In this document: piece by piece, positions 1-46,572 of the stretch
Layout: every line of letters starts with the position of its first letter
How positions within the stretch are numbered: the first letter of the stretch is position 1
From: an uncultured Bacteroidota bacterium
GTDB lineage: Bacteria; Bacteroidota; Bacteroidia; Chitinophagales; Chitinophagaceae
DNA length: 46,572 nucleotides
Direction: 5' to 3'
Assembly (NCBI GenBank): GCA_903904855.1
Contig: CAIVEH010000189.1
Location: 1-46,572 of the forward strand
Translations under genes and position numbers: made by a program
The notes under the pieces: generated by a model
Seen by the model: the letters and a program-made list of their open reading frames with translations, nothing else
Told to the model about the DNA's origin: nothing
Databases searched by the model: none

Positions 1-534
1 ACACTCTGGATGGCGCTGGAACTGCTCATTCCGCAGGAAAAAAGAATTGCAGATAACAGAATGCGCACACTGACATTTTCTGTGATTGTTTTATTGTTTT
101 TGCAGCTAGCCTATGGTGCATTTATGGCTGGCCTTCATGCAGCAAAGAGCGCGCCCACATGGCCAACAATCAACGGCATGTGGCTACCCGGCACATTGAG
201 TCATGAAAGCCTTATAAACAATGAAATAAATGTACATTTCATACACAGGACGCTGGCTTATATCCTTTTGATGTGTATTCTATTTTGGTTTGTAAAAGCT
301 GCACGATCAGCTAAAGAATACAATACACCTATGTTTAGCAACACAAAGTGGTGGCCGCCTGCACTGGTTGTATTGCAGGTTGCACTGGGCATAATTACGG
401 TTCTATGCGCACCACTCATTGTATTTGCAAAGTTCGGCACTTTCGAAATAATTGCAGAACTACATCAGCTTGTAGCTATGTTTTTGCTGATGTCGCTGGT
501 GGTTAATTTGTATGTGGTTAGTAAAAGGAGTTGA
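1..534 (+). CDS. ctaA: Heme A synthase (COX15/CtaA family), C-terminal part
   Basis: The reading frame is open at the left edge of the window, so the 5' end of the gene is missing and the ATG at 10 is probably internal. Heme A synthase is a membrane protein that oxidises the C8 methyl of heme O to make heme A for cytochrome oxidase. The visible 174 residues hold about four hydrophobic helices, the family-type stretch GAFMAGLHAAKSAPTWP, and two histidines in membrane contexts (HFIHRTLAY and AELHQLVA) that fit the heme-ligating histidines of the C-terminal half. The gene ends about 90 bp before a convergent lipoprotein gene. Family assignment is confident; the missing N-terminal half cannot be judged. 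Confidence 0.87.
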   Translation, partial: TLWMALELLIPQEKRIADNRMRTLTFSVIVLLFLQLAYGAFMAGLHAAKSAPTWPTINGMWLPGTLSHESLINNEINVHFIHRTLAYILLMCILFWFVKAARSAKEYNTPMFSNTKWWPPALVVLQVALGIITVLCAPLIVFAKFGTFEIIAELHQLVAMFLLMSLVVNLYVVSKRS

Positions 535-625
535 GCTGTTGGCAAGTATTCGCAATACATAAGTGCAATCTTTACCTGAGTGATGTAATGATCAACAATA
601 TTCAATTTGAATCATGCTGTGAAAA

Positions 626-1126
626 CTATTTTTTGAAATACTTTCTGTAATCAGGGTCAATATCTAGGTATTCAGGTGAATATGGTTTTTGCACCCTGTC
701 AAAAAACAGAATCCCATTTATATCTTTCAGCGTGTCTCTCTTTATCAGGATGAAAGAATTATCAGCGTATACAAACTTCATGTACTTACAAATGTCAGCA
801 TCTATAATTTTCAGCTTTACACTTTCAAGGTGTTTTCTGGCTTCAGAAAGGTAATACATAGCATCATCCTCACCTGTATAAAAATCATCCTCGCCATCAG
901 CAGCTATTGCTGCGGCAATCTGGTTGCTGTCTGGCTGATAGAACACTGCAGCAATGCGGTCTACAATCAGGGTATCTATATACCTGGGGTTATCATACGA
1001 CTCTGTTGCTTTAGCTGAAGTATCGCTGTTTGTGGTAGATATGCCTTTCTTTTCAGGTTGCTCATTGTTGCAGGAACAGAGCGCTATTGATACTATGGCT
1101 AAAATAGAGAGAAGGTTAAGGCGCAT
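626..1126 (-). CDS. Putative lipoprotein, function unknown
   Basis: This 166-aa protein starts with a short hydrophobic segment followed by ALCSCNNEQ, which looks like a signal peptidase II site, although the residues before the cysteine are not a textbook lipobox. A Ser/Thr/Glu/Lys-rich linker to about residue 45 would let the folded part stand off the membrane. The remainder is acidic and mixed alpha/beta with no motif I recognise. A CAAAnnTA string on the plus strand at 1144-1151 reads TATTTTTG on the minus strand, 18 nt upstream of the start, and could be a -7 box, but no -33 element is visible. It lies downstream of clpC, separated from it by clpC's terminator, so it is probably transcribed on its own. 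Confidence 0.6.
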   Translation of the reverse strand: MRLNLLSILAIVSIALCSCNNEQPEKKGISTTNSDTSAKATESYDNPRYIDTLIVDRIAAVFYQPDSNQIAAAIAADGEDDFYTGEDDAMYYLSEARKHLESVKLKIIDADICKYMKFVYADNSFILIKRDTLKDINGILFFDRVQKPYSPEYLDIDPDYRKYFKK

Positions 1127-1145
1127 ATCATTCCAGTTTACTGCA

Positions 1146-1179
1146 AAAATAAAAAACGGCCTCAGGAAATGAGGCCGTT
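1146..1179 (-). terminator. Intrinsic terminator of clpC
   Basis: Read on the minus strand, just after the clpC stop, there is a perfect 10-bp GC-rich stem, AACGGCCTCA paired with TGAGGCCGTT (plus-strand positions 1155-1164 and 1170-1179), with a 5-nt loop. It is followed by a U-rich run (the A-rich plus-strand stretch 1146-1156). This is a standard Rho-independent terminator for the leftward clpC transcript, and it separates clpC from the lipoprotein gene. Confidence 0.88.
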
Positions 1180-1200
1180 CTGGTTATCTGTAATAATTAA

Positions 1201-3753
1201 TTATTCCTGGCTCACACTTGGCTCTTCAGCTATAGGTGCCGGATGATCAATTACAAAAGTAATCTTACCATCTGCTTCAATATAATCGGCAGTTACATTG
1301 TCTCCCGATTTAATACGGTGATTGAGAATCTCTTCTGCCAGCGGATCTTCCAGGTATTTCTGAATAGCCCGGTGCAATGGCCTTGCACCAAACTGCTGGT
1401 CGTAGCCCTTTTCAGCAATATACTTCTTGGCTGTGTCGGTAAGCTGCATAATGAAGCCCAGATTATTAAGGCGTTTCATTACATCCTTCATAATGATGTC
1501 TATGATCATTGCAATATGCTTCTCTTCCAGCGAATTGAATATTACCACATCATCAATCCTGTTCAGGAATTCGGGCGAGAAGGTGCGTTTAAGTGCCTTT
1601 TCTATAACTCCCCGGTTGTTTTCTTCCTGGCTTACAGCCTTGGCGGTTGTAGTAAACCCTACACCTGCACCAAAGTCTTTCAACTGGCGTGCACCAATGT
1701 TTGAGGTCATGATAATCAGGGTATTCTTGAAGTCAACCTTACGGCCCAGGCCATCGGTCAATTGCCCGTCATCAAGCACCTGCAGCAATATGTTGAAGAT
1801 ATCCGGATGCGCCTTTTCTATTTCATCGAGCAATACAACTGAATAAGGTTTGCGGCGTACTTTCTCAGTAAGTTGTCCGCCTTCCTCATAACCCACGTAT
1901 CCCGGAGGAGCGCCAATGAGTCGGCTCAACGAGAATTTCTCCATGTACTCACTCATATCCATCCTTATCAGCGCATCATCGCTGTCGAACATGTAGCGGG
2001 CCAAAGCACGTGCCAGTTCGGTTTTTCCTACACCTGTAGGGCCAAGGAATATAAACGAGCCAATTGGCTTGCGTGGGTCTTTAAGGCCTACACGGTTACG
2101 CTGTATAGCTTTTACTATTTTATTGATCGCCTCATCCTGCCCTACCACATTGGCACGCAGGTCTTCGTCCATGCGGCGCAGTTTGGCGCTTTCGGCTTCT
2201 ACCATGCGCATTACAGGTATGCCGGTCATCATGCTCACCACTTCTGCAATCGCCTCCTCATTTATAGGATACCTTTTATGCTTGGCTTCTTCTTCCCACT
2301 CTGCTTTGGCCTTTTCCAGTTCTTCACCCAGTCTTTTCTCACGGTCGCGGAGGGCAGCAGCCTCTTCAAAACGCTGGCTCTTTACTACCTTGTTTTTCTC
2401 AAGCTTTATATCCTCTATTTTCTTCTCAAGGTCAAGTATAGTTTGCGGAACATTAATGTTCTTCAGGTGCACTCTTGCTCCGGCTTCATCCAGCACATCT
2501 ATTGCCTTATCGGGCAGCAGGCGGTCGGTCATGTAGCGGTCGCTGAGCTTTACGCAGGCTTCAATAGCTTCAGCATCATACACCACATTATGGAAGTCTT
2601 CGTATTTCGAGCGAATGTTATTGAGGATGGTTATTGTTTCCTCAATGCTAGGTGGCTCAATCAATACCTTCTGGAAACGACGGTCGAGAGCGCCATCTTT
2701 CTCAATGTACTGACGGTATTCATCCAATGTAGATGCGCCAATGCACTGCAGGTCACCACGGGCCAGTGCAGGCTTGAAGATATTGGAAGCATCGAGCGAA
2801 CCAGATGCGCCACCGGCGCCCACAATAGTATGAATCTCATCAATAAACAGAATCACATCGCGGTTCTTTTCCAGCTCATTCATAATGGCTTTCATACGCT
2901 CTTCAAACTGGCCACGGTACTTTGTGCCGGCCACAAGCGCAGCCAGATCAAGGCTGATAACCCGCTTATCGAACAATACGCGCGATACTTTGCGCTGAAC
3001 AATGCGCAGTGCCAGGCCCTCAACTATAGCTGTTTTACCAACTCCGGGCTCACCTATAAGTATCGGATTGTTCTTTTTACGACGGGATAATATCTGCGAT
3101 ACGCGCTCAATCTCTTCATCGCGGCCCACGATAGGGTCAAGAGTGCCTAATTCGGCAAACTTGGTGATATCACGTCCGAAATTATCCAGTACAGGTGTCT
3201 TTGATTTGGAGGCTCCTGCTGCTGCGGGTTTACGTTGCTGCTGAAACTGTCTGCGTTCTTCATCATCGTCAAATTCCTCCGATCCCGGATCATTGTAATC
3301 AGCCGATGGTGCGCCACCCTGCAATATGCTCAGTTCGTTTTTAAACCGCTCATAATCAATTTCGTAGTGGTTCAGTATCTGGGTTGCCACATTTTCCTTA
3401 TTCTTCAATATTGAAAGCATAAGATGCTCCGTCTCCACTGTAGTGCTTTTCAGCGCTTTAGCCTCAAGTACAGTAATCCGTATCACTTTTTCGGCCTGCT
3501 TGGTAAGCGGAAGGCTGTTTATATTAGCTAGCGGCTTATTGTTTTTATCCTTGATGGCTACCTCCAGTTCTTTACGCAACTGAAAAAGGTCCACGTGCAT
3601 GGTTTGCAGTACTCTGAGGGCCATGCCATCGCCTTCGCGTATGAGGCCCAGTAATAAATGCTCAGTACCAATAAAATCATTTCCTAGTCTTAAGGCTTCC
3701 TCACGGCTATATGATATGATCTCTTTTACCTTCGGCGAGAAATTAGAATCCAT
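1201..3753 (-). CDS. clpC: ClpC, AAA+ unfoldase subunit of the Clp protease
   Basis: ClpC unfolds substrates and feeds them to ClpP in the cytoplasm. The 850-aa product has two N-terminal Clp-N repeats (residues about 5-145), an acidic/Gln-rich linker, AAA+ module D1 with Walker A GEPGVGKT (about 234-241) and Walker B ILFIDEIH, a coiled UVR-type middle segment (about 444-489), and module D2 with GPTGVGKT (about 571-578). A VGF tripeptide in D2, in AGVGFTT, matches the ClpP-docking loop, and with the short middle domain separates it from the disaggregase ClpB. I chose the ATG at 3753 ([11 protein letters not shown]) because homologues align from there; an in-frame ATG at 3786 also follows a purine-rich stretch and would add 11 residues. 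No clpP, ctsR or mcsAB lies nearby. An intrinsic terminator follows. Confidence 0.96.
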
Positions 3754-3951
3754 GTAATTCCTGTTTTTAAATAATAAAGTTAACATTTTCCTTCGTATTA
3801 TCCTATCGTCATTAATTATTGAAGCATCATCGCTTTATCTTTGGTCTTTAATTTTTCTGGTGTATTATTATATTCGGAGCAAAATGTTTGCCGGAAAAGT
3901 TATTTTAAGAACTGGTTAAAAATATTTCATAAATCGTTAACGCTTCTGAAT

Positions 3952-4326
3952 ATGGATTTCAAAATTGATACCAAAGATGCATTTACAACCATTATGCCAC
4001 TTGAAAAGGAAATAAGTGCTAAATTGACAGGCGGACTAAGGGTGAAACTGGAAGAAATGAGGCAAAGCGGCAGTAATAACTTTATTATTGATTTGCAGCA
4101 GTGTGAAGAAATTGATGCCAATGTCGTGCCTGAACTGATAACTTTGCACGAAGAAAGTTATGGGCTGGGGCAATCACTTGTATTCACAGAACTAAATGAT
4201 AAAATAATTTCGGCACTGAAAAAATCCGAATCTGACCTTTTGCTCAACATTGCCCCGAAAATGATTGAGGCAATTGATATTGTCAGCATGGAATTATTGG
4301 AACGCGAATTATTAGGTGAGGAATGA
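3952..4326 (+). CDS. STAS-domain protein (anti-sigma-factor-antagonist-like)
   Basis: This 124-aa protein has the STAS layout: a first strand, a central NFIIDLQQCEEIDANVVPEL segment, and following alternating helices and strands. In phosphorylatable anti-sigma antagonists the loop after the central strand reads D-S/T-S-G; here it is D55-A-N-V, so the usual phosphoacceptor serine is absent and regulation by an anti-sigma kinase is doubtful. A longer frame begins at 3841, but the ATG at 3952 fits the domain start. A TATCTTTG string at 3836-3843 resembles a -7 box, with a TTG only 14 nt further upstream. The last codons (GGTGAGGAATGA) end at the left edge of the inserted GxxExxY cassette. Originally the gene may have been translationally coupled to rnz (inference). 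Confidence 0.75.
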   Translation: MDFKIDTKDAFTTIMPLEKEISAKLTGGLRVKLEEMRQSGSNNFIIDLQQCEEIDANVVPELITLHEESYGLGQSLVFTELNDKIISALKKSESDLLLNIAPKMIEAIDIVSMELLERELLGEE

Positions 4327-4328
4327 TG

Positions 4329-4353
4329 TCTGAATCAGAATTTAGAGGATTTT
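4329..4353 (+). repeat. Left terminal inverted repeat of the GxxExxY cassette
   Basis: The repeat starts TCTGAATCAGAATTTAGAGG and begins two bases after the STAS stop codon. Its reverse complement matches 4799-4823 at 24 of 25 positions. Confidence 0.9.
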
Positions 4354-4393
4354 AAAATTTACTGAATTAATTGCAGTAGACGAAAGAAAAAGA

Positions 4394-4810
4394 ATGATAA
4401 AAGATGATTTAACGTATAAAATAGTCGGATGTGCAATGAAGGTGAATTGTACTCTGGGAAATGGCTTTAAGGAAGTTATTTACCAAAGGTGTCTTGCTAT
4501 TGAAATGAATAAAGAAGGATTGAATTTTGGCCGTGAGATAGAACAATCAATATTTTATCAAGGTGAAAACGTAGGAACCAGAAGAGCGGACTTTGTAGTT
4601 GAGAATAGAGTTATAGTAGAATTTAAGGCTTTAATTAACCTCGAAGATGTTCACCTGGCCCAGGCTAAGAATTATGTAGTAGCCTATGATTTTCCAATCG
4701 GGCTCTTAATAAATTTCGGAGCCGTTAGCCTCCAGCATAAATTGATTTTTAATCCTAAATACAATACAGTCCTCACTAAAAATAATTCAGAAAATTCAAA
4801 AATCCTGTAA
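4394..4810 (+). CDS. GxxExxY protein (PD-(D/E)XK nuclease superfamily)
   Basis: This 138-aa protein has the defining motif G24-F-K-E27-V-I-Y30 in an N-terminal helical region, then R-A-D66-F and V-E76-F-K78, which match the D...ExK catalytic signature of the PD-(D/E)XK nuclease fold. The family is small, widespread and of unknown function. The fold suggests DNA or RNA cleavage, but that is inference. A purine-rich stretch (GAAAGAAAAAG) precedes the ATG. The TAA stop (4808-4810) lies inside the right inverted repeat, so gene and repeats form one compact unit. The gene sits between STAS and rnz and interrupts what looks like an operon. The C-terminal tail is low complexity (Lys, Asn, Ser). No partner gene is visible in the cassette. 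Confidence 0.88.
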   Translation: MIKDDLTYKIVGCAMKVNCTLGNGFKEVIYQRCLAIEMNKEGLNFGREIEQSIFYQGENVGTRRADFVVENRVIVEFKALINLEDVHLAQAKNYVVAYDFPIGLLINFGAVSLQHKLIFNPKYNTVLTKNNSENSKIL

Positions 4811-4823
4811 ATTCTGATTCAGA
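4799..4823 (-). repeat. Right terminal inverted repeat of the GxxExxY cassette
   Basis: This is the reverse-complement partner of 4329-4353, with one mismatch (G at 4807 where C would pair perfectly). It contains the stop codon of the GxxExxY gene and ends four bases before the rnz start codon, so the rnz leader is partly made of cassette sequence. Confidence 0.9.
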
Positions 4824-4826
4824 AGA

Positions 4827-5729
4827 ATGAAAGTAACTATACTAGGTAATAATTCGGCCCTTCCTGCTTTTGGCAGGCACCCATCAGCACAGGCGGTTAC
4901 TGTGTATGGCGAAGTGATTTTGATTGATTGCGGTGAGGGCACCCAGATCCAGATGCAGCGGTATGGTTTAAAGTGGCGTAATGTGCATCACATTTATATA
5001 AGCCACCTGCATGGGGATCATTATTTCGGTCTTCCCGGCCTGCTCAACAGTATGAGCCTGCTGGGCCGTACTGCTCCGCTGCACCTTCATGCCCCTGCTG
5101 AGTTAAAACCTATTATGGATGCAATCCTTGAAGTTGCAGATACCGTTTTATGTTACCCTTTTTATTTTCATCCGCTGCCCGATGAATCAGCCATGATAAC
5201 AGATGAACCCTCCTTCTCTGTAACCTGCTTCCCGGTTGAGCATCGTATTAAATGCCATGGCTTCCTGGTGGAACGGAAAACAAGAGGCAGAAAGATAGTT
5301 CCTGAAAAATGTAACGAATATGAAATTCCCGCTGCTTATTACGACTATCTGAAGAAAGGGGATGACTATGAACGCAAGGACGGATTTCTGGTAAAGAATG
5401 AATGGGTAACGGAAGAAGGTCCTTCTGTGAAGCGGTATGCCTATTGTGCTGATACATTATTTACAGATAGCTTTCTGCATGTAATTAAAGGGGTTGACAC
5501 CATTTATCATGAGTGTACTTACCTGGAAGCCGACAAAGCCAAAGCCGAAGCTCGCTACCACAGCACTTCAGCTCAGGCTGCTGAGGTTGCTAAGATGGCT
5601 GGCGCAAAACAATTGTTGCTGGGCCATTTCTCTTCAAAATATAAAGAACTCGATGCTTTCAGGGAAGAGGCTAGTGCAATTTTCCCGAATTCGCTTGTGA
5701 GTATTGAAGGGACAGTTTATGAGGTGTAA
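4827..5729 (+). CDS. rnz: Ribonuclease Z (tRNA 3' endonuclease)
   Basis: RNase Z is a cytoplasmic zinc endonuclease that removes the 3' trailer of tRNA precursors lacking an encoded CCA. At 300 aa it has the usual short (elaC-type) length. It carries the metallo-beta-lactamase signature H60-L-H62-G-D64-H65 followed by YFGLPGLL, the upstream strand LIDCGEGTQ, an exosite-like inserted region around residues 155-190, and late metal-binding stretches YCADT, YHECTYLE and LLLGHFSSKY. The ATG at 4827 follows AGAAGA, a weak ribosome-binding sequence; the better site (GGTGAGGA) is left upstream of the GxxExxY cassette. The gene ends 9 bp before a convergent HEPN gene. Confidence 0.96.
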   Translation: MKVTILGNNSALPAFGRHPSAQAVTVYGEVILIDCGEGTQIQMQRYGLKWRNVHHIYISHLHGDHYFGLPGLLNSMSLLGRTAPLHLHAPAELKPIMDAILEVADTVLCYPFYFHPLPDESAMITDEPSFSVTCFPVEHRIKCHGFLVERKTRGRKIVPEKCNEYEIPAAYYDYLKKGDDYERKDGFLVKNEWVTEEGPSVKRYAYCADTLFTDSFLHVIKGVDTIYHECTYLEADKAKAEARYHSTSAQAAEVAKMAGAKQLLLGHFSSKYKELDAFREEASAIFPNSLVSIEGTVYEV

Positions 5730-5738
5730 CAACTTATA

Positions 5739-6134
5739 CTATTGTCTGGTAAGCAACTCCTGAACCTGATTTATGAAAATTTTTGCAGGCAATATCAACT
5801 CTGTCACATCACTTTCTACATAATCAATGAAATCTTCATAATCACCTTTATGCCTCATAGTATAGAGTTTTGTATAAAAGCTACCTTTATCCTCTGAAAT
5901 AAGACCTTTATTTACAAAATGTAAACCAAGCATTTTAATTGCTCCGGCATGTGTTCTTGTACTAATATCACTATTGATAAGCAAAGCGCTGACAGCATAA
6001 AAGCAAGCATAATACAAACGGTTAACTCCAATATTCCATAACCTGTTCTGCACAAGTACTTCTACCTCGGCAAGGGTTTTCATTGCATTCGTCATCCTGT
6101 ATTGAACAAGGTCCGATTTTTGTTCGCTAGTCAT
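5739..6134 (-). CDS. HEPN-domain protein, putative toxin partner
   Basis: This 131-aa all-helical protein has the HEPN-type pattern NRLYYACFYAVSALL, a later RTHAGAIKMLG segment and a TMRHKGDYEDF stretch, typical of HEPN proteins paired with minimal nucleotidyltransferases. HEPN toxins are generally RNases with an R-x4-6-H active site. I find no R and H with that spacing here, so RNase activity is uncertain and it may be a non-catalytic or differently wired member. Its start overlaps the upstream nucleotidyltransferase gene by 4 bp (ATGA), a sign of translational coupling. Both genes look AT-rich compared with the neighbouring housekeeping genes, as expected for an accessory cassette. Confidence 0.82.
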   Translation of the reverse strand: MTSEQKSDLVQYRMTNAMKTLAEVEVLVQNRLWNIGVNRLYYACFYAVSALLINSDISTRTHAGAIKMLGLHFVNKGLISEDKGSFYTKLYTMRHKGDYEDFIDYVESDVTELILPAKIFINQVQELLTRQ

Positions 6135-6463
6135 AATACTCTTCCATCCTTATTTACATTTTCATAAAATGGAGTAACTCTGTGATTAGTCCAGGCATCC
6201 TTCGTATAAACCATCGGGCTGATAATCATGCCGGTTTTATACCCTAAACTGAATAAAGGATAAGTTATCTTATCTTCATCATCATGTGTAATTTTGTCTT
6301 TATCCAAAAGTATTAGTAAATCAATATCTGAATCTTCATGGTAATCGCCCCTTGCATAAGAACCATACAAAATAAGCGTAGCGCCTGGTGCATTCTGGGC
6401 TACCGAACTTTTTATAAGTTGCAATATATTGGCCTTATCGTTCACTCTACAAAAATACATCAT
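6131..6463 (-). CDS. Minimal nucleotidyltransferase (MNT), putative antitoxin
   Basis: This 110-aa protein has the polymerase-beta-type signature G34-S-Y-A-R-G with the metal-binding pair D46-I-D48 in SDIDLLI. Characterised MNT antitoxins of this type silence HEPN toxins by transferring AMP to them; that role is inferred here from the pairing. The gene is upstream of and overlaps the HEPN gene, in the order nucleotidyltransferase then HEPN. Two adjacent ATGs (6463 and 6460) are possible starts, and a GTG at 6445 would remove six residues. No convincing ribosome-binding site is visible. The promoter would lie in the 100-bp gap shared with the divergent flavin reductase gene. Confidence 0.85.
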   Translation of the reverse strand: MMYFCRVNDKANILQLIKSSVAQNAPGATLILYGSYARGDYHEDSDIDLLILLDKDKITHDDEDKITYPLFSLGYKTGMIISPMVYTKDAWTNHRVTPFYENVNKDGRVL

Positions 6464-6563
6464 TTATAAGGAAAATTCAAAACATAGCCAGTTAGCATAG
6501 GGTAAATAAACAGGCGCATAAATAAAGGCTTTAAAAAAGTTATAACTTTATCGCAAAAAAGGA

Positions 6564-7280
6564 ATGTTACTAAAGTGGCAAACAGGCGTTGTAATACGCA
6601 TTGAGCAGGTTACACACAATACCAAACGATATTGGGTTGAACTGCCCGAAACACCGCATTTTGATTTTATTCCCGGCCAGTTTGTTACACTCGACCTTCC
6701 TATTTCAGAGCAACGTATTAAGCGATGGAGAAGTTACAGCATAGCTTCAATGCCCGATGGAACCAATATTATAGAATTGCTGATCGTGCATGTGGATAAT
6801 GGCGTTGCATCTTCTTATATTTTCGAAGAAATAAAGGTAGGTAGCCAGTTTACATTAAGAGGCCCCCAGGGAGTTTTTGTTCTCCCCAAAAGCCTGGATA
6901 AGGAACTTTTCCTGATCTGCACCGGAACAGGTATTGCACCTTTTCGCAGTATGGTGCAATACATTCACTTTAATAAAATTCCGTTCAAAAAAATATACCT
7001 CATTTTCGGCACCCGCACCCAGGCTGATTTGTTGTATGAAGAAGAAATGTGTGTGCTTGAGCAGCAGATGCCTGGATTCAGATACATACCAACCCTCTCC
7101 CGCGAATTATGGGAAGGAAACCGTGGATACGTACACCAGATTTATGAAGAGCTATGCAAAAACCAGCAACCAGCCAGCTTTATGCTATGCGGCTGGCGCA
7201 AAATGATTGATGAGGCCAGTGGACGGATTATTGCAATGGGTTATGATAAGAGGGATGTGATAGAGGAATTGTATGGGTAA
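6564..7280 (+). CDS. FNR-type FAD/NAD(P)H oxidoreductase
   Basis: The product (238 aa) belongs to the ferredoxin-NADP+ reductase superfamily, cytoplasmic enzymes that move electrons between NAD(P)H and a flavin-dependent partner. Visible elements in order are PGQFVTLDLP, the FAD-binding R-S-Y-S-I-A-S, a glycine turn LRGPQGVF, the nicotinamide/pyrophosphate-binding C-T-G-T-G-I-A-P, FGTR, and FMLCGWRKM near the C-terminus. There is no 2Fe-2S or globin domain, so the electron partner is separate and not in this window. RBS-like AAGGA abuts the ATG with almost no spacing, and a TAACTTTA string at 6543-6550 is a weak -7 candidate. Substrate specificity cannot be read from the sequence. Confidence 0.87.
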   Translation: MLLKWQTGVVIRIEQVTHNTKRYWVELPETPHFDFIPGQFVTLDLPISEQRIKRWRSYSIASMPDGTNIIELLIVHVDNGVASSYIFEEIKVGSQFTLRGPQGVFVLPKSLDKELFLICTGTGIAPFRSMVQYIHFNKIPFKKIYLIFGTRTQADLLYEEEMCVLEQQMPGFRYIPTLSRELWEGNRGYVHQIYEELCKNQQPASFMLCGWRKMIDEASGRIIAMGYDKRDVIEELYG

Positions 7281-7382
7281 AGGATAAAACACAAGTCTCA
7301 TAACTTCATTAAACCTGCTATATTACTGTTACTATATAACGCGCCTGTTTTTACCTTGGAATTCTTTGTAACCTAATTCCAG

Positions 7383-9028
7383 TCATGATTCCAGGATATC
7401 TTTACTTCGCTTAATTGCTTTTTCGAAGGTATCTGTGATATTGGCCTTCCCTACCTGAAATACCAGTCGTGCCTTATTTAGTTCATTAAGTACCTGCTCA
7501 TTTGTAACTTCCGATAGTATCAGCTTAGTGCCTTTATTCTTTATTTCCTTATGCACTTCTTTTATGGTCTGAATGCCGGTAGCATCAATGATGGGAACAT
7601 GCCCCATACGTATTATAAGCACTTTTGCCGGGTTTTCTATCACCTTCATAGCCTCCTTGAATTTGTAGGCCGCACCAAAAAATAATGGTCCGTTGATTTC
7701 ATAAATATCCACACCCTCCGGAACAATATTATCCCGCAATATATGATCATCTGTTTTTCCATTCTCCGGATTTACCTGATGCTCCACAGAACTGGATTTC
7801 ATCATTTTCTGAATGAACAGGAATGCTGCAAGCACTATACCAAATTCTATAGCCACTGTCAGGTCAACGAATACGGTGAGCAGAAAAGTAGCCAGTAAAA
7901 CAGCCGCATCGCTCCTGGAACCTTTTAATACGGAAACAAAATTCTCCCACTCACTCATGTTGTAAGCTACTATGATGAGGATGCCTCCCAGTGTTGCCAT
8001 GGGTATCAGGGCAGCCCATTTACCCACAAATAGCATAATAAGCAGCAGAGTAACTGCATGAATCATACCTGCAACAGGCGACCTTCCGCCATTTTTGATA
8101 TTGGTGGCTGTGCGGGCAATAGCGCCGGTGGCAGGTATACCGCCAAATATGGCTGAGCAGATATTGGCTATACCCTGAGCTATAAGCTCCGTATTCGATC
8201 GATGGTTCCCTCCAATCATGCCATCAGCTACCACTGCGCACAATAACGACTCTATACTGCCCAGCAGCGCAATGGTAATAGCCGGCCTCATGAGCCCCCT
8301 TACAACACTGAGACTCAGCTGAGGCACAGCGGGATGGGGAAATGTGGAAGGAATGGCGCCAAAACGGCTGCCTATAGTTTCTATCGGCAGTTTAAGAAAA
8401 TAGGCAGCAGCTGTTGTAACCAATATGGCGATAAGTGAACCGGGGACCTTATGTGTAACCCTGGGCCACAGAAATACCAGTACAATAGTACTGATACCGA
8501 TAACGATGGCTGGAAGATTTATAGAAGCTAAATTGTGGCTGTAGGCAATCCATTTACCTACAAAATCAGCTGGTACTCGCCCATACGCAATCCAAACAGG
8601 TCCTTCATCTGCGATGAAAATATAATGACGGCAATACCGGTAGTGAAACCCACAATTAATGGATACGGTATGTATTGGATAGCATTACCAACTTTGGCTA
8701 AGCCCATAGCTATGAGCATAATGCCGGCCATAAAGGTGGCAATAATAAGGCCATTTACACCGAACTGCTGCACTATACCATATACAATAACGATGAAGGC
8801 TCCCGTAGGGCCACCTATCTGAACCCGGCTGCCACCTAATGCTGCTATAAGAAACCCTGCAATAATAGCTGTAAATAATCCTTTCTCGGGAGATACTCCT
8901 GAGGCAATAGCAAATGCTATGGCAAGCGGGAGTGCAACAATACCAACAATGATGCCTGCAATAAGATCTTTGGCAAAAAGATCTTTGTTGTAATTCTTTA
9001 AGGTGTCAATTATTTTTGGCCGGAACAT
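7383..9028 (-). pseudogene. SulP family anion permease with STAS domain, frameshifted
   Basis: Two consecutive minus-strand frames together make one SulP transporter of about 548 aa. The first (9028 down to a TAG at 8558-8560) covers the first membrane half. The second runs from about 8576 to 7383 and covers the rest of the membrane domain plus a cytoplasmic STAS domain with D-A-T-G (IIDATGIQTI). Around 8576 the coding strand reads GGCGAGTACCAGCT; adding one G (GAGGTACCAGCT) restores the family-like M-G-E-V-P-A-D-F and reads straight into [11 protein letters not shown]. It is therefore a single-base deletion, either a real pseudogene or a sequencing error. SulP proteins carry sulfate, bicarbonate or other anions; the substrate here is unknown. 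There is no carbonic anhydrase or sulfate-assimilation neighbour. Confidence 0.88.
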
Positions 9029-9079
9029 ATTACGATCTCAGATTTTAGTATTAAAGCCGGATTAAGTTGTTCTGAGCTG

Positions 9080-9087
9080 CAAAGGTA
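9080..9087 (-). promoter_or_regulatory. Possible -7 box for the SulP gene
   Basis: Minus-strand TACCTTTG fits the Bacteroidota -7 consensus TAnnTTTG about 50 nt upstream of the SulP start. No TTG (-33) is present at the expected distance, so support is partial. Confidence 0.4.
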
Positions 9088-9282
9088 GGGTTAGTGTATT
9101 TACACCGTCAGCATTTTTATACCACTATGTGCAGAAGTGGTTTACGATATGGAATGGTGCCCAAATTAAAGGGTAGATTCAAACAATCCGCAATTAACAG
9201 CAAACCATTTGAAAAATAATAAGCTTTTCTTATTTTCACCAGATAACCAAGATAGCAAATAAGCTATTGTATCTTTACACCA

Positions 9283-10347
9283 ATGTTCTTACACTTTCAA
9301 AATAACAACCCAGGATCAGCACTGATCAATAAGAAACATGCCCTCATTGATGAGCAGACATCGCCGCTGCAACGGATCATGTGGATTTATAATGCCGATG
9401 AACCGGAAAGACGCAGTTTCGAAAACAATATCTGTGCATTCCATATTGGCAATGGCTATTTTCTGAGCGTGGCCCACAATCTTAAATTGCAGGCAGGATT
9501 CATAAAATCAATTAACGAAGAAATCTATAAAAAAGAGATATATACCAAGCTGGATGGCGCTCAAAGCCGCCTGATGGACCAGCATTTTTTTACAGACGAT
9601 TATACCCGCAAAAAATACCTGAACAACAATGACCCCGCCAACCTGCAGACTATTGCCGGTATACTGAAACAAAAACGGTTTGATACGCGCTGGGTATCGC
9701 TGGCCGAAAAAAAAATATGCAACCCTTACGTGGTTTTCCAGTTCAAGAACAATTTGTTTTACAACGATCCTGAACTTACCCAACAAATGGGTAGTAACAG
9801 GCAGTTTTATGAACCTGCAATCCAGAAGCATACTTTCCTGGCAGAAGTGACGCTGGTTAAAGCTTTCTACAGCGCTGATATTGCCTTATACAAAATGGTG
9901 AATGCATCTGAAGAAATAATAAAACGAATACCCGCAATAGAAATTGACCTTAATTTCATTGATGAGCCGGTGAATAAATTGTATTGCCTTCAAAGCTCAC
10001 CCGGTGGCCCATCTGGGCGATTGCTCAATGAAGCTGTTATTGACGGCATACTCGATCACTTTACCATTTTTCCGGACGACTTTGGCGGCAATTATTTATT
10101 TGAAGGCTACCGTTATCTGCTGAAAGGATATACCCGTTTCGGTTCATCGGGCGCACCCTATGTTATATTTGATGATGAACGTGGTTGTTTTGTAGCCAAT
10201 GCCATACAAAGCGAACTGAGTGGCATACAGATGTCGATAAAAAATGACCGGGAAGGCAATATACAATACGTCAACGCCATAGCATCGCCATTATATATAA
10301 TAAGGGATGAGCTGCAAACGTTTCTGAAACAGGAAAGACCTCAATGA
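9283..10347 (+). CDS. Trypsin-like (chymotrypsin-fold) serine protease-like protein without signal peptide
   Basis: This 354-aa protein has a recognisable S1-type triad order. Histidine is H65 in GNGYFLSVAHNL, aspartate is D199 in SADIALYKM, and the nucleophile is S289 in the GxSGAP-type motif RFGSSGAPYVIF. A long helical insertion (about 75-190), much longer than in classical trypsins, separates His and Asp. There is no signal peptide or transmembrane segment, so it should act in the cytoplasm, which is unusual for this fold. A TATCTTTA string (9270-9277) lies just before the ATG, so the transcript may be nearly leaderless. Its last 7 bp overlap the end of the convergent 10341-10748 gene. 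Substrate and partner are unknown. Confidence 0.7.
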   Translation: MFLHFQNNNPGSALINKKHALIDEQTSPLQRIMWIYNADEPERRSFENNICAFHIGNGYFLSVAHNLKLQAGFIKSINEEIYKKEIYTKLDGAQSRLMDQHFFTDDYTRKKYLNNNDPANLQTIAGILKQKRFDTRWVSLAEKKICNPYVVFQFKNNLFYNDPELTQQMGSNRQFYEPAIQKHTFLAEVTLVKAFYSADIALYKMVNASEEIIKRIPAIEIDLNFIDEPVNKLYCLQSSPGGPSGRLLNEAVIDGILDHFTIFPDDFGGNYLFEGYRYLLKGYTRFGSSGAPYVIFDDERGCFVANAIQSELSGIQMSIKNDREGNIQYVNAIASPLYIIRDELQTFLKQERPQ

Positions 10348-10748
10348 TCAAATTTCACCTCAAAAGGCTTTGCCACCGCATCCTGCTCGTGGCAATTGAG
10401 GTGAATGTCCTGAATGTAAAGCGTTACATCTTTAAAGTCCCATTCTTTTATCTTATCCTTCTGGATCTGAGTCATCTCCCACGTATTTGAATATAGCGGC
10501 CCAAAGAAATCATGCCCTGGTGCCTTTAGCGAAACCGAAAAGCCGGACGGCCGGCAACCCACTGAATCTGTTGTGAGAATGGGATTAGCCAGTATTGCCT
10601 CCCGCGTGGTATAGTAGGTGGTGATGTTGCCTAAACGCACCTTCGGGTAAGTTGATTCATCTTCTGTTTTCTTCTTTTTATGTTTCTGCTTGCCCACAGA
10701 TAGAATGGCTGGGAGGAGGAGTATAAGGAGGAAGAATAGTTTTTTCAT
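10341..10748 (-). CDS. Small exported protein, weakly GldM-C-like
   Basis: The 135-aa product has a strong signal peptide (lysines then a Leu/Ile-rich core to about residue 18), directly followed by an unusual basic cluster KQKHKKKK. The rest is beta-rich and resembles the C-terminal beta-sandwich of the gliding/T9SS protein GldM in spacing: a first LGNIT...REAILANP segment, a GFSVSLKAPG strand, and KEWDFKDVTLYIQDIHLNC near the end. The same elements appear in the next gene (10821-11501), so the two look like paralogues. Two cysteines could form a disulfide outside the cytoplasm. It may be a soluble envelope protein; no enzyme motif is seen. The GldM link is my inference from pattern, not from a search. 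Confidence 0.6.
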   Translation of the reverse strand: MKKLFFLLILLLPAILSVGKQKHKKKKTEDESTYPKVRLGNITTYYTTREAILANPILTTDSVGCRPSGFSVSLKAPGHDFFGPLYSNTWEMTQIQKDKIKEWDFKDVTLYIQDIHLNCHEQDAVAKPFEVKFDH

Positions 10749-10820
10749 TGTATTTCTGTTTAATGATCGCTGGTTTCTTAAAAACTTAAGATAGGATTAA
10801 AGGTAGGAAAGATTTCAGTT

Positions 10821-11501
10821 TTAGTGGTGATCAATAATATGGATTGTCATATCACTCAAAGTTCTCGGACACATAATTCCTCCCCAAGCTTTGATTTCAT
10901 CAATCTTAAACTTATCACCTTTTTTCAAATTTTTTATGGCTATAATTACGGCATTATCAAATGGAACTCCTCCAAGTTTATCTTTTGAATTTTTATAAAA
11001 TTGCCTTATCGGCAAAGAATTCTGCCCAGTATAAATTGTGATATTATATCCATGTAAGTCTGCAATAGGCTTGGGGTTTAAATAACTATCAGAAAAAGCG
11101 ATATAAAGATAAGGACACGCAATTACTTCACTAACCGTTGCAAATGTATCTTTTAACGTACCTAATTTAGCCATTGGATTGGGCCAGCATTTCAAAGTAA
11201 ACACTTTCTTATAGATTTCTTTGCCATTTTTATAAATGTGAAGAACGCTGTCTTCTTGACTCATAGGTGTAAGATTGTATAAGTCAGAATAGTCAAAACA
11301 ATGCTCTTTAACTTCACCACGATAACTTACCTTACTACCGATGGGCAGGTTTTTAATCCTAACATCATTTCCACCGTTTAGGTAAAGTAGATTCAATGTT
11401 GAATCTTTTAGGAATAATTGATAGGTTGTAATTTGAGCAAAGGAAGTATTGATTGCGCAAGCAAAATATAGCAACGATATATAGTGAAATTTTTTCAGCA
11501 A
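10821..11501 (-). CDS. Secreted GldM C-terminal-domain-like protein
   Basis: This 226-aa protein begins with a signal peptide ending INTSFAQ (cleavage near residue 22). Its layout follows the C-terminal half of GldM: an N-terminal strand pair LNLLYLNGGNDVRIKNLP, then VFTLKCWPNPMAKLGTLKD, which recalls the conserved 'PxPxAxxGxxK' strand, and finally KNLKKGDKFKIDEIKAWG, which recalls 'LKxGDxixfexIKA'. GldM itself is a T9SS motor protein with an N-terminal transmembrane helix and four domains; this is a free-standing, secreted version of about two domains. It may bind T9SS or envelope partners or be an unrelated immunoglobulin-like fold. Same strand as the related 10341-10748 gene, 72 bp apart, probably one transcript. 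Confidence 0.65.
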   Translation of the reverse strand: MLKKFHYISLLYFACAINTSFAQITTYQLFLKDSTLNLLYLNGGNDVRIKNLPIGSKVSYRGEVKEHCFDYSDLYNLTPMSQEDSVLHIYKNGKEIYKKVFTLKCWPNPMAKLGTLKDTFATVSEVIACPYLYIAFSDSYLNPKPIADLHGYNITIYTGQNSLPIRQFYKNSKDKLGGVPFDNAVIIAIKNLKKGDKFKIDEIKAWGGIMCPRTLSDMTIHIIDHH

Positions 11502-11652
11502 TTATTTTGCATTTTATCTCAATATAAAGATAGCAAAAACTTGAACCATTTCAAACACAAAGATTCAATGTGCAGGGTTAATTTGAATTGGTTGCTAAAT
11601 AATAAACTGACATAAAAATTCAATAGTAAATAATTTACTAAATTTAATGTAG

Positions 11653-11949
11653 ATGAAACAGGCTCAGTTTTATAAATTATTGGACATAGTTGAGGACATC
11701 AAAAAAGTTGATGCCATGATCAAATTGCACCAGGAACATGATGAGTCTACTTTTATGCTGGATCAATACCAGGCAAGGAAGGATAAACTGATAGGGATTG
11801 TGATTGATGAACTTGTTTCTCCTTCATTACGATCAGTTAGTAGTATAAAGACAATAAAAATGATCATTGATAAGTATTACCCTGATCTGGAACATCTTTA
11901 TGATATATCGCAAACAGATGATTTTGCCAGACTCGAAATGGCTATCTGA
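11653..11949 (+). CDS. Small helical protein, function unknown
   Basis: I do not recognise this 98-aa protein. It is charged, lacks membrane segments and is predicted by eye to be mainly alpha-helical, with a heptad-like stretch around residues 1-50 (LLDIVEDIKKVDAMIKLHQ). It reads through without rare features and ends 7 bp before the convergent uvrA stop. The AT-rich upstream region (11502-11652) shows no clear promoter and no ribosome-binding site before the ATG. It could be a regulator or antitoxin-like orphan; no partner is visible. Confidence 0.5.
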   Translation: MKQAQFYKLLDIVEDIKKVDAMIKLHQEHDESTFMLDQYQARKDKLIGIVIDELVSPSLRSVSSIKTIKMIIDKYYPDLEHLYDISQTDDFARLEMAI

Positions 11950-11956
11950 TACCAGA

Positions 11957-14860
11957 TTACAAATACCTCCCTGTATACCCCCTCTTCACCTTCTTCAGCC
12001 CCTCTGGCTCACCCTCATAAAGCACATCACCACCGCCAATGCCGCCTTCCGGCCCAAGGTCTATAACCCAGTCGGCGCTTTTAATCACATCGGTATTATG
12101 CTCTATGACAATGATCGAATGACCTTGTTCTATGAGCGCGTCAAATGATCCCAGCAGTTTCTTGATATCATGCATATGCAGCCCGGTAGTTGGCTCATCG
12201 AAGATGAACAATACCTTGTCCTTCTGCCTGCTCTTGCCCAGGAAGGATGCGAGTTTCACACGCTGCGCTTCTCCGCCGCTCAGGGTGTCGCTGCTCTGGC
12301 CCAGCTTTATGTAGCCCAGCCCCACATCACTTAGTGGCTGCATTGCAGAAGCCAGTTTCTTTTCATCTTCAAAGAATGCAATGGCTTCATCCACGCTCAT
12401 CTCCAGTATATCATAAATGCTTTTGGTGCGGTAGGTTACTTCAAGTACTTCGTCCTTAAAACGTTTGCCCTTACACACTTCGCACAGCAGGTGCATATCG
12501 GCCAGAAACTGCATTTCCACTATCACCTCCCCTTCGCCCTTGCAGGTATCGCAGCGGCCACCATCGGTATTGAATGAGAAATGCTTCTCGGCATAACCTC
12601 TCATTTTTGCCAGTTGTTGTTTGGCATACAGTTTGCGTATCTCATCGTAAGCTTTAATGTATGTAACCGGGTTGCTGCGTGATGATTTACCTATAGGGTT
12701 CTGGTCTACCTGCTCCACATGGCTGATGCTCTGCAGGTCGCCTGTAAGGTTCTTGAAAATGCCCGGCCTGTCAGCCCCTTCGCCATAGTGTTTCTGCAGG
12801 GCAGGGTAGAGGGTTTGCTTTACCAGTGTGGTCTTGCCGCTGCCGCTTACACCTGTTACCACACACAATACATTCAGCGGAAAATCAACCGACACATTTT
12901 TAAGATTGTTCTGCCGGCATCCTTCTATTCTTATTTTTCCGGTTGGCTTGCGCTTTATGACAGAAGGTATAATTTTCAGATCACCGCTAAGGTATTTACC
13001 CGTGAGGCTGGCTTTGTTTTTTATGAGCGCTTCATAATTTCCAACAGCTACCACCTCGCCACCAAGGTGACTGGCAAATGGCCCCATATCTATTATGTAG
13101 TCAGCCTCGCGCATCATCATTTCATCGTGCTCCACCACTACCACAGTATTGCCAAGGTCGCGCAATGATTTGAGCACACTTATCAGCCGCTCAGTATCCC
13201 TGCTGTGCAGGCCTATGCTGGGCTCATCCAGTATGTACAGAGAATCGGTAAGATTGCTGCCCAGGAACTTGGTAAGCTGTATGCGCTGGCTCTCCCCGCC
13301 CGAAAGCGTATTGGCCAACCGACTCAGAGAAAGGTAACTCAGCCCCACATCCAGCAAGGTTTTCATCCGCTGGTTTACCTCCAGCATTATGCGCCTGGCA
13401 ATGGCTGTATCATTTTCCGAAAGCTTAATTTGCTTCAGCCACTCAAACAATTCATCTGCGGGCCGGAACATCAGGTCGGCTATAGTTGCTTCATTTACCT
13501 TTACATACAATGCTTCCTTCCTCAGCCTTGTACCTTTACAGGTAGGGCAGGAGGTGCGGCCACGGTAGCGGGCCTGCATTACGCGGTATTGAACCTTGTA
13601 AAGGTTCTGCTCCACCATCGTAAAAAAATCAGCAATACCGCTCACCTTATCGTTGCCATCCCATAGCAGACTGAATTCAGCATAACTAAGGTCAATAACA
13701 GGCTTATGAATCGGGAAATCATATTTTGCTGCTGTCTTTATAAATGCCTGCTGCCATTCACTCATTTTCTCTCCTTTCCAGCAGGCCACAGCGCCCTCAT
13801 ATACACTCAGCCGTTTATCAGGTATTACAAGCTCGGCATCTATGCCCAGCACCTGTCCGAAACCCTCGCAGGTGGGGCAGGCTCCATAAGGATTATTAAA
13901 GGAGAATAGATTAGGAGTAGGCTCATCAAAGATGATTCCATCAGCTTCAAAACGGTTATTGAAGGTGTGCATTTCTTTACCATCCACCTCCACATGGCAT
14001 TCACCCTCGCTTTCATAAAACGCCGTCTGTATACTATCTGCCAGGCGATGCAAGTCATCTTCATCAAACTCCGGTTTCACCACTATGCGGTCTATCAGCA
14101 GATTGGTTTTTGCCTTACCTATTTTTACTGTTCCATCCAGCACGCTCTCTATCCTTATGGGCTTTTCATCAACACCGGGCGCATAAATCCTGCTGAAACC
14201 CTTTTGCATCAGTATGTTGAGTTCCTCTTCAAGTGTACGTTTATAACGCAGAACAAGAGGTACTATAAATTGCACCTTAGCGCCAACCGGCAGCGTCTTT
14301 ACAAACTCCACCACATCAGTTACTGTATCTTTTTTTACTTCCTTACCGCTTTGCGGGGAATAGGTTTTTCCTATCCTGGCAAACAACAGTCTCAGATAAT
14401 CATAAATCTCAGTCATACTGCCCACTGTGCTGCGGGGTGTGCGAGTTGTTACCTTCTGTTCAATTGCTATTGCCGGACAAATACCACGTATATAGTCCAC
14501 ATCAGGCTTGTCCATCCGCATCAGGAACTGGCGGGCATAAGAACTCAGGCTCTCTGCATAACGCCGCTGCCCTTCGGCAAACAAAGTATCCATTGTAAGC
14601 GATGACTTGCCACTGCCACTTACGCCCGTTACCACGACCAGTTTATTGCGTGGTATAGCCACATCCACATTTTTCAGGTTGTGCATTCGAGCACCCTTTA
14701 TGAATATGGCGTTATGGGTATCTGGCAACGTTGATTCACCTACAGAATGATGCTCTACCTCAGGGGCTGAGATACCTTCAGCAGTCACGCCAATATTCAC
14801 TATACCAGCTATTGCCTTTTTGCGGGGAACCTTTGCACTTTTTATTTTCTGCTCTGCCAT
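11957..14860 (-). CDS. uvrA: UvrA, excinuclease ABC damage-recognition ATPase
   Basis: UvrA dimers find helix-distorting DNA lesions and load UvrB in nucleotide-excision repair. The 967-aa product has two ABC-type ATPase modules: Walker A GVSGSGKSS at about 79-87 and GVSGSGKTT in the second half, with signature motifs LSGGESQRI and LSGGEAQRV. Zinc-binding CxxC pairs are present in GACPTCEGFG, SCPTCKGTRL and CDTCKGEGEV...CEVCKGKRF. Compared with E. coli-type UvrA there is a poorly conserved N-terminal extension of about 50 residues before the core FIKGARMHNLKN. A downstream start is possible but I see no better one. Minus-strand TAAATTTG (14906-14913) is a possible -7 box. Neighbours are unrelated, so it is probably monocistronic. 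Confidence 0.97.
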   Translation of the reverse strand: MAEQKIKSAKVPRKKAIAGIVNIGVTAEGISAPEVEHHSVGESTLPDTHNAIFIKGARMHNLKNVDVAIPRNKLVVVTGVSGSGKSSLTMDTLFAEGQRRYAESLSSYARQFLMRMDKPDVDYIRGICPAIAIEQKVTTRTPRSTVGSMTEIYDYLRLLFARIGKTYSPQSGKEVKKDTVTDVVEFVKTLPVGAKVQFIVPLVLRYKRTLEEELNILMQKGFSRIYAPGVDEKPIRIESVLDGTVKIGKAKTNLLIDRIVVKPEFDEDDLHRLADSIQTAFYESEGECHVEVDGKEMHTFNNRFEADGIIFDEPTPNLFSFNNPYGACPTCEGFGQVLGIDAELVIPDKRLSVYEGAVACWKGEKMSEWQQAFIKTAAKYDFPIHKPVIDLSYAEFSLLWDGNDKVSGIADFFTMVEQNLYKVQYRVMQARYRGRTSCPTCKGTRLRKEALYVKVNEATIADLMFRPADELFEWLKQIKLSENDTAIARRIMLEVNQRMKTLLDVGLSYLSLSRLANTLSGGESQRIQLTKFLGSNLTDSLYILDEPSIGLHSRDTERLISVLKSLRDLGNTVVVVEHDEMMMREADYIIDMGPFASHLGGEVVAVGNYEALIKNKASLTGKYLSGDLKIIPSVIKRKPTGKIRIEGCRQNNLKNVSVDFPLNVLCVVTGVSGSGKTTLVKQTLYPALQKHYGEGADRPGIFKNLTGDLQSISHVEQVDQNPIGKSSRSNPVTYIKAYDEIRKLYAKQQLAKMRGYAEKHFSFNTDGGRCDTCKGEGEVIVEMQFLADMHLLCEVCKGKRFKDEVLEVTYRTKSIYDILEMSVDEAIAFFEDEKKLASAMQPLSDVGLGYIKLGQSSDTLSGGEAQRVKLASFLGKSRQKDKVLFIFDEPTTGLHMHDIKKLLGSFDALIEQGHSIIVIEHNTDVIKSADWVIDLGPEGGIGGGDVLYEGEPEGLKKVKRGYTGRYL

Positions 14861-14905
14861 AATAAACTATCAACCACCATAGCCATCCGGCAACAGTAGC
14901 ATTCA

Positions 14906-14913
14906 CAAATTTA
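14906..14913 (-). promoter_or_regulatory. Possible -7 box for uvrA
   Basis: Minus-strand TAAATTTG matches TAnnTTTG about 46 nt upstream of the uvrA ATG. No -33 TTG is found at the usual distance, so this is tentative. Confidence 0.35.
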
Positions 14914-15019
14914 GGATGATTAGTTGAGATGGGGAGAACGGAAAGAGTTTTGTACCGGCTTGTTGCATGTATTTAACTTTTGTTGTTAGCACTATTTTAG
15001 AGTTGGGTAGCTACCTGAA

Positions 15020-15328
15020 TTATTTGTATTTCCTTTTAGGATTTCGAGCGGTATGAAACACAGAAACAATTCGAACACTGACCTTGATTTTGTTAATACG
15101 ATAAATAATTAAAAAAGGGAATGTAGGTATACTTACTTCCCGGTAGGATTTGTATTTTATTGAAAACAAATCAGGTTGTTGCTCAATTTTGTGAATCCAG
15201 AATTTCACATCTTCAATAAACCTGCTGCCGAGCCCCACTAATTGATCCTCGTACCAGTCATAAGACTCCATTAGCTCTTTTTCAGCCCTTACTGATAAAA
15301 AGCTTGTATGTCTCATTTTATTTTCCAT
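15020..15328 (-). CDS. RelE/ParE-family toxin
   Basis: The 102-aa product has the ParE-like core: an N-terminal helix pair RAEKELMESYDWYEDQLVGLG, the turn GLGSRFIEDV, then strands YREVSIPTFPFLIIYRI and VRIVSVFHTARNPKRK. ParE-type toxins usually poison DNA gyrase, while RelE-type ones cut mRNA on the ribosome; the sequence resembles the ParE branch but the target cannot be fixed by eye. The antitoxin gene lies immediately upstream: with the first ATG (15328) they overlap by 11 nt, and with the ATG at 15316 the gap is 1 nt (TAA-A-ATG). Both layouts imply translational coupling with the antitoxin made first. Confidence 0.85.
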   Translation of the reverse strand: MENKMRHTSFLSVRAEKELMESYDWYEDQLVGLGSRFIEDVKFWIHKIEQQPDLFSIKYKSYREVSIPTFPFLIIYRINKIKVSVRIVSVFHTARNPKRKYK

Positions 15329-15569
15329 ATCTGGCTAACCTGCGTGCCTCAATAGAAATGTCAAGTTCTTTTAAAGTAACGCCCTTATCCTCGCCGGATT
15401 CCATTGCTTCATATCTTCTGTCCAATTCTGCAACAAATTCCTTGTCTTTCCACCATTCATTGCTGCTTTGATCTATCTCAAGTATGGCATTCACCCTGCG
15501 CAATGAATTTTCATCTGCTTTATCTACATATTTTTTCACTTGTTTCCGTAATGCTTCGGTGGTTGTCAT
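15318..15569 (-). CDS. Addiction-module antitoxin partner of ParE-like toxin
   Basis: This 83-aa protein is charged and helical, with the conserved layout of Bacteroidota antitoxins paired with ParE-type toxins: an N-terminal helix EALRKQVKKYVDKADENSLRR, a middle tryptophan segment SNEWWKDKEF, and a C-terminal basic/acidic tail containing LKELDISIEARRLARYGK that would wrap the toxin. There is no obvious DNA-binding ribbon-helix-helix, so autoregulation may depend on another element. The upstream 197 bp (15570-15766) is AT-rich and shows no other gene. Confidence rests on the toxin next door. Confidence 0.78.
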   Translation of the reverse strand: MTTTEALRKQVKKYVDKADENSLRRVNAILEIDQSSNEWWKDKEFVAELDRRYEAMESGEDKGVTLKELDISIEARRLARYGK

Positions 15570-15766
15570 TTTAGATGCCTTTGTACAAATTTAATGAATT
15601 TCGGATTCTGGTGAATCAGTATAGAAAGGATTTCAACTTTTTAAGATTATTAATGAGCTATTGGTTACGAATTCTACTTTAAATATTTTTTTAGCTATCC
15701 TTCATAAACCTAATGGTATTCATAAAATATACTATGAAAATAAAGGCAATTTTTAACGAGAGATCG

Positions 15767-16021
15767 TTACTTTTTGGAAAAATATTTTGCACTTTTCAGA
15801 ATGTTTGCATATACGAAATCGCAAGCATCCTCAAGTAACCTGAAAGTCTCATCATTTGAATAGTTACCTCTTTCGTCTATGCTGTAAACCCGCCATTTAT
15901 TGTTGTAGTTATAATAACAAAGATTTATTCCCCAGGCTTCCTTCCCGTTGAACGAAAAGTAATTATCTGGGAATCCCAGCTCTTTAATTTTGGCTTGTAA
16001 ATCGGCAACTGTCATAAACAA
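15767..16021 (-). CDS. Small orphan protein, possibly immunity-like
   Basis: The 84-aa product has an N-terminal helix (VADLQAKIKELGFPDNY), a strand region with INLCYYNYNNKWRVYSIDERG, and a final helix LEDACDFVYANIL. The pattern W-x-V-Y-x-x-D-E-R-G followed by E-D-A-C-x-x-V-Y resembles small immunity-type proteins that accompany polymorphic toxins, but I cannot name a family, and no toxin is adjacent, so this is only a suggestion. Start could be MFMTVAD or MTVAD two codons later. It lies 13 bp downstream of the aspartic protease gene on the same strand and probably shares its transcript. Confidence 0.6.
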   Translation of the reverse strand: MFMTVADLQAKIKELGFPDNYFSFNGKEAWGINLCYYNYNNKWRVYSIDERGNYSNDETFRLLEDACDFVYANILKSAKYFSKK

Positions 16022-16034
16022 TATTTCACAAAGT

Positions 16035-16454
16035 CTACTTCATCTTCATCACTGCAAAATAGGGATGGTCCGGATTCACAATCAATTCCTGCCGGTAAGG
16101 ATGAATGAGCACATCCATATCCTCAAGTGGTATAGCGCCAAGGAGTGGCTCGGTACTGCCAGGCAACACTACAGCGCTACAATTGGTCCTTCTGTTTTTA
16201 AATTTCACTTCAACAGATGCTACTACATCATATTCCACTATATGCCCGTTTCCAAGCTCAAATTTTCTCTTTTCAACCAAAGGGAACTGCATCTGTTCCT
16301 GGATACTTTCATTTATAGCCAGCATGTATGCCCCTGTGTCTACCAGCATTTCCACATGCATCCGCCGCACCTCTTCTTCACCTATAATATATCTTTGGGC
16401 AAGGGCTAGGTCATCCCTGTTTATTAACTCAACCGATGCATAAGTAAGTCCCAT
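16035..16454 (-). CDS. Clan AA retropepsin-like aspartic protease
   Basis: This 139-aa protein has the single-domain retropepsin pattern: catalytic D39-T-G in EMLVDTGAYMLAI, a flap-like region, and the downstream hydrophobic-hydrophobic-G motif LLGAIPLEDMDVLI. Single-domain clan AA proteases work as homodimers. There is no signal peptide, so it acts in the cytoplasm. Short bacterial members of this type commonly occur as accessory genes of unknown substrate. It is followed 13 bp later by a small orphan gene (15767-16021). Confidence 0.85.
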   Translation of the reverse strand: MGLTYASVELINRDDLALAQRYIIGEEEVRRMHVEMLVDTGAYMLAINESIQEQMQFPLVEKRKFELGNGHIVEYDVVASVEVKFKNRRTNCSAVVLPGSTEPLLGAIPLEDMDVLIHPYRQELIVNPDHPYFAVMKMK

Positions 16455-16523
16455 ATCTGCGGATATTTACAGTAAAGTTAAATAAGGAAATTCATTCAAC
16501 GAAAAGAAGCACAACTGCTCCTA

Positions 16524-17240
16524 TCACTTAAACTGCTTCAGATAATACTTTATCCCGTCCTCTTCCAGTATCAATTCCCCCTTCTGGCATCGCAGCACTT
16601 TTATGGTACGCGGGTTTTTCCCGGCGCAACTCAGTGTCTGATCAACTCCAAGGCTTTTTACATACCATGTAGGATGGTTTTTTGCATCAAGCCCGCCATA
16701 TAGAAAACCCTGCTTGTCATCGCTGCCTGGGCCGGTGATGTATAATGCTTTTATTTCCGTAGAAAAATCAATCTGATCAGCAGCCCTGTCGGTCACCTTT
16801 TTATATACCGTCCAGTGGCCTATCATCAGGTCTATATTGGTTACCGGCAATGAGCTGTCTTCCTTCGTTATTACATCCGTTTTTATAGTATCATTATAGT
16901 CGGTACCTAGTACATACATTGCTTTATCATCAGCAAAAACTAGCGTAGCCGGTCTTTTTAGCATTATTTTATACTTGGCAGTTCCCAAGTCCAGTATGCT
17001 GTCTTCGTCAATAGTATAACCGCCGTTATAAATAAAACCGTCTTTGTTGTGATAAGAAAAAGAATCCTTATGCCTGAAGGTTATATAAAGAGTGTCAGCA
17101 AAAGCAAGTACTGTCGAATCCATACTCATACGCTTCACCTCTCTCCACCTGCTTATAGGCAGCTTGAGTTGTTTATGCTTATCCTTGCATATGCCAGCTA
17201 AGGGCAGCAACAACAGCATTATGAAAAGTAGTTTGCGCAT
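16524..17240 (-). CDS. Exported lipocalin-like protein with internal duplication
   Basis: The 238-aa product has a signal peptide with a Leu-rich core ending LAGIC at about residue 18; the cysteine could make it a lipoprotein. It appears to hold two related beta-rich halves. Each starts with a tryptophan (SRWREVKRM, GHWTVYKKV), continues with strands ending LYITF or LYITG, a glycine-rich turn (YNGGYTIDED, LYGGLDAKN), and a final LVFADD/ILEEDG-type hairpin. The second half begins like the lipocalin GxW signature (MIGHWTVYKK) and ends in GIKYYLKQFK. A ligand-binding barrel is plausible but unproven. TATTTTTG (minus, 17259-17266) lies 19 nt upstream and may be a -7 box. Confidence 0.65.
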   Translation of the reverse strand: MRKLLFIMLLLLPLAGICKDKHKQLKLPISRWREVKRMSMDSTVLAFADTLYITFRHKDSFSYHNKDGFIYNGGYTIDEDSILDLGTAKYKIMLKRPATLVFADDKAMYVLGTDYNDTIKTDVITKEDSSLPVTNIDLMIGHWTVYKKVTDRAADQIDFSTEIKALYITGPGSDDKQGFLYGGLDAKNHPTWYVKSLGVDQTLSCAGKNPRTIKVLRCQKGELILEEDGIKYYLKQFK

Positions 17241-17381
17241 ATTTTGCGTAAATTATATCAAAAATATTAAACCACACCCGCCATAGATCATTCCAGCAAA
17301 CACAATCATAAAATTTATGTTTCCTGAAACATATGCAGCTCTAACTACAAATTTAAATTAATCGTAGCTTCATATCCAATT

Positions 17382-18164
17382 ATGGCCAGCTCTCAATTAC
17401 ATATAACGATCATTCAGCCCGATATAGTATGGGAAGACAAAACTGTGAACCTACAGCAGTATGAAGAAATGATATCTGCAATAAAAGGTGATAAACACAT
17501 TGTGGTGTTACCTGAAATGTTCAGTACGGGTTTCAGTATGGATGCTGAACGGCTGGCCGAACAAATGAATGGTCCTTCTGTAACCTGGATGGCAGCAACC
17601 GCTGTCAAACACAGGTGCATCGTTACGGGCAGCCTCATTATTGAAGAAGATGGGAAATATTATAACCGGATGCTCTGGGTGCAACCCGATGGCACTATAG
17701 GCTGCTACGATAAGCGGCACCTCTTTGCCTATGCCGGCGAAGACAAACACTATACTAAAGGTGAAAAAAGATTGATAGCCCAGGTAAATGGTTGGCGAAT
17801 CAATGTTATGATTTGCTATGATCTCCGCTTCCCGGTATGGGCAAGAAACCAGGGTGAAGAATATGATTTGATTCTGTATGTAGCCAACTGGCCTGAGCCC
17901 CGCAGCCTTGCCTGGCGAACTCTCCTGCAGGCCCGCGCTATAGAAAATCAATGTTATGTAGCCGGAGTGAACAGGGTAGGGTCAGATGGCAAAGGCTTTA
18001 AGTATGTAGGCGAAAGCAGTGTATTCGGCCCGCTGGGTGAAAAAATATGGCAGGCCGGCAGTGATGTGGTTTGCCAGACACTAACTATCGACAAGGAAAC
18101 GCTCACTAAAGTCCGTAGTAGCTTCCCCTTTTTGAATGATGCCGATAAATTTCTGCTGCTTTAA
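17382..18164 (+). CDS. Omega-amidase / nitrilase superfamily hydrolase (YafV-like)
   Basis: The 260-aa product carries the nitrilase-superfamily triad: E45 in VVLPEMFSTGF, K111 in CYDKRHLFAYAG and C145 in MICYDLRFPVWARN. The lengths and flanking residues (FSTGFSM, DKRHLF) match the YafV/Nit2-like branch, which hydrolyses omega-amides such as alpha-ketoglutaramate or alpha-ketosuccinamate in methionine salvage and transamination repair. It is cytoplasmic, with no signal peptide. It stands alone on the plus strand, divergent from the lipocalin-like gene and 56 bp before the patatin-like gene. Branch assignment is confident; the exact substrate is inferred. Confidence 0.9.
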   Translation: MASSQLHITIIQPDIVWEDKTVNLQQYEEMISAIKGDKHIVVLPEMFSTGFSMDAERLAEQMNGPSVTWMAATAVKHRCIVTGSLIIEEDGKYYNRMLWVQPDGTIGCYDKRHLFAYAGEDKHYTKGEKRLIAQVNGWRINVMICYDLRFPVWARNQGEEYDLILYVANWPEPRSLAWRTLLQARAIENQCYVAGVNRVGSDGKGFKYVGESSVFGPLGEKIWQAGSDVVCQTLTIDKETLTKVRSSFPFLNDADKFLLL

Positions 18165-18220
18165 GAGAAAGGTTTTATCTTTAAGTAAATTGAGTGTGGC
18201 TAACCCGAAATAACTAAAGC

Positions 18221-20488
18221 TTGAAATTAAAACCCCGGCAACTCATCAGGTATTTAATCAGGAGTGTGTTCTACTTCCTGCCGGTACAACTGTTGATCCT
18301 GCATTTTCGCAAATATCAGATTCTGCTTGGGTTCTGGATTATAATAATGTTTATCATAAGGGGAAACCTTGCAGCACATTTTGGCGCAGCATCGCTTTTC
18401 CTTACGCCAGAGTATATGGGCAACACTGGTTTTATCAGTATGTTCGTGATGGGTGGGGCTATGTGCGTCTTTATAATGACCTGGCACATTACCACTTTTA
18501 TCATTCACAGCAAGCGCATTCCATACATGGGGGCCACTCGCCACGCTTTTGTAATCTATTGCATCAATAATTCCATAATACCCCTTGCTTTCCTGCTTTT
18601 TTATTCAGTTTACACCGTTCATTTCCAATATAAGGATGAGCATTTCAACTTTAAAACAGTTTTACTGCTCCAAACCGGTTTTTATCTTGGAATCCTCATA
18701 ATCATTCTGTTATCCTTCGCCTATTTTTTTAGGGTCAGCCGCGATTTTTTTAAAACCATATTATCTAAAATCACTAACCCTGCCCGGATAAGGGGAATTA
18801 TACCTTATGACTCACTCGACTACGACCTGGATATTATTCCCTCAAAATCATTTATTTCGGGCCGCCTTAAAATATTAAAAACCACCGAACTCCCTCCATA
18901 TCAACCCAGGGTAATGAATACCATTCTGCGCAGGCATCACCGCAATGTGATTTTCGCCGCTTTGATATCCTATATCCTGCTACTTATTATGGGTATTTTC
19001 ATGGAAGAACCCTTACTGCGGGTACCGGCCGGCGCTGGCTTTTTGTTATTGTTCTCTATCATCATGGGCGTGGTAGGAGCATTTAAGTATTTTCTAAAAA
19101 GCTGGGAAGCCATCGGCTGGATCATCTTTATAGCGCTCTTGGCCAAACTCGTTGAATACCAGGCCTTTGATCTCAGAAGTATAGCCTATGGACTGGATTA
19201 CCATACTTCGGCTGCAGAAGTGCCTGCATACAACTACAATAATATCCACGACATGTTCAACAGCAAAAGATACCTTGCTGATAGGGAACTGGAAGAGACC
19301 CGCCTGCAGTCGTGGAAAAACAATGTTGCTGATGACACAGAAAAGCCTCCCATTGTGGTTATTACGGTTAGCGGCGGTGGCTCCAGATCTGCCTACTGGA
19401 CCTTCCGCGCGCTGCAATATGCCGACAGCATTACGCATGGAAGGCTGTTTTCAAATACCGTATTTATGACCGGGGCATCGGGCGGAATGATTGGCGCTGC
19501 TTATTGGCGCTCTTTGCACGATGCATATTCACAGGGATTATTGAAAGAACCTTATGCTGCCCGCTACCAGGAAAACATTGGGAAAGACCTGCTCAATTCC
19601 ATTATATTTTCTCTTGCCAGTGTAGATCTGATCTCACCGTTCAACAGGGTTAAATCCGGCGGTTACTCCTACACCCGCGACCGCGGTTATGCCATGGAGC
19701 AGGAAATGGGCAGAAATACCGAAGGGCTGCTCGATAAAAACCTGGGCTTCTTCAAAGAACGCGAAGCAAAAGGCATTATCCCCGAAATGGCTATTCTGGG
19801 TACAATTGTCAATGATGGCCGCAGGCTCATTATCTCCAATCAGCCATCCTGCTTCCTTACACAACCTGAATATTCGCTCAACCAGGCTATTCCACCCATC
19901 GACTGTATCGACTTTTCTGCTTTTTTTGCTGCACAGCACCCCTATAATATCCGGCTCACATCGGCACTGAGGATGAATGCCACTTTCCCCTTTGTATTGC
20001 CTGTGGTCAAATTGCCCAGCAATCCCGGTATCGATATTATGGATGCTGGCTTAAGCGATAACTTCGGCAATCAGATAGCCACCCGTTATCTTTCGGCTAT
20101 GCGCAGCTGGCTGGGCAAAAATGCTGGCGATATTATATTCCTGGAGATCAGGGATACACGCGAAAGCGGTGTTGTATCATACAGTTCCGAATCATCCTTA
20201 GGAAGCCAATTGTTCGATCCACTGTTTGTGATCCAAGACAAATGGGAAGCATTCCAGTCCTATACACTGAGCTACATTAAAGAAACTGCACCCTATGCAT
20301 TTAATGGCCGGCTGAAATACCTCACCCTCCAGTATTTTCCCGCAGAACCCAAAAGAGCTGCCGAACTGAATTTTCATCTCTCCCGCAAAGAAAAAGAAGA
20401 CATCTACAGCTCAATTGCCTATAAAGGAAACCTTGATGTAATGGATACATTGGTCAAGCTGCTCACCCCCCCCAAAACCAAACCCTGA
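18221..20488 (+). CDS. Membrane-anchored patatin-like phospholipase
   Basis: This 755-aa protein combines about seven hydrophobic membrane helices in residues 1-320 with a C-terminal patatin domain. The domain has an oxyanion-type glycine run TVSGGGSRSAYW, the nucleophile elbow G-A-S420-G-G, and the catalytic aspartate D608 in MDAGLSDNFG, so the Ser-Asp dyad is intact. Patatins hydrolyse acyl esters of phospholipids; the N-terminal membrane part would anchor it in the inner membrane. The first codon is TTG at 18221, because no ATG lies near the domain start. A TATCTTTA string at 18176-18183 is a plausible -7 box for it. The product is long for a bacterial patatin because of the membrane half. 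Lipid substrate and topology are unknown. Confidence 0.85.
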   Translation: MKLKPRQLIRYLIRSVFYFLPVQLLILHFRKYQILLGFWIIIMFIIRGNLAAHFGAASLFLTPEYMGNTGFISMFVMGGAMCVFIMTWHITTFIIHSKRIPYMGATRHAFVIYCINNSIIPLAFLLFYSVYTVHFQYKDEHFNFKTVLLLQTGFYLGILIIILLSFAYFFRVSRDFFKTILSKITNPARIRGIIPYDSLDYDLDIIPSKSFISGRLKILKTTELPPYQPRVMNTILRRHHRNVIFAALISYILLLIMGIFMEEPLLRVPAGAGFLLLFSIIMGVVGAFKYFLKSWEAIGWIIFIALLAKLVEYQAFDLRSIAYGLDYHTSAAEVPAYNYNNIHDMFNSKRYLADRELEETRLQSWKNNVADDTEKPPIVVITVSGGGSRSAYWTFRALQYADSITHGRLFSNTVFMTGASGGMIGAAYWRSLHDAYSQGLLKEPYAARYQENIGKDLLNSIIFSLASVDLISPFNRVKSGGYSYTRDRGYAMEQEMGRNTEGLLDKNLGFFKEREAKGIIPEMAILGTIVNDGRRLIISNQPSCFLTQPEYSLNQAIPPIDCIDFSAFFAAQHPYNIRLTSALRMNATFPFVLPVVKLPSNPGIDIMDAGLSDNFGNQIATRYLSAMRSWLGKNAGDIIFLEIRDTRESGVVSYSSESSLGSQLFDPLFVIQDKWEAFQSYTLSYIKETAPYAFNGRLKYLTLQYFPAEPKRAAELNFHLSRKEKEDIYSSIAYKGNLDVMDTLVKLLTPPKTKP

Positions 20489-20546
20489 GGGTTTAAGACA
20501 TAGAGTACACTATGGTAAGATGCCATTTACTAAAATGTGCCCCCTT

Positions 20547-20621
20547 GAAGCAATATAACGCAAGACAAGCCCTGATGGACGAAGTGTTTTCGTGATAATT
20601 TACCTTGCAGGATATTGCTTC
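20547..20621 (+). repeat. Structured inverted repeat with nested hairpin
   Basis: GAAGCAATATaacGCAAG at 20547-20564 is mirrored at 20604-20621; the two arms pair at 15 of 18 positions, with a 3-nt symmetric bulge. The 39-nt loop contains a second small hairpin, ACGAA-GTGTT-TTCGT. There is no T tract after it, so it is not a standard terminator. It lies between the patatin-like gene and a lipoprotein gene and could be an untranslated RNA structure or a remnant of a small mobile element. Confidence 0.6.
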
Positions 20622-20705
20622 CATAGCCACCAACAGAACATCAAAAAAACATGTTCCGGCTAAGAATTGGCATAGTTTTTGTTATGTTTATTAGAAAAAC
20701 CGTTT

Positions 20706-21200
20706 ATGAAGTATCCGCTTATATTTCTGGTTGCTTTGGTTTTGATCGGCAGTTCTTCCTGCTACAAGATTTACTGCAACTACCCGTCTATAGAATTGCA
20801 ATTCACTGGCTTCGATACTTCCGATATGGCAAGAGTTGTTTTAAACAGATACCGGAAGGATGGTAACTTTTCAAGCTCCGCAGGCACACAGACTTATATT
20901 CAGACATTCAATCTCGCTTTGGTAACACCGCTAAAAAATGTGCCAAATGCAGATACTGTTATTTACTATGGAACTATTCCGGGTATCACCCTCGATGCCG
21001 ATTATGATTATGCAATAACCGTCCTGGCTACAGCGCACACCTACAGGGTAAAGGGCATTTCATTTGGCAATGAATCTACACAGGCAGGTAACTCAGCTGG
21101 CTGCACAAGGTCTGCATCCTGGTATCTCGACAGCCAATTGCAGAAATACCTCGGTTACTACTACTCCGATGGTTATGTTCAAATAGCCATTGCAAAATAG
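20706..21200 (+). CDS. Putative lipoprotein, function unknown
   Basis: The 164-aa product has a textbook-like signal: MKYPLIFLVALVLIGSSSC, with the modified cysteine at residue 19. I chose the ATG at 20706 over an ATG nine codons upstream (20679), because the extra residues would spoil the signal peptide. The mature part is beta-rich, with an early C-N-Y-P-S segment, IELQFTGFD, and two further cysteines; it looks like a one-domain extracytoplasmic sandwich. No enzyme motif is visible. It ends 42 bp before the convergent gltX stop. Confidence 0.65.
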   Translation: MKYPLIFLVALVLIGSSSCYKIYCNYPSIELQFTGFDTSDMARVVLNRYRKDGNFSSSAGTQTYIQTFNLALVTPLKNVPNADTVIYYGTIPGITLDADYDYAITVLATAHTYRVKGISFGNESTQAGNSAGCTRSASWYLDSQLQKYLGYYYSDGYVQIAIAK

Positions 21201-21242
21201 TTCCTTAACCTTGCCGGGCATAATTATTTCCCTTATTATAAA

Positions 21243-22760
21243 CTACCTGGTTACAAACTTAATACGCTTTATGGTTTCTTCTTTCCCTATCACTTCTGCA
21301 ATAGCAAAAACTCCCGGCCCGTACTTGCCACCCACCAGCATTATGCGCAGTGGCAGCATCACATCGCCTTTTTTCAGTCCGCACTCCACCGCAAGTTCAT
21401 TGCAGCTGGCTTCAAGTGCATCATGGTTCCAATCGGTGAGTAGCTCAAGCTTACTTTGCCAGGTTGTAAAAAACTGTTGCTTCTGATCGTTCCATTTATC
21501 CTTAATCACCGCCAGCTCCTTTATTTCGGGAGTAGCAAAGAAAAAATGCCCCTGTTCCCAGAAGTCAGTCAGCAGATGGCACCGGTCTTTAATCAGTCCA
21601 ACTACCTTTTCCAATTTTCCAATTTCCATATTCCCATCACCCAATTCCTTAACTATATAGGGCTTCACCATTTCCGCCAGTACAGCATTATCCGTGTGCT
21701 GAATATACTGATGGTTAAACCATTTTGCTTTCTCAAAATTAAATTTTGCCCCGCCCTTATGCACCCGTTCCATACTGAAAATCTGCACCAGCTCATCAAG
21801 CGAAAATAGTTCCTTTTCCACACCAGGATTCCAGCCCAGCATAGCCAGCATATTCACAAAAGCCTGCGGCAGAAAACCCATTTCCCTGAAGCCCTTGGTG
21901 GTTTCGCCTGTTTTTGGATCAAACCAGTTCATAGCAAACACCGGGAAGCCCAGCCGGTCTCCGTCGCGCTTGCTCAGTTTGCCATTACCATCTGGTTTCA
22001 GTATCAGCGGCAGGTGTGCCCATTGAGGCATATGCTCTTTCCAGCCCATGTACTGCCAAAGCAGTACATGCACAGGAGCGCTTGGCAGCCATTCCTCACC
22101 CCTGAAGGCGTGGGTTATCTTCATCAGATAATCATCTACAACCACAGCCAGGTGATAGGTAGGCATTCCATCGGCCTTCAGCAATACCTTATCATCCACC
22201 AGCGAACTGTCGAAAGAGATTTCGCCCCGGATCATATCCGTCAGAGTAACGGTTTCATTCTCAGGCATTTTTATCCGCACCACATAGGGTGTGCCTTTCT
22301 CTACCAGTTCTGCCACTGTTTCCGCAGGCAGGGTAAGCGAGTTGCGCATCAGGCCACGCGTAAAATGGTCATACTGCGGATTGGTATTGTCATCCCGTCT
22401 GTATTCGGCCCGCATTTTTTCCAGTTCTTCTGGTGTATCAAAAGCTATATATGCATATCCCGAATCAATGAGTTGTTCGGCATAATCTTTATAAAGCGGC
22501 TTTCTTTCGCTTTGCCTGTAGGGGGTATATGGGCCTCCTTTCAGTGGGCTTTCATCGGGCTCAAGGCCACACCATTTCAGGCAGTCCATTATGTACTGTT
22601 CAGCCCCTTCCACAAACCTGTTCTGGTCGGTATCTTCAATACGCAATACAAAATCACCGCCATGATGACGGGCAAACAGATAATTATATAAAACAGTGCG
22701 CACACCGCCCAGGTGCAAACCACCTGTTGGGCTTGGCGCAAAACGAACCCTTACTTTCAT
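21243..22760 (-). CDS. gltX: Glutamyl-tRNA synthetase
   Basis: This class I aminoacyl-tRNA synthetase attaches glutamate to tRNA-Glu in the cytoplasm. The 505-aa product has the ATP-binding HIGH-type motif H16-L-G-G19 in PSPTGGLHLGGVRT and the KMSKS-type motif K261-L-S-K-R, the acceptor-binding region with EDTDQNRF, and a C-terminal helical anticodon-binding domain. The length is usual for the discriminating bacterial type. The gene is divergent from pheS, with a 134-bp intergenic region. Minus-strand TAATTTTG at 22765-22772 might be a -7 box very close to the start, but no -33 partner is seen. Confidence 0.97.
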   Translation of the reverse strand: MKVRVRFAPSPTGGLHLGGVRTVLYNYLFARHHGGDFVLRIEDTDQNRFVEGAEQYIMDCLKWCGLEPDESPLKGGPYTPYRQSERKPLYKDYAEQLIDSGYAYIAFDTPEELEKMRAEYRRDDNTNPQYDHFTRGLMRNSLTLPAETVAELVEKGTPYVVRIKMPENETVTLTDMIRGEISFDSSLVDDKVLLKADGMPTYHLAVVVDDYLMKITHAFRGEEWLPSAPVHVLLWQYMGWKEHMPQWAHLPLILKPDGNGKLSKRDGDRLGFPVFAMNWFDPKTGETTKGFREMGFLPQAFVNMLAMLGWNPGVEKELFSLDELVQIFSMERVHKGGAKFNFEKAKWFNHQYIQHTDNAVLAEMVKPYIVKELGDGNMEIGKLEKVVGLIKDRCHLLTDFWEQGHFFFATPEIKELAVIKDKWNDQKQQFFTTWQSKLELLTDWNHDALEASCNELAVECGLKKGDVMLPLRIMLVGGKYGPGVFAIAEVIGKEETIKRIKFVTR

Positions 22761-22856
22761 GCGGCAAAATTAGTTAAAATGGAGGTGTTTTGCTTGAAAT
22801 TAAGCATTCGCAATAAATATATTGAAATAGTTGACAGTTCAATACTAAACATCTGA

Positions 22857-22887
22857 TTGTTACTTTAATCCCAACCGAATATCTTTG
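22857..22887 (+). promoter_or_regulatory. Bacteroidota-type promoter of pheS
   Basis: TTG at 22857-22859, a 20-nt spacer, and TATCTTTG at 22880-22887 match the TTG-N19-TAnnTTTG consensus of the primary sigma factor of Bacteroidota. The predicted start of transcription falls within a few bases of the pheS ATG (22895), so the message would be leaderless or nearly so. Confidence 0.75.
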
Positions 22888-22894
22888 CAGTATT

Positions 22895-23920
22895 ATGGCG
22901 TCCTTACAGGAACAAATTCAAATCCACGAACAGGAGATAAAAGCGTTCTCCCCAACCGATACTTCTGAATTGGAACAATTCAGGATAAAGTTCCTTGGCG
23001 CAAAAGGAATTGTGAAACTGGTAGCCGGTGAAATGAAAAACGTTCCGGCAGAGCTGCGCAAGGAAGCAGGGCAGTTATTGAATGCTTTTAAACAACTTGC
23101 CGAGGAAAAATTCGAATCTTTCAAAGAAGCTCTGGCAGGCAGCGGTGAAAAGGAAAACAAGGTCGATATTACCTTGCCGGGTACACCATTGCCGATAGGC
23201 ACACGCCATCCGCTGCGCATGGTTGAGAATGAAATGGTGTCTATTTTCGAAAAGATAGGCTTCAGCGTAGCTACCGGCCCCGAGATTGAGGACGACTGGC
23301 ACAATTTCACATCGCTGAATATGCCGGAGAACCATACTGCGCGCGATATGCAGGATACTTTCTACATCTCGCAAAACCCCGATTGGGTGCTGCGCACGCA
23401 TACCTCATCTGTACAGGCGCGTATATTGGAGACCCAGCCTTTACCTGTAAGGGTTATATGCCCTGGCAGGGTTTACCGCAACGAAACTATATCTGCCCGC
23501 GCTCATTGCTTTTTCCATCAGTGCGAAGGATTGTATGTTGATAAGGATGTCTCATTCGCCGATCTTAAGCAGACCCTTTATTATTTCGTAACAGAAATGT
23601 TCGGGGCAGATACCAAAGTGCGTTTCCGCCCATCCTACTTCCCGTTCACCGAGCCAAGTGCTGAGATGGATATTTCGTGCACGGTATGTGGTGGCAAGGG
23701 ATGCAACCTCTGCAAGCATACAGGCTGGGTAGAGATACTGGGTTGCGGTATGGTGCATCCAAACATGTTGCGCAATTTCGGCATTGACCCTGAAGTGTAT
23801 ACCGGTTTTGCATTTGGTATGGGAGTGGAGCGCATTACACAGATAAAGTTCCAGGTCAATGACCTGAGGTTGTATTCGCAGAATGATGTCCGGTTTTTGC
23901 GACAGTTTCAGGCGCTGTAG
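22895..23920 (+). CDS. pheS: Phenylalanyl-tRNA synthetase alpha subunit
   Basis: PheS is the catalytic class II subunit of the alpha2-beta2 enzyme that charges tRNA-Phe. The 341-aa product shows the N-terminal coiled-coil tRNA-binding region (1-80), motif 1 around GTRHPLRMVENEMV, motif 2 with RVICPGRVYRNE and HCFFHQCEGLYVD, and motif 3 FGMGVERITQIKF. A C-x2-C-x4-C-x2-C cluster (CTVCGGKGCNLC) before HTGWVEILGCGMVHP is a known feature of some bacterial PheS and may bind zinc. pheT, the beta subunit, is not next to it; the next gene is an SDR epimerase, so the two subunits are unlinked here. Directly after the stop comes a perfect 9-bp palindrome. Confidence 0.97.
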   Translation: MASLQEQIQIHEQEIKAFSPTDTSELEQFRIKFLGAKGIVKLVAGEMKNVPAELRKEAGQLLNAFKQLAEEKFESFKEALAGSGEKENKVDITLPGTPLPIGTRHPLRMVENEMVSIFEKIGFSVATGPEIEDDWHNFTSLNMPENHTARDMQDTFYISQNPDWVLRTHTSSVQARILETQPLPVRVICPGRVYRNETISARAHCFFHQCEGLYVDKDVSFADLKQTLYYFVTEMFGADTKVRFRPSYFPFTEPSAEMDISCTVCGGKGCNLCKHTGWVEILGCGMVHPNMLRNFGIDPEVYTGFAFGMGVERITQIKFQVNDLRLYSQNDVRFLRQFQAL

Positions 23921-23941
23921 AGACGTTGCATGGCAACGTCT
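23921..23941 (+). repeat. Perfect palindromic hairpin after pheS
   Basis: AGACGTTGC and GCAACGTCT pair perfectly over 9 bp around an ATG loop, beginning on the base after the pheS stop codon. There is no strong T tract, so termination is not assured. Two decayed relatives follow within 50 bp, which points to a REP-like intergenic element. Confidence 0.8.
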
Positions 23942-23953
23942 TATTAATTGATC

Positions 23954-23988
23954 CGTTGCATTGCAAAGTCTGAATTAATGCAATGTCT
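23954..23988 (+). repeat. Degenerate copies of the pheS palindrome
   Basis: CGTTGCATTGCAAAGTCT (23954-23971) differs from the perfect element's CGTTGCATGGCAACGTCT at 2 of 18 positions. AATGCAATGTCT (23977-23988) looks like a shorter third copy. They form a small tandem array of decaying units immediately before the epimerase gene. Confidence 0.6.
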
Positions 23989-24004
23989 TTATTTCAGTTA
24001 CCGT

Positions 24005-24967
24005 ATGATTTTAGTAACAGGCGCGAGCGGTTTTTTAGGCAGGCATCTTGTCCGGTATTTATCGGCCAGGGGGTTGCAGGTTCGTGCCCTTTATCACAAT
24101 CATCCGCCTGGCGCCAATTTAACTGCCTTGCCTGGGATATCCTGGATGTACTGCGATCTGCTCGATATTTTTGATGTTGCTGAGGCAATGCAGGGAATAA
24201 CCGAAATCTATCATTGTGCAGCCATAGTATCTTATGATCCCGCCCAGCGCGACAAAATGCTGCACTTCAATCCAGAGAGCACTGCCAATGTTATTAACCA
24301 GGCATTAGAGCAGGGCCTCAGGAAAATGGTTTATGTTAGTTCCATAGCGGCAATCGGCCGCAGTGGCATTGCTGGTAAAGAATTGACCGAAGAAGAAGAA
24401 TGGGGTGAAAGCAATTACAATTCAGCCTATGGCATGAGTAAATACCTGGCCGAAACTGAGGTTTGGCGGGGTATAGGTGAGGGGCTTAATGCGGTTATTA
24501 TCAATCCGGGCATCCTTTTAGGCGTATGCGAAGACCGGGACCCACCTGCTCAGTTATTGAAACTGGCGGGCAGCGGATTCCCTTACTATACAGAGGGTAC
24601 AACTTCCTGGGCCGATGTAAGCGATGTTGTTTCTATAATGTTCCAATTGATGAATTCAGATGTGGCATCCGAACGGTTTATTATCAGTTGCGGCAATTAC
24701 AGCTATCGCGAAATTATTGCAGCAATGGCCAAAGCCATGAACACGAAACCCCCATATCGGCTGGCTGGCCCGTTTCTTGCCGGCTTGGCATGGCGCTGGA
24801 GTAAATTAAAAAGCAGTATTACTGGTGCCCCACCTTTAATAACCCGCGAAACAGCGCAAAATGCTGTTCAGGTCACTTTATACAATACTGAAAAGTTAAT
24901 TAAATTTTTCCCCGGCTTTTCATATAAACCTGTAAAACAATCAATTGAGGATATGATTATCAGGTAA
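24005..24967 (+). CDS. NAD-dependent epimerase/dehydratase (extended SDR)
   Basis: This 320-aa product has the Rossmann glycine motif T-G-A-S-G-F-L-G at the very N-terminus (MILVTGASGFLGRHLV) and an active-site Y-x3-K in YGMSKYLAE, with the upstream serine stretch VYVSSIAAIG. This is the extended short-chain dehydrogenase/reductase family, which epimerises, dehydrates or reduces nucleotide sugars or related carbonyls. A frame opening at 23948 would add 19 residues derived from the palindrome repeats, so I prefer the ATG at 24005, where the fold begins. No sugar-biosynthesis neighbours are present, so the substrate is open. Confidence 0.87.
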   Translation: MILVTGASGFLGRHLVRYLSARGLQVRALYHNHPPGANLTALPGISWMYCDLLDIFDVAEAMQGITEIYHCAAIVSYDPAQRDKMLHFNPESTANVINQALEQGLRKMVYVSSIAAIGRSGIAGKELTEEEEWGESNYNSAYGMSKYLAETEVWRGIGEGLNAVIINPGILLGVCEDRDPPAQLLKLAGSGFPYYTEGTTSWADVSDVVSIMFQLMNSDVASERFIISCGNYSYREIIAAMAKAMNTKPPYRLAGPFLAGLAWRWSKLKSSITGAPPLITRETAQNAVQVTLYNTEKLIKFFPGFSYKPVKQSIEDMIIR

Positions 24968-25177
24968 CAAAAGTCGTTAAAAACCAAAACATTTTTTTTT
25001 TATTACCAAAAACAGTTGTAAACTTGCACCAAGGAAACAGAATTTGTTCCAGCCTTCATTCAATTTATCTGAAGATTCCTGATTGTTTTAACCAAGGCTT
25101 ATTTTTTTAATTAAATTTTCATTCAGCATTAACTATACTTATTTTTCAAAAAATAATTATTCAGAAAAATTACAAGC

Positions 25178-27235
25178 ATGCCTTACGATATTTTGCAATT
25201 AGATGATATGCTCATACCTGAGCTATTAGATGTAGCAGACAATTTAAAAATAGATAACGCCGGTTCTCTCGATAAAAAAGCCCTTGTTTATAAAATTCTG
25301 GATCAACAGGCTGCAAATAGCAGGCTGGCAGCTGATGAGGAACCAAAAAAGAAACGCGGACGTAAACCAAAAGATAAGTCTGCTGATATTGCCAAAGCCG
25401 AAGAAGCAATGGCTTTAATACCAGAGGAAGTTGCAGTTAAACCAGCTGAGGTTATCCAGGAGGTAAAGCAGGAAGAAATAATTGCTAAGGTAATTACAGA
25501 ACCTGTTTCGGAACCAGTTACTGTAAATATTCCTGAAGTAGTTGTTCCAATAATTCCTGAAGTTGCCTCTGAAGTTGTTTCTGAGCAGGTTGCAGAAGTT
25601 AAACCTCCTGTTGCTGATGCAGAGCATAACGATCCGCATGGTGATAAGAGGCGCAGGGCAAGAAAGCCTAAAGACGGCATGGCTCCCGATGCACTTCCGG
25701 TCAGGCCCGGCATTGACATCAACCAGCGGTCAGACATCAACACCTTCAATTCTCCCGCCCACAGATTTGAGCCGAGAAAAGATGCTCCCCCTCACAGGAC
25801 GGAAAGGCAGGACAGACCAGAACGACAGGATAGACCAGAGCGGCAGGACAGGCCTGCACGACCTGAAGTAAGAACCGATAACCGCCCTCAGCCATCCCCT
25901 TTCAGAAAGCCGGAACCCCTGCCTCAACCGCAGCCGGAACCTCAATCTGAAGCACAACCGGAAGTTATAGAAAATAGTGGCATTACCATGCCGGTAGAAT
26001 CGCCGGAGGTGCAGCCGCCACAGTTGCCTGTCGAAAATGAAAAGCCGCAGTTCACTCCGCAACAGCCTTTCAACAGGCCTCCCCGCCGTGAAGAAAAGCA
26101 AAGTACTTTTAATCTTGAATTTGAAGGAATAGTTGCCAGCGAAGGTGTCCTCGAAATGATGCCCGATGGTTATGGCTTTTTAAGGAGCAGCGATTATAAT
26201 TATCTAAGCTCTCCTGATGATATTTATGTTTCACCTTCACAAATAAAATTGTTCGGCCTCAAAACCGGAGATACTGTTAAGGGTAATGTTCGTCCGCCTA
26301 AAGAAGGTGAAAAATATTTTGCGCTGCTTAAAGTAGAGACCATCAACGGAAGATTGCCCGATGAGATCCGCGACCGCGTACCTTTCGATTATCTGACTCC
26401 GTTATTCCCTTACGAGAAACTGAGCCTTACTACTACCGGCAGTAATTACAGCACCCGCATTATGGACCTGTTTACGCCAATAGGTAAGGGGCAGCGCGGC
26501 CTTATTGTGGCGCAGCCCAAGACCGGTAAGACCATGCTGCTGAAAGAAGTGGCTAACGCTATTGCCGCCAATCATCCGGAATGTTACCTGATGATAGTGC
26601 TGGTAGATGAGCGCCCCGAGGAAGTTACAGATATGCAACGCAGTGTTCGTGCCGAAGTCATCGCATCTACTTTCGATGAACCTGCCGATAAACACGTTAA
26701 AGTCTCTACAATAGCCCTTCAGAAAGCCAAGAGGCTGGTAGAAGTAGGCCATGATGTGGTAATACTGCTCGACTCCATTACCCGCCTTGCCCGCGCTCAC
26801 AATACGGTAGCCCCTGCAAGTGGTAAGGTACTCAGCGGTGGTGTAGAAGCCAATGCAATGCAGAAGCCCAAACAGTTCTTCGGCGCTGCCCGTAAAATTG
26901 AGAATGGCGGTTCACTCACCATCCTTGCTACAGCTCTTATTGATACGGGTTCTAAAATGGATGAGGTAATCTTTGAAGAGTTCAAGGGAACCGGCAACAT
27001 GGAGTTGCAGCTAGATCGTAAACTGGCCAACAAACGCATCTATCCTGCCATTGATATTACTTCATCTTCTACCCGCCGCGATGATCTGCTCCTCGATAAG
27101 GATGTTCAGAATAAGATGTGGCTCCTCCGTAACCATATCGCCGATATGAATACAGATGAAGCAATGCACTTCCTGCTGCAGCAAATGAAAGGCACACGCA
27201 GCAATGAAGAGTTTCTGGCTACAATGAATAAATAA
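25178..27235 (+). CDS. rho: Transcription termination factor Rho with long disordered insertion
   Basis: Rho is the hexameric RNA-dependent ATPase/helicase that ends transcription. The 685-aa product has an N-terminal Rho_N helix bundle (about 1-45), a basic AT-hook-like [11 protein letters not shown], and then about 260 residues rich in Pro, Glu, Gln and Arg. Within that stretch ERQDRP is repeated exactly three times (209-226). The cold-shock RNA-binding domain follows ([20 protein letters not shown]), then the ATPase with Walker A A445-QPKTGKT and the ring motifs VDERPEEV and DSITRLARA. The insertion is typical of Bacteroidota Rho. It is preceded by a 210-bp AT-rich region with a T10 tract but no clear promoter, and followed by an intrinsic terminator. 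Confidence 0.97.
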
Positions 27236-27258
27236 GTGAAGTTTTCAAAATAAATTTT

Positions 27259-27290
27259 ATCCACGATCTCCGGATCGTGGATTTTTTTTT
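27259..27290 (+). terminator. Intrinsic terminator of rho
   Basis: A perfect 10-bp stem ATCCACGATC/GATCGTGGAT (27259-27268, 27273-27282) closes a TCCG tetraloop of the stable UNCG class and runs into a T tract to 27290. It is a textbook Rho-independent terminator, 23 bp after the rho stop. Confidence 0.95.
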
Positions 27291-27395
27291 GCTGGCACTC
27301 ATCCATTCTCAACAAGAAGTATTCTTTATGCCAGCCCTTTAATCCCAATCAGGGGCGACCAAATTGAATTGCTATTAGATTTTTTATTTCCCGAT

Positions 27396-27447
27396 AGAGT
27401 TAAAATAATTAAGGCTGCCTGATGGCAGCCTTAATTATTTTAACTCT
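27396..27447. terminator. 24-bp perfect hairpin, likely bidirectional terminator
   Basis: Two 24-nt arms (27396-27419 and 27424-27447) are perfectly complementary around a TGAT loop. The stem has a GC-rich tip (GGCTGCC/GGCAGCC) and an AU-rich base, so it can act in both directions. It lies between the convergent rho and the 1295-aa adhesin gene, 14 bp after the latter's stop codon. Confidence 0.9.
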
Positions 27448-27460
27448 TCAATTCTGTAAA

Positions 27461-30400
27461 TTATCTGATCAATGTTACATCGCCCTTAGCTTCAATTGTT
27501 TTGCCACCGCAATCATACTTGAGGTAGTAGAAGTAAGTACCCATATCCTGCGGAACGCCATTAAAATTACCATCCCAGCTAACATCATTATTTCCGCCAT
27601 CAAATACGGTAACTCCCCAGCGATTTACTATCCGGAATTGATGGAAGGCATGGAAGCCTGACATGATTGGCCTGAAACGGGTGTTTATGGTCCCCTGGCC
27701 AGGTGTAAATGCATTCGGGAAAATTACCTGGCAGCAGGTCTCCGGATAAAAATCCTGGCTTGAGGTTGCATAGCAGCCAAATGGATCTGTTACTGTAAGT
27801 GTTACCGTACTCTTTGAATTGTCCATAGTACCCCAGATTATTGGTGTATTAATATTCTGGAAGTAGTTCGCTGGAGCCCATGCGTAAGAATAATTGTGAT
27901 TCCTGGTTTTTGCTTCAAATCTTACACTATCCTGCAGGCAGAAAATATTTGCCGAATCCTTGGCAAATGCCAGGAATGCCGGATCCGGATGTGGATGAAC
28001 ATTAACAGAATCATAGGCTGGTAAAGATTTACATCCTTCCTTCGATACTGAAGTAACAGTAATAACATGCAGACCACTATCTACCCACTTTATCTCGTAT
28101 GGCCCGCCGGAATTGGAGTTGCTGGCAATTATAGTTATAGCTTTTGAATTTGGCATCAGCACCTTGTCGATATACCAGGTAAATGCATAAGCCCCGCTGC
28201 TTGCTGCTGCAAGTGCCAGCTGAACTGTATCTCCAAGGCACACATCAGGTTGTGAGAAGTCTGCCATATAAGGTTGCTTTACAACATTAATACGCACAGT
28301 ATCGGTTGTTGAGCAGAAACCGCTGTCATCTGATACTGTCAGGTATACGTATTGGTTCTGGTTAGCTGTATCAAATTCAATAATGATAGTTGAATCATAG
28401 ATATTGGTACCTGCTGCTGCTTTGGCTCCTTCAGGCAACGTCCATGTATAAGCTGGCGCAAAAAGTTGTGGCCCGTAGTAAGACAGTCTTAATGAGTCAA
28501 ACTCGCACACGTAAGTATTGCTTACGTTAATGCTGAATACCGGCTTATAAATAATAGTAACATTTACCGCTGCACTATCACTTTCACACCCTGTTGCGTC
28601 ATTTGGCACTGTCTGACTGACATACCATGTAAACACGCCCGGAATTGTATCGGAGAATGGCATTGCATTGGTGTGTATTGAATTATAATACCAGTTCAGA
28701 TGCGAATTACCAATGCTGTCTACAAGGTCATTCATCAGATGAACAGGTGCATACTGGCAATATGCAGTATTCCTTGTTACCGGCATCGGTGGTTTAACCT
28801 TTATTACATTCATATCTATTGCACTATCACTTACACAGCCATAAATCGTTGTTTCAGTTACATAATATGCAACCGTATCTGGTGCAATATTAGTTGATGG
28901 TTGTGGAGTAACAGCTGTTCCAACAGTTACACCAGGACCATACCACAAGAATGGTGTTGGAGCTACCAGTGTGGTGCCTACGCCAGTAGTATCAGGTGTG
29001 GCCATTAGCGGCACAGGAGTCTGGAACTGGCAAATAGGTGTAGGCGTAATTATTGGCTTATGTGGTTTGGGGTGTATAGTAATAGTAACCGGATTCCTTG
29101 GACTCTCACAACCTGAATCAGTACGACTTATCCAGTAGTTATAAATACCTGCTACTGAAATTACAGGCAATGGTTCATTATTATTGCCTGGTGTACTGAT
29201 GAACGGAGTACCACCGGTAGCAGTGAAGTACCAGTTTACTGAATCCAGATAGGGTGTTACTGTAAGTGTATCGATAGTGCCAATAAACTGACAGTACTGC
29301 ATTGTGCCGGTAGCTGTTGGGGTCGATGGGGTGGTAATTACCCTTACCTTAAAGCTATCCCTTTTACTTTCGCAGGCACCTGATTTCTGGGCATAATAAA
29401 CAGTAGTAACTCCGGGTATTGTGGTGTTTACCGATGGCGGACTGGCCAGTGTATCACCCATTGGTACAATATTATTAGGGTACCATAATATTCGCCCGCC
29501 GGGCACAATACTATCTATGGTCCAGTCAACAAATGGTTGCCCCTGGCAATAACGTACAGGTCCGCTTACATGTGGCGCCCTTGGTTGCGGTATTATCCCT
29601 GCATCGGTATAGGCGGTATCTTTGCAGCCAAAAGGTGTTGTGGTGATTACTGTGTAAACACCTGTATCTATCGATATATACCCGGGCCGTGTCGGGTTCT
29701 GAAGTGTTGATGTAAATCCGGCAGGTCCGGTCCAGCTCCAGGTTTCCCCAAGCGTGTCAGGAGATGCCCACAGTAGCAGGGTATCCACCATGTTCTGGCA
29801 TAGTGGCGCGTTATTTGTTGCAGTAATTACAGGCTTATACTGAATGGTAACATGAATACTGTCTGTATCATGTATGCCTGCAATGGTTCTTACTACATAA
29901 TATTCTCCTGAATCCGCATAAGTGGCAGGATATTTGTAAGGATCCTCCAGTGTACTTGTAAACCCACCTCCTGCTTTATACCAATAAAAAGTGGCGCCGG
30001 TTGAGTCTGCAGTATACCTGAATTTCAGGGAATCCCCTGCGCATGGGCTGTTTACCCGTACATCGTTGCAGGTAAGTATTGTCAGGTACATAATCCGGGT
30101 AGCACAGGTTGCAGTATCAATACCTGTAATGGTATAGGTGATAATTGGAGGAAGTACTGTAGTAGTAATGGTATTGAAAACTCCGGTTGTAGAAGCAAGA
30201 CCAGTAGATGGAGTCCAGGTCCACTTACTCCAGGTCCAGCATCCATCTGCCCCATGTAGTATATCTGCAGGAATTGAAGTCGTTCCAGGTATTGCGCATA
30301 CGTTGAACGTATCATAAAGAGTACCTGGAGCAGTATTCGGTGCATAAGCTATTATTCCATCTACATCAAGTGCAGGATTAGGAAATGCGCTGTCAAACCC

Positions 30401-31348
30401 GGTTCTGCCATTATATATATACGCGTAAGAAACTACCGCACTGTCATTAGCCGCAATATTTCCAACATTAAATATCAAAACAATGCCTTCATCTGCATAA
30501 TTACTGTCATTAAGAACAGTTACTGTAGTGCCTGTACCAGATGTCCATATTTGCTGAGGAGTGTTTGAAGGATATAATCCGCCTATAACAGCACACTTTG
30601 CACGGCAATCTCTGGTGCCAAGTGCCAGCCAGCTGTTAGCCATAGTGAAAACACCGGTGTGAGCATAGGTACCTACCTCCACACTATGCCGCCAATCTTC
30701 GTTCTGGTGTATTATTACATTTTCAGTTGTTGATCCACCACCCCAATCTGATGTGTTATCTGGGTCGCATGTGCGCTCATACCATACACCGTTTATCGGA
30801 GCCGCTGTTGTATTGTACATTTTGGTAGTAACTACTACCCATGATGCCAGAGTATCTACCCTTGTTTCCTGAACAACATTCAGACCTGCAATAGCTCCTG
30901 TAAATGTTCCGCCTGCAGACCCTCCAGTGTTATAGTAGCCTGTAATTGATCCCGGAATAGAGAATGATCCGGTACATAATCCGCCTCCGGCCCAGTTGCG
31001 GTATTCTGTAGCTCCTACCTGCATTCCCCATCCTTCCTGAGGATATCCAGGTTGTGTGTAGGGACCCATAAGGCAAGGCGTACCTACAGCCCAACCATCA
31101 TGACCCCAGTCATAACTGGCATCCATCGCAGCGCTAGAGGTTGTACAAGTAGTAGTACAGCCGCAGGCTGGGTGCGCATGATAGGTGGCAGGCGAACTAC
31201 ACGTACCAAAGGCGCCCATGTTATCCACACCCACCTCAAGCCACTGGCCTTGTAAAAATACATTACCACCTACTATCTGGCCTGATGAGTTATTCCAGAA
31301 TGTAAAAGACAGGATTGTGAAAACCAGAAAAAAGTAATTTTTTTTCAT
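27461..31348 (-). CDS. T9SS-exported multidomain surface protein (type B sorting domain)
   Basis: The 1295-aa product has a signal peptide ending near NNSSGQ. An N-terminal domain of about 330 residues (VFLQG, EVGV, GAFG, YPQEGW and LGTRDCRAKC motifs) is shared with the 1006-aa neighbour. A long series of immunoglobulin-like/PKD-like repeats of about 80-90 residues follows, many with conserved YCQ or C-x-Y starts. The C-terminal domain contains VIFPNAFTPGQG, FRIVNRWGVTVFDG, SWDGNFNGVPQDMGTYFYYL and the end GDVTLIR, the gliding-motility-associated type B signal recognised by the type IX secretion system, so it should be exported to or anchored at the cell surface. It is AT-flanked and likely monocistronic. 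Binding partner unknown. Confidence 0.9.
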   Translation of the reverse strand: MKKNYFFLVFTILSFTFWNNSSGQIVGGNVFLQGQWLEVGVDNMGAFGTCSSPATYHAHPACGCTTTCTTSSAAMDASYDWGHDGWAVGTPCLMGPYTQPGYPQEGWGMQVGATEYRNWAGGGLCTGSFSIPGSITGYYNTGGSAGGTFTGAIAGLNVVQETRVDTLASWVVVTTKMYNTTAAPINGVWYERTCDPDNTSDWGGGSTTENVIIHQNEDWRHSVEVGTYAHTGVFTMANSWLALGTRDCRAKCAVIGGLYPSNTPQQIWTSGTGTTVTVLNDSNYADEGIVLIFNVGNIAANDSAVVSYAYIYNGRTGFDSAFPNPALDVDGIIAYAPNTAPGTLYDTFNVCAIPGTTSIPADILHGADGCWTWSKWTWTPSTGLASTTGVFNTITTTVLPPIITYTITGIDTATCATRIMYLTILTCNDVRVNSPCAGDSLKFRYTADSTGATFYWYKAGGGFTSTLEDPYKYPATYADSGEYYVVRTIAGIHDTDSIHVTIQYKPVITATNNAPLCQNMVDTLLLWASPDTLGETWSWTGPAGFTSTLQNPTRPGYISIDTGVYTVITTTPFGCKDTAYTDAGIIPQPRAPHVSGPVRYCQGQPFVDWTIDSIVPGGRILWYPNNIVPMGDTLASPPSVNTTIPGVTTVYYAQKSGACESKRDSFKVRVITTPSTPTATGTMQYCQFIGTIDTLTVTPYLDSVNWYFTATGGTPFISTPGNNNEPLPVISVAGIYNYWISRTDSGCESPRNPVTITIHPKPHKPIITPTPICQFQTPVPLMATPDTTGVGTTLVAPTPFLWYGPGVTVGTAVTPQPSTNIAPDTVAYYVTETTIYGCVSDSAIDMNVIKVKPPMPVTRNTAYCQYAPVHLMNDLVDSIGNSHLNWYYNSIHTNAMPFSDTIPGVFTWYVSQTVPNDATGCESDSAAVNVTIIYKPVFSINVSNTYVCEFDSLRLSYYGPQLFAPAYTWTLPEGAKAAAGTNIYDSTIIIEFDTANQNQYVYLTVSDDSGFCSTTDTVRINVVKQPYMADFSQPDVCLGDTVQLALAAASSGAYAFTWYIDKVLMPNSKAITIIASNSNSGGPYEIKWVDSGLHVITVTSVSKEGCKSLPAYDSVNVHPHPDPAFLAFAKDSANIFCLQDSVRFEAKTRNHNYSYAWAPANYFQNINTPIIWGTMDNSKSTVTLTVTDPFGCYATSSQDFYPETCCQVIFPNAFTPGQGTINTRFRPIMSGFHAFHQFRIVNRWGVTVFDGGNNDVSWDGNFNGVPQDMGTYFYYLKYDCGGKTIEAKGDVTLIR

Positions 31349-31840
31349 AAAAATTGTATTATAAAAACATAAAAAGTTATTAATTAAAGCAATGCTACTG
31401 CTTTTTCATGATTAGGGGTCTTAAAATTAATTAAGTTTTTGAAAAGTATTCTATTTTTTTCGTTTAATTCAACATATTTTCTAACAACTGTTAACTTTAT
31501 ATCTTATCAGACAGTAAAAAAGATAATTTTGGTTGGTATTTCCTCACATTAATATTAAATTAACATAATAATTTTATTATACCACTTGTTATTTTCCTGT
31601 TTTTTTGATCTTCCTGCCCTGAATTTTATTAACCGGCTATTCCTTAAAACAATAAAATCTCTAAATTATTCATCTCAGATTTGATCTTCAAAAATAGCAG
31701 ACAAAATTAATGAAATATTCATAATGTAATTGCCTCTGAATTAAATGGGATATTTTATCATTTGTTTTGTTCGTAAATTCTTAAACTATTTAAACTAACT
31801 ATCCCAAAATTGACATAGGTATTGCGATCCATTATCCCTG
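31349..31840. other. AT-rich intergenic region, no gene seen
   Basis: These 492 bp upstream of the 1295-aa adhesin gene are strongly AT-rich. Minus-strand strings TATTTTTG (31689-31696) and TAATTTTG at about 31702 match the -7 consensus but lack a -33 partner. There is no coding frame, hairpin or RNA gene that I can support. It probably holds the adhesin's regulatory region. Confidence 0.6.
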
Positions 31841-34800
31841 CTATCTTAATAAAGTTACATTACCTTGCCGGTGTTCCTTTTGCCCATCTTTAAAGGTTGC
31901 ATCAATAACATATACATAAGCGCCTTCTGGTTGATCAATATCATTAAACCTGCCATCCCAGCCTGCTCCTTCAATGTTTTTAGTTTCAAATATCAGTTGC
32001 CCCCAGCGGTTATAGATATCCATACTGAAGGTCGTAAGCCCTTTCGACAAATAATTCCGGGGGAAGAAATAGTCATTCAGACCATCTTTGTTTGGTGTAA
32101 ATACATTCGGTATATCCAGGTAGCAGTCATTTTTAACCCAGATAGTATCAGATGACTCACACCCGTTGATGGTTACTGTTACAGAATAAAATCCTGGAGT
32201 AGAAACAACAATCGAAGGGGTGGTCTGTCCGGTATTCCATTTCCAATGCGCGCCGGTTGTGCTGGTGTTATTCCCGTCATTCAGCGTAATAGGTATGTTA
32301 CCTGCGCAGATAGAAGTATCTGCCCCAAGATTAAGAATAGGTTCCGGGAAAATATTAATTGTTCTTTGTACAGAGGTATCCCGGCAAACTCTGTAATGGG
32401 CAGTCAGTGTTACTGTCTCTGTACCATAGTTATCATAAGAGTGCAGTACCGGATTAATATTTACAATACTGTCGCCATCACCAAAATTCCAGGTAACACC
32501 GGTCAATCCGATACTGGTATATATTCCTGTAAATGTTACTGATGTACTCCTGCACAATACGCTGTCAGTAACCCCTATACTTATTGCGCTGAGTGAATCT
32601 ACATATACTAATTCTGTGGCTGTATCATGGCAGGGAATAAAGTTTGTGGCTATCAGTTTTACTGTATAAACACCGGTTTTTGCATAGGTATAACTTGGAT
32701 TGGTATTAATACTGAAAGCCCCGTTACCAAAATACCACACATAACCCAGTCCGCTGCCAATGGATGTATTGGTGAAAGAAACAGGATCGTTCTGGCACAC
32801 TATATCAGGGCTGATGGTAAACGCAGCTTTTACCGGATGAATGAGTGGGATTGTATCCTTGGTACTATCCGAACACTGAGCGTTTATTGCTGTCAGGTTT
32901 ACAACAAAACTGTCTTGTGTTAAGAACACATGCTTCGGATTAGTAGAAGTATCATCAGTGCCATCACCGAAAGTCCATAGATACTTCAGAGCGCCTATAG
33001 AAGTATTGTCGAAATAAACAGTGTCGCCGTGGCACCCGTAATGAATGTTATAAGAGTATATGGGAACTATAGGGTTTAAAATGGTTACTGCAAAATAGTT
33101 TCTTGGTCCTTCACAGCCACTTACAGTCTGGCTGGCCCACACCGTATCAATACCGGTTATGGAAGTGTTCAATACAGGTGGAACGGGGTTCCCGATACCG
33201 CCGGTAGCCGCCGTATACCACAATATTCCAGTGCCGCCTGTGGTAAATGGCACAAATGGCTGGCCATTACAATACGGGCTAGGATCAAACAGGAATGGTG
33301 GTGGTGGCAAGGCAATAACATTTACCGTATCCGGAGCCCGTAAACTCTGGCAAAGCCCTATTGTTTCAGATACATAATATATGGTAGTACCCGGTGTGGT
33401 TGTTGATGGTGTTGGAGCAGTTGTACTGCCAACTCCTCCTGTAGGTGTAGTATACCAAAGCGCACCGGTACCACCGGCAGGCGGTATCAATGGAACTGCA
33501 ACTGCATCCTGGCAATAAGTAACCGGGGGAATAGCTGGTAGTGTAAAAGTTGCATGGTCAAAAACCATGTGATATACTATTGAATCGCAACCACCAGCTA
33601 TATTGGTACCTGTAATGGTATAGGTGAAGTTGGTGGTGATGCTGTCGTTATGAATGGTGAAAGAGGTACCACTGCCTGTTACAAAAGAATCAGGTACCCA
33701 CGTCCAGTGAAAGAATCCACCACCTGGCATCGACACTGTAACTGAATCTGGTGCATAGCTGCACAAATTTATTGTGTCACTCGAATCGAAGTGGGTTCCG
33801 TTTACATTGATTCCTCCGGGTTGTATGGAGTTAAGCGCACTATCAATATCTGCAGCATTCAGCACATATGCATAAGAAAGACTGGTACTGTCATAAGGCG
33901 CAATGGTGCCTACATTGAATACCAGGCCTATACCTACATCTTCAGTACTTGTAGAGCCAACAGCGTAAAGGTAACTATACGGGTAGGTAAGCTCATTATA
34001 AATAGAATCCGGGCTGAATCCGGGCGCTAATCCTGCTCCGTGAAATACAGTGCATTTTGCTCGGCAATCCTTAGTACCCAGACCAAGGTAGGCATTGGTA
34101 TGAGTGATTCCGGTGGCTGATACCAGTACTTTATTGCCTGGATTTGGCAATTGGTAGGTTATAGTGTTATTGGTTTGAAAATTACCCGCATCGCAAGCCC
34201 CGCCACCTGTTACGGTTTCTTCATTATCAGGGTCCACGGTCCTTATGTAATAGATGTTATCAACAGGTACGGCTGTTGTATTAACCATCACAACAGTTAC
34301 TGTAAAATACAGTTTATTGGTATCCAGTACTGTAGTCTGGCGTATATATAACGGACCATCAGTGCCCTCCCATATTCCTTTCAGTATACCACCCGAATTG
34401 CTGTAGCCAACATTTGTTCCGGTTAGCCCTCCTGTAAAGCCCGTAGTACCGGCAGTCTGATAGATTGGAATATAAGCATCCGATTCCGGGCCGCCTGTAA
34501 ACTTTATGGCCCATCCTTCCTGGGGATCGCCGGGAAGGTAAAAATCTCCGAAATAGGGAGGTGTGCCTGTTGTCCACCCATCAGAGCCGTAATCTGCAAC
34601 AAACCCTATGAAATTTGCACTTGTAGTTGATGATGCTGCAGCAGGGTCCCAGAAATTAAAGGTACATCCGCCCAGATTCGGATGGAATCCTGCCGGAGCA
34701 GGTAATGTACTGCCATAGCCACCATTAGGGGCAACTCCTATTTCAACATAATGCCCCTGGAGGAAGACATTATCTCCTACCAATTGCGCCTCTGTATTTC

Positions 34801-34861
34801 CAGCACAGATTAGTAAGTACGAAATCAATAAGCCCCCAAAGTATATCCTGTTCATAACCAC
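31841..34861 (-). CDS. T9SS-exported mosaic surface protein (PKD/Ig-like, type B sorting domain)
   Basis: This 1006-aa protein starts with a signal peptide ending GNTEAQ. Residues about 25-350 repeat the N-terminal domain of the 1295-aa neighbour (VFLQGHYVEIGV, DPQEGW, LGTKDCRAKC). Next come Ig-like units beginning with PVTYCQDA, then PKD domains with the W-x-F-G-D-G pattern (LWTFGDGTDDTSTNP, VTWNFGDGDSIVNINP). The end is a type B T9SS sorting domain: DIPNVFTPNKDGLNDYFFPR, DIYNRWGQLIFET, GWDGRFNDIDQPEG, HRQGNVTLLR. Its last ~400 residues are almost the same as those of the 998-aa neighbour. It is presumably a surface adhesin or scaffold. An alternative start lies two codons in (M3). Confidence 0.9.
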   Translation of the reverse strand: MVMNRIYFGGLLISYLLICAGNTEAQLVGDNVFLQGHYVEIGVAPNGGYGSTLPAPAGFHPNLGGCTFNFWDPAAASSTTSANFIGFVADYGSDGWTTGTPPYFGDFYLPGDPQEGWAIKFTGGPESDAYIPIYQTAGTTGFTGGLTGTNVGYSNSGGILKGIWEGTDGPLYIRQTTVLDTNKLYFTVTVVMVNTTAVPVDNIYYIRTVDPDNEETVTGGGACDAGNFQTNNTITYQLPNPGNKVLVSATGITHTNAYLGLGTKDCRAKCTVFHGAGLAPGFSPDSIYNELTYPYSYLYAVGSTSTEDVGIGLVFNVGTIAPYDSTSLSYAYVLNAADIDSALNSIQPGGINVNGTHFDSSDTINLCSYAPDSVTVSMPGGGFFHWTWVPDSFVTGSGTSFTIHNDSITTNFTYTITGTNIAGGCDSIVYHMVFDHATFTLPAIPPVTYCQDAVAVPLIPPAGGTGALWYTTPTGGVGSTTAPTPSTTTPGTTIYYVSETIGLCQSLRAPDTVNVIALPPPPFLFDPSPYCNGQPFVPFTTGGTGILWYTAATGGIGNPVPPVLNTSITGIDTVWASQTVSGCEGPRNYFAVTILNPIVPIYSYNIHYGCHGDTVYFDNTSIGALKYLWTFGDGTDDTSTNPKHVFLTQDSFVVNLTAINAQCSDSTKDTIPLIHPVKAAFTISPDIVCQNDPVSFTNTSIGSGLGYVWYFGNGAFSINTNPSYTYAKTGVYTVKLIATNFIPCHDTATELVYVDSLSAISIGVTDSVLCRSTSVTFTGIYTSIGLTGVTWNFGDGDSIVNINPVLHSYDNYGTETVTLTAHYRVCRDTSVQRTINIFPEPILNLGADTSICAGNIPITLNDGNNTSTTGAHWKWNTGQTTPSIVVSTPGFYSVTVTINGCESSDTIWVKNDCYLDIPNVFTPNKDGLNDYFFPRNYLSKGLTTFSMDIYNRWGQLIFETKNIEGAGWDGRFNDIDQPEGAYVYVIDATFKDGQKEHRQGNVTLLR

Positions 34862-35031
34862 ATTGATTTACCTATAAAGTTAAATTAAAAAGGTCAAACC
34901 AGGTAAAACTTTTTATACTTTATTCTCATTACTAATCAGTGGCTAATCTTTCTCCATTAATCTTTAACTGCTGCGTAATGTTTTGCCTTATTTTCCCTTT
35001 TTAGTACTAATAATTTTTTCGGAATATTCAC

Positions 35032-38028
35032 TTACCTCATTAATGTTACATTCCCCTGGTGGTGTTCCTTCTCCAGGTCCTTAAATGTTGCATCTATGAT
35101 GTAAACATAAACACCTTCCGGCTGATCGGTTCCATTCAGTTTGCCATCCCATCCCGATCCGTCAAGAGTCGTTGTTTCAAATATCAGCTGCCCCCAGCGG
35201 TTGTAAATATCCATTTTAAATGTTGTAAGCCCCTTTGTCAGGTAGAGCCTCGGAAAGAAATAATCATTCAGGCCATCGCCATTTGGTGTAAATACATTCG
35301 GGATATCCATGTAGCAGTTTTTCTGCACCCATATTGTATCGGTCGACTCGCAACCATTGATATTTACGGTAACTGAATAAAAACCGGGCGAGGTAACTAC
35401 AATAGATGGCGTTGTCTGCCCTGTATTCCATTTCCATTTGGTGCCTGCGGTGTTTATGTTATTGTTGTCAGTTAAAGTAATTGCTACACTGCCGGGGCAG
35501 ATAGATGTATCTGAGCCTAGATTAAGTATCGGTTCAGGGAAGATACTGATAATCCTGCTGGCGCTGGTGTCTTTACAGGCCCTGTAATAAGCATTTAGGG
35601 TAACGGTATAAGTGCCATATTTATCGTAAGAATGAGATGCAGGATTTTTGTTTAGAGTACTGTCTCCGTCACCGAAATTCCAGGTAAAGCCAGTAGAGCC
35701 AATTGTTGTAAAATTACCTGTAAATGTAGCATAGGTGCTCCTGCAGAACACGCTGTCGGTAATTGCAATCTGGATCGGGCTGCTCGAATCTACCAAAACA
35801 GTGGAGTAAGCAGTATCATAGCAAGGCACAAAATTTGCCGCTATCAGTTGCACATTATAGGTTCCGGTGCGGTTGAATGTATAAGTTGGGTTAATGGCAT
35901 TGCTCGTTCCGCCATCTCTGAAGTTCCAGAGGTAAGATAGCGGCGGAGTGCTTGCTAATGTCGTATTGTTGGTAAAGGTTATCGGGCTGCCCTGGCAAAC
36001 AATAACCGGAGAATCTGTAAACGCTGCAATCAATGGATGAATCAATGAGTCTTTCAGTTTGAAACTATCAGTACACACGTGGTTGGTGGCAATAAGCGTA
36101 ACCGTATAAATACCCTGTGCAAATACATGGAAAGGATTTGTTGCGGTATCTGATGTGCCATCGCCAAATTCCCATATATAATATAACGGGCCCGGTGTGC
36201 CTGATAAATTAGTGAAATAAACCGTATCGCCATTACAGCCATAGTGGGTTGTTTGTGAAAAGTTGTCTGTAATGCGCGGTTGAGAAATTGTTTTGGTACC
36301 ACCTACTGCATAAGTACATTGCCCTATTGTTATCGAAAAGTTGCTGTAATCCCCTGCACACAGGTAAGGAACAATAACCGAGCTGTCGGCAAGGGTACTG
36401 GTTATAATTGCTGGCTGAGGAAGCCCTCCTAAAGAATAAAAAACAGAGTCAAGTACAAATGGTGGCAGCGACCTTATTGTTATGGTTCCGTCACATTTTC
36501 CGCACTGGGTGGCATCACTTGAACTTACAATGCTAGCCGGTGGTGGTGGTGGTGCGGCCAGGTTCACAGGGCCTGCAGGAGGAGTACTACATGCTCCGTA
36601 CGATGCAACAAAGTTGGCATATACGGTTGCAGCAAGAGGTGGAGCCGAACCACATAGACCAGTAAGTGTAAGCGTTCCTGTGGCGCTGCTGGTTAAAGTC
36701 AGCGGAGGTTGTGCTACACCATCCTTGGTATAATTCAGCGTGAATAGGTACCCCGGATAAAGCCCGCCTAAGGTTATTGTTCCGTCGCATACGCCACACG
36801 ACGATGGATTGGTAAATGCAACGCTGGTAATAGCTATTGGCGGATCTGTAAGCACTATTGGCCCGGCTGGCGATGAGGAACAGGCTCCCTGCGAAGCCAC
36901 AATACTGGTATAAGTACCTGAGCAAAGCCCGGATATCAGTATAGTGCCGCCTCCCGAAACTGTGGTAATTATTGGTGGTTGTGGAACGCCGCCATAATTA
37001 TAATGGATAGTATCAATATCACCAGGGGTCAACCCGCTTATTAATATCGAGCCATTACATAATCCGCACCTTGTTGGATTTGATGAAGTTGTTGAAATGG
37101 TAATTAATCCACCCGGAGTTACGGTATAATATCCGTAAGAGGTATCTGCGCAACCTTTGGCGCCTGCTTTATAAATAGTAGTGGTATGAGGGCAAACAGT
37201 TATTGTAAAACCTGAATCAATGAAGGCCCCTGTAGTAGCATTATACCAGTAGATATTAGAGCTCGCAAATGGTACAGGTGCATATGGAACAGAATTAACA
37301 AGATAGTAAATGCCTGTACCTGTGTCATTAGGAGTAAAACGCCATCCCTCGTCTGTGCAGGTATAAACTGATGGATAATCACGCCCCGGGGCAGCGGTTG
37401 CTCTTGTTCCGGTGGAATTCTGAACACCTAATAAAGCTAAGCCTGGGATAGCCCCATACCAGCTGGTACAAATATCTTTATGGCCTACATAAACATCAAT
37501 GAGATCAGATCCCTCATATAAAACCATTTGAGTGGTATAGTATTGAGTAGTGCAGGAATACATTGCCACATGGCAAAAGGTTACTAAATACCTTCGGTTG
37601 GGTGCAGTTCCTGTCGTACAATAAGTAATTGTTCCACCATATGCAATATCAACATCACACCAGGGGCCACAAATAGAATTTTCTACAGGTACCTGACCCA
37701 GTAAAGGTCCAGTTGCAATCCAGGTTTCAAATGAGCCAGCCAGGCCGGGAGTAAAACATATAGTTCCGTTTGGGCCTATCAGTGATTGTGTATATGGCAG
37801 ACCGTAAAAATTGAATGTAAAACCAATTGGCAAGTAGGCAGACGGATATTGGTCATCAATTGTAATGCCAGCATCAATAGGTATGTCGCCTACCAGGTGT
37901 GCTGTAAGTGTAGTGCATGTATCAACACAACTTAATGAATCGCTGCTTGTAACAGTAACCTGGGCAAAACCACTGTTGGATAACAACAAAATTACCAAAC
38001 AACACAATCCGGTAAAAAGTCTTTTCAT
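35032..38028 (-). CDS. T9SS-exported surface protein with CxxC repeats and PKD domains
   Basis: The 998-aa product has a signal peptide ending NSGFAQ. It then has a disulfide-rich beta region (about 23-300) resembling extracellular adhesion domains, followed by three ~95-residue repeats that each begin C-G-x-C-x-G (CGLCNG, CGVCDG, CGKCDG). After these come PKD domains (IWEFGDGTSDTATNP, FTWNFGDGDSTLNKNP) and the type B T9SS sorting domain (FTPNGDGLNDYFFPR to GNVTLMR). The C-terminal ~400 residues match the neighbouring 1006-aa protein. The CxxC repeats could bind metal or form disulfides. I know no named family for them. Confidence 0.9.
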   Translation of the reverse strand: MKRLFTGLCCLVILLLSNSGFAQVTVTSSDSLSCVDTCTTLTAHLVGDIPIDAGITIDDQYPSAYLPIGFTFNFYGLPYTQSLIGPNGTICFTPGLAGSFETWIATGPLLGQVPVENSICGPWCDVDIAYGGTITYCTTGTAPNRRYLVTFCHVAMYSCTTQYYTTQMVLYEGSDLIDVYVGHKDICTSWYGAIPGLALLGVQNSTGTRATAAPGRDYPSVYTCTDEGWRFTPNDTGTGIYYLVNSVPYAPVPFASSNIYWYNATTGAFIDSGFTITVCPHTTTIYKAGAKGCADTSYGYYTVTPGGLITISTTSSNPTRCGLCNGSILISGLTPGDIDTIHYNYGGVPQPPIITTVSGGGTILISGLCSGTYTSIVASQGACSSSPAGPIVLTDPPIAITSVAFTNPSSCGVCDGTITLGGLYPGYLFTLNYTKDGVAQPPLTLTSSATGTLTLTGLCGSAPPLAATVYANFVASYGACSTPPAGPVNLAAPPPPPASIVSSSDATQCGKCDGTITIRSLPPFVLDSVFYSLGGLPQPAIITSTLADSSVIVPYLCAGDYSNFSITIGQCTYAVGGTKTISQPRITDNFSQTTHYGCNGDTVYFTNLSGTPGPLYYIWEFGDGTSDTATNPFHVFAQGIYTVTLIATNHVCTDSFKLKDSLIHPLIAAFTDSPVIVCQGSPITFTNNTTLASTPPLSYLWNFRDGGTSNAINPTYTFNRTGTYNVQLIAANFVPCYDTAYSTVLVDSSSPIQIAITDSVFCRSTYATFTGNFTTIGSTGFTWNFGDGDSTLNKNPASHSYDKYGTYTVTLNAYYRACKDTSASRIISIFPEPILNLGSDTSICPGSVAITLTDNNNINTAGTKWKWNTGQTTPSIVVTSPGFYSVTVNINGCESTDTIWVQKNCYMDIPNVFTPNGDGLNDYFFPRLYLTKGLTTFKMDIYNRWGQLIFETTTLDGSGWDGKLNGTDQPEGVYVYIIDATFKDLEKEHHQGNVTLMR

Positions 38029-38193
38029 AACCTATTTATTAATCGTAGAGAAAATTCGACGGCTCTATCTTAATAAGACAGAGTATTCCCGAAAAAGGTT
38101 TGTAATAATACAAAAAAGAAATGAGATATTATATATTCAAGAATTGGACAGGTAATATTAATATTGTAATAATTAATTCAAAGCCCTTTTGTA

Positions 38194-38697
38194 TCACTTC
38201 TTCTTAAATACCGGAACCATTGAGCAGGGCTCGCCATACATCAGAGATTTTACAACCGGGCGCAGGCGATGGGTAATGGCCACATAGGCTGATTCTGGTA
38301 TTGCGGTATCTCCGCATCCCTTTATTACCACTCTTTTATCAGCATAATCAGCAATGTCCATTGTTTTTATCTTGCTCTGTATAAGGGCATTAATCATCTC
38401 GGTTTCTGTCCCGAAATAAACAGATAATGCAACAGGCTCCAAAGCAGAAGCGGCCAGCATATAGGCCCATACAGGTATTATTGCATCTGCGCTGCAGTTT
38501 ATAGCTACATGCTTGTTGCGGTATTGTTCCCAGTCCTCTGCAGCAAGTGCCTCCCGGTAATCCTTCTCCCGGAGTATCATTTCACGGAATAAAAAAGGTT
38601 TCAGGTCAAAGACCGCTACCTCGTTGCCTGGTATAAATGACGCAAGATCAAGGGTTATAATTCCGCTTTCAGCTACTCTGTTTACAATTGTTTCCAT
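38194..38697 (-). CDS. DUF2480 family protein
   Basis: This 167-aa protein matches the Bacteroidota-specific family DUF2480 by its start (VNRVAESGIITLDLASF), the segment LKPFLFREMILREKDYREAL, and the ending VVIKGCGDTAIPESAYV...VKSLMYGEPCSMVPV. No function has been established that I know of. It is cytoplasmic by appearance, with no signal peptide. TAATTTTG on the minus strand (38718-38725) is a possible -7 box. It is not related to the adhesins beside it. Confidence 0.85.
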   Translation of the reverse strand: METIVNRVAESGIITLDLASFIPGNEVAVFDLKPFLFREMILREKDYREALAAEDWEQYRNKHVAINCSADAIIPVWAYMLAASALEPVALSVYFGTETEMINALIQSKIKTMDIADYADKRVVIKGCGDTAIPESAYVAITHRLRPVVKSLMYGEPCSMVPVFKKK

Positions 38698-38858
38698 TTT
38701 ATGTTTACAAACTCACACAAAATTACGATAAATGATCATGCAAATATTCAGCGTGGTTATAACACTTCACTATATAGAAATAGCGGGAGCAGATAAAATA
38801 GCTGACTTAATTTCATCGCTTGGGTGGATATTGGTGCAGACAACTAATTTACATACCA

Positions 38859-39941
38859 TTAATTGGTATCATAAATCAGTTTATACTCTATAGTAGTCAG
38901 GTTGCCCATTTTGTCTTTAAGCAGCACATGTGTTTGTGTTACTTTACTTTGTGCATCAATGTCATAATTCACAAAAGTAGTATCATATGCAGTACTGATT
39001 TGTTTAATCATATGCTGATTCTGAAACACATTTACACCATATGTCTTAAATGATTCCAGCTGCAGGTAATCGCCTGTACGGTTTGGCAGGAAATCATATA
39101 TCTGGAAAAACTTAGTGCTGTTCAACCCCGCAGGGAAATATACAGGGCGCACAAAAATACCATAAGGGTCAACTGCCGTTACCTTAACCATATATTCACC
39201 ATATCCGCTCAGCCCATCCGACAACGCATTTGCAGTATGATACACAAAAGTAGTATCAATACCAGTCGTTTTAGGTACAATTGAAGCCCAGGTTACACTC
39301 AGCGGCAGCGTAATTATTGAATCCCTGTCTGGAAAAGCCGGAGTAATATCTGGTCTGATACCCGAATCAGGAAAGGTTGCTGTAAGGTTCCCATTAAAGT
39401 ATTCCTGCAACAGATCCAGGTTATCCGATGTAAAGTAGGTCGATGCCGAAACAACAGTTCCTGAATCCCTGTAAGAATCAGTCTGGCTTGCCAGAAGGTT
39501 GCCATTATAGGTAAACGTATGAGTTTCCCATGGGAAACTGCAACTTACAAGCTGGTTATTGGCATTCAGTTGAAATGTGTCCCGTTCTGCTACATTGGCT
39601 TGTTTTAGATTATAAATGGTTCTGTTCACCGTACCACCGCTATAGTCATAGGTCATCCGCAAATCAAGCAAACCCAGCTTTTTGAGGTTGGAGTCATTGC
39701 TCGACATTAATACCTGCGACAGCCTGTTATTGTCATCATATCCAAATGAATAGGACTCCGTAACAACAGGTTTTGCGCTAAATGGTATAATTATATTATG
39801 CGTAATTATTTTGGTAAACCCAAGTAATCTGAAATTGGAAGGTGTTGGCAATGTGGAATGATATATTTTCTTGCATGAAGGGTACATGAAAATGCATGTA
39901 GCACAAAGCGCACAAATAAACAATGAAAAAAGCTTTTTCAT
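38859..39941 (-). CDS. Putative lipoprotein with YD-like beta repeats
   Basis: The 360-aa product has a signal peptide with the lipobox-like ending MYPSC at residues 19-23, so it is probably lipid-anchored. The mature part is beta-rich with a Y/D pattern (SFGYDDNNRLSQVLMS, MTYDYSGG, TFTYNGNLLASQ) recalling outer-surface DUF4595/RHS-like beta-strand repeats of Bacteroidota lipoproteins. No catalytic motif is visible. It has a good promoter (TTG-N19-TATTTTTG, 39967-39996) about 25 nt upstream, so it is likely its own transcription unit. Confidence 0.68.
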   Translation of the reverse strand: MKKLFSLFICALCATCIFMYPSCKKIYHSTLPTPSNFRLLGFTKIITHNIIIPFSAKPVVTESYSFGYDDNNRLSQVLMSSNDSNLKKLGLLDLRMTYDYSGGTVNRTIYNLKQANVAERDTFQLNANNQLVSCSFPWETHTFTYNGNLLASQTDSYRDSGTVVSASTYFTSDNLDLLQEYFNGNLTATFPDSGIRPDITPAFPDRDSIITLPLSVTWASIVPKTTGIDTTFVYHTANALSDGLSGYGEYMVKVTAVDPYGIFVRPVYFPAGLNSTKFFQIYDFLPNRTGDYLQLESFKTYGVNVFQNQHMIKQISTAYDTTFVNYDIDAQSKVTQTHVLLKDKMGNLTTIEYKLIYDTN

Positions 39942-39966
39942 ACAGGTAATTTTAATATCAGAAACT

Positions 39967-39996
39967 CAAAAATAGCAAATACTATTCAATATACAA
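39967..39996 (-). promoter_or_regulatory. Bacteroidota-type promoter of the lipoprotein gene
   Basis: On the minus strand, TTG (39994-39996), a 19-nt spacer and TATTTTTG (39967-39974) match the TTG-N19-TAnnTTTG consensus, upstream of the lipoprotein start at 39941. Confidence 0.7.
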
Positions 39997-40028
39997 TAGC
40001 AATCGGCCCTCTTTTGCTTTTTTATTTC

Positions 40029-41489
40029 TCAATTGAGATTTTTGGCAAATGTAATAAGCAATTTTGCTACACCATCAAGATTATTAGCGGTTATTTCCTT
40101 GGCCTTATCATATATATCGTGGTAGTACCCCTTACCTCCATTTGAATAGATGAAAAATGCCGGTACGCCTGAACGGGCAAAATAATAATGATCACTGTTG
40201 GCTGCCTGTCCGCGGCTCCGCAATTCAGGCACAAATTTCTCCTGATCATTAATTTGCTTCAGCATGGCATATTCTACCGGGTTTTCGGTTGCATTCACTA
40301 CCGTTATTGCATTGCTGGCATCGCCCATTACATCCATATTAATGAGGAAGCGGATATTTTTCAGCGGAAACATCGGATTTTTAACAAAAAACTCCGACCC
40401 CATCAGCGATGCCTCTTCTCCCGCAAATGCTATAAAAACCATAGTATACCGTGGCGGATGCTTGCTGTAAAACGAAGCCAGGTGCAGCATCATGGCTACT
40501 CCGCTCGCATTATCGCTTGCGCCGGGAAACATCGTTGTATCCCCCATCATTCCCACGTGGTCGTAATGGGCGCTGAAAACTATATAGGAGTCTTTGACCG
40601 CTCCGGGCACACATCCCACAATATTTACATTGCGCGAATGTGGGATAAATTCAGAAACTACTTCTGCTGATACACTTTTCAGATTTTTTGGAACAACGTC
40701 CTTGTGAACACAAAATATTGTGGCTGCAATGGTATCACGGCTTACTCCCCATTGCAGAATACCATTCTGCTCAATCAGATATACTCCCTTGGGCAGCATT
40801 GATAAAAATAAATTGCGCTTCACATTAAGGACCTTGGTGCAGAACAGATCAACATTCTGCAGAAAATAGGCATGGCTGCCATCAAATTGCGACAAAACGA
40901 TCTTCCACGCCAATCGGTCAGAAATATCATTCAGGTTGACCGTTTTAACCGGCAGTCGTGTGCAGGAGCAGGATGGACTGGCTGGATCAATAACATATTC
41001 TGCGCCTGGCTTTAGCTGTTCTCCGTTTAATGATAATTTCATTTTACCGGGAAATGTATTTACCGGAAATGCAAAACCTTGTGTAAATGATCCATTTGAA
41101 GCCACTGACTTTAACTTAAGCTCCTTGAATTTTTTCATTATATATATTGCGGCTGAATCAACTCCTCTTTTCACATAGCCTCTGCCTTTCATATTGCGTC
41201 CGCTAAGCGCCCCTATCTGCTGTTTCATCCATATTTTATCGCTCTCCGCCTGTATTGCAGCCATCTTCAGAAACTCTGTGTGTTCCCTTTTCTTTTGAGC
41301 CTGGTCCAGGGAATCCAGGTTATAAAGGTGCTTTATTGTATCAACCATTGCAGATGATTGCAGTATGGTCGTATCAGACTGGTAGGTCTCTGTTGAATTT
41401 GAATCAGGCATAGTTTTTTCTACTTGTGCCGTTGCAGAAATAGTCATCAATAGCAAAACAGATAACAGGAATCCGGAAAACTTGGTCAT
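40029..41489 (-). CDS. Secreted M28 family metallopeptidase
   Basis: The 486-aa product (start at the ATG at 41489, giving the signal peptide MTKFSGFLLSVLLLMTISATAQ) has the M28 di-zinc peptidase domain in its C-terminal half. Metal-binding residues in order are H308-x-D in AHYDH, D326 in SDNASG, the pair E358-E359 in AFAGEEAS, D386 in NMDVMGD, and a C-terminal histidine in YYHDIYD. The N-terminal ~280 residues include a PA-like insert and a Cys-rich stretch (PSCSC). M28 enzymes are aminopeptidases or carboxypeptidases. A TATATTTG -7 box at 41517-41524 would place transcription after 41519, which supports the 41489 start over 41519. It lies alone between lipoprotein and adhesin genes. Confidence 0.9.
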   Translation of the reverse strand: MTKFSGFLLSVLLLMTISATAQVEKTMPDSNSTETYQSDTTILQSSAMVDTIKHLYNLDSLDQAQKKREHTEFLKMAAIQAESDKIWMKQQIGALSGRNMKGRGYVKRGVDSAAIYIMKKFKELKLKSVASNGSFTQGFAFPVNTFPGKMKLSLNGEQLKPGAEYVIDPASPSCSCTRLPVKTVNLNDISDRLAWKIVLSQFDGSHAYFLQNVDLFCTKVLNVKRNLFLSMLPKGVYLIEQNGILQWGVSRDTIAATIFCVHKDVVPKNLKSVSAEVVSEFIPHSRNVNIVGCVPGAVKDSYIVFSAHYDHVGMMGDTTMFPGASDNASGVAMMLHLASFYSKHPPRYTMVFIAFAGEEASLMGSEFFVKNPMFPLKNIRFLINMDVMGDASNAITVVNATENPVEYAMLKQINDQEKFVPELRSRGQAANSDHYYFARSGVPAFFIYSNGGKGYYHDIYDKAKEITANNLDGVAKLLITFAKNLN

Positions 41490-41516
41490 TGGGAATACAA
41501 TTTGAAAATAGTGCCG

Positions 41517-41524
41517 CAAATATA
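41517..41524 (-). promoter_or_regulatory. -7 box of the M28 peptidase gene
   Basis: Minus-strand TATATTTG, with a TTG 15 nt further upstream (41540-41542), shorter than the usual spacing. It overlaps the alternative start codon at 41519, and this decides for the ATG at 41489. Confidence 0.5.
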
Positions 41525-41647
41525 GCGCACACTGAATTGCAAAATAATTATTTTACCATTATAAAATAAAATCAACATCGCTTACGGCAATCCGCACGGC
41601 AAAACAAGCAGTAGAAGGTTGTATACCCATGATAACATTGCTTTACC

Positions 41648-44600
41648 TTACCTAACCAATATCACATCACCTTTCATCTCCTTGATATGATCCTGTTTAT
41701 TGCCGCATATTATTTTGGCGTAGTAATAGTAGGTACCCATCTCTGCAGGAACTCCCTTGTACTTGCCGTCCCATCCAAGGTCTATATTTGCAGTATGGGT
41801 TAGGTTATAAACTTCCTCTCCGAAGCGGTTATAAATCGAAAACCTTACGATATACATATCGCCTGTAAACCGGAACCGGTAAATATCATTTAAACCATCA
41901 TCATTAGGTGTAAATGCGTTGGGTAATACCGGGTTGCAGCAGTCATCATACTCCACCTGGGAAGTTGATGAGTCGGTGCAGTTATTGGCATCTTTTACCC
42001 AAACAGTATACTTCCCGTTCTCCAGTCCGTATATGCCTATAGTCACAGATGCCTCTTTGTTGTTCCACAGGTAAGTATATGGACCGGTACCACCTGCTAC
42101 TGAAACCATAACTGCGCCCAGAGGTTTGGTGCCTGTACACTGATTGGGTATTATACTGTCTGCAATACTGATTGGATCCGGTTGACTGATATTTATTGTT
42201 GTATCAATCTTGCAATTCCTGCTGTCGGTAATAGTAATTACATAATGACCAGCATAAAGATTATGATAAACTGCCGAATCCGCCTTCTGTTTCGAACTGT
42301 CAAGCAGGTAAAACAATGGTTGTGCCCCTCCTGATGCATAGAGCGACAGTGTGCCGTCCTTTGCATTATAGCATAATGGCGTTGTAATTACCGTATTGTC
42401 TATATTTATTTGCGGTATTCCGGTAAATGTCAGTGTGGTATCTATCGAGCATCCGTTGGAGTCTTTTACATAAAAAGTATAGCTGCCTGCAAGGAGGCTG
42501 TCAAATGTACTGATTGCACTAAACAGGGTGTTATCTTTAGAATAAGCATACGGCAAAGTACCACCTGCAACCAGCAGTTTTATTTTACCATCCCTGTAGC
42601 CGGGGCACGTAGGGTTAAGTGAGTCAAGCCCGGTAAATACGAGCTTGGCTGGTTGGGAAAGATAAATGCTTGTATCAGTAGTGCATCCGTGGCTGTCTTC
42701 TATCAGAATGTATTCAATTCCTGCTGGCAACCCCGTAAAACTGTTGCCTGCCTGCCATGGTAATGAGTTGATCGAATACATGTAGGGTGGTGTGGCCCCG
42801 GCTGCGTTTACAGTTATAAACCCGTTGCTGCCATTAAAACACGTGATGTTGCTGAAATTAACACTGGCAAATGTAATCCTGTCTGGCTGGGTAAGAGTGA
42901 ATACCGTATCGTGCAGGCAGCCATTGGCATCTTTCACATAAAAAGAATCCGTTCCCGCCGCCAGTGAATTATAAACTGTGGTCGCAGAATACCCGCCGCT
43001 GTTGAACGAGAATGTATAAGTTGCAGTCCCGCCTGTTGCCGACAGTGTTACACTGCCATCATGAAGGCCATAACACGATGGTTCAGTAATTGTTAATCCA
43101 GGTACAATAATACCCGGCTGACTCACTGAAACAGTTGTATCGAATGCACAGCCATTTGAGTCTTTTACATTTATTACATAAGCTCCCTTTAGCAGACTAT
43201 CGAAAATATGGGCTGTACCAAAAGACCCACCACCTATTGAATAGCTGTATGGCGCACTTCCTCCTGTACCTGTAACATTGATAATCCCGGTAGCCTGATT
43301 ATAACATAACGCAGGGGTGAGAATAAATGTACCCGATACAATTAAAGAATCGGAAATGGTTATTGAGGTGTCATGAACGCACAGATTGGCATCCTTAATG
43401 TGGAAGACATAAGTTCCGGCGGCCAGCGGTGAGAACACAGTTCCTGCGCTGAAAGTACCTGCTCCCACTGCATAGGTGTATCCCGGTGTTCCGCCCGTTG
43501 CCCACAAGGTTACCTTACCATTAGCCAGGGTAGCGCAGGTCGAGTTTTTAACTACTGCCGATGGTATGATGATCAATGGCTGTGTGAGTGTTAACGTTGT
43601 ATCTTTCTGGCAGCCGTGGGCATCCTGAACATGCAGCGTATAGCTACCGGATGTGAGGCCGCCAAACAGGCTGGCAGTACCATATGTCCCGGCACCCAGT
43701 GCATAGGTATAAGGTGCAATACCACCTGAAGTATGCATGGTCAGTGAACCATCACTGCCTCCATTGCACGAAGGCTTATGAAGACTCACGGAATCTATAT
43801 GAACAGGAGTCGGTTGCGTAAGGGTTACCGAGTCGGTATATATGCAGCCATTGGCATCTTTAACCTTTACAATATGCAATCCCGCAGTAAGCCCCGTTAG
43901 TATATTGGAAGTGCCCCAGGTCCCCGCATCAACAGTATATTGGTAGCCCGGTGTACCCCCGGTTGCAGTCACAACAATGATACCTGTGGCGGCTCCATTG
44001 CAATGAACATTGGTATCTGCGGTAGTAACGGTAATGGCTGTAGGTTGCGTCAGTGTAATCGCTGTATCAAAAAAACAATTCTGTGCATCCTTTATATGAA
44101 AAGTATCAGTACCAGCTGGAAGAGTGAAAACATTTCCTGCGCCAAATGGGTTGGTACTATTGGCAAAGGTATAAGGAGGTCCAAAGCCCCCTGAACCCGT
44201 CATAGTAACAGTGCCTGTGCCGCCATGACACAGTATGGGCGAAATGGCAAGTGTGGCATGGATAATCGCAGAATCAACCAATGTTATAGATGTATCAATT
44301 TCGCAGGCATTCGCATTTTTTACATGAAATGTATACGTCCCTGCTCCAAGGCCTCCAAACGAATCAACCGCGCTGTAAGCTCCTCCGCCTATAGCATAGG
44401 TATAAGGCGCCACACTGTTGTAGGCTGTAATAATCACATAGCCATTGGCAAAGTTGTTGCACAAAGGCTTGTGGATAGCGAAATGCCACAATATCGGTGT
44501 TGCATTAGGCACTGTTATTGTTGTATCCTTTACACAACTGTTGGCATCCTTTACATGCACTACATAACTGCCGGGAGTGAGCCCGCCAAATAATCCTGAA

Positions 44601-46201
44601 CCTGAATAAGCCCCTCCTCCAATAGCATAAGTGTATGGAGACAGTCCTCCTGAACCGGTAACTGTAGCTGTGCCGGTGCTGCCTCCGGGGCAAAGTGGCG
44701 GTGTGGTTACAACTGTGGCCGTTGGCAACGGTGGTGATGTTATTGTAATGGTTGTATCCACAAAGCAACCACTTGGGTTGGTCATCCTTATAGTATAGGT
44801 GCCCGGTACAAGGCTGTCTGTAACCACGCCGGTTATGCCTGTTAGTGTTTGTATGGTAACTCCCCCCTGTATTACCTTCATGGTCCATGGGCTTGCCGAG
44901 CCGCCGGGTGTAACATGAAATACAGCCTTAACTGTGCACGTAGCCAGCGACACAAGCGAATAGGTTTCTGTTGGCATTGGCAGTATCGTAACTGTATAGG
45001 CTATTGTCTGTTGCCCGGAAAGCGGGCAGCCGTCATCAGCATAATTGACATAGAATATATAGCTGCCCGGCGCTACGCCTGTAGTGTTCCAGGCAAAGGT
45101 GCCTAAAGGCGCCAGGGTGCCGTTACCAATTATACTGAATGTCGCCCCTGTTGGCAGGCCCGATACAGTCATCGTAATATGGTTGCCTCCGGGATCTGTT
45201 GGGTTAATGTGGAATGTAAATGGCCCTACCGACTGGCACAAACTGATAGTCGTTCCGGTTACAGTGCCTGCCGAGGCCCCGCTGATGTTGCCATTGGGTG
45301 GTATGTTGGAGCAGGGAGTTATTACCACCACAGTCATCTCCCGCTGGCTCGTCCCTCTCAGCACACCTGCATGAAACTCTTCCACATTATAAACTACAAG
45401 GGCTTTCTGAAGAATATTCGGTGTAAAAGACAGCTGACCGGTAGCATTGTTGAATGAATAGGTACCTGCTGCAGCGCCTATGGGTGCAGTTGCAGTATAG
45501 GGTGATACATAACTCACACTGCCGCCGGTACTGCCATCAATACCTGCAACAAGATTAAATACCAGGCTGTCGCCATTCGGGTCAACAGCGCCGGGATTAA
45601 AGTTGGCGGGTATACTAAGGCAATAAAACGGAGTGGGTATAGTGGTATAAACTGCGTTCGAGTTGTTGAAGGTTGTATTGTTAAGTGTGTCTACAAGTTG
45701 TATGGTCGTTCCTATCGCAATATTGGTGATGCTATTGCTCCTTCCGGCTGATGCAACTCCACCTGAACCCATATTGCCTGTAAAAAGGAAACGCCACACT
45801 GCCGATGGGCCGGTAACGGTAATATTTGATGTGTATACAAATTTCTTTATGCCGGGAATTGGGTGAGCCAGGCTGGTGCATGTGGTACTGTCCAGGTCGG
45901 CCGGGCAAACTGGTGTTACTTCTATTCCAGCTGTAGGTGCCTGTAATGCAAGGTTATAAGAGCTGACTAACGTATTGCCATTGTATAGATCTATCTCTGG
46001 TACTGAAGATGGGAGTGATGAAAAAGCTCCTCCTGAGCAATCTCCGTACACTACCAGGTGAATTGTATAAGTATTGCCGGTTACCCATGTATAATAAAGA
46101 TCAATGCCAAATATATGCGTAGCCTCCGCCCGGAAGGCCGATAACAGAATCAGTAAAAATAGTACTGTTCTGCTCAGGTACTTTGTGAATTTATTTTCCA
46201 T
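41648..46201 (-). CDS. SprB-repeat-containing T9SS surface adhesin
   Basis: The 1517-aa product starts with a signal peptide ending FRAEA and an N-terminal domain beginning THIFGIDLYYTW, common in Bacteroidota adhesins. From about residue 420 onward it carries roughly twelve tandem ~80-residue repeats of the SprB type. These share C-x-G/N-x4-G at the start, G-G-x-x-P-Y-x-Y in the middle, L-x-x-G-x-Y and K-D-A/S-x-x-C-x-x-D-T near the end. The C-terminus is a type B T9SS sorting domain (VLPNAFTPNDDGLNDIY, WDGKYKGVPAEMGTYYYYAK, GDVILVR). SprB itself is the gliding adhesin of flavobacteria; here it is a shorter relative, and no sprC/D/F neighbours are seen in the window, so a gliding role is only an inference. 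Confidence 0.88.
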   Translation of the reverse strand: MENKFTKYLSRTVLFLLILLSAFRAEATHIFGIDLYYTWVTGNTYTIHLVVYGDCSGGAFSSLPSSVPEIDLYNGNTLVSSYNLALQAPTAGIEVTPVCPADLDSTTCTSLAHPIPGIKKFVYTSNITVTGPSAVWRFLFTGNMGSGGVASAGRSNSITNIAIGTTIQLVDTLNNTTFNNSNAVYTTIPTPFYCLSIPANFNPGAVDPNGDSLVFNLVAGIDGSTGGSVSYVSPYTATAPIGAAAGTYSFNNATGQLSFTPNILQKALVVYNVEEFHAGVLRGTSQREMTVVVITPCSNIPPNGNISGASAGTVTGTTISLCQSVGPFTFHINPTDPGGNHITMTVSGLPTGATFSIIGNGTLAPLGTFAWNTTGVAPGSYIFYVNYADDGCPLSGQQTIAYTVTILPMPTETYSLVSLATCTVKAVFHVTPGGSASPWTMKVIQGGVTIQTLTGITGVVTDSLVPGTYTIRMTNPSGCFVDTTITITSPPLPTATVVTTPPLCPGGSTGTATVTGSGGLSPYTYAIGGGAYSGSGLFGGLTPGSYVVHVKDANSCVKDTTITVPNATPILWHFAIHKPLCNNFANGYVIITAYNSVAPYTYAIGGGAYSAVDSFGGLGAGTYTFHVKNANACEIDTSITLVDSAIIHATLAISPILCHGGTGTVTMTGSGGFGPPYTFANSTNPFGAGNVFTLPAGTDTFHIKDAQNCFFDTAITLTQPTAITVTTADTNVHCNGAATGIIVVTATGGTPGYQYTVDAGTWGTSNILTGLTAGLHIVKVKDANGCIYTDSVTLTQPTPVHIDSVSLHKPSCNGGSDGSLTMHTSGGIAPYTYALGAGTYGTASLFGGLTSGSYTLHVQDAHGCQKDTTLTLTQPLIIIPSAVVKNSTCATLANGKVTLWATGGTPGYTYAVGAGTFSAGTVFSPLAAGTYVFHIKDANLCVHDTSITISDSLIVSGTFILTPALCYNQATGIINVTGTGGSAPYSYSIGGGSFGTAHIFDSLLKGAYVINVKDSNGCAFDTTVSVSQPGIIVPGLTITEPSCYGLHDGSVTLSATGGTATYTFSFNSGGYSATTVYNSLAAGTDSFYVKDANGCLHDTVFTLTQPDRITFASVNFSNITCFNGSNGFITVNAAGATPPYMYSINSLPWQAGNSFTGLPAGIEYILIEDSHGCTTDTSIYLSQPAKLVFTGLDSLNPTCPGYRDGKIKLLVAGGTLPYAYSKDNTLFSAISTFDSLLAGSYTFYVKDSNGCSIDTTLTFTGIPQINIDNTVITTPLCYNAKDGTLSLYASGGAQPLFYLLDSSKQKADSAVYHNLYAGHYVITITDSRNCKIDTTINISQPDPISIADSIIPNQCTGTKPLGAVMVSVAGGTGPYTYLWNNKEASVTIGIYGLENGKYTVWVKDANNCTDSSTSQVEYDDCCNPVLPNAFTPNDDGLNDIYRFRFTGDMYIVRFSIYNRFGEEVYNLTHTANIDLGWDGKYKGVPAEMGTYYYYAKIICGNKQDHIKEMKGDVILVR

Positions 46202-46572
46202 ATTCAGAATAGGTTTTTGAAAATCCGCCCCCCATTTATTCAGACGACTATTTCAGTATTATCCTTCTTAATCCATCTAGGCCATTACTGCAATATTCCA
46301 GATTGGCCGGATATATTAGAACAATATCCACCGCTTAAGTTTAAAATTACGCATTAAATAATACTTCAGCAAAAATACTACAGGGTTTGTCAGTAAAAGT
46401 GTAGAGTTTTTTTATCGTTATTAATTAATTGTTAGTATTATACGTTCTCCTGTTGTTTTCTGCAAAAAAATTATCCGGCAATGTTTTATCCGGTAGTTTT
46501 TAAATTAGTAAGTGATGTTGATTAAATAAAGTACACCATATTGCGAAGTTATTTTTCTTTTTTACGAGGCGT
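46202..46572. other. AT-rich upstream region of the SprB-like gene, no gene seen
   Basis: The last 371 bp show no supported coding frame or RNA gene. Minus-strand TATTTTTG at 46370-46377 fits the -7 consensus about 170 nt upstream of the adhesin start, without a -33 match. The region probably holds its promoter and leader, and continues past the window. Confidence 0.55.

Follow-up and report, generated by a model that had tools for sequence, protein, structure and literature searches.

A half-kilobase unit, made up of a single small GxxExxY gene flanked by inverted arms, lies between a STAS-like gene and rnz in a 46,572-nucleotide stretch of DNA from an uncultured Bacteroidota bacterium; this whole stretch is referred to here as the window. 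Both neighbouring genes are intact despite the insertion. The unit is a mobile-type cassette, as the first-pass annotation had proposed: relatives carry STAS–rnz pairs without it, and its repeat is found at other loci, both with GxxExxY genes and alone. The best explanation is a REP/RAYT-like partnership between a repeat family and a PD-(D/E)XK nuclease, to which we assign a probability of about one half. The GxxExxY nuclease may drive movement or excision, and the cassette may represent a kind of mobile DNA that has been little described. The layout is given in Table 1.

Table 1. Features of the cassette and its neighbours, in window coordinates
Feature	Position	Strand	Remarks
STAS-like upstream gene	3841..4326	+	Name from the first-pass annotation; stop codon in GAATGA directly 5' of the cassette
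GAATGA direct repeat, left copy	4321..4326	+	Up to 8 of 9 bases as GAGGAATGA
Left arm, class A	4327..4377	+	TGTCTGAATC, then RATT units mostly 8-9 nt apart
GxxExxY gene, PD-(D/E)XK fold	4394..4810	+	D66, E76 and K78 invariant (55 aligned sequences)
Right arm, inverted copy	4775..4823	-	Includes the GxxExxY stop codon
GAATGA, right copy	4825..4830	+	Contains the rnz start codon ATG (4827)
rnz, ribonuclease Z	4827..5729	+	Overlaps or lies at most 9 nt from the STAS-like stop in 6 empty-site relatives

The cassette and its protein

The 25-nt arms described earlier (4329–4353 and 4799–4823) were re-measured and are identical at 24 of 25 positions, the stop codon of the GxxExxY gene (4808–4810) does lie inside the right arm, and GAATGA stands on both flanks. 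A repeat search lengthens the arms to 49 nt (4329–4377 and 4775–4823; 42/49 identical, 86%), and the left arm is best set at 4327–4377 because its outer end, from 4327, reads TGTCTGAATC. Cutting out 4327–4830 gives GGTGAGGAATGAAAGTA, the clean STAS–rnz join that had been claimed. When overlap with the arm is allowed, the flanking repeat lengthens to 8 matching bases out of 9, GAGGAATGA on one side and GAAGAATGA on the other. The arm pair is above chance: it scores 36, and the best of 100 shuffles scores 21. When a sequence model of the arms, with these two among its 60 training sequences, is run on the window, the pair is found at E 2.7e-10 and 6.8e-10, and the match after them has E 0.013. 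The upstream open reading frame, called STAS, has no match at E 0.001 in Pfam or NCBIfam.

The gene encodes a protein of 138 amino acids, which matches PF13366 (E 2.5e-35) and TIGR04256 (E 7.6e-36) and passes the curated cut-offs of both (121.8 bits vs 22 and 123 bits vs 35, respectively). The residues earlier named as its PD-(D/E)XK core, D66, E76 and K78, are invariant in all 55 sequences of an alignment composed of the window's protein and 54 of the 80 named loci. The structure was predicted with a pLDDT of 84.6 and a pTM of 0.77. Among the best eight Foldseek matches, which range from E 4.6e-5 to 1e-3, are Cas4 4ic1 (SSO0001; E 4.6e-5) and lambda exonuclease (E 8e-4). The predicted fold is therefore of the PD-(D/E)XK class, Cas4/lambda exonuclease type, and with a TM of about 0.5 and a high rmsd the fold class alone is safe. 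No solved structure matched the protein by sequence up to E 1. In a Pfam scan the frame matched PF13366 alone, leaving unmatched the families of the YhgA-like/Rpn PD-(D/E)XK transposases, PF12784 and PF04754.

Annotation as a defence or phage protein was rejected, the matches being weak ones alone: a Cas4b defence profile at E 0.005 and, in phage annotation, one PHROG of undescribed function at E 0.02. Phage cargo was rejected as well, with 0 matches in 50,697 phage records; among 72,556 plasmid records there are 8, each below 60% identity.

At orthologous sites, dN is 0.06–0.20 in the printed pairs, dS is mostly saturated, and the group medians of dN/dS, over the computable values, are 0.03–0.08. 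Judging by these ratios, purifying selection acts on the GxxExxY protein where sites have long been occupied. This means that the protein serves something lasting, which is hard to fit to a purely selfish, immobile transposase, and it suggests a lasting function other than transposition.

Of 99 genomes, counting the window's own, 68 have GxxExxY genes, and the window assembly (271 contigs, 97% complete) contains four. One of the others lies between genes read from sequence as thiC and thiD (L007) and has arms of the TGTCTGAA..GATT family, to which the arms of the STAS–rnz cassette also belong. The third gene is found amid several arm copies of this family (L006), and the fourth has arms of another class, ACCACAAAGG..ACACTAA (L005). 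One open-access library was searched and yielded no paper on the function of GxxExxY genes; the excerpts of open-access papers that name GxxExxY do not mention cassettes, and the words of the arms match in fly papers alone. Cassettes of this kind were likewise not found in print in searches of that one library.

Junctions in relatives and the placement of cassettes

The rnz gene is present in 96 of the 99 genomes (own included), and 30 of its loci were read. With the window included, 17 STAS–rnz junctions were readable; at the remaining 13 loci the motif gave no STAS-like end upstream of rnz. Six junctions are occupied (G000, G026, G028, G006, G020 and G005), six are empty, with a STAS–rnz gap of -4 to 9 nt (G033, G004, G001, G016, G013 and G027), three hold remnants (G011, G017 and G032) and two hold other inserts (G008 and G022). 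The cassette frame of G026 contains one stop codon, and at the rnz locus of G005 the contig ends before STAS. In other words, the gene does not always separate STAS from rnz in relatives.

The best tree of rnz, built from 24 loci, requires five switches between the occupied-or-remnant and the empty state. Three sister pairs differ in state, namely G005/G016 (99/98), G006/G033 (89/84) and G020/G001 (88/80), of which the first is the sole starred branch. Two independent arrivals, hinted at by the first protein tree, were not retained, for lack of support in the AU test, which does not reject a single clade for the five rnz-site copies (p 0.81). One old arrival followed by repeated clean loss may therefore account for the site, as may repeated arrival.

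Similar patchiness was found at two other junctions. For thiC–thiD, 25 loci were scanned and 22 were readable; in our reading the site is empty in 7, retains an arm remnant in 4 (G013, G002, G005 and G018), and is taken by a cassette in 2 (G001 and G006) and by another insert in 9. The cassette is also present between these genes in five further genomes (G000, G004, G016, G019 and G024), and in several of the loci the right arm, by its sequence, apparently forms the in-frame beginning of ThiD. A large third insert at thiC–thiD, which has a long open reading frame, presumably KilA-N-like to judge by its motifs, and no strong inverted ends, was rejected as a part of the cassette system. For moaA–moeA, the motifs used made 5 of 19 scanned loci readable, few as these are: two with a cassette (G016 and G004), one with an arm remnant (G001), one with another short insert (G008) and one empty (G013).

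The cassettes often point the same way as their neighbours, with the right arm next to a start codon. Among 109 cassettes with an arm score of at least 18, orthologous copies being counted separately, 34 have a co-directional ATG opening a frame of at least 70 codons within -12..+10 nt of the right end, and 1 has a divergent ATG so placed at the left end. In 43 of these cassettes each neighbour lies co-directionally within 80 nt, and in 6 both are antisense. Genes of another family, S23 (PF05635), which were found in 57 of 60 genomes, form cassettes on the same plan: the arm score is at least 16 at 25 of 30 loci, with a sharp arm period of 7 nt, and the right end is within -12..+10 nt of a co-directional ATG in 17 of 24, with no divergent ATG at the left end (0/24).

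A 6-bp target duplication, which the GAATGA copies had suggested, does not hold as a rule: at 54 anchored ends, exact duplications of 2–7 bp are near chance. There is a small excess of exact 3- to 5-bp repeats at single offsets (for 4 bp, 4 loci vs 0.8 expected). A longer direct repeat flush with the ends exceeds all 400 cross-locus controls in 4 of 126 cassettes and in 0 of 24 S23 cassettes; in these duplication and flush-repeat counts, orthologous copies are treated as separate. In one of the four (L224) the repeat is arm sequence. The clearest long repeats match at 36/38 nt (L212) and 32/34 (L206), and their differences are synonymous within sequence that was read as coding. The copies look like different alleles. 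The L212 site resembles the 3' end of hsdS. Long flanking repeats of this kind would permit clean loss via recombination. More generally, loss could occur without an enzyme of the cassette, by recombination or slipped replication between the flanking direct repeats, which would restore the junction, and the inverted arms would help such loss. The precise excision of Tn5 and Tn10 is a comparable loss in which inverted arms assist. As for a DDE insertion sequence, no transposase match and no uniform short target duplication (54 ends) were found.

Arms with and without the gene

The consensus of class-A arms is TGTCTGAATCAGGATTTACAGGATT.., with RATT units mostly 8–9 nt apart. In relatives, 93 GxxExxY loci were taken as a subset of the known places, the window's genus first, and 91 were testable; the arm score is at least 16 in 75 of these and at least 20 in 64. 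The corresponding controls are 15 (99%) and 20 (maximum) for shuffles, and 19 (95%) and 29 (99%) for cross-locus pairs, the high values of which we attribute to arm sequence common to different loci. In named genomes, scores of at least 16 and 20 were reached at 54 and 44 of 79 tested loci; these come from 80 loci kept out of 83, found with patterns from the window's protein, which favours close, class-A relatives.

Class-A arms occur in Bacteroidota, Ignavibacteria, Spirochaetes, Desulfobacterota and Gammaproteobacteria. Proteins 64–81% identical to the window's are found in the same groups and in Cyanobacteria, which indicates transfer between phyla; at five Crocosphaera and Cyanothece loci a clear arm pair was not found. 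The repeats thus do recur elsewhere, including beside other GxxExxY genes.

The type of arm goes with the type of protein. In a tree of 166 proteins, with arm classes assigned by a motif rule and with few columns and many open forks, all 20 class-B rows group in a single deep clade, and the other clade contains 99 of the 103 class-A rows. Arm similarity tracks protein identity (Mantel r 0.73, p 0.001) over 113 loci and 6251 pairs at unrelated sites. By these sequence-based measures, the arm family and the GxxExxY protein family are shown to have diverged together across phyla. Such co-divergence is also expected from linkage alone.

Moreover, in 31 of 42 pairs the arms within an element fit each other more closely than they fit those of an orthologue (p about 1e-4 by permutation). 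This comparison covers 28 elements in 9 orthologous-site groups, hand-picked, with windows chosen blind to the arms, and the better fit is absent in 2 of the 9 groups (g3 and g6). It suggests that arms tend to stay matched, through selection or conversion. Among the all-against-all comparisons listed, no pair of whole cassettes at unrelated sites exceeds about 78% DNA identity, so there is no sign of recent copying in them.

Arms are also found away from the gene, and in several genomes their matches exceed the GxxExxY genes many-fold. At E 0.05 or better, the class-A arm model matches at least 55 times in the window genome and at least 66 times in G004, each with 4 PF13366 genes, and at least 38, 13 and 8 times in G017, G007 and G014, in which PF13366 had no match. 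These counts are lower bounds from 150 candidates scored per genome, and they include gene-adjacent arms. The 60 arms of the model remained from 70 drawn randomly out of 100 extracted, after 10 had been dropped by eye (9 with other spacing or subtype and 1 duplicate). Genomes with more of the genes also tend to have more arms (Spearman 0.55, 35 genomes).

In a set of 72 arms, an inverted partner within 900 nt is missing for 60 and present for 10, and the other 2 are at an edge; since the set was best-scoring or hand-picked away from genes, the solo share is a biased rate. The motif filter used overlooked arms of known GxxExxY cassettes (L314 and L320), and its tally of pairs lacking a gene was therefore set aside. 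When 49 solo arms were compared, 31 shared the arm alone with other loci, 16 were within longer repeats, including all 6 compared arms of G007 and G014, and 2 were unmatched. Some arms may therefore spread by other means. Paired arms without a gene were seen in one array (L328), in which the last 59 bp of a gene that we read as hsdR-like occur five times, with gene-less elements in between, the first two of which have both arms; these copies, too, look like different alleles.

Under the partnership of repeat and nuclease, the GxxExxY protein would bind the arms as DNA and nick or cut at their ends, and the gene with its arms, plus solo arms in trans, would spread rarely. The action would be much like that of RAYT with REP repeats, a Cas4/RecB/lambda-exonuclease-type nuclease replacing the HUH enzyme. 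Insertions would persist where the neighbours stay whole, that is, co-directionally between stop and start codons, and in our reading of the thiC–thiD and long-repeat loci the arms can supply such codons.

Several observations count against this partnership. Arms are present in three genomes in which PF13366 found no match, G007 (13), G014 (8) and G017 (38); 16 of 49 solo arms are in longer repeats, and groups g3 and g6 show no better arm fit. Purifying selection, the absence of recent copying in the comparisons listed and the absence of a uniform target duplication point the same way. The S23 cassettes share the plan with a protein that has no nuclease fold, and this is the strongest single argument against the nuclease as mover.

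The main rival to the partnership makes the GxxExxY gene cargo: REP- or MITE-like arms would be moved by a host or trans-acting activity, the gene would be retained for a host or addiction function, e.g. nucleic-acid defence or repair, and the S23 genes would be the cargo of a sister repeat. This is a serious reading that we nevertheless hold to be rather unlikely. It accounts for arms in genomes without the gene, for the gene-less pairs of L328 and for purifying selection at fixed sites; however, one arm type should predominate under a common mover, and the arm classes instead follow gene family and clade. The S23 cassettes, with right ends near a co-directional ATG, agree with it in plan and disagree in arm period, and the rise of arm count with gene count also speaks for a link between arm and gene.

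An RNA-level explanation is improbable. According to it, the element would resemble the S23 intervening sequences of 23S rRNA, with a long transcript hairpin removed by RNase III, and the insertion would be harmless, the neighbours ending on separate messages. The co-directional position of cassettes within operons suits this, as does the plan of the Coxiella intervening sequence, which in the available portion of its description is close to that of the S23 cassettes of relatives (PMC4990558). The earlier suggestion of one long RNA hairpin stands in so far as the RNA can fold (z -5.16, with none of 100 shuffles as good), a stable fold being expected of any such inverted repeat. There is no sign of selection for the pairing: a selected sense-strand hairpin should give an excess of G-U over A-C mismatches, and the arms of 75 loci have 136 G-U and 131 A-C (95% interval of the G-U share 0.45–0.57). 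At S23 loci the numbers are 41 and 32, which is not significant. A hairpin is, moreover, impossible for solo arms. A known RNA family was ruled out by Rfam, which gave no match up to E 1 within 3700–5800.

Finally, it is very unlikely that the gene is an ordinary resident, bounded by a regulatory inverted repeat and lost at random in some relatives, for although the single clade of rnz copies allows one old arrival and purifying selection would fit, the same arms bound GxxExxY genes at many unrelated sites in several phyla, arm remnants are left at junctions, and arms occur elsewhere in the genomes.

Meaning and comparison with known systems

The GxxExxY family gains a concrete, testable substrate in the arms, with a cassette core and a matching repeat elsewhere. 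If the nuclease acts on them, this would be a further bacterial chemistry for moving minimal DNA; if it does not, the cassettes show a gene fitting into operon junctions with unbroken neighbours. The likeness to S23 ties two poorly understood gene families to rRNA intervening sequences. A wider view, tentative and on balance doubtful, is that of a class of operon-junction cassettes with short-repeat arms (about 9 nt in GxxExxY, 7 nt in S23) which land just 5' of start codons; a PD-(D/E)XK nuclease, neither DDE nor HUH, would move the GxxExxY branch and the solo arms, and the rRNA S23 intervening sequences would be the other branch.

The S23 (23S_rRNA_IVP, PF05635) intervening sequences are like the GxxExxY cassette in having about 0.4 kb, terminal inverted repeats, one small open reading frame and short tandem repeats before it, as far as the accessible part of the source describes them (PMC4990558). 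In the same portion, the Coxiella element has 428 nt, a 28-bp terminal stem, heptamer repeats, one open reading frame and an RNase III cut (PMC4990558). The S23 genes of relatives lie in operon-junction cassettes whose plan is common to the GxxExxY cassettes. The differences are a four-helix bundle protein, a classic site in rRNA and a period of 7 rather than about 9. The window cassette is itself no rRNA intervening sequence: it sits between protein genes, has no Rfam match and encodes PF13366 rather than S23.

Another comparison is offered by the hupL MITEs of Ca. Thiomargarita nelsonii, for which, in the section available, the authors suggest a possible origin from an element with a gene for a putative PD-(D/E)XK_2 transposase (PF12784, YhgA-like) (PMC4853749). 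Short inverted-repeat elements are tied to a PD-(D/E)XK nuclease gene in both cases, but the hupL family, in that section, has PF12784 instead of PF13366, 19-bp inverted and 10-bp direct repeats, and a described copy inside a gene (PMC4853749).

The likeness to PD-(D/E)XK nucleases of the Cas4, lambda exonuclease and RecB types lies in the predicted fold and in the weak Cas4b profile match. Unlike these, the GxxExxY protein is a small one, encoded by the lone gene of a cassette, and has no sequence match in solved structures.

RAYT genes are flanked by REPs, and the GxxExxY gene is likewise flanked by repeats that occur elsewhere in its genome. An HUH tyrosine transposase was not found in the cassette, whose frame matches PF13366/TIGR04256 alone. 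In the accessible text on REP systems, TnpA-REP is an HUH enzyme, the REPs are palindromic and form hairpins, and transposase groups co-evolved with their REPs (PMC8266576); GTAG and CGTC tags of REP repeats are named in the title of another source (PMC3733652). The arm consensus TGTCTGAATCAGGATTTACAGGATT... is without GTAG or CGTC. The systems differ, then, in enzyme and in repeat, HUH with palindromic REPs vs PD-(D/E)XK with non-palindromic arms of RATT units. They are alike (TnpA-REP, REPtrons) in that a gene is linked to repeats scattered over the genome, with repeat and protein diverging together.

Inserts and arm remnants between thiC and thiD

In the relatives, the boundary between thiC and thiD looks like a general insertion site. 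The inserts at loci L240, L244, L259 and L263 are other than the GxxExxY cassette, and one insert gene of about 272 codons is presumably KilA-N-like, judging by its motifs. Judged from sequence, the right-arm remnants left at four further loci (see table) appear to be translated in the reading frame of ThiD, forming the N-terminal end of that protein.

Locations of arm-related features and of the gene pair beside rnz
Feature	Location	Strand	Remark
Arm remnants, thiC–thiD	L247, L249, L254, L264		
S23 four-helix-bundle genes in cassettes	L128-L157		sited at operon junctions
Repeat array with gene-less arm elements	L328:622-1392 (G000:C63)		
HEPN-domain gene and adjoining nucleotidyltransferase-domain gene (HEPN/MNT-like pair)	window 5739-6463	−	domain matches

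Arms in S23 cassettes and repeat arrays

The arms of the S23 cassettes have a period of 7 nt. In the window's own genome, the L328 array comprises five repeats of the final 59 bp of an hsdR-like gene, whose differences are mostly silent, with gene-less arm elements of two subtypes standing between the copies. Arrays built of arm-carrying repeat units are also present in relative G007, at L329 (copies 70–99% alike) and L330 (76–89%); a search of this genome for a PF13366 match found none.

Neighbors of rnz

The HEPN/MNT-like pair lies immediately downstream of rnz, on the opposite strand. In relative G026, a gene resembling a member of this pair seems to adjoin rnz.
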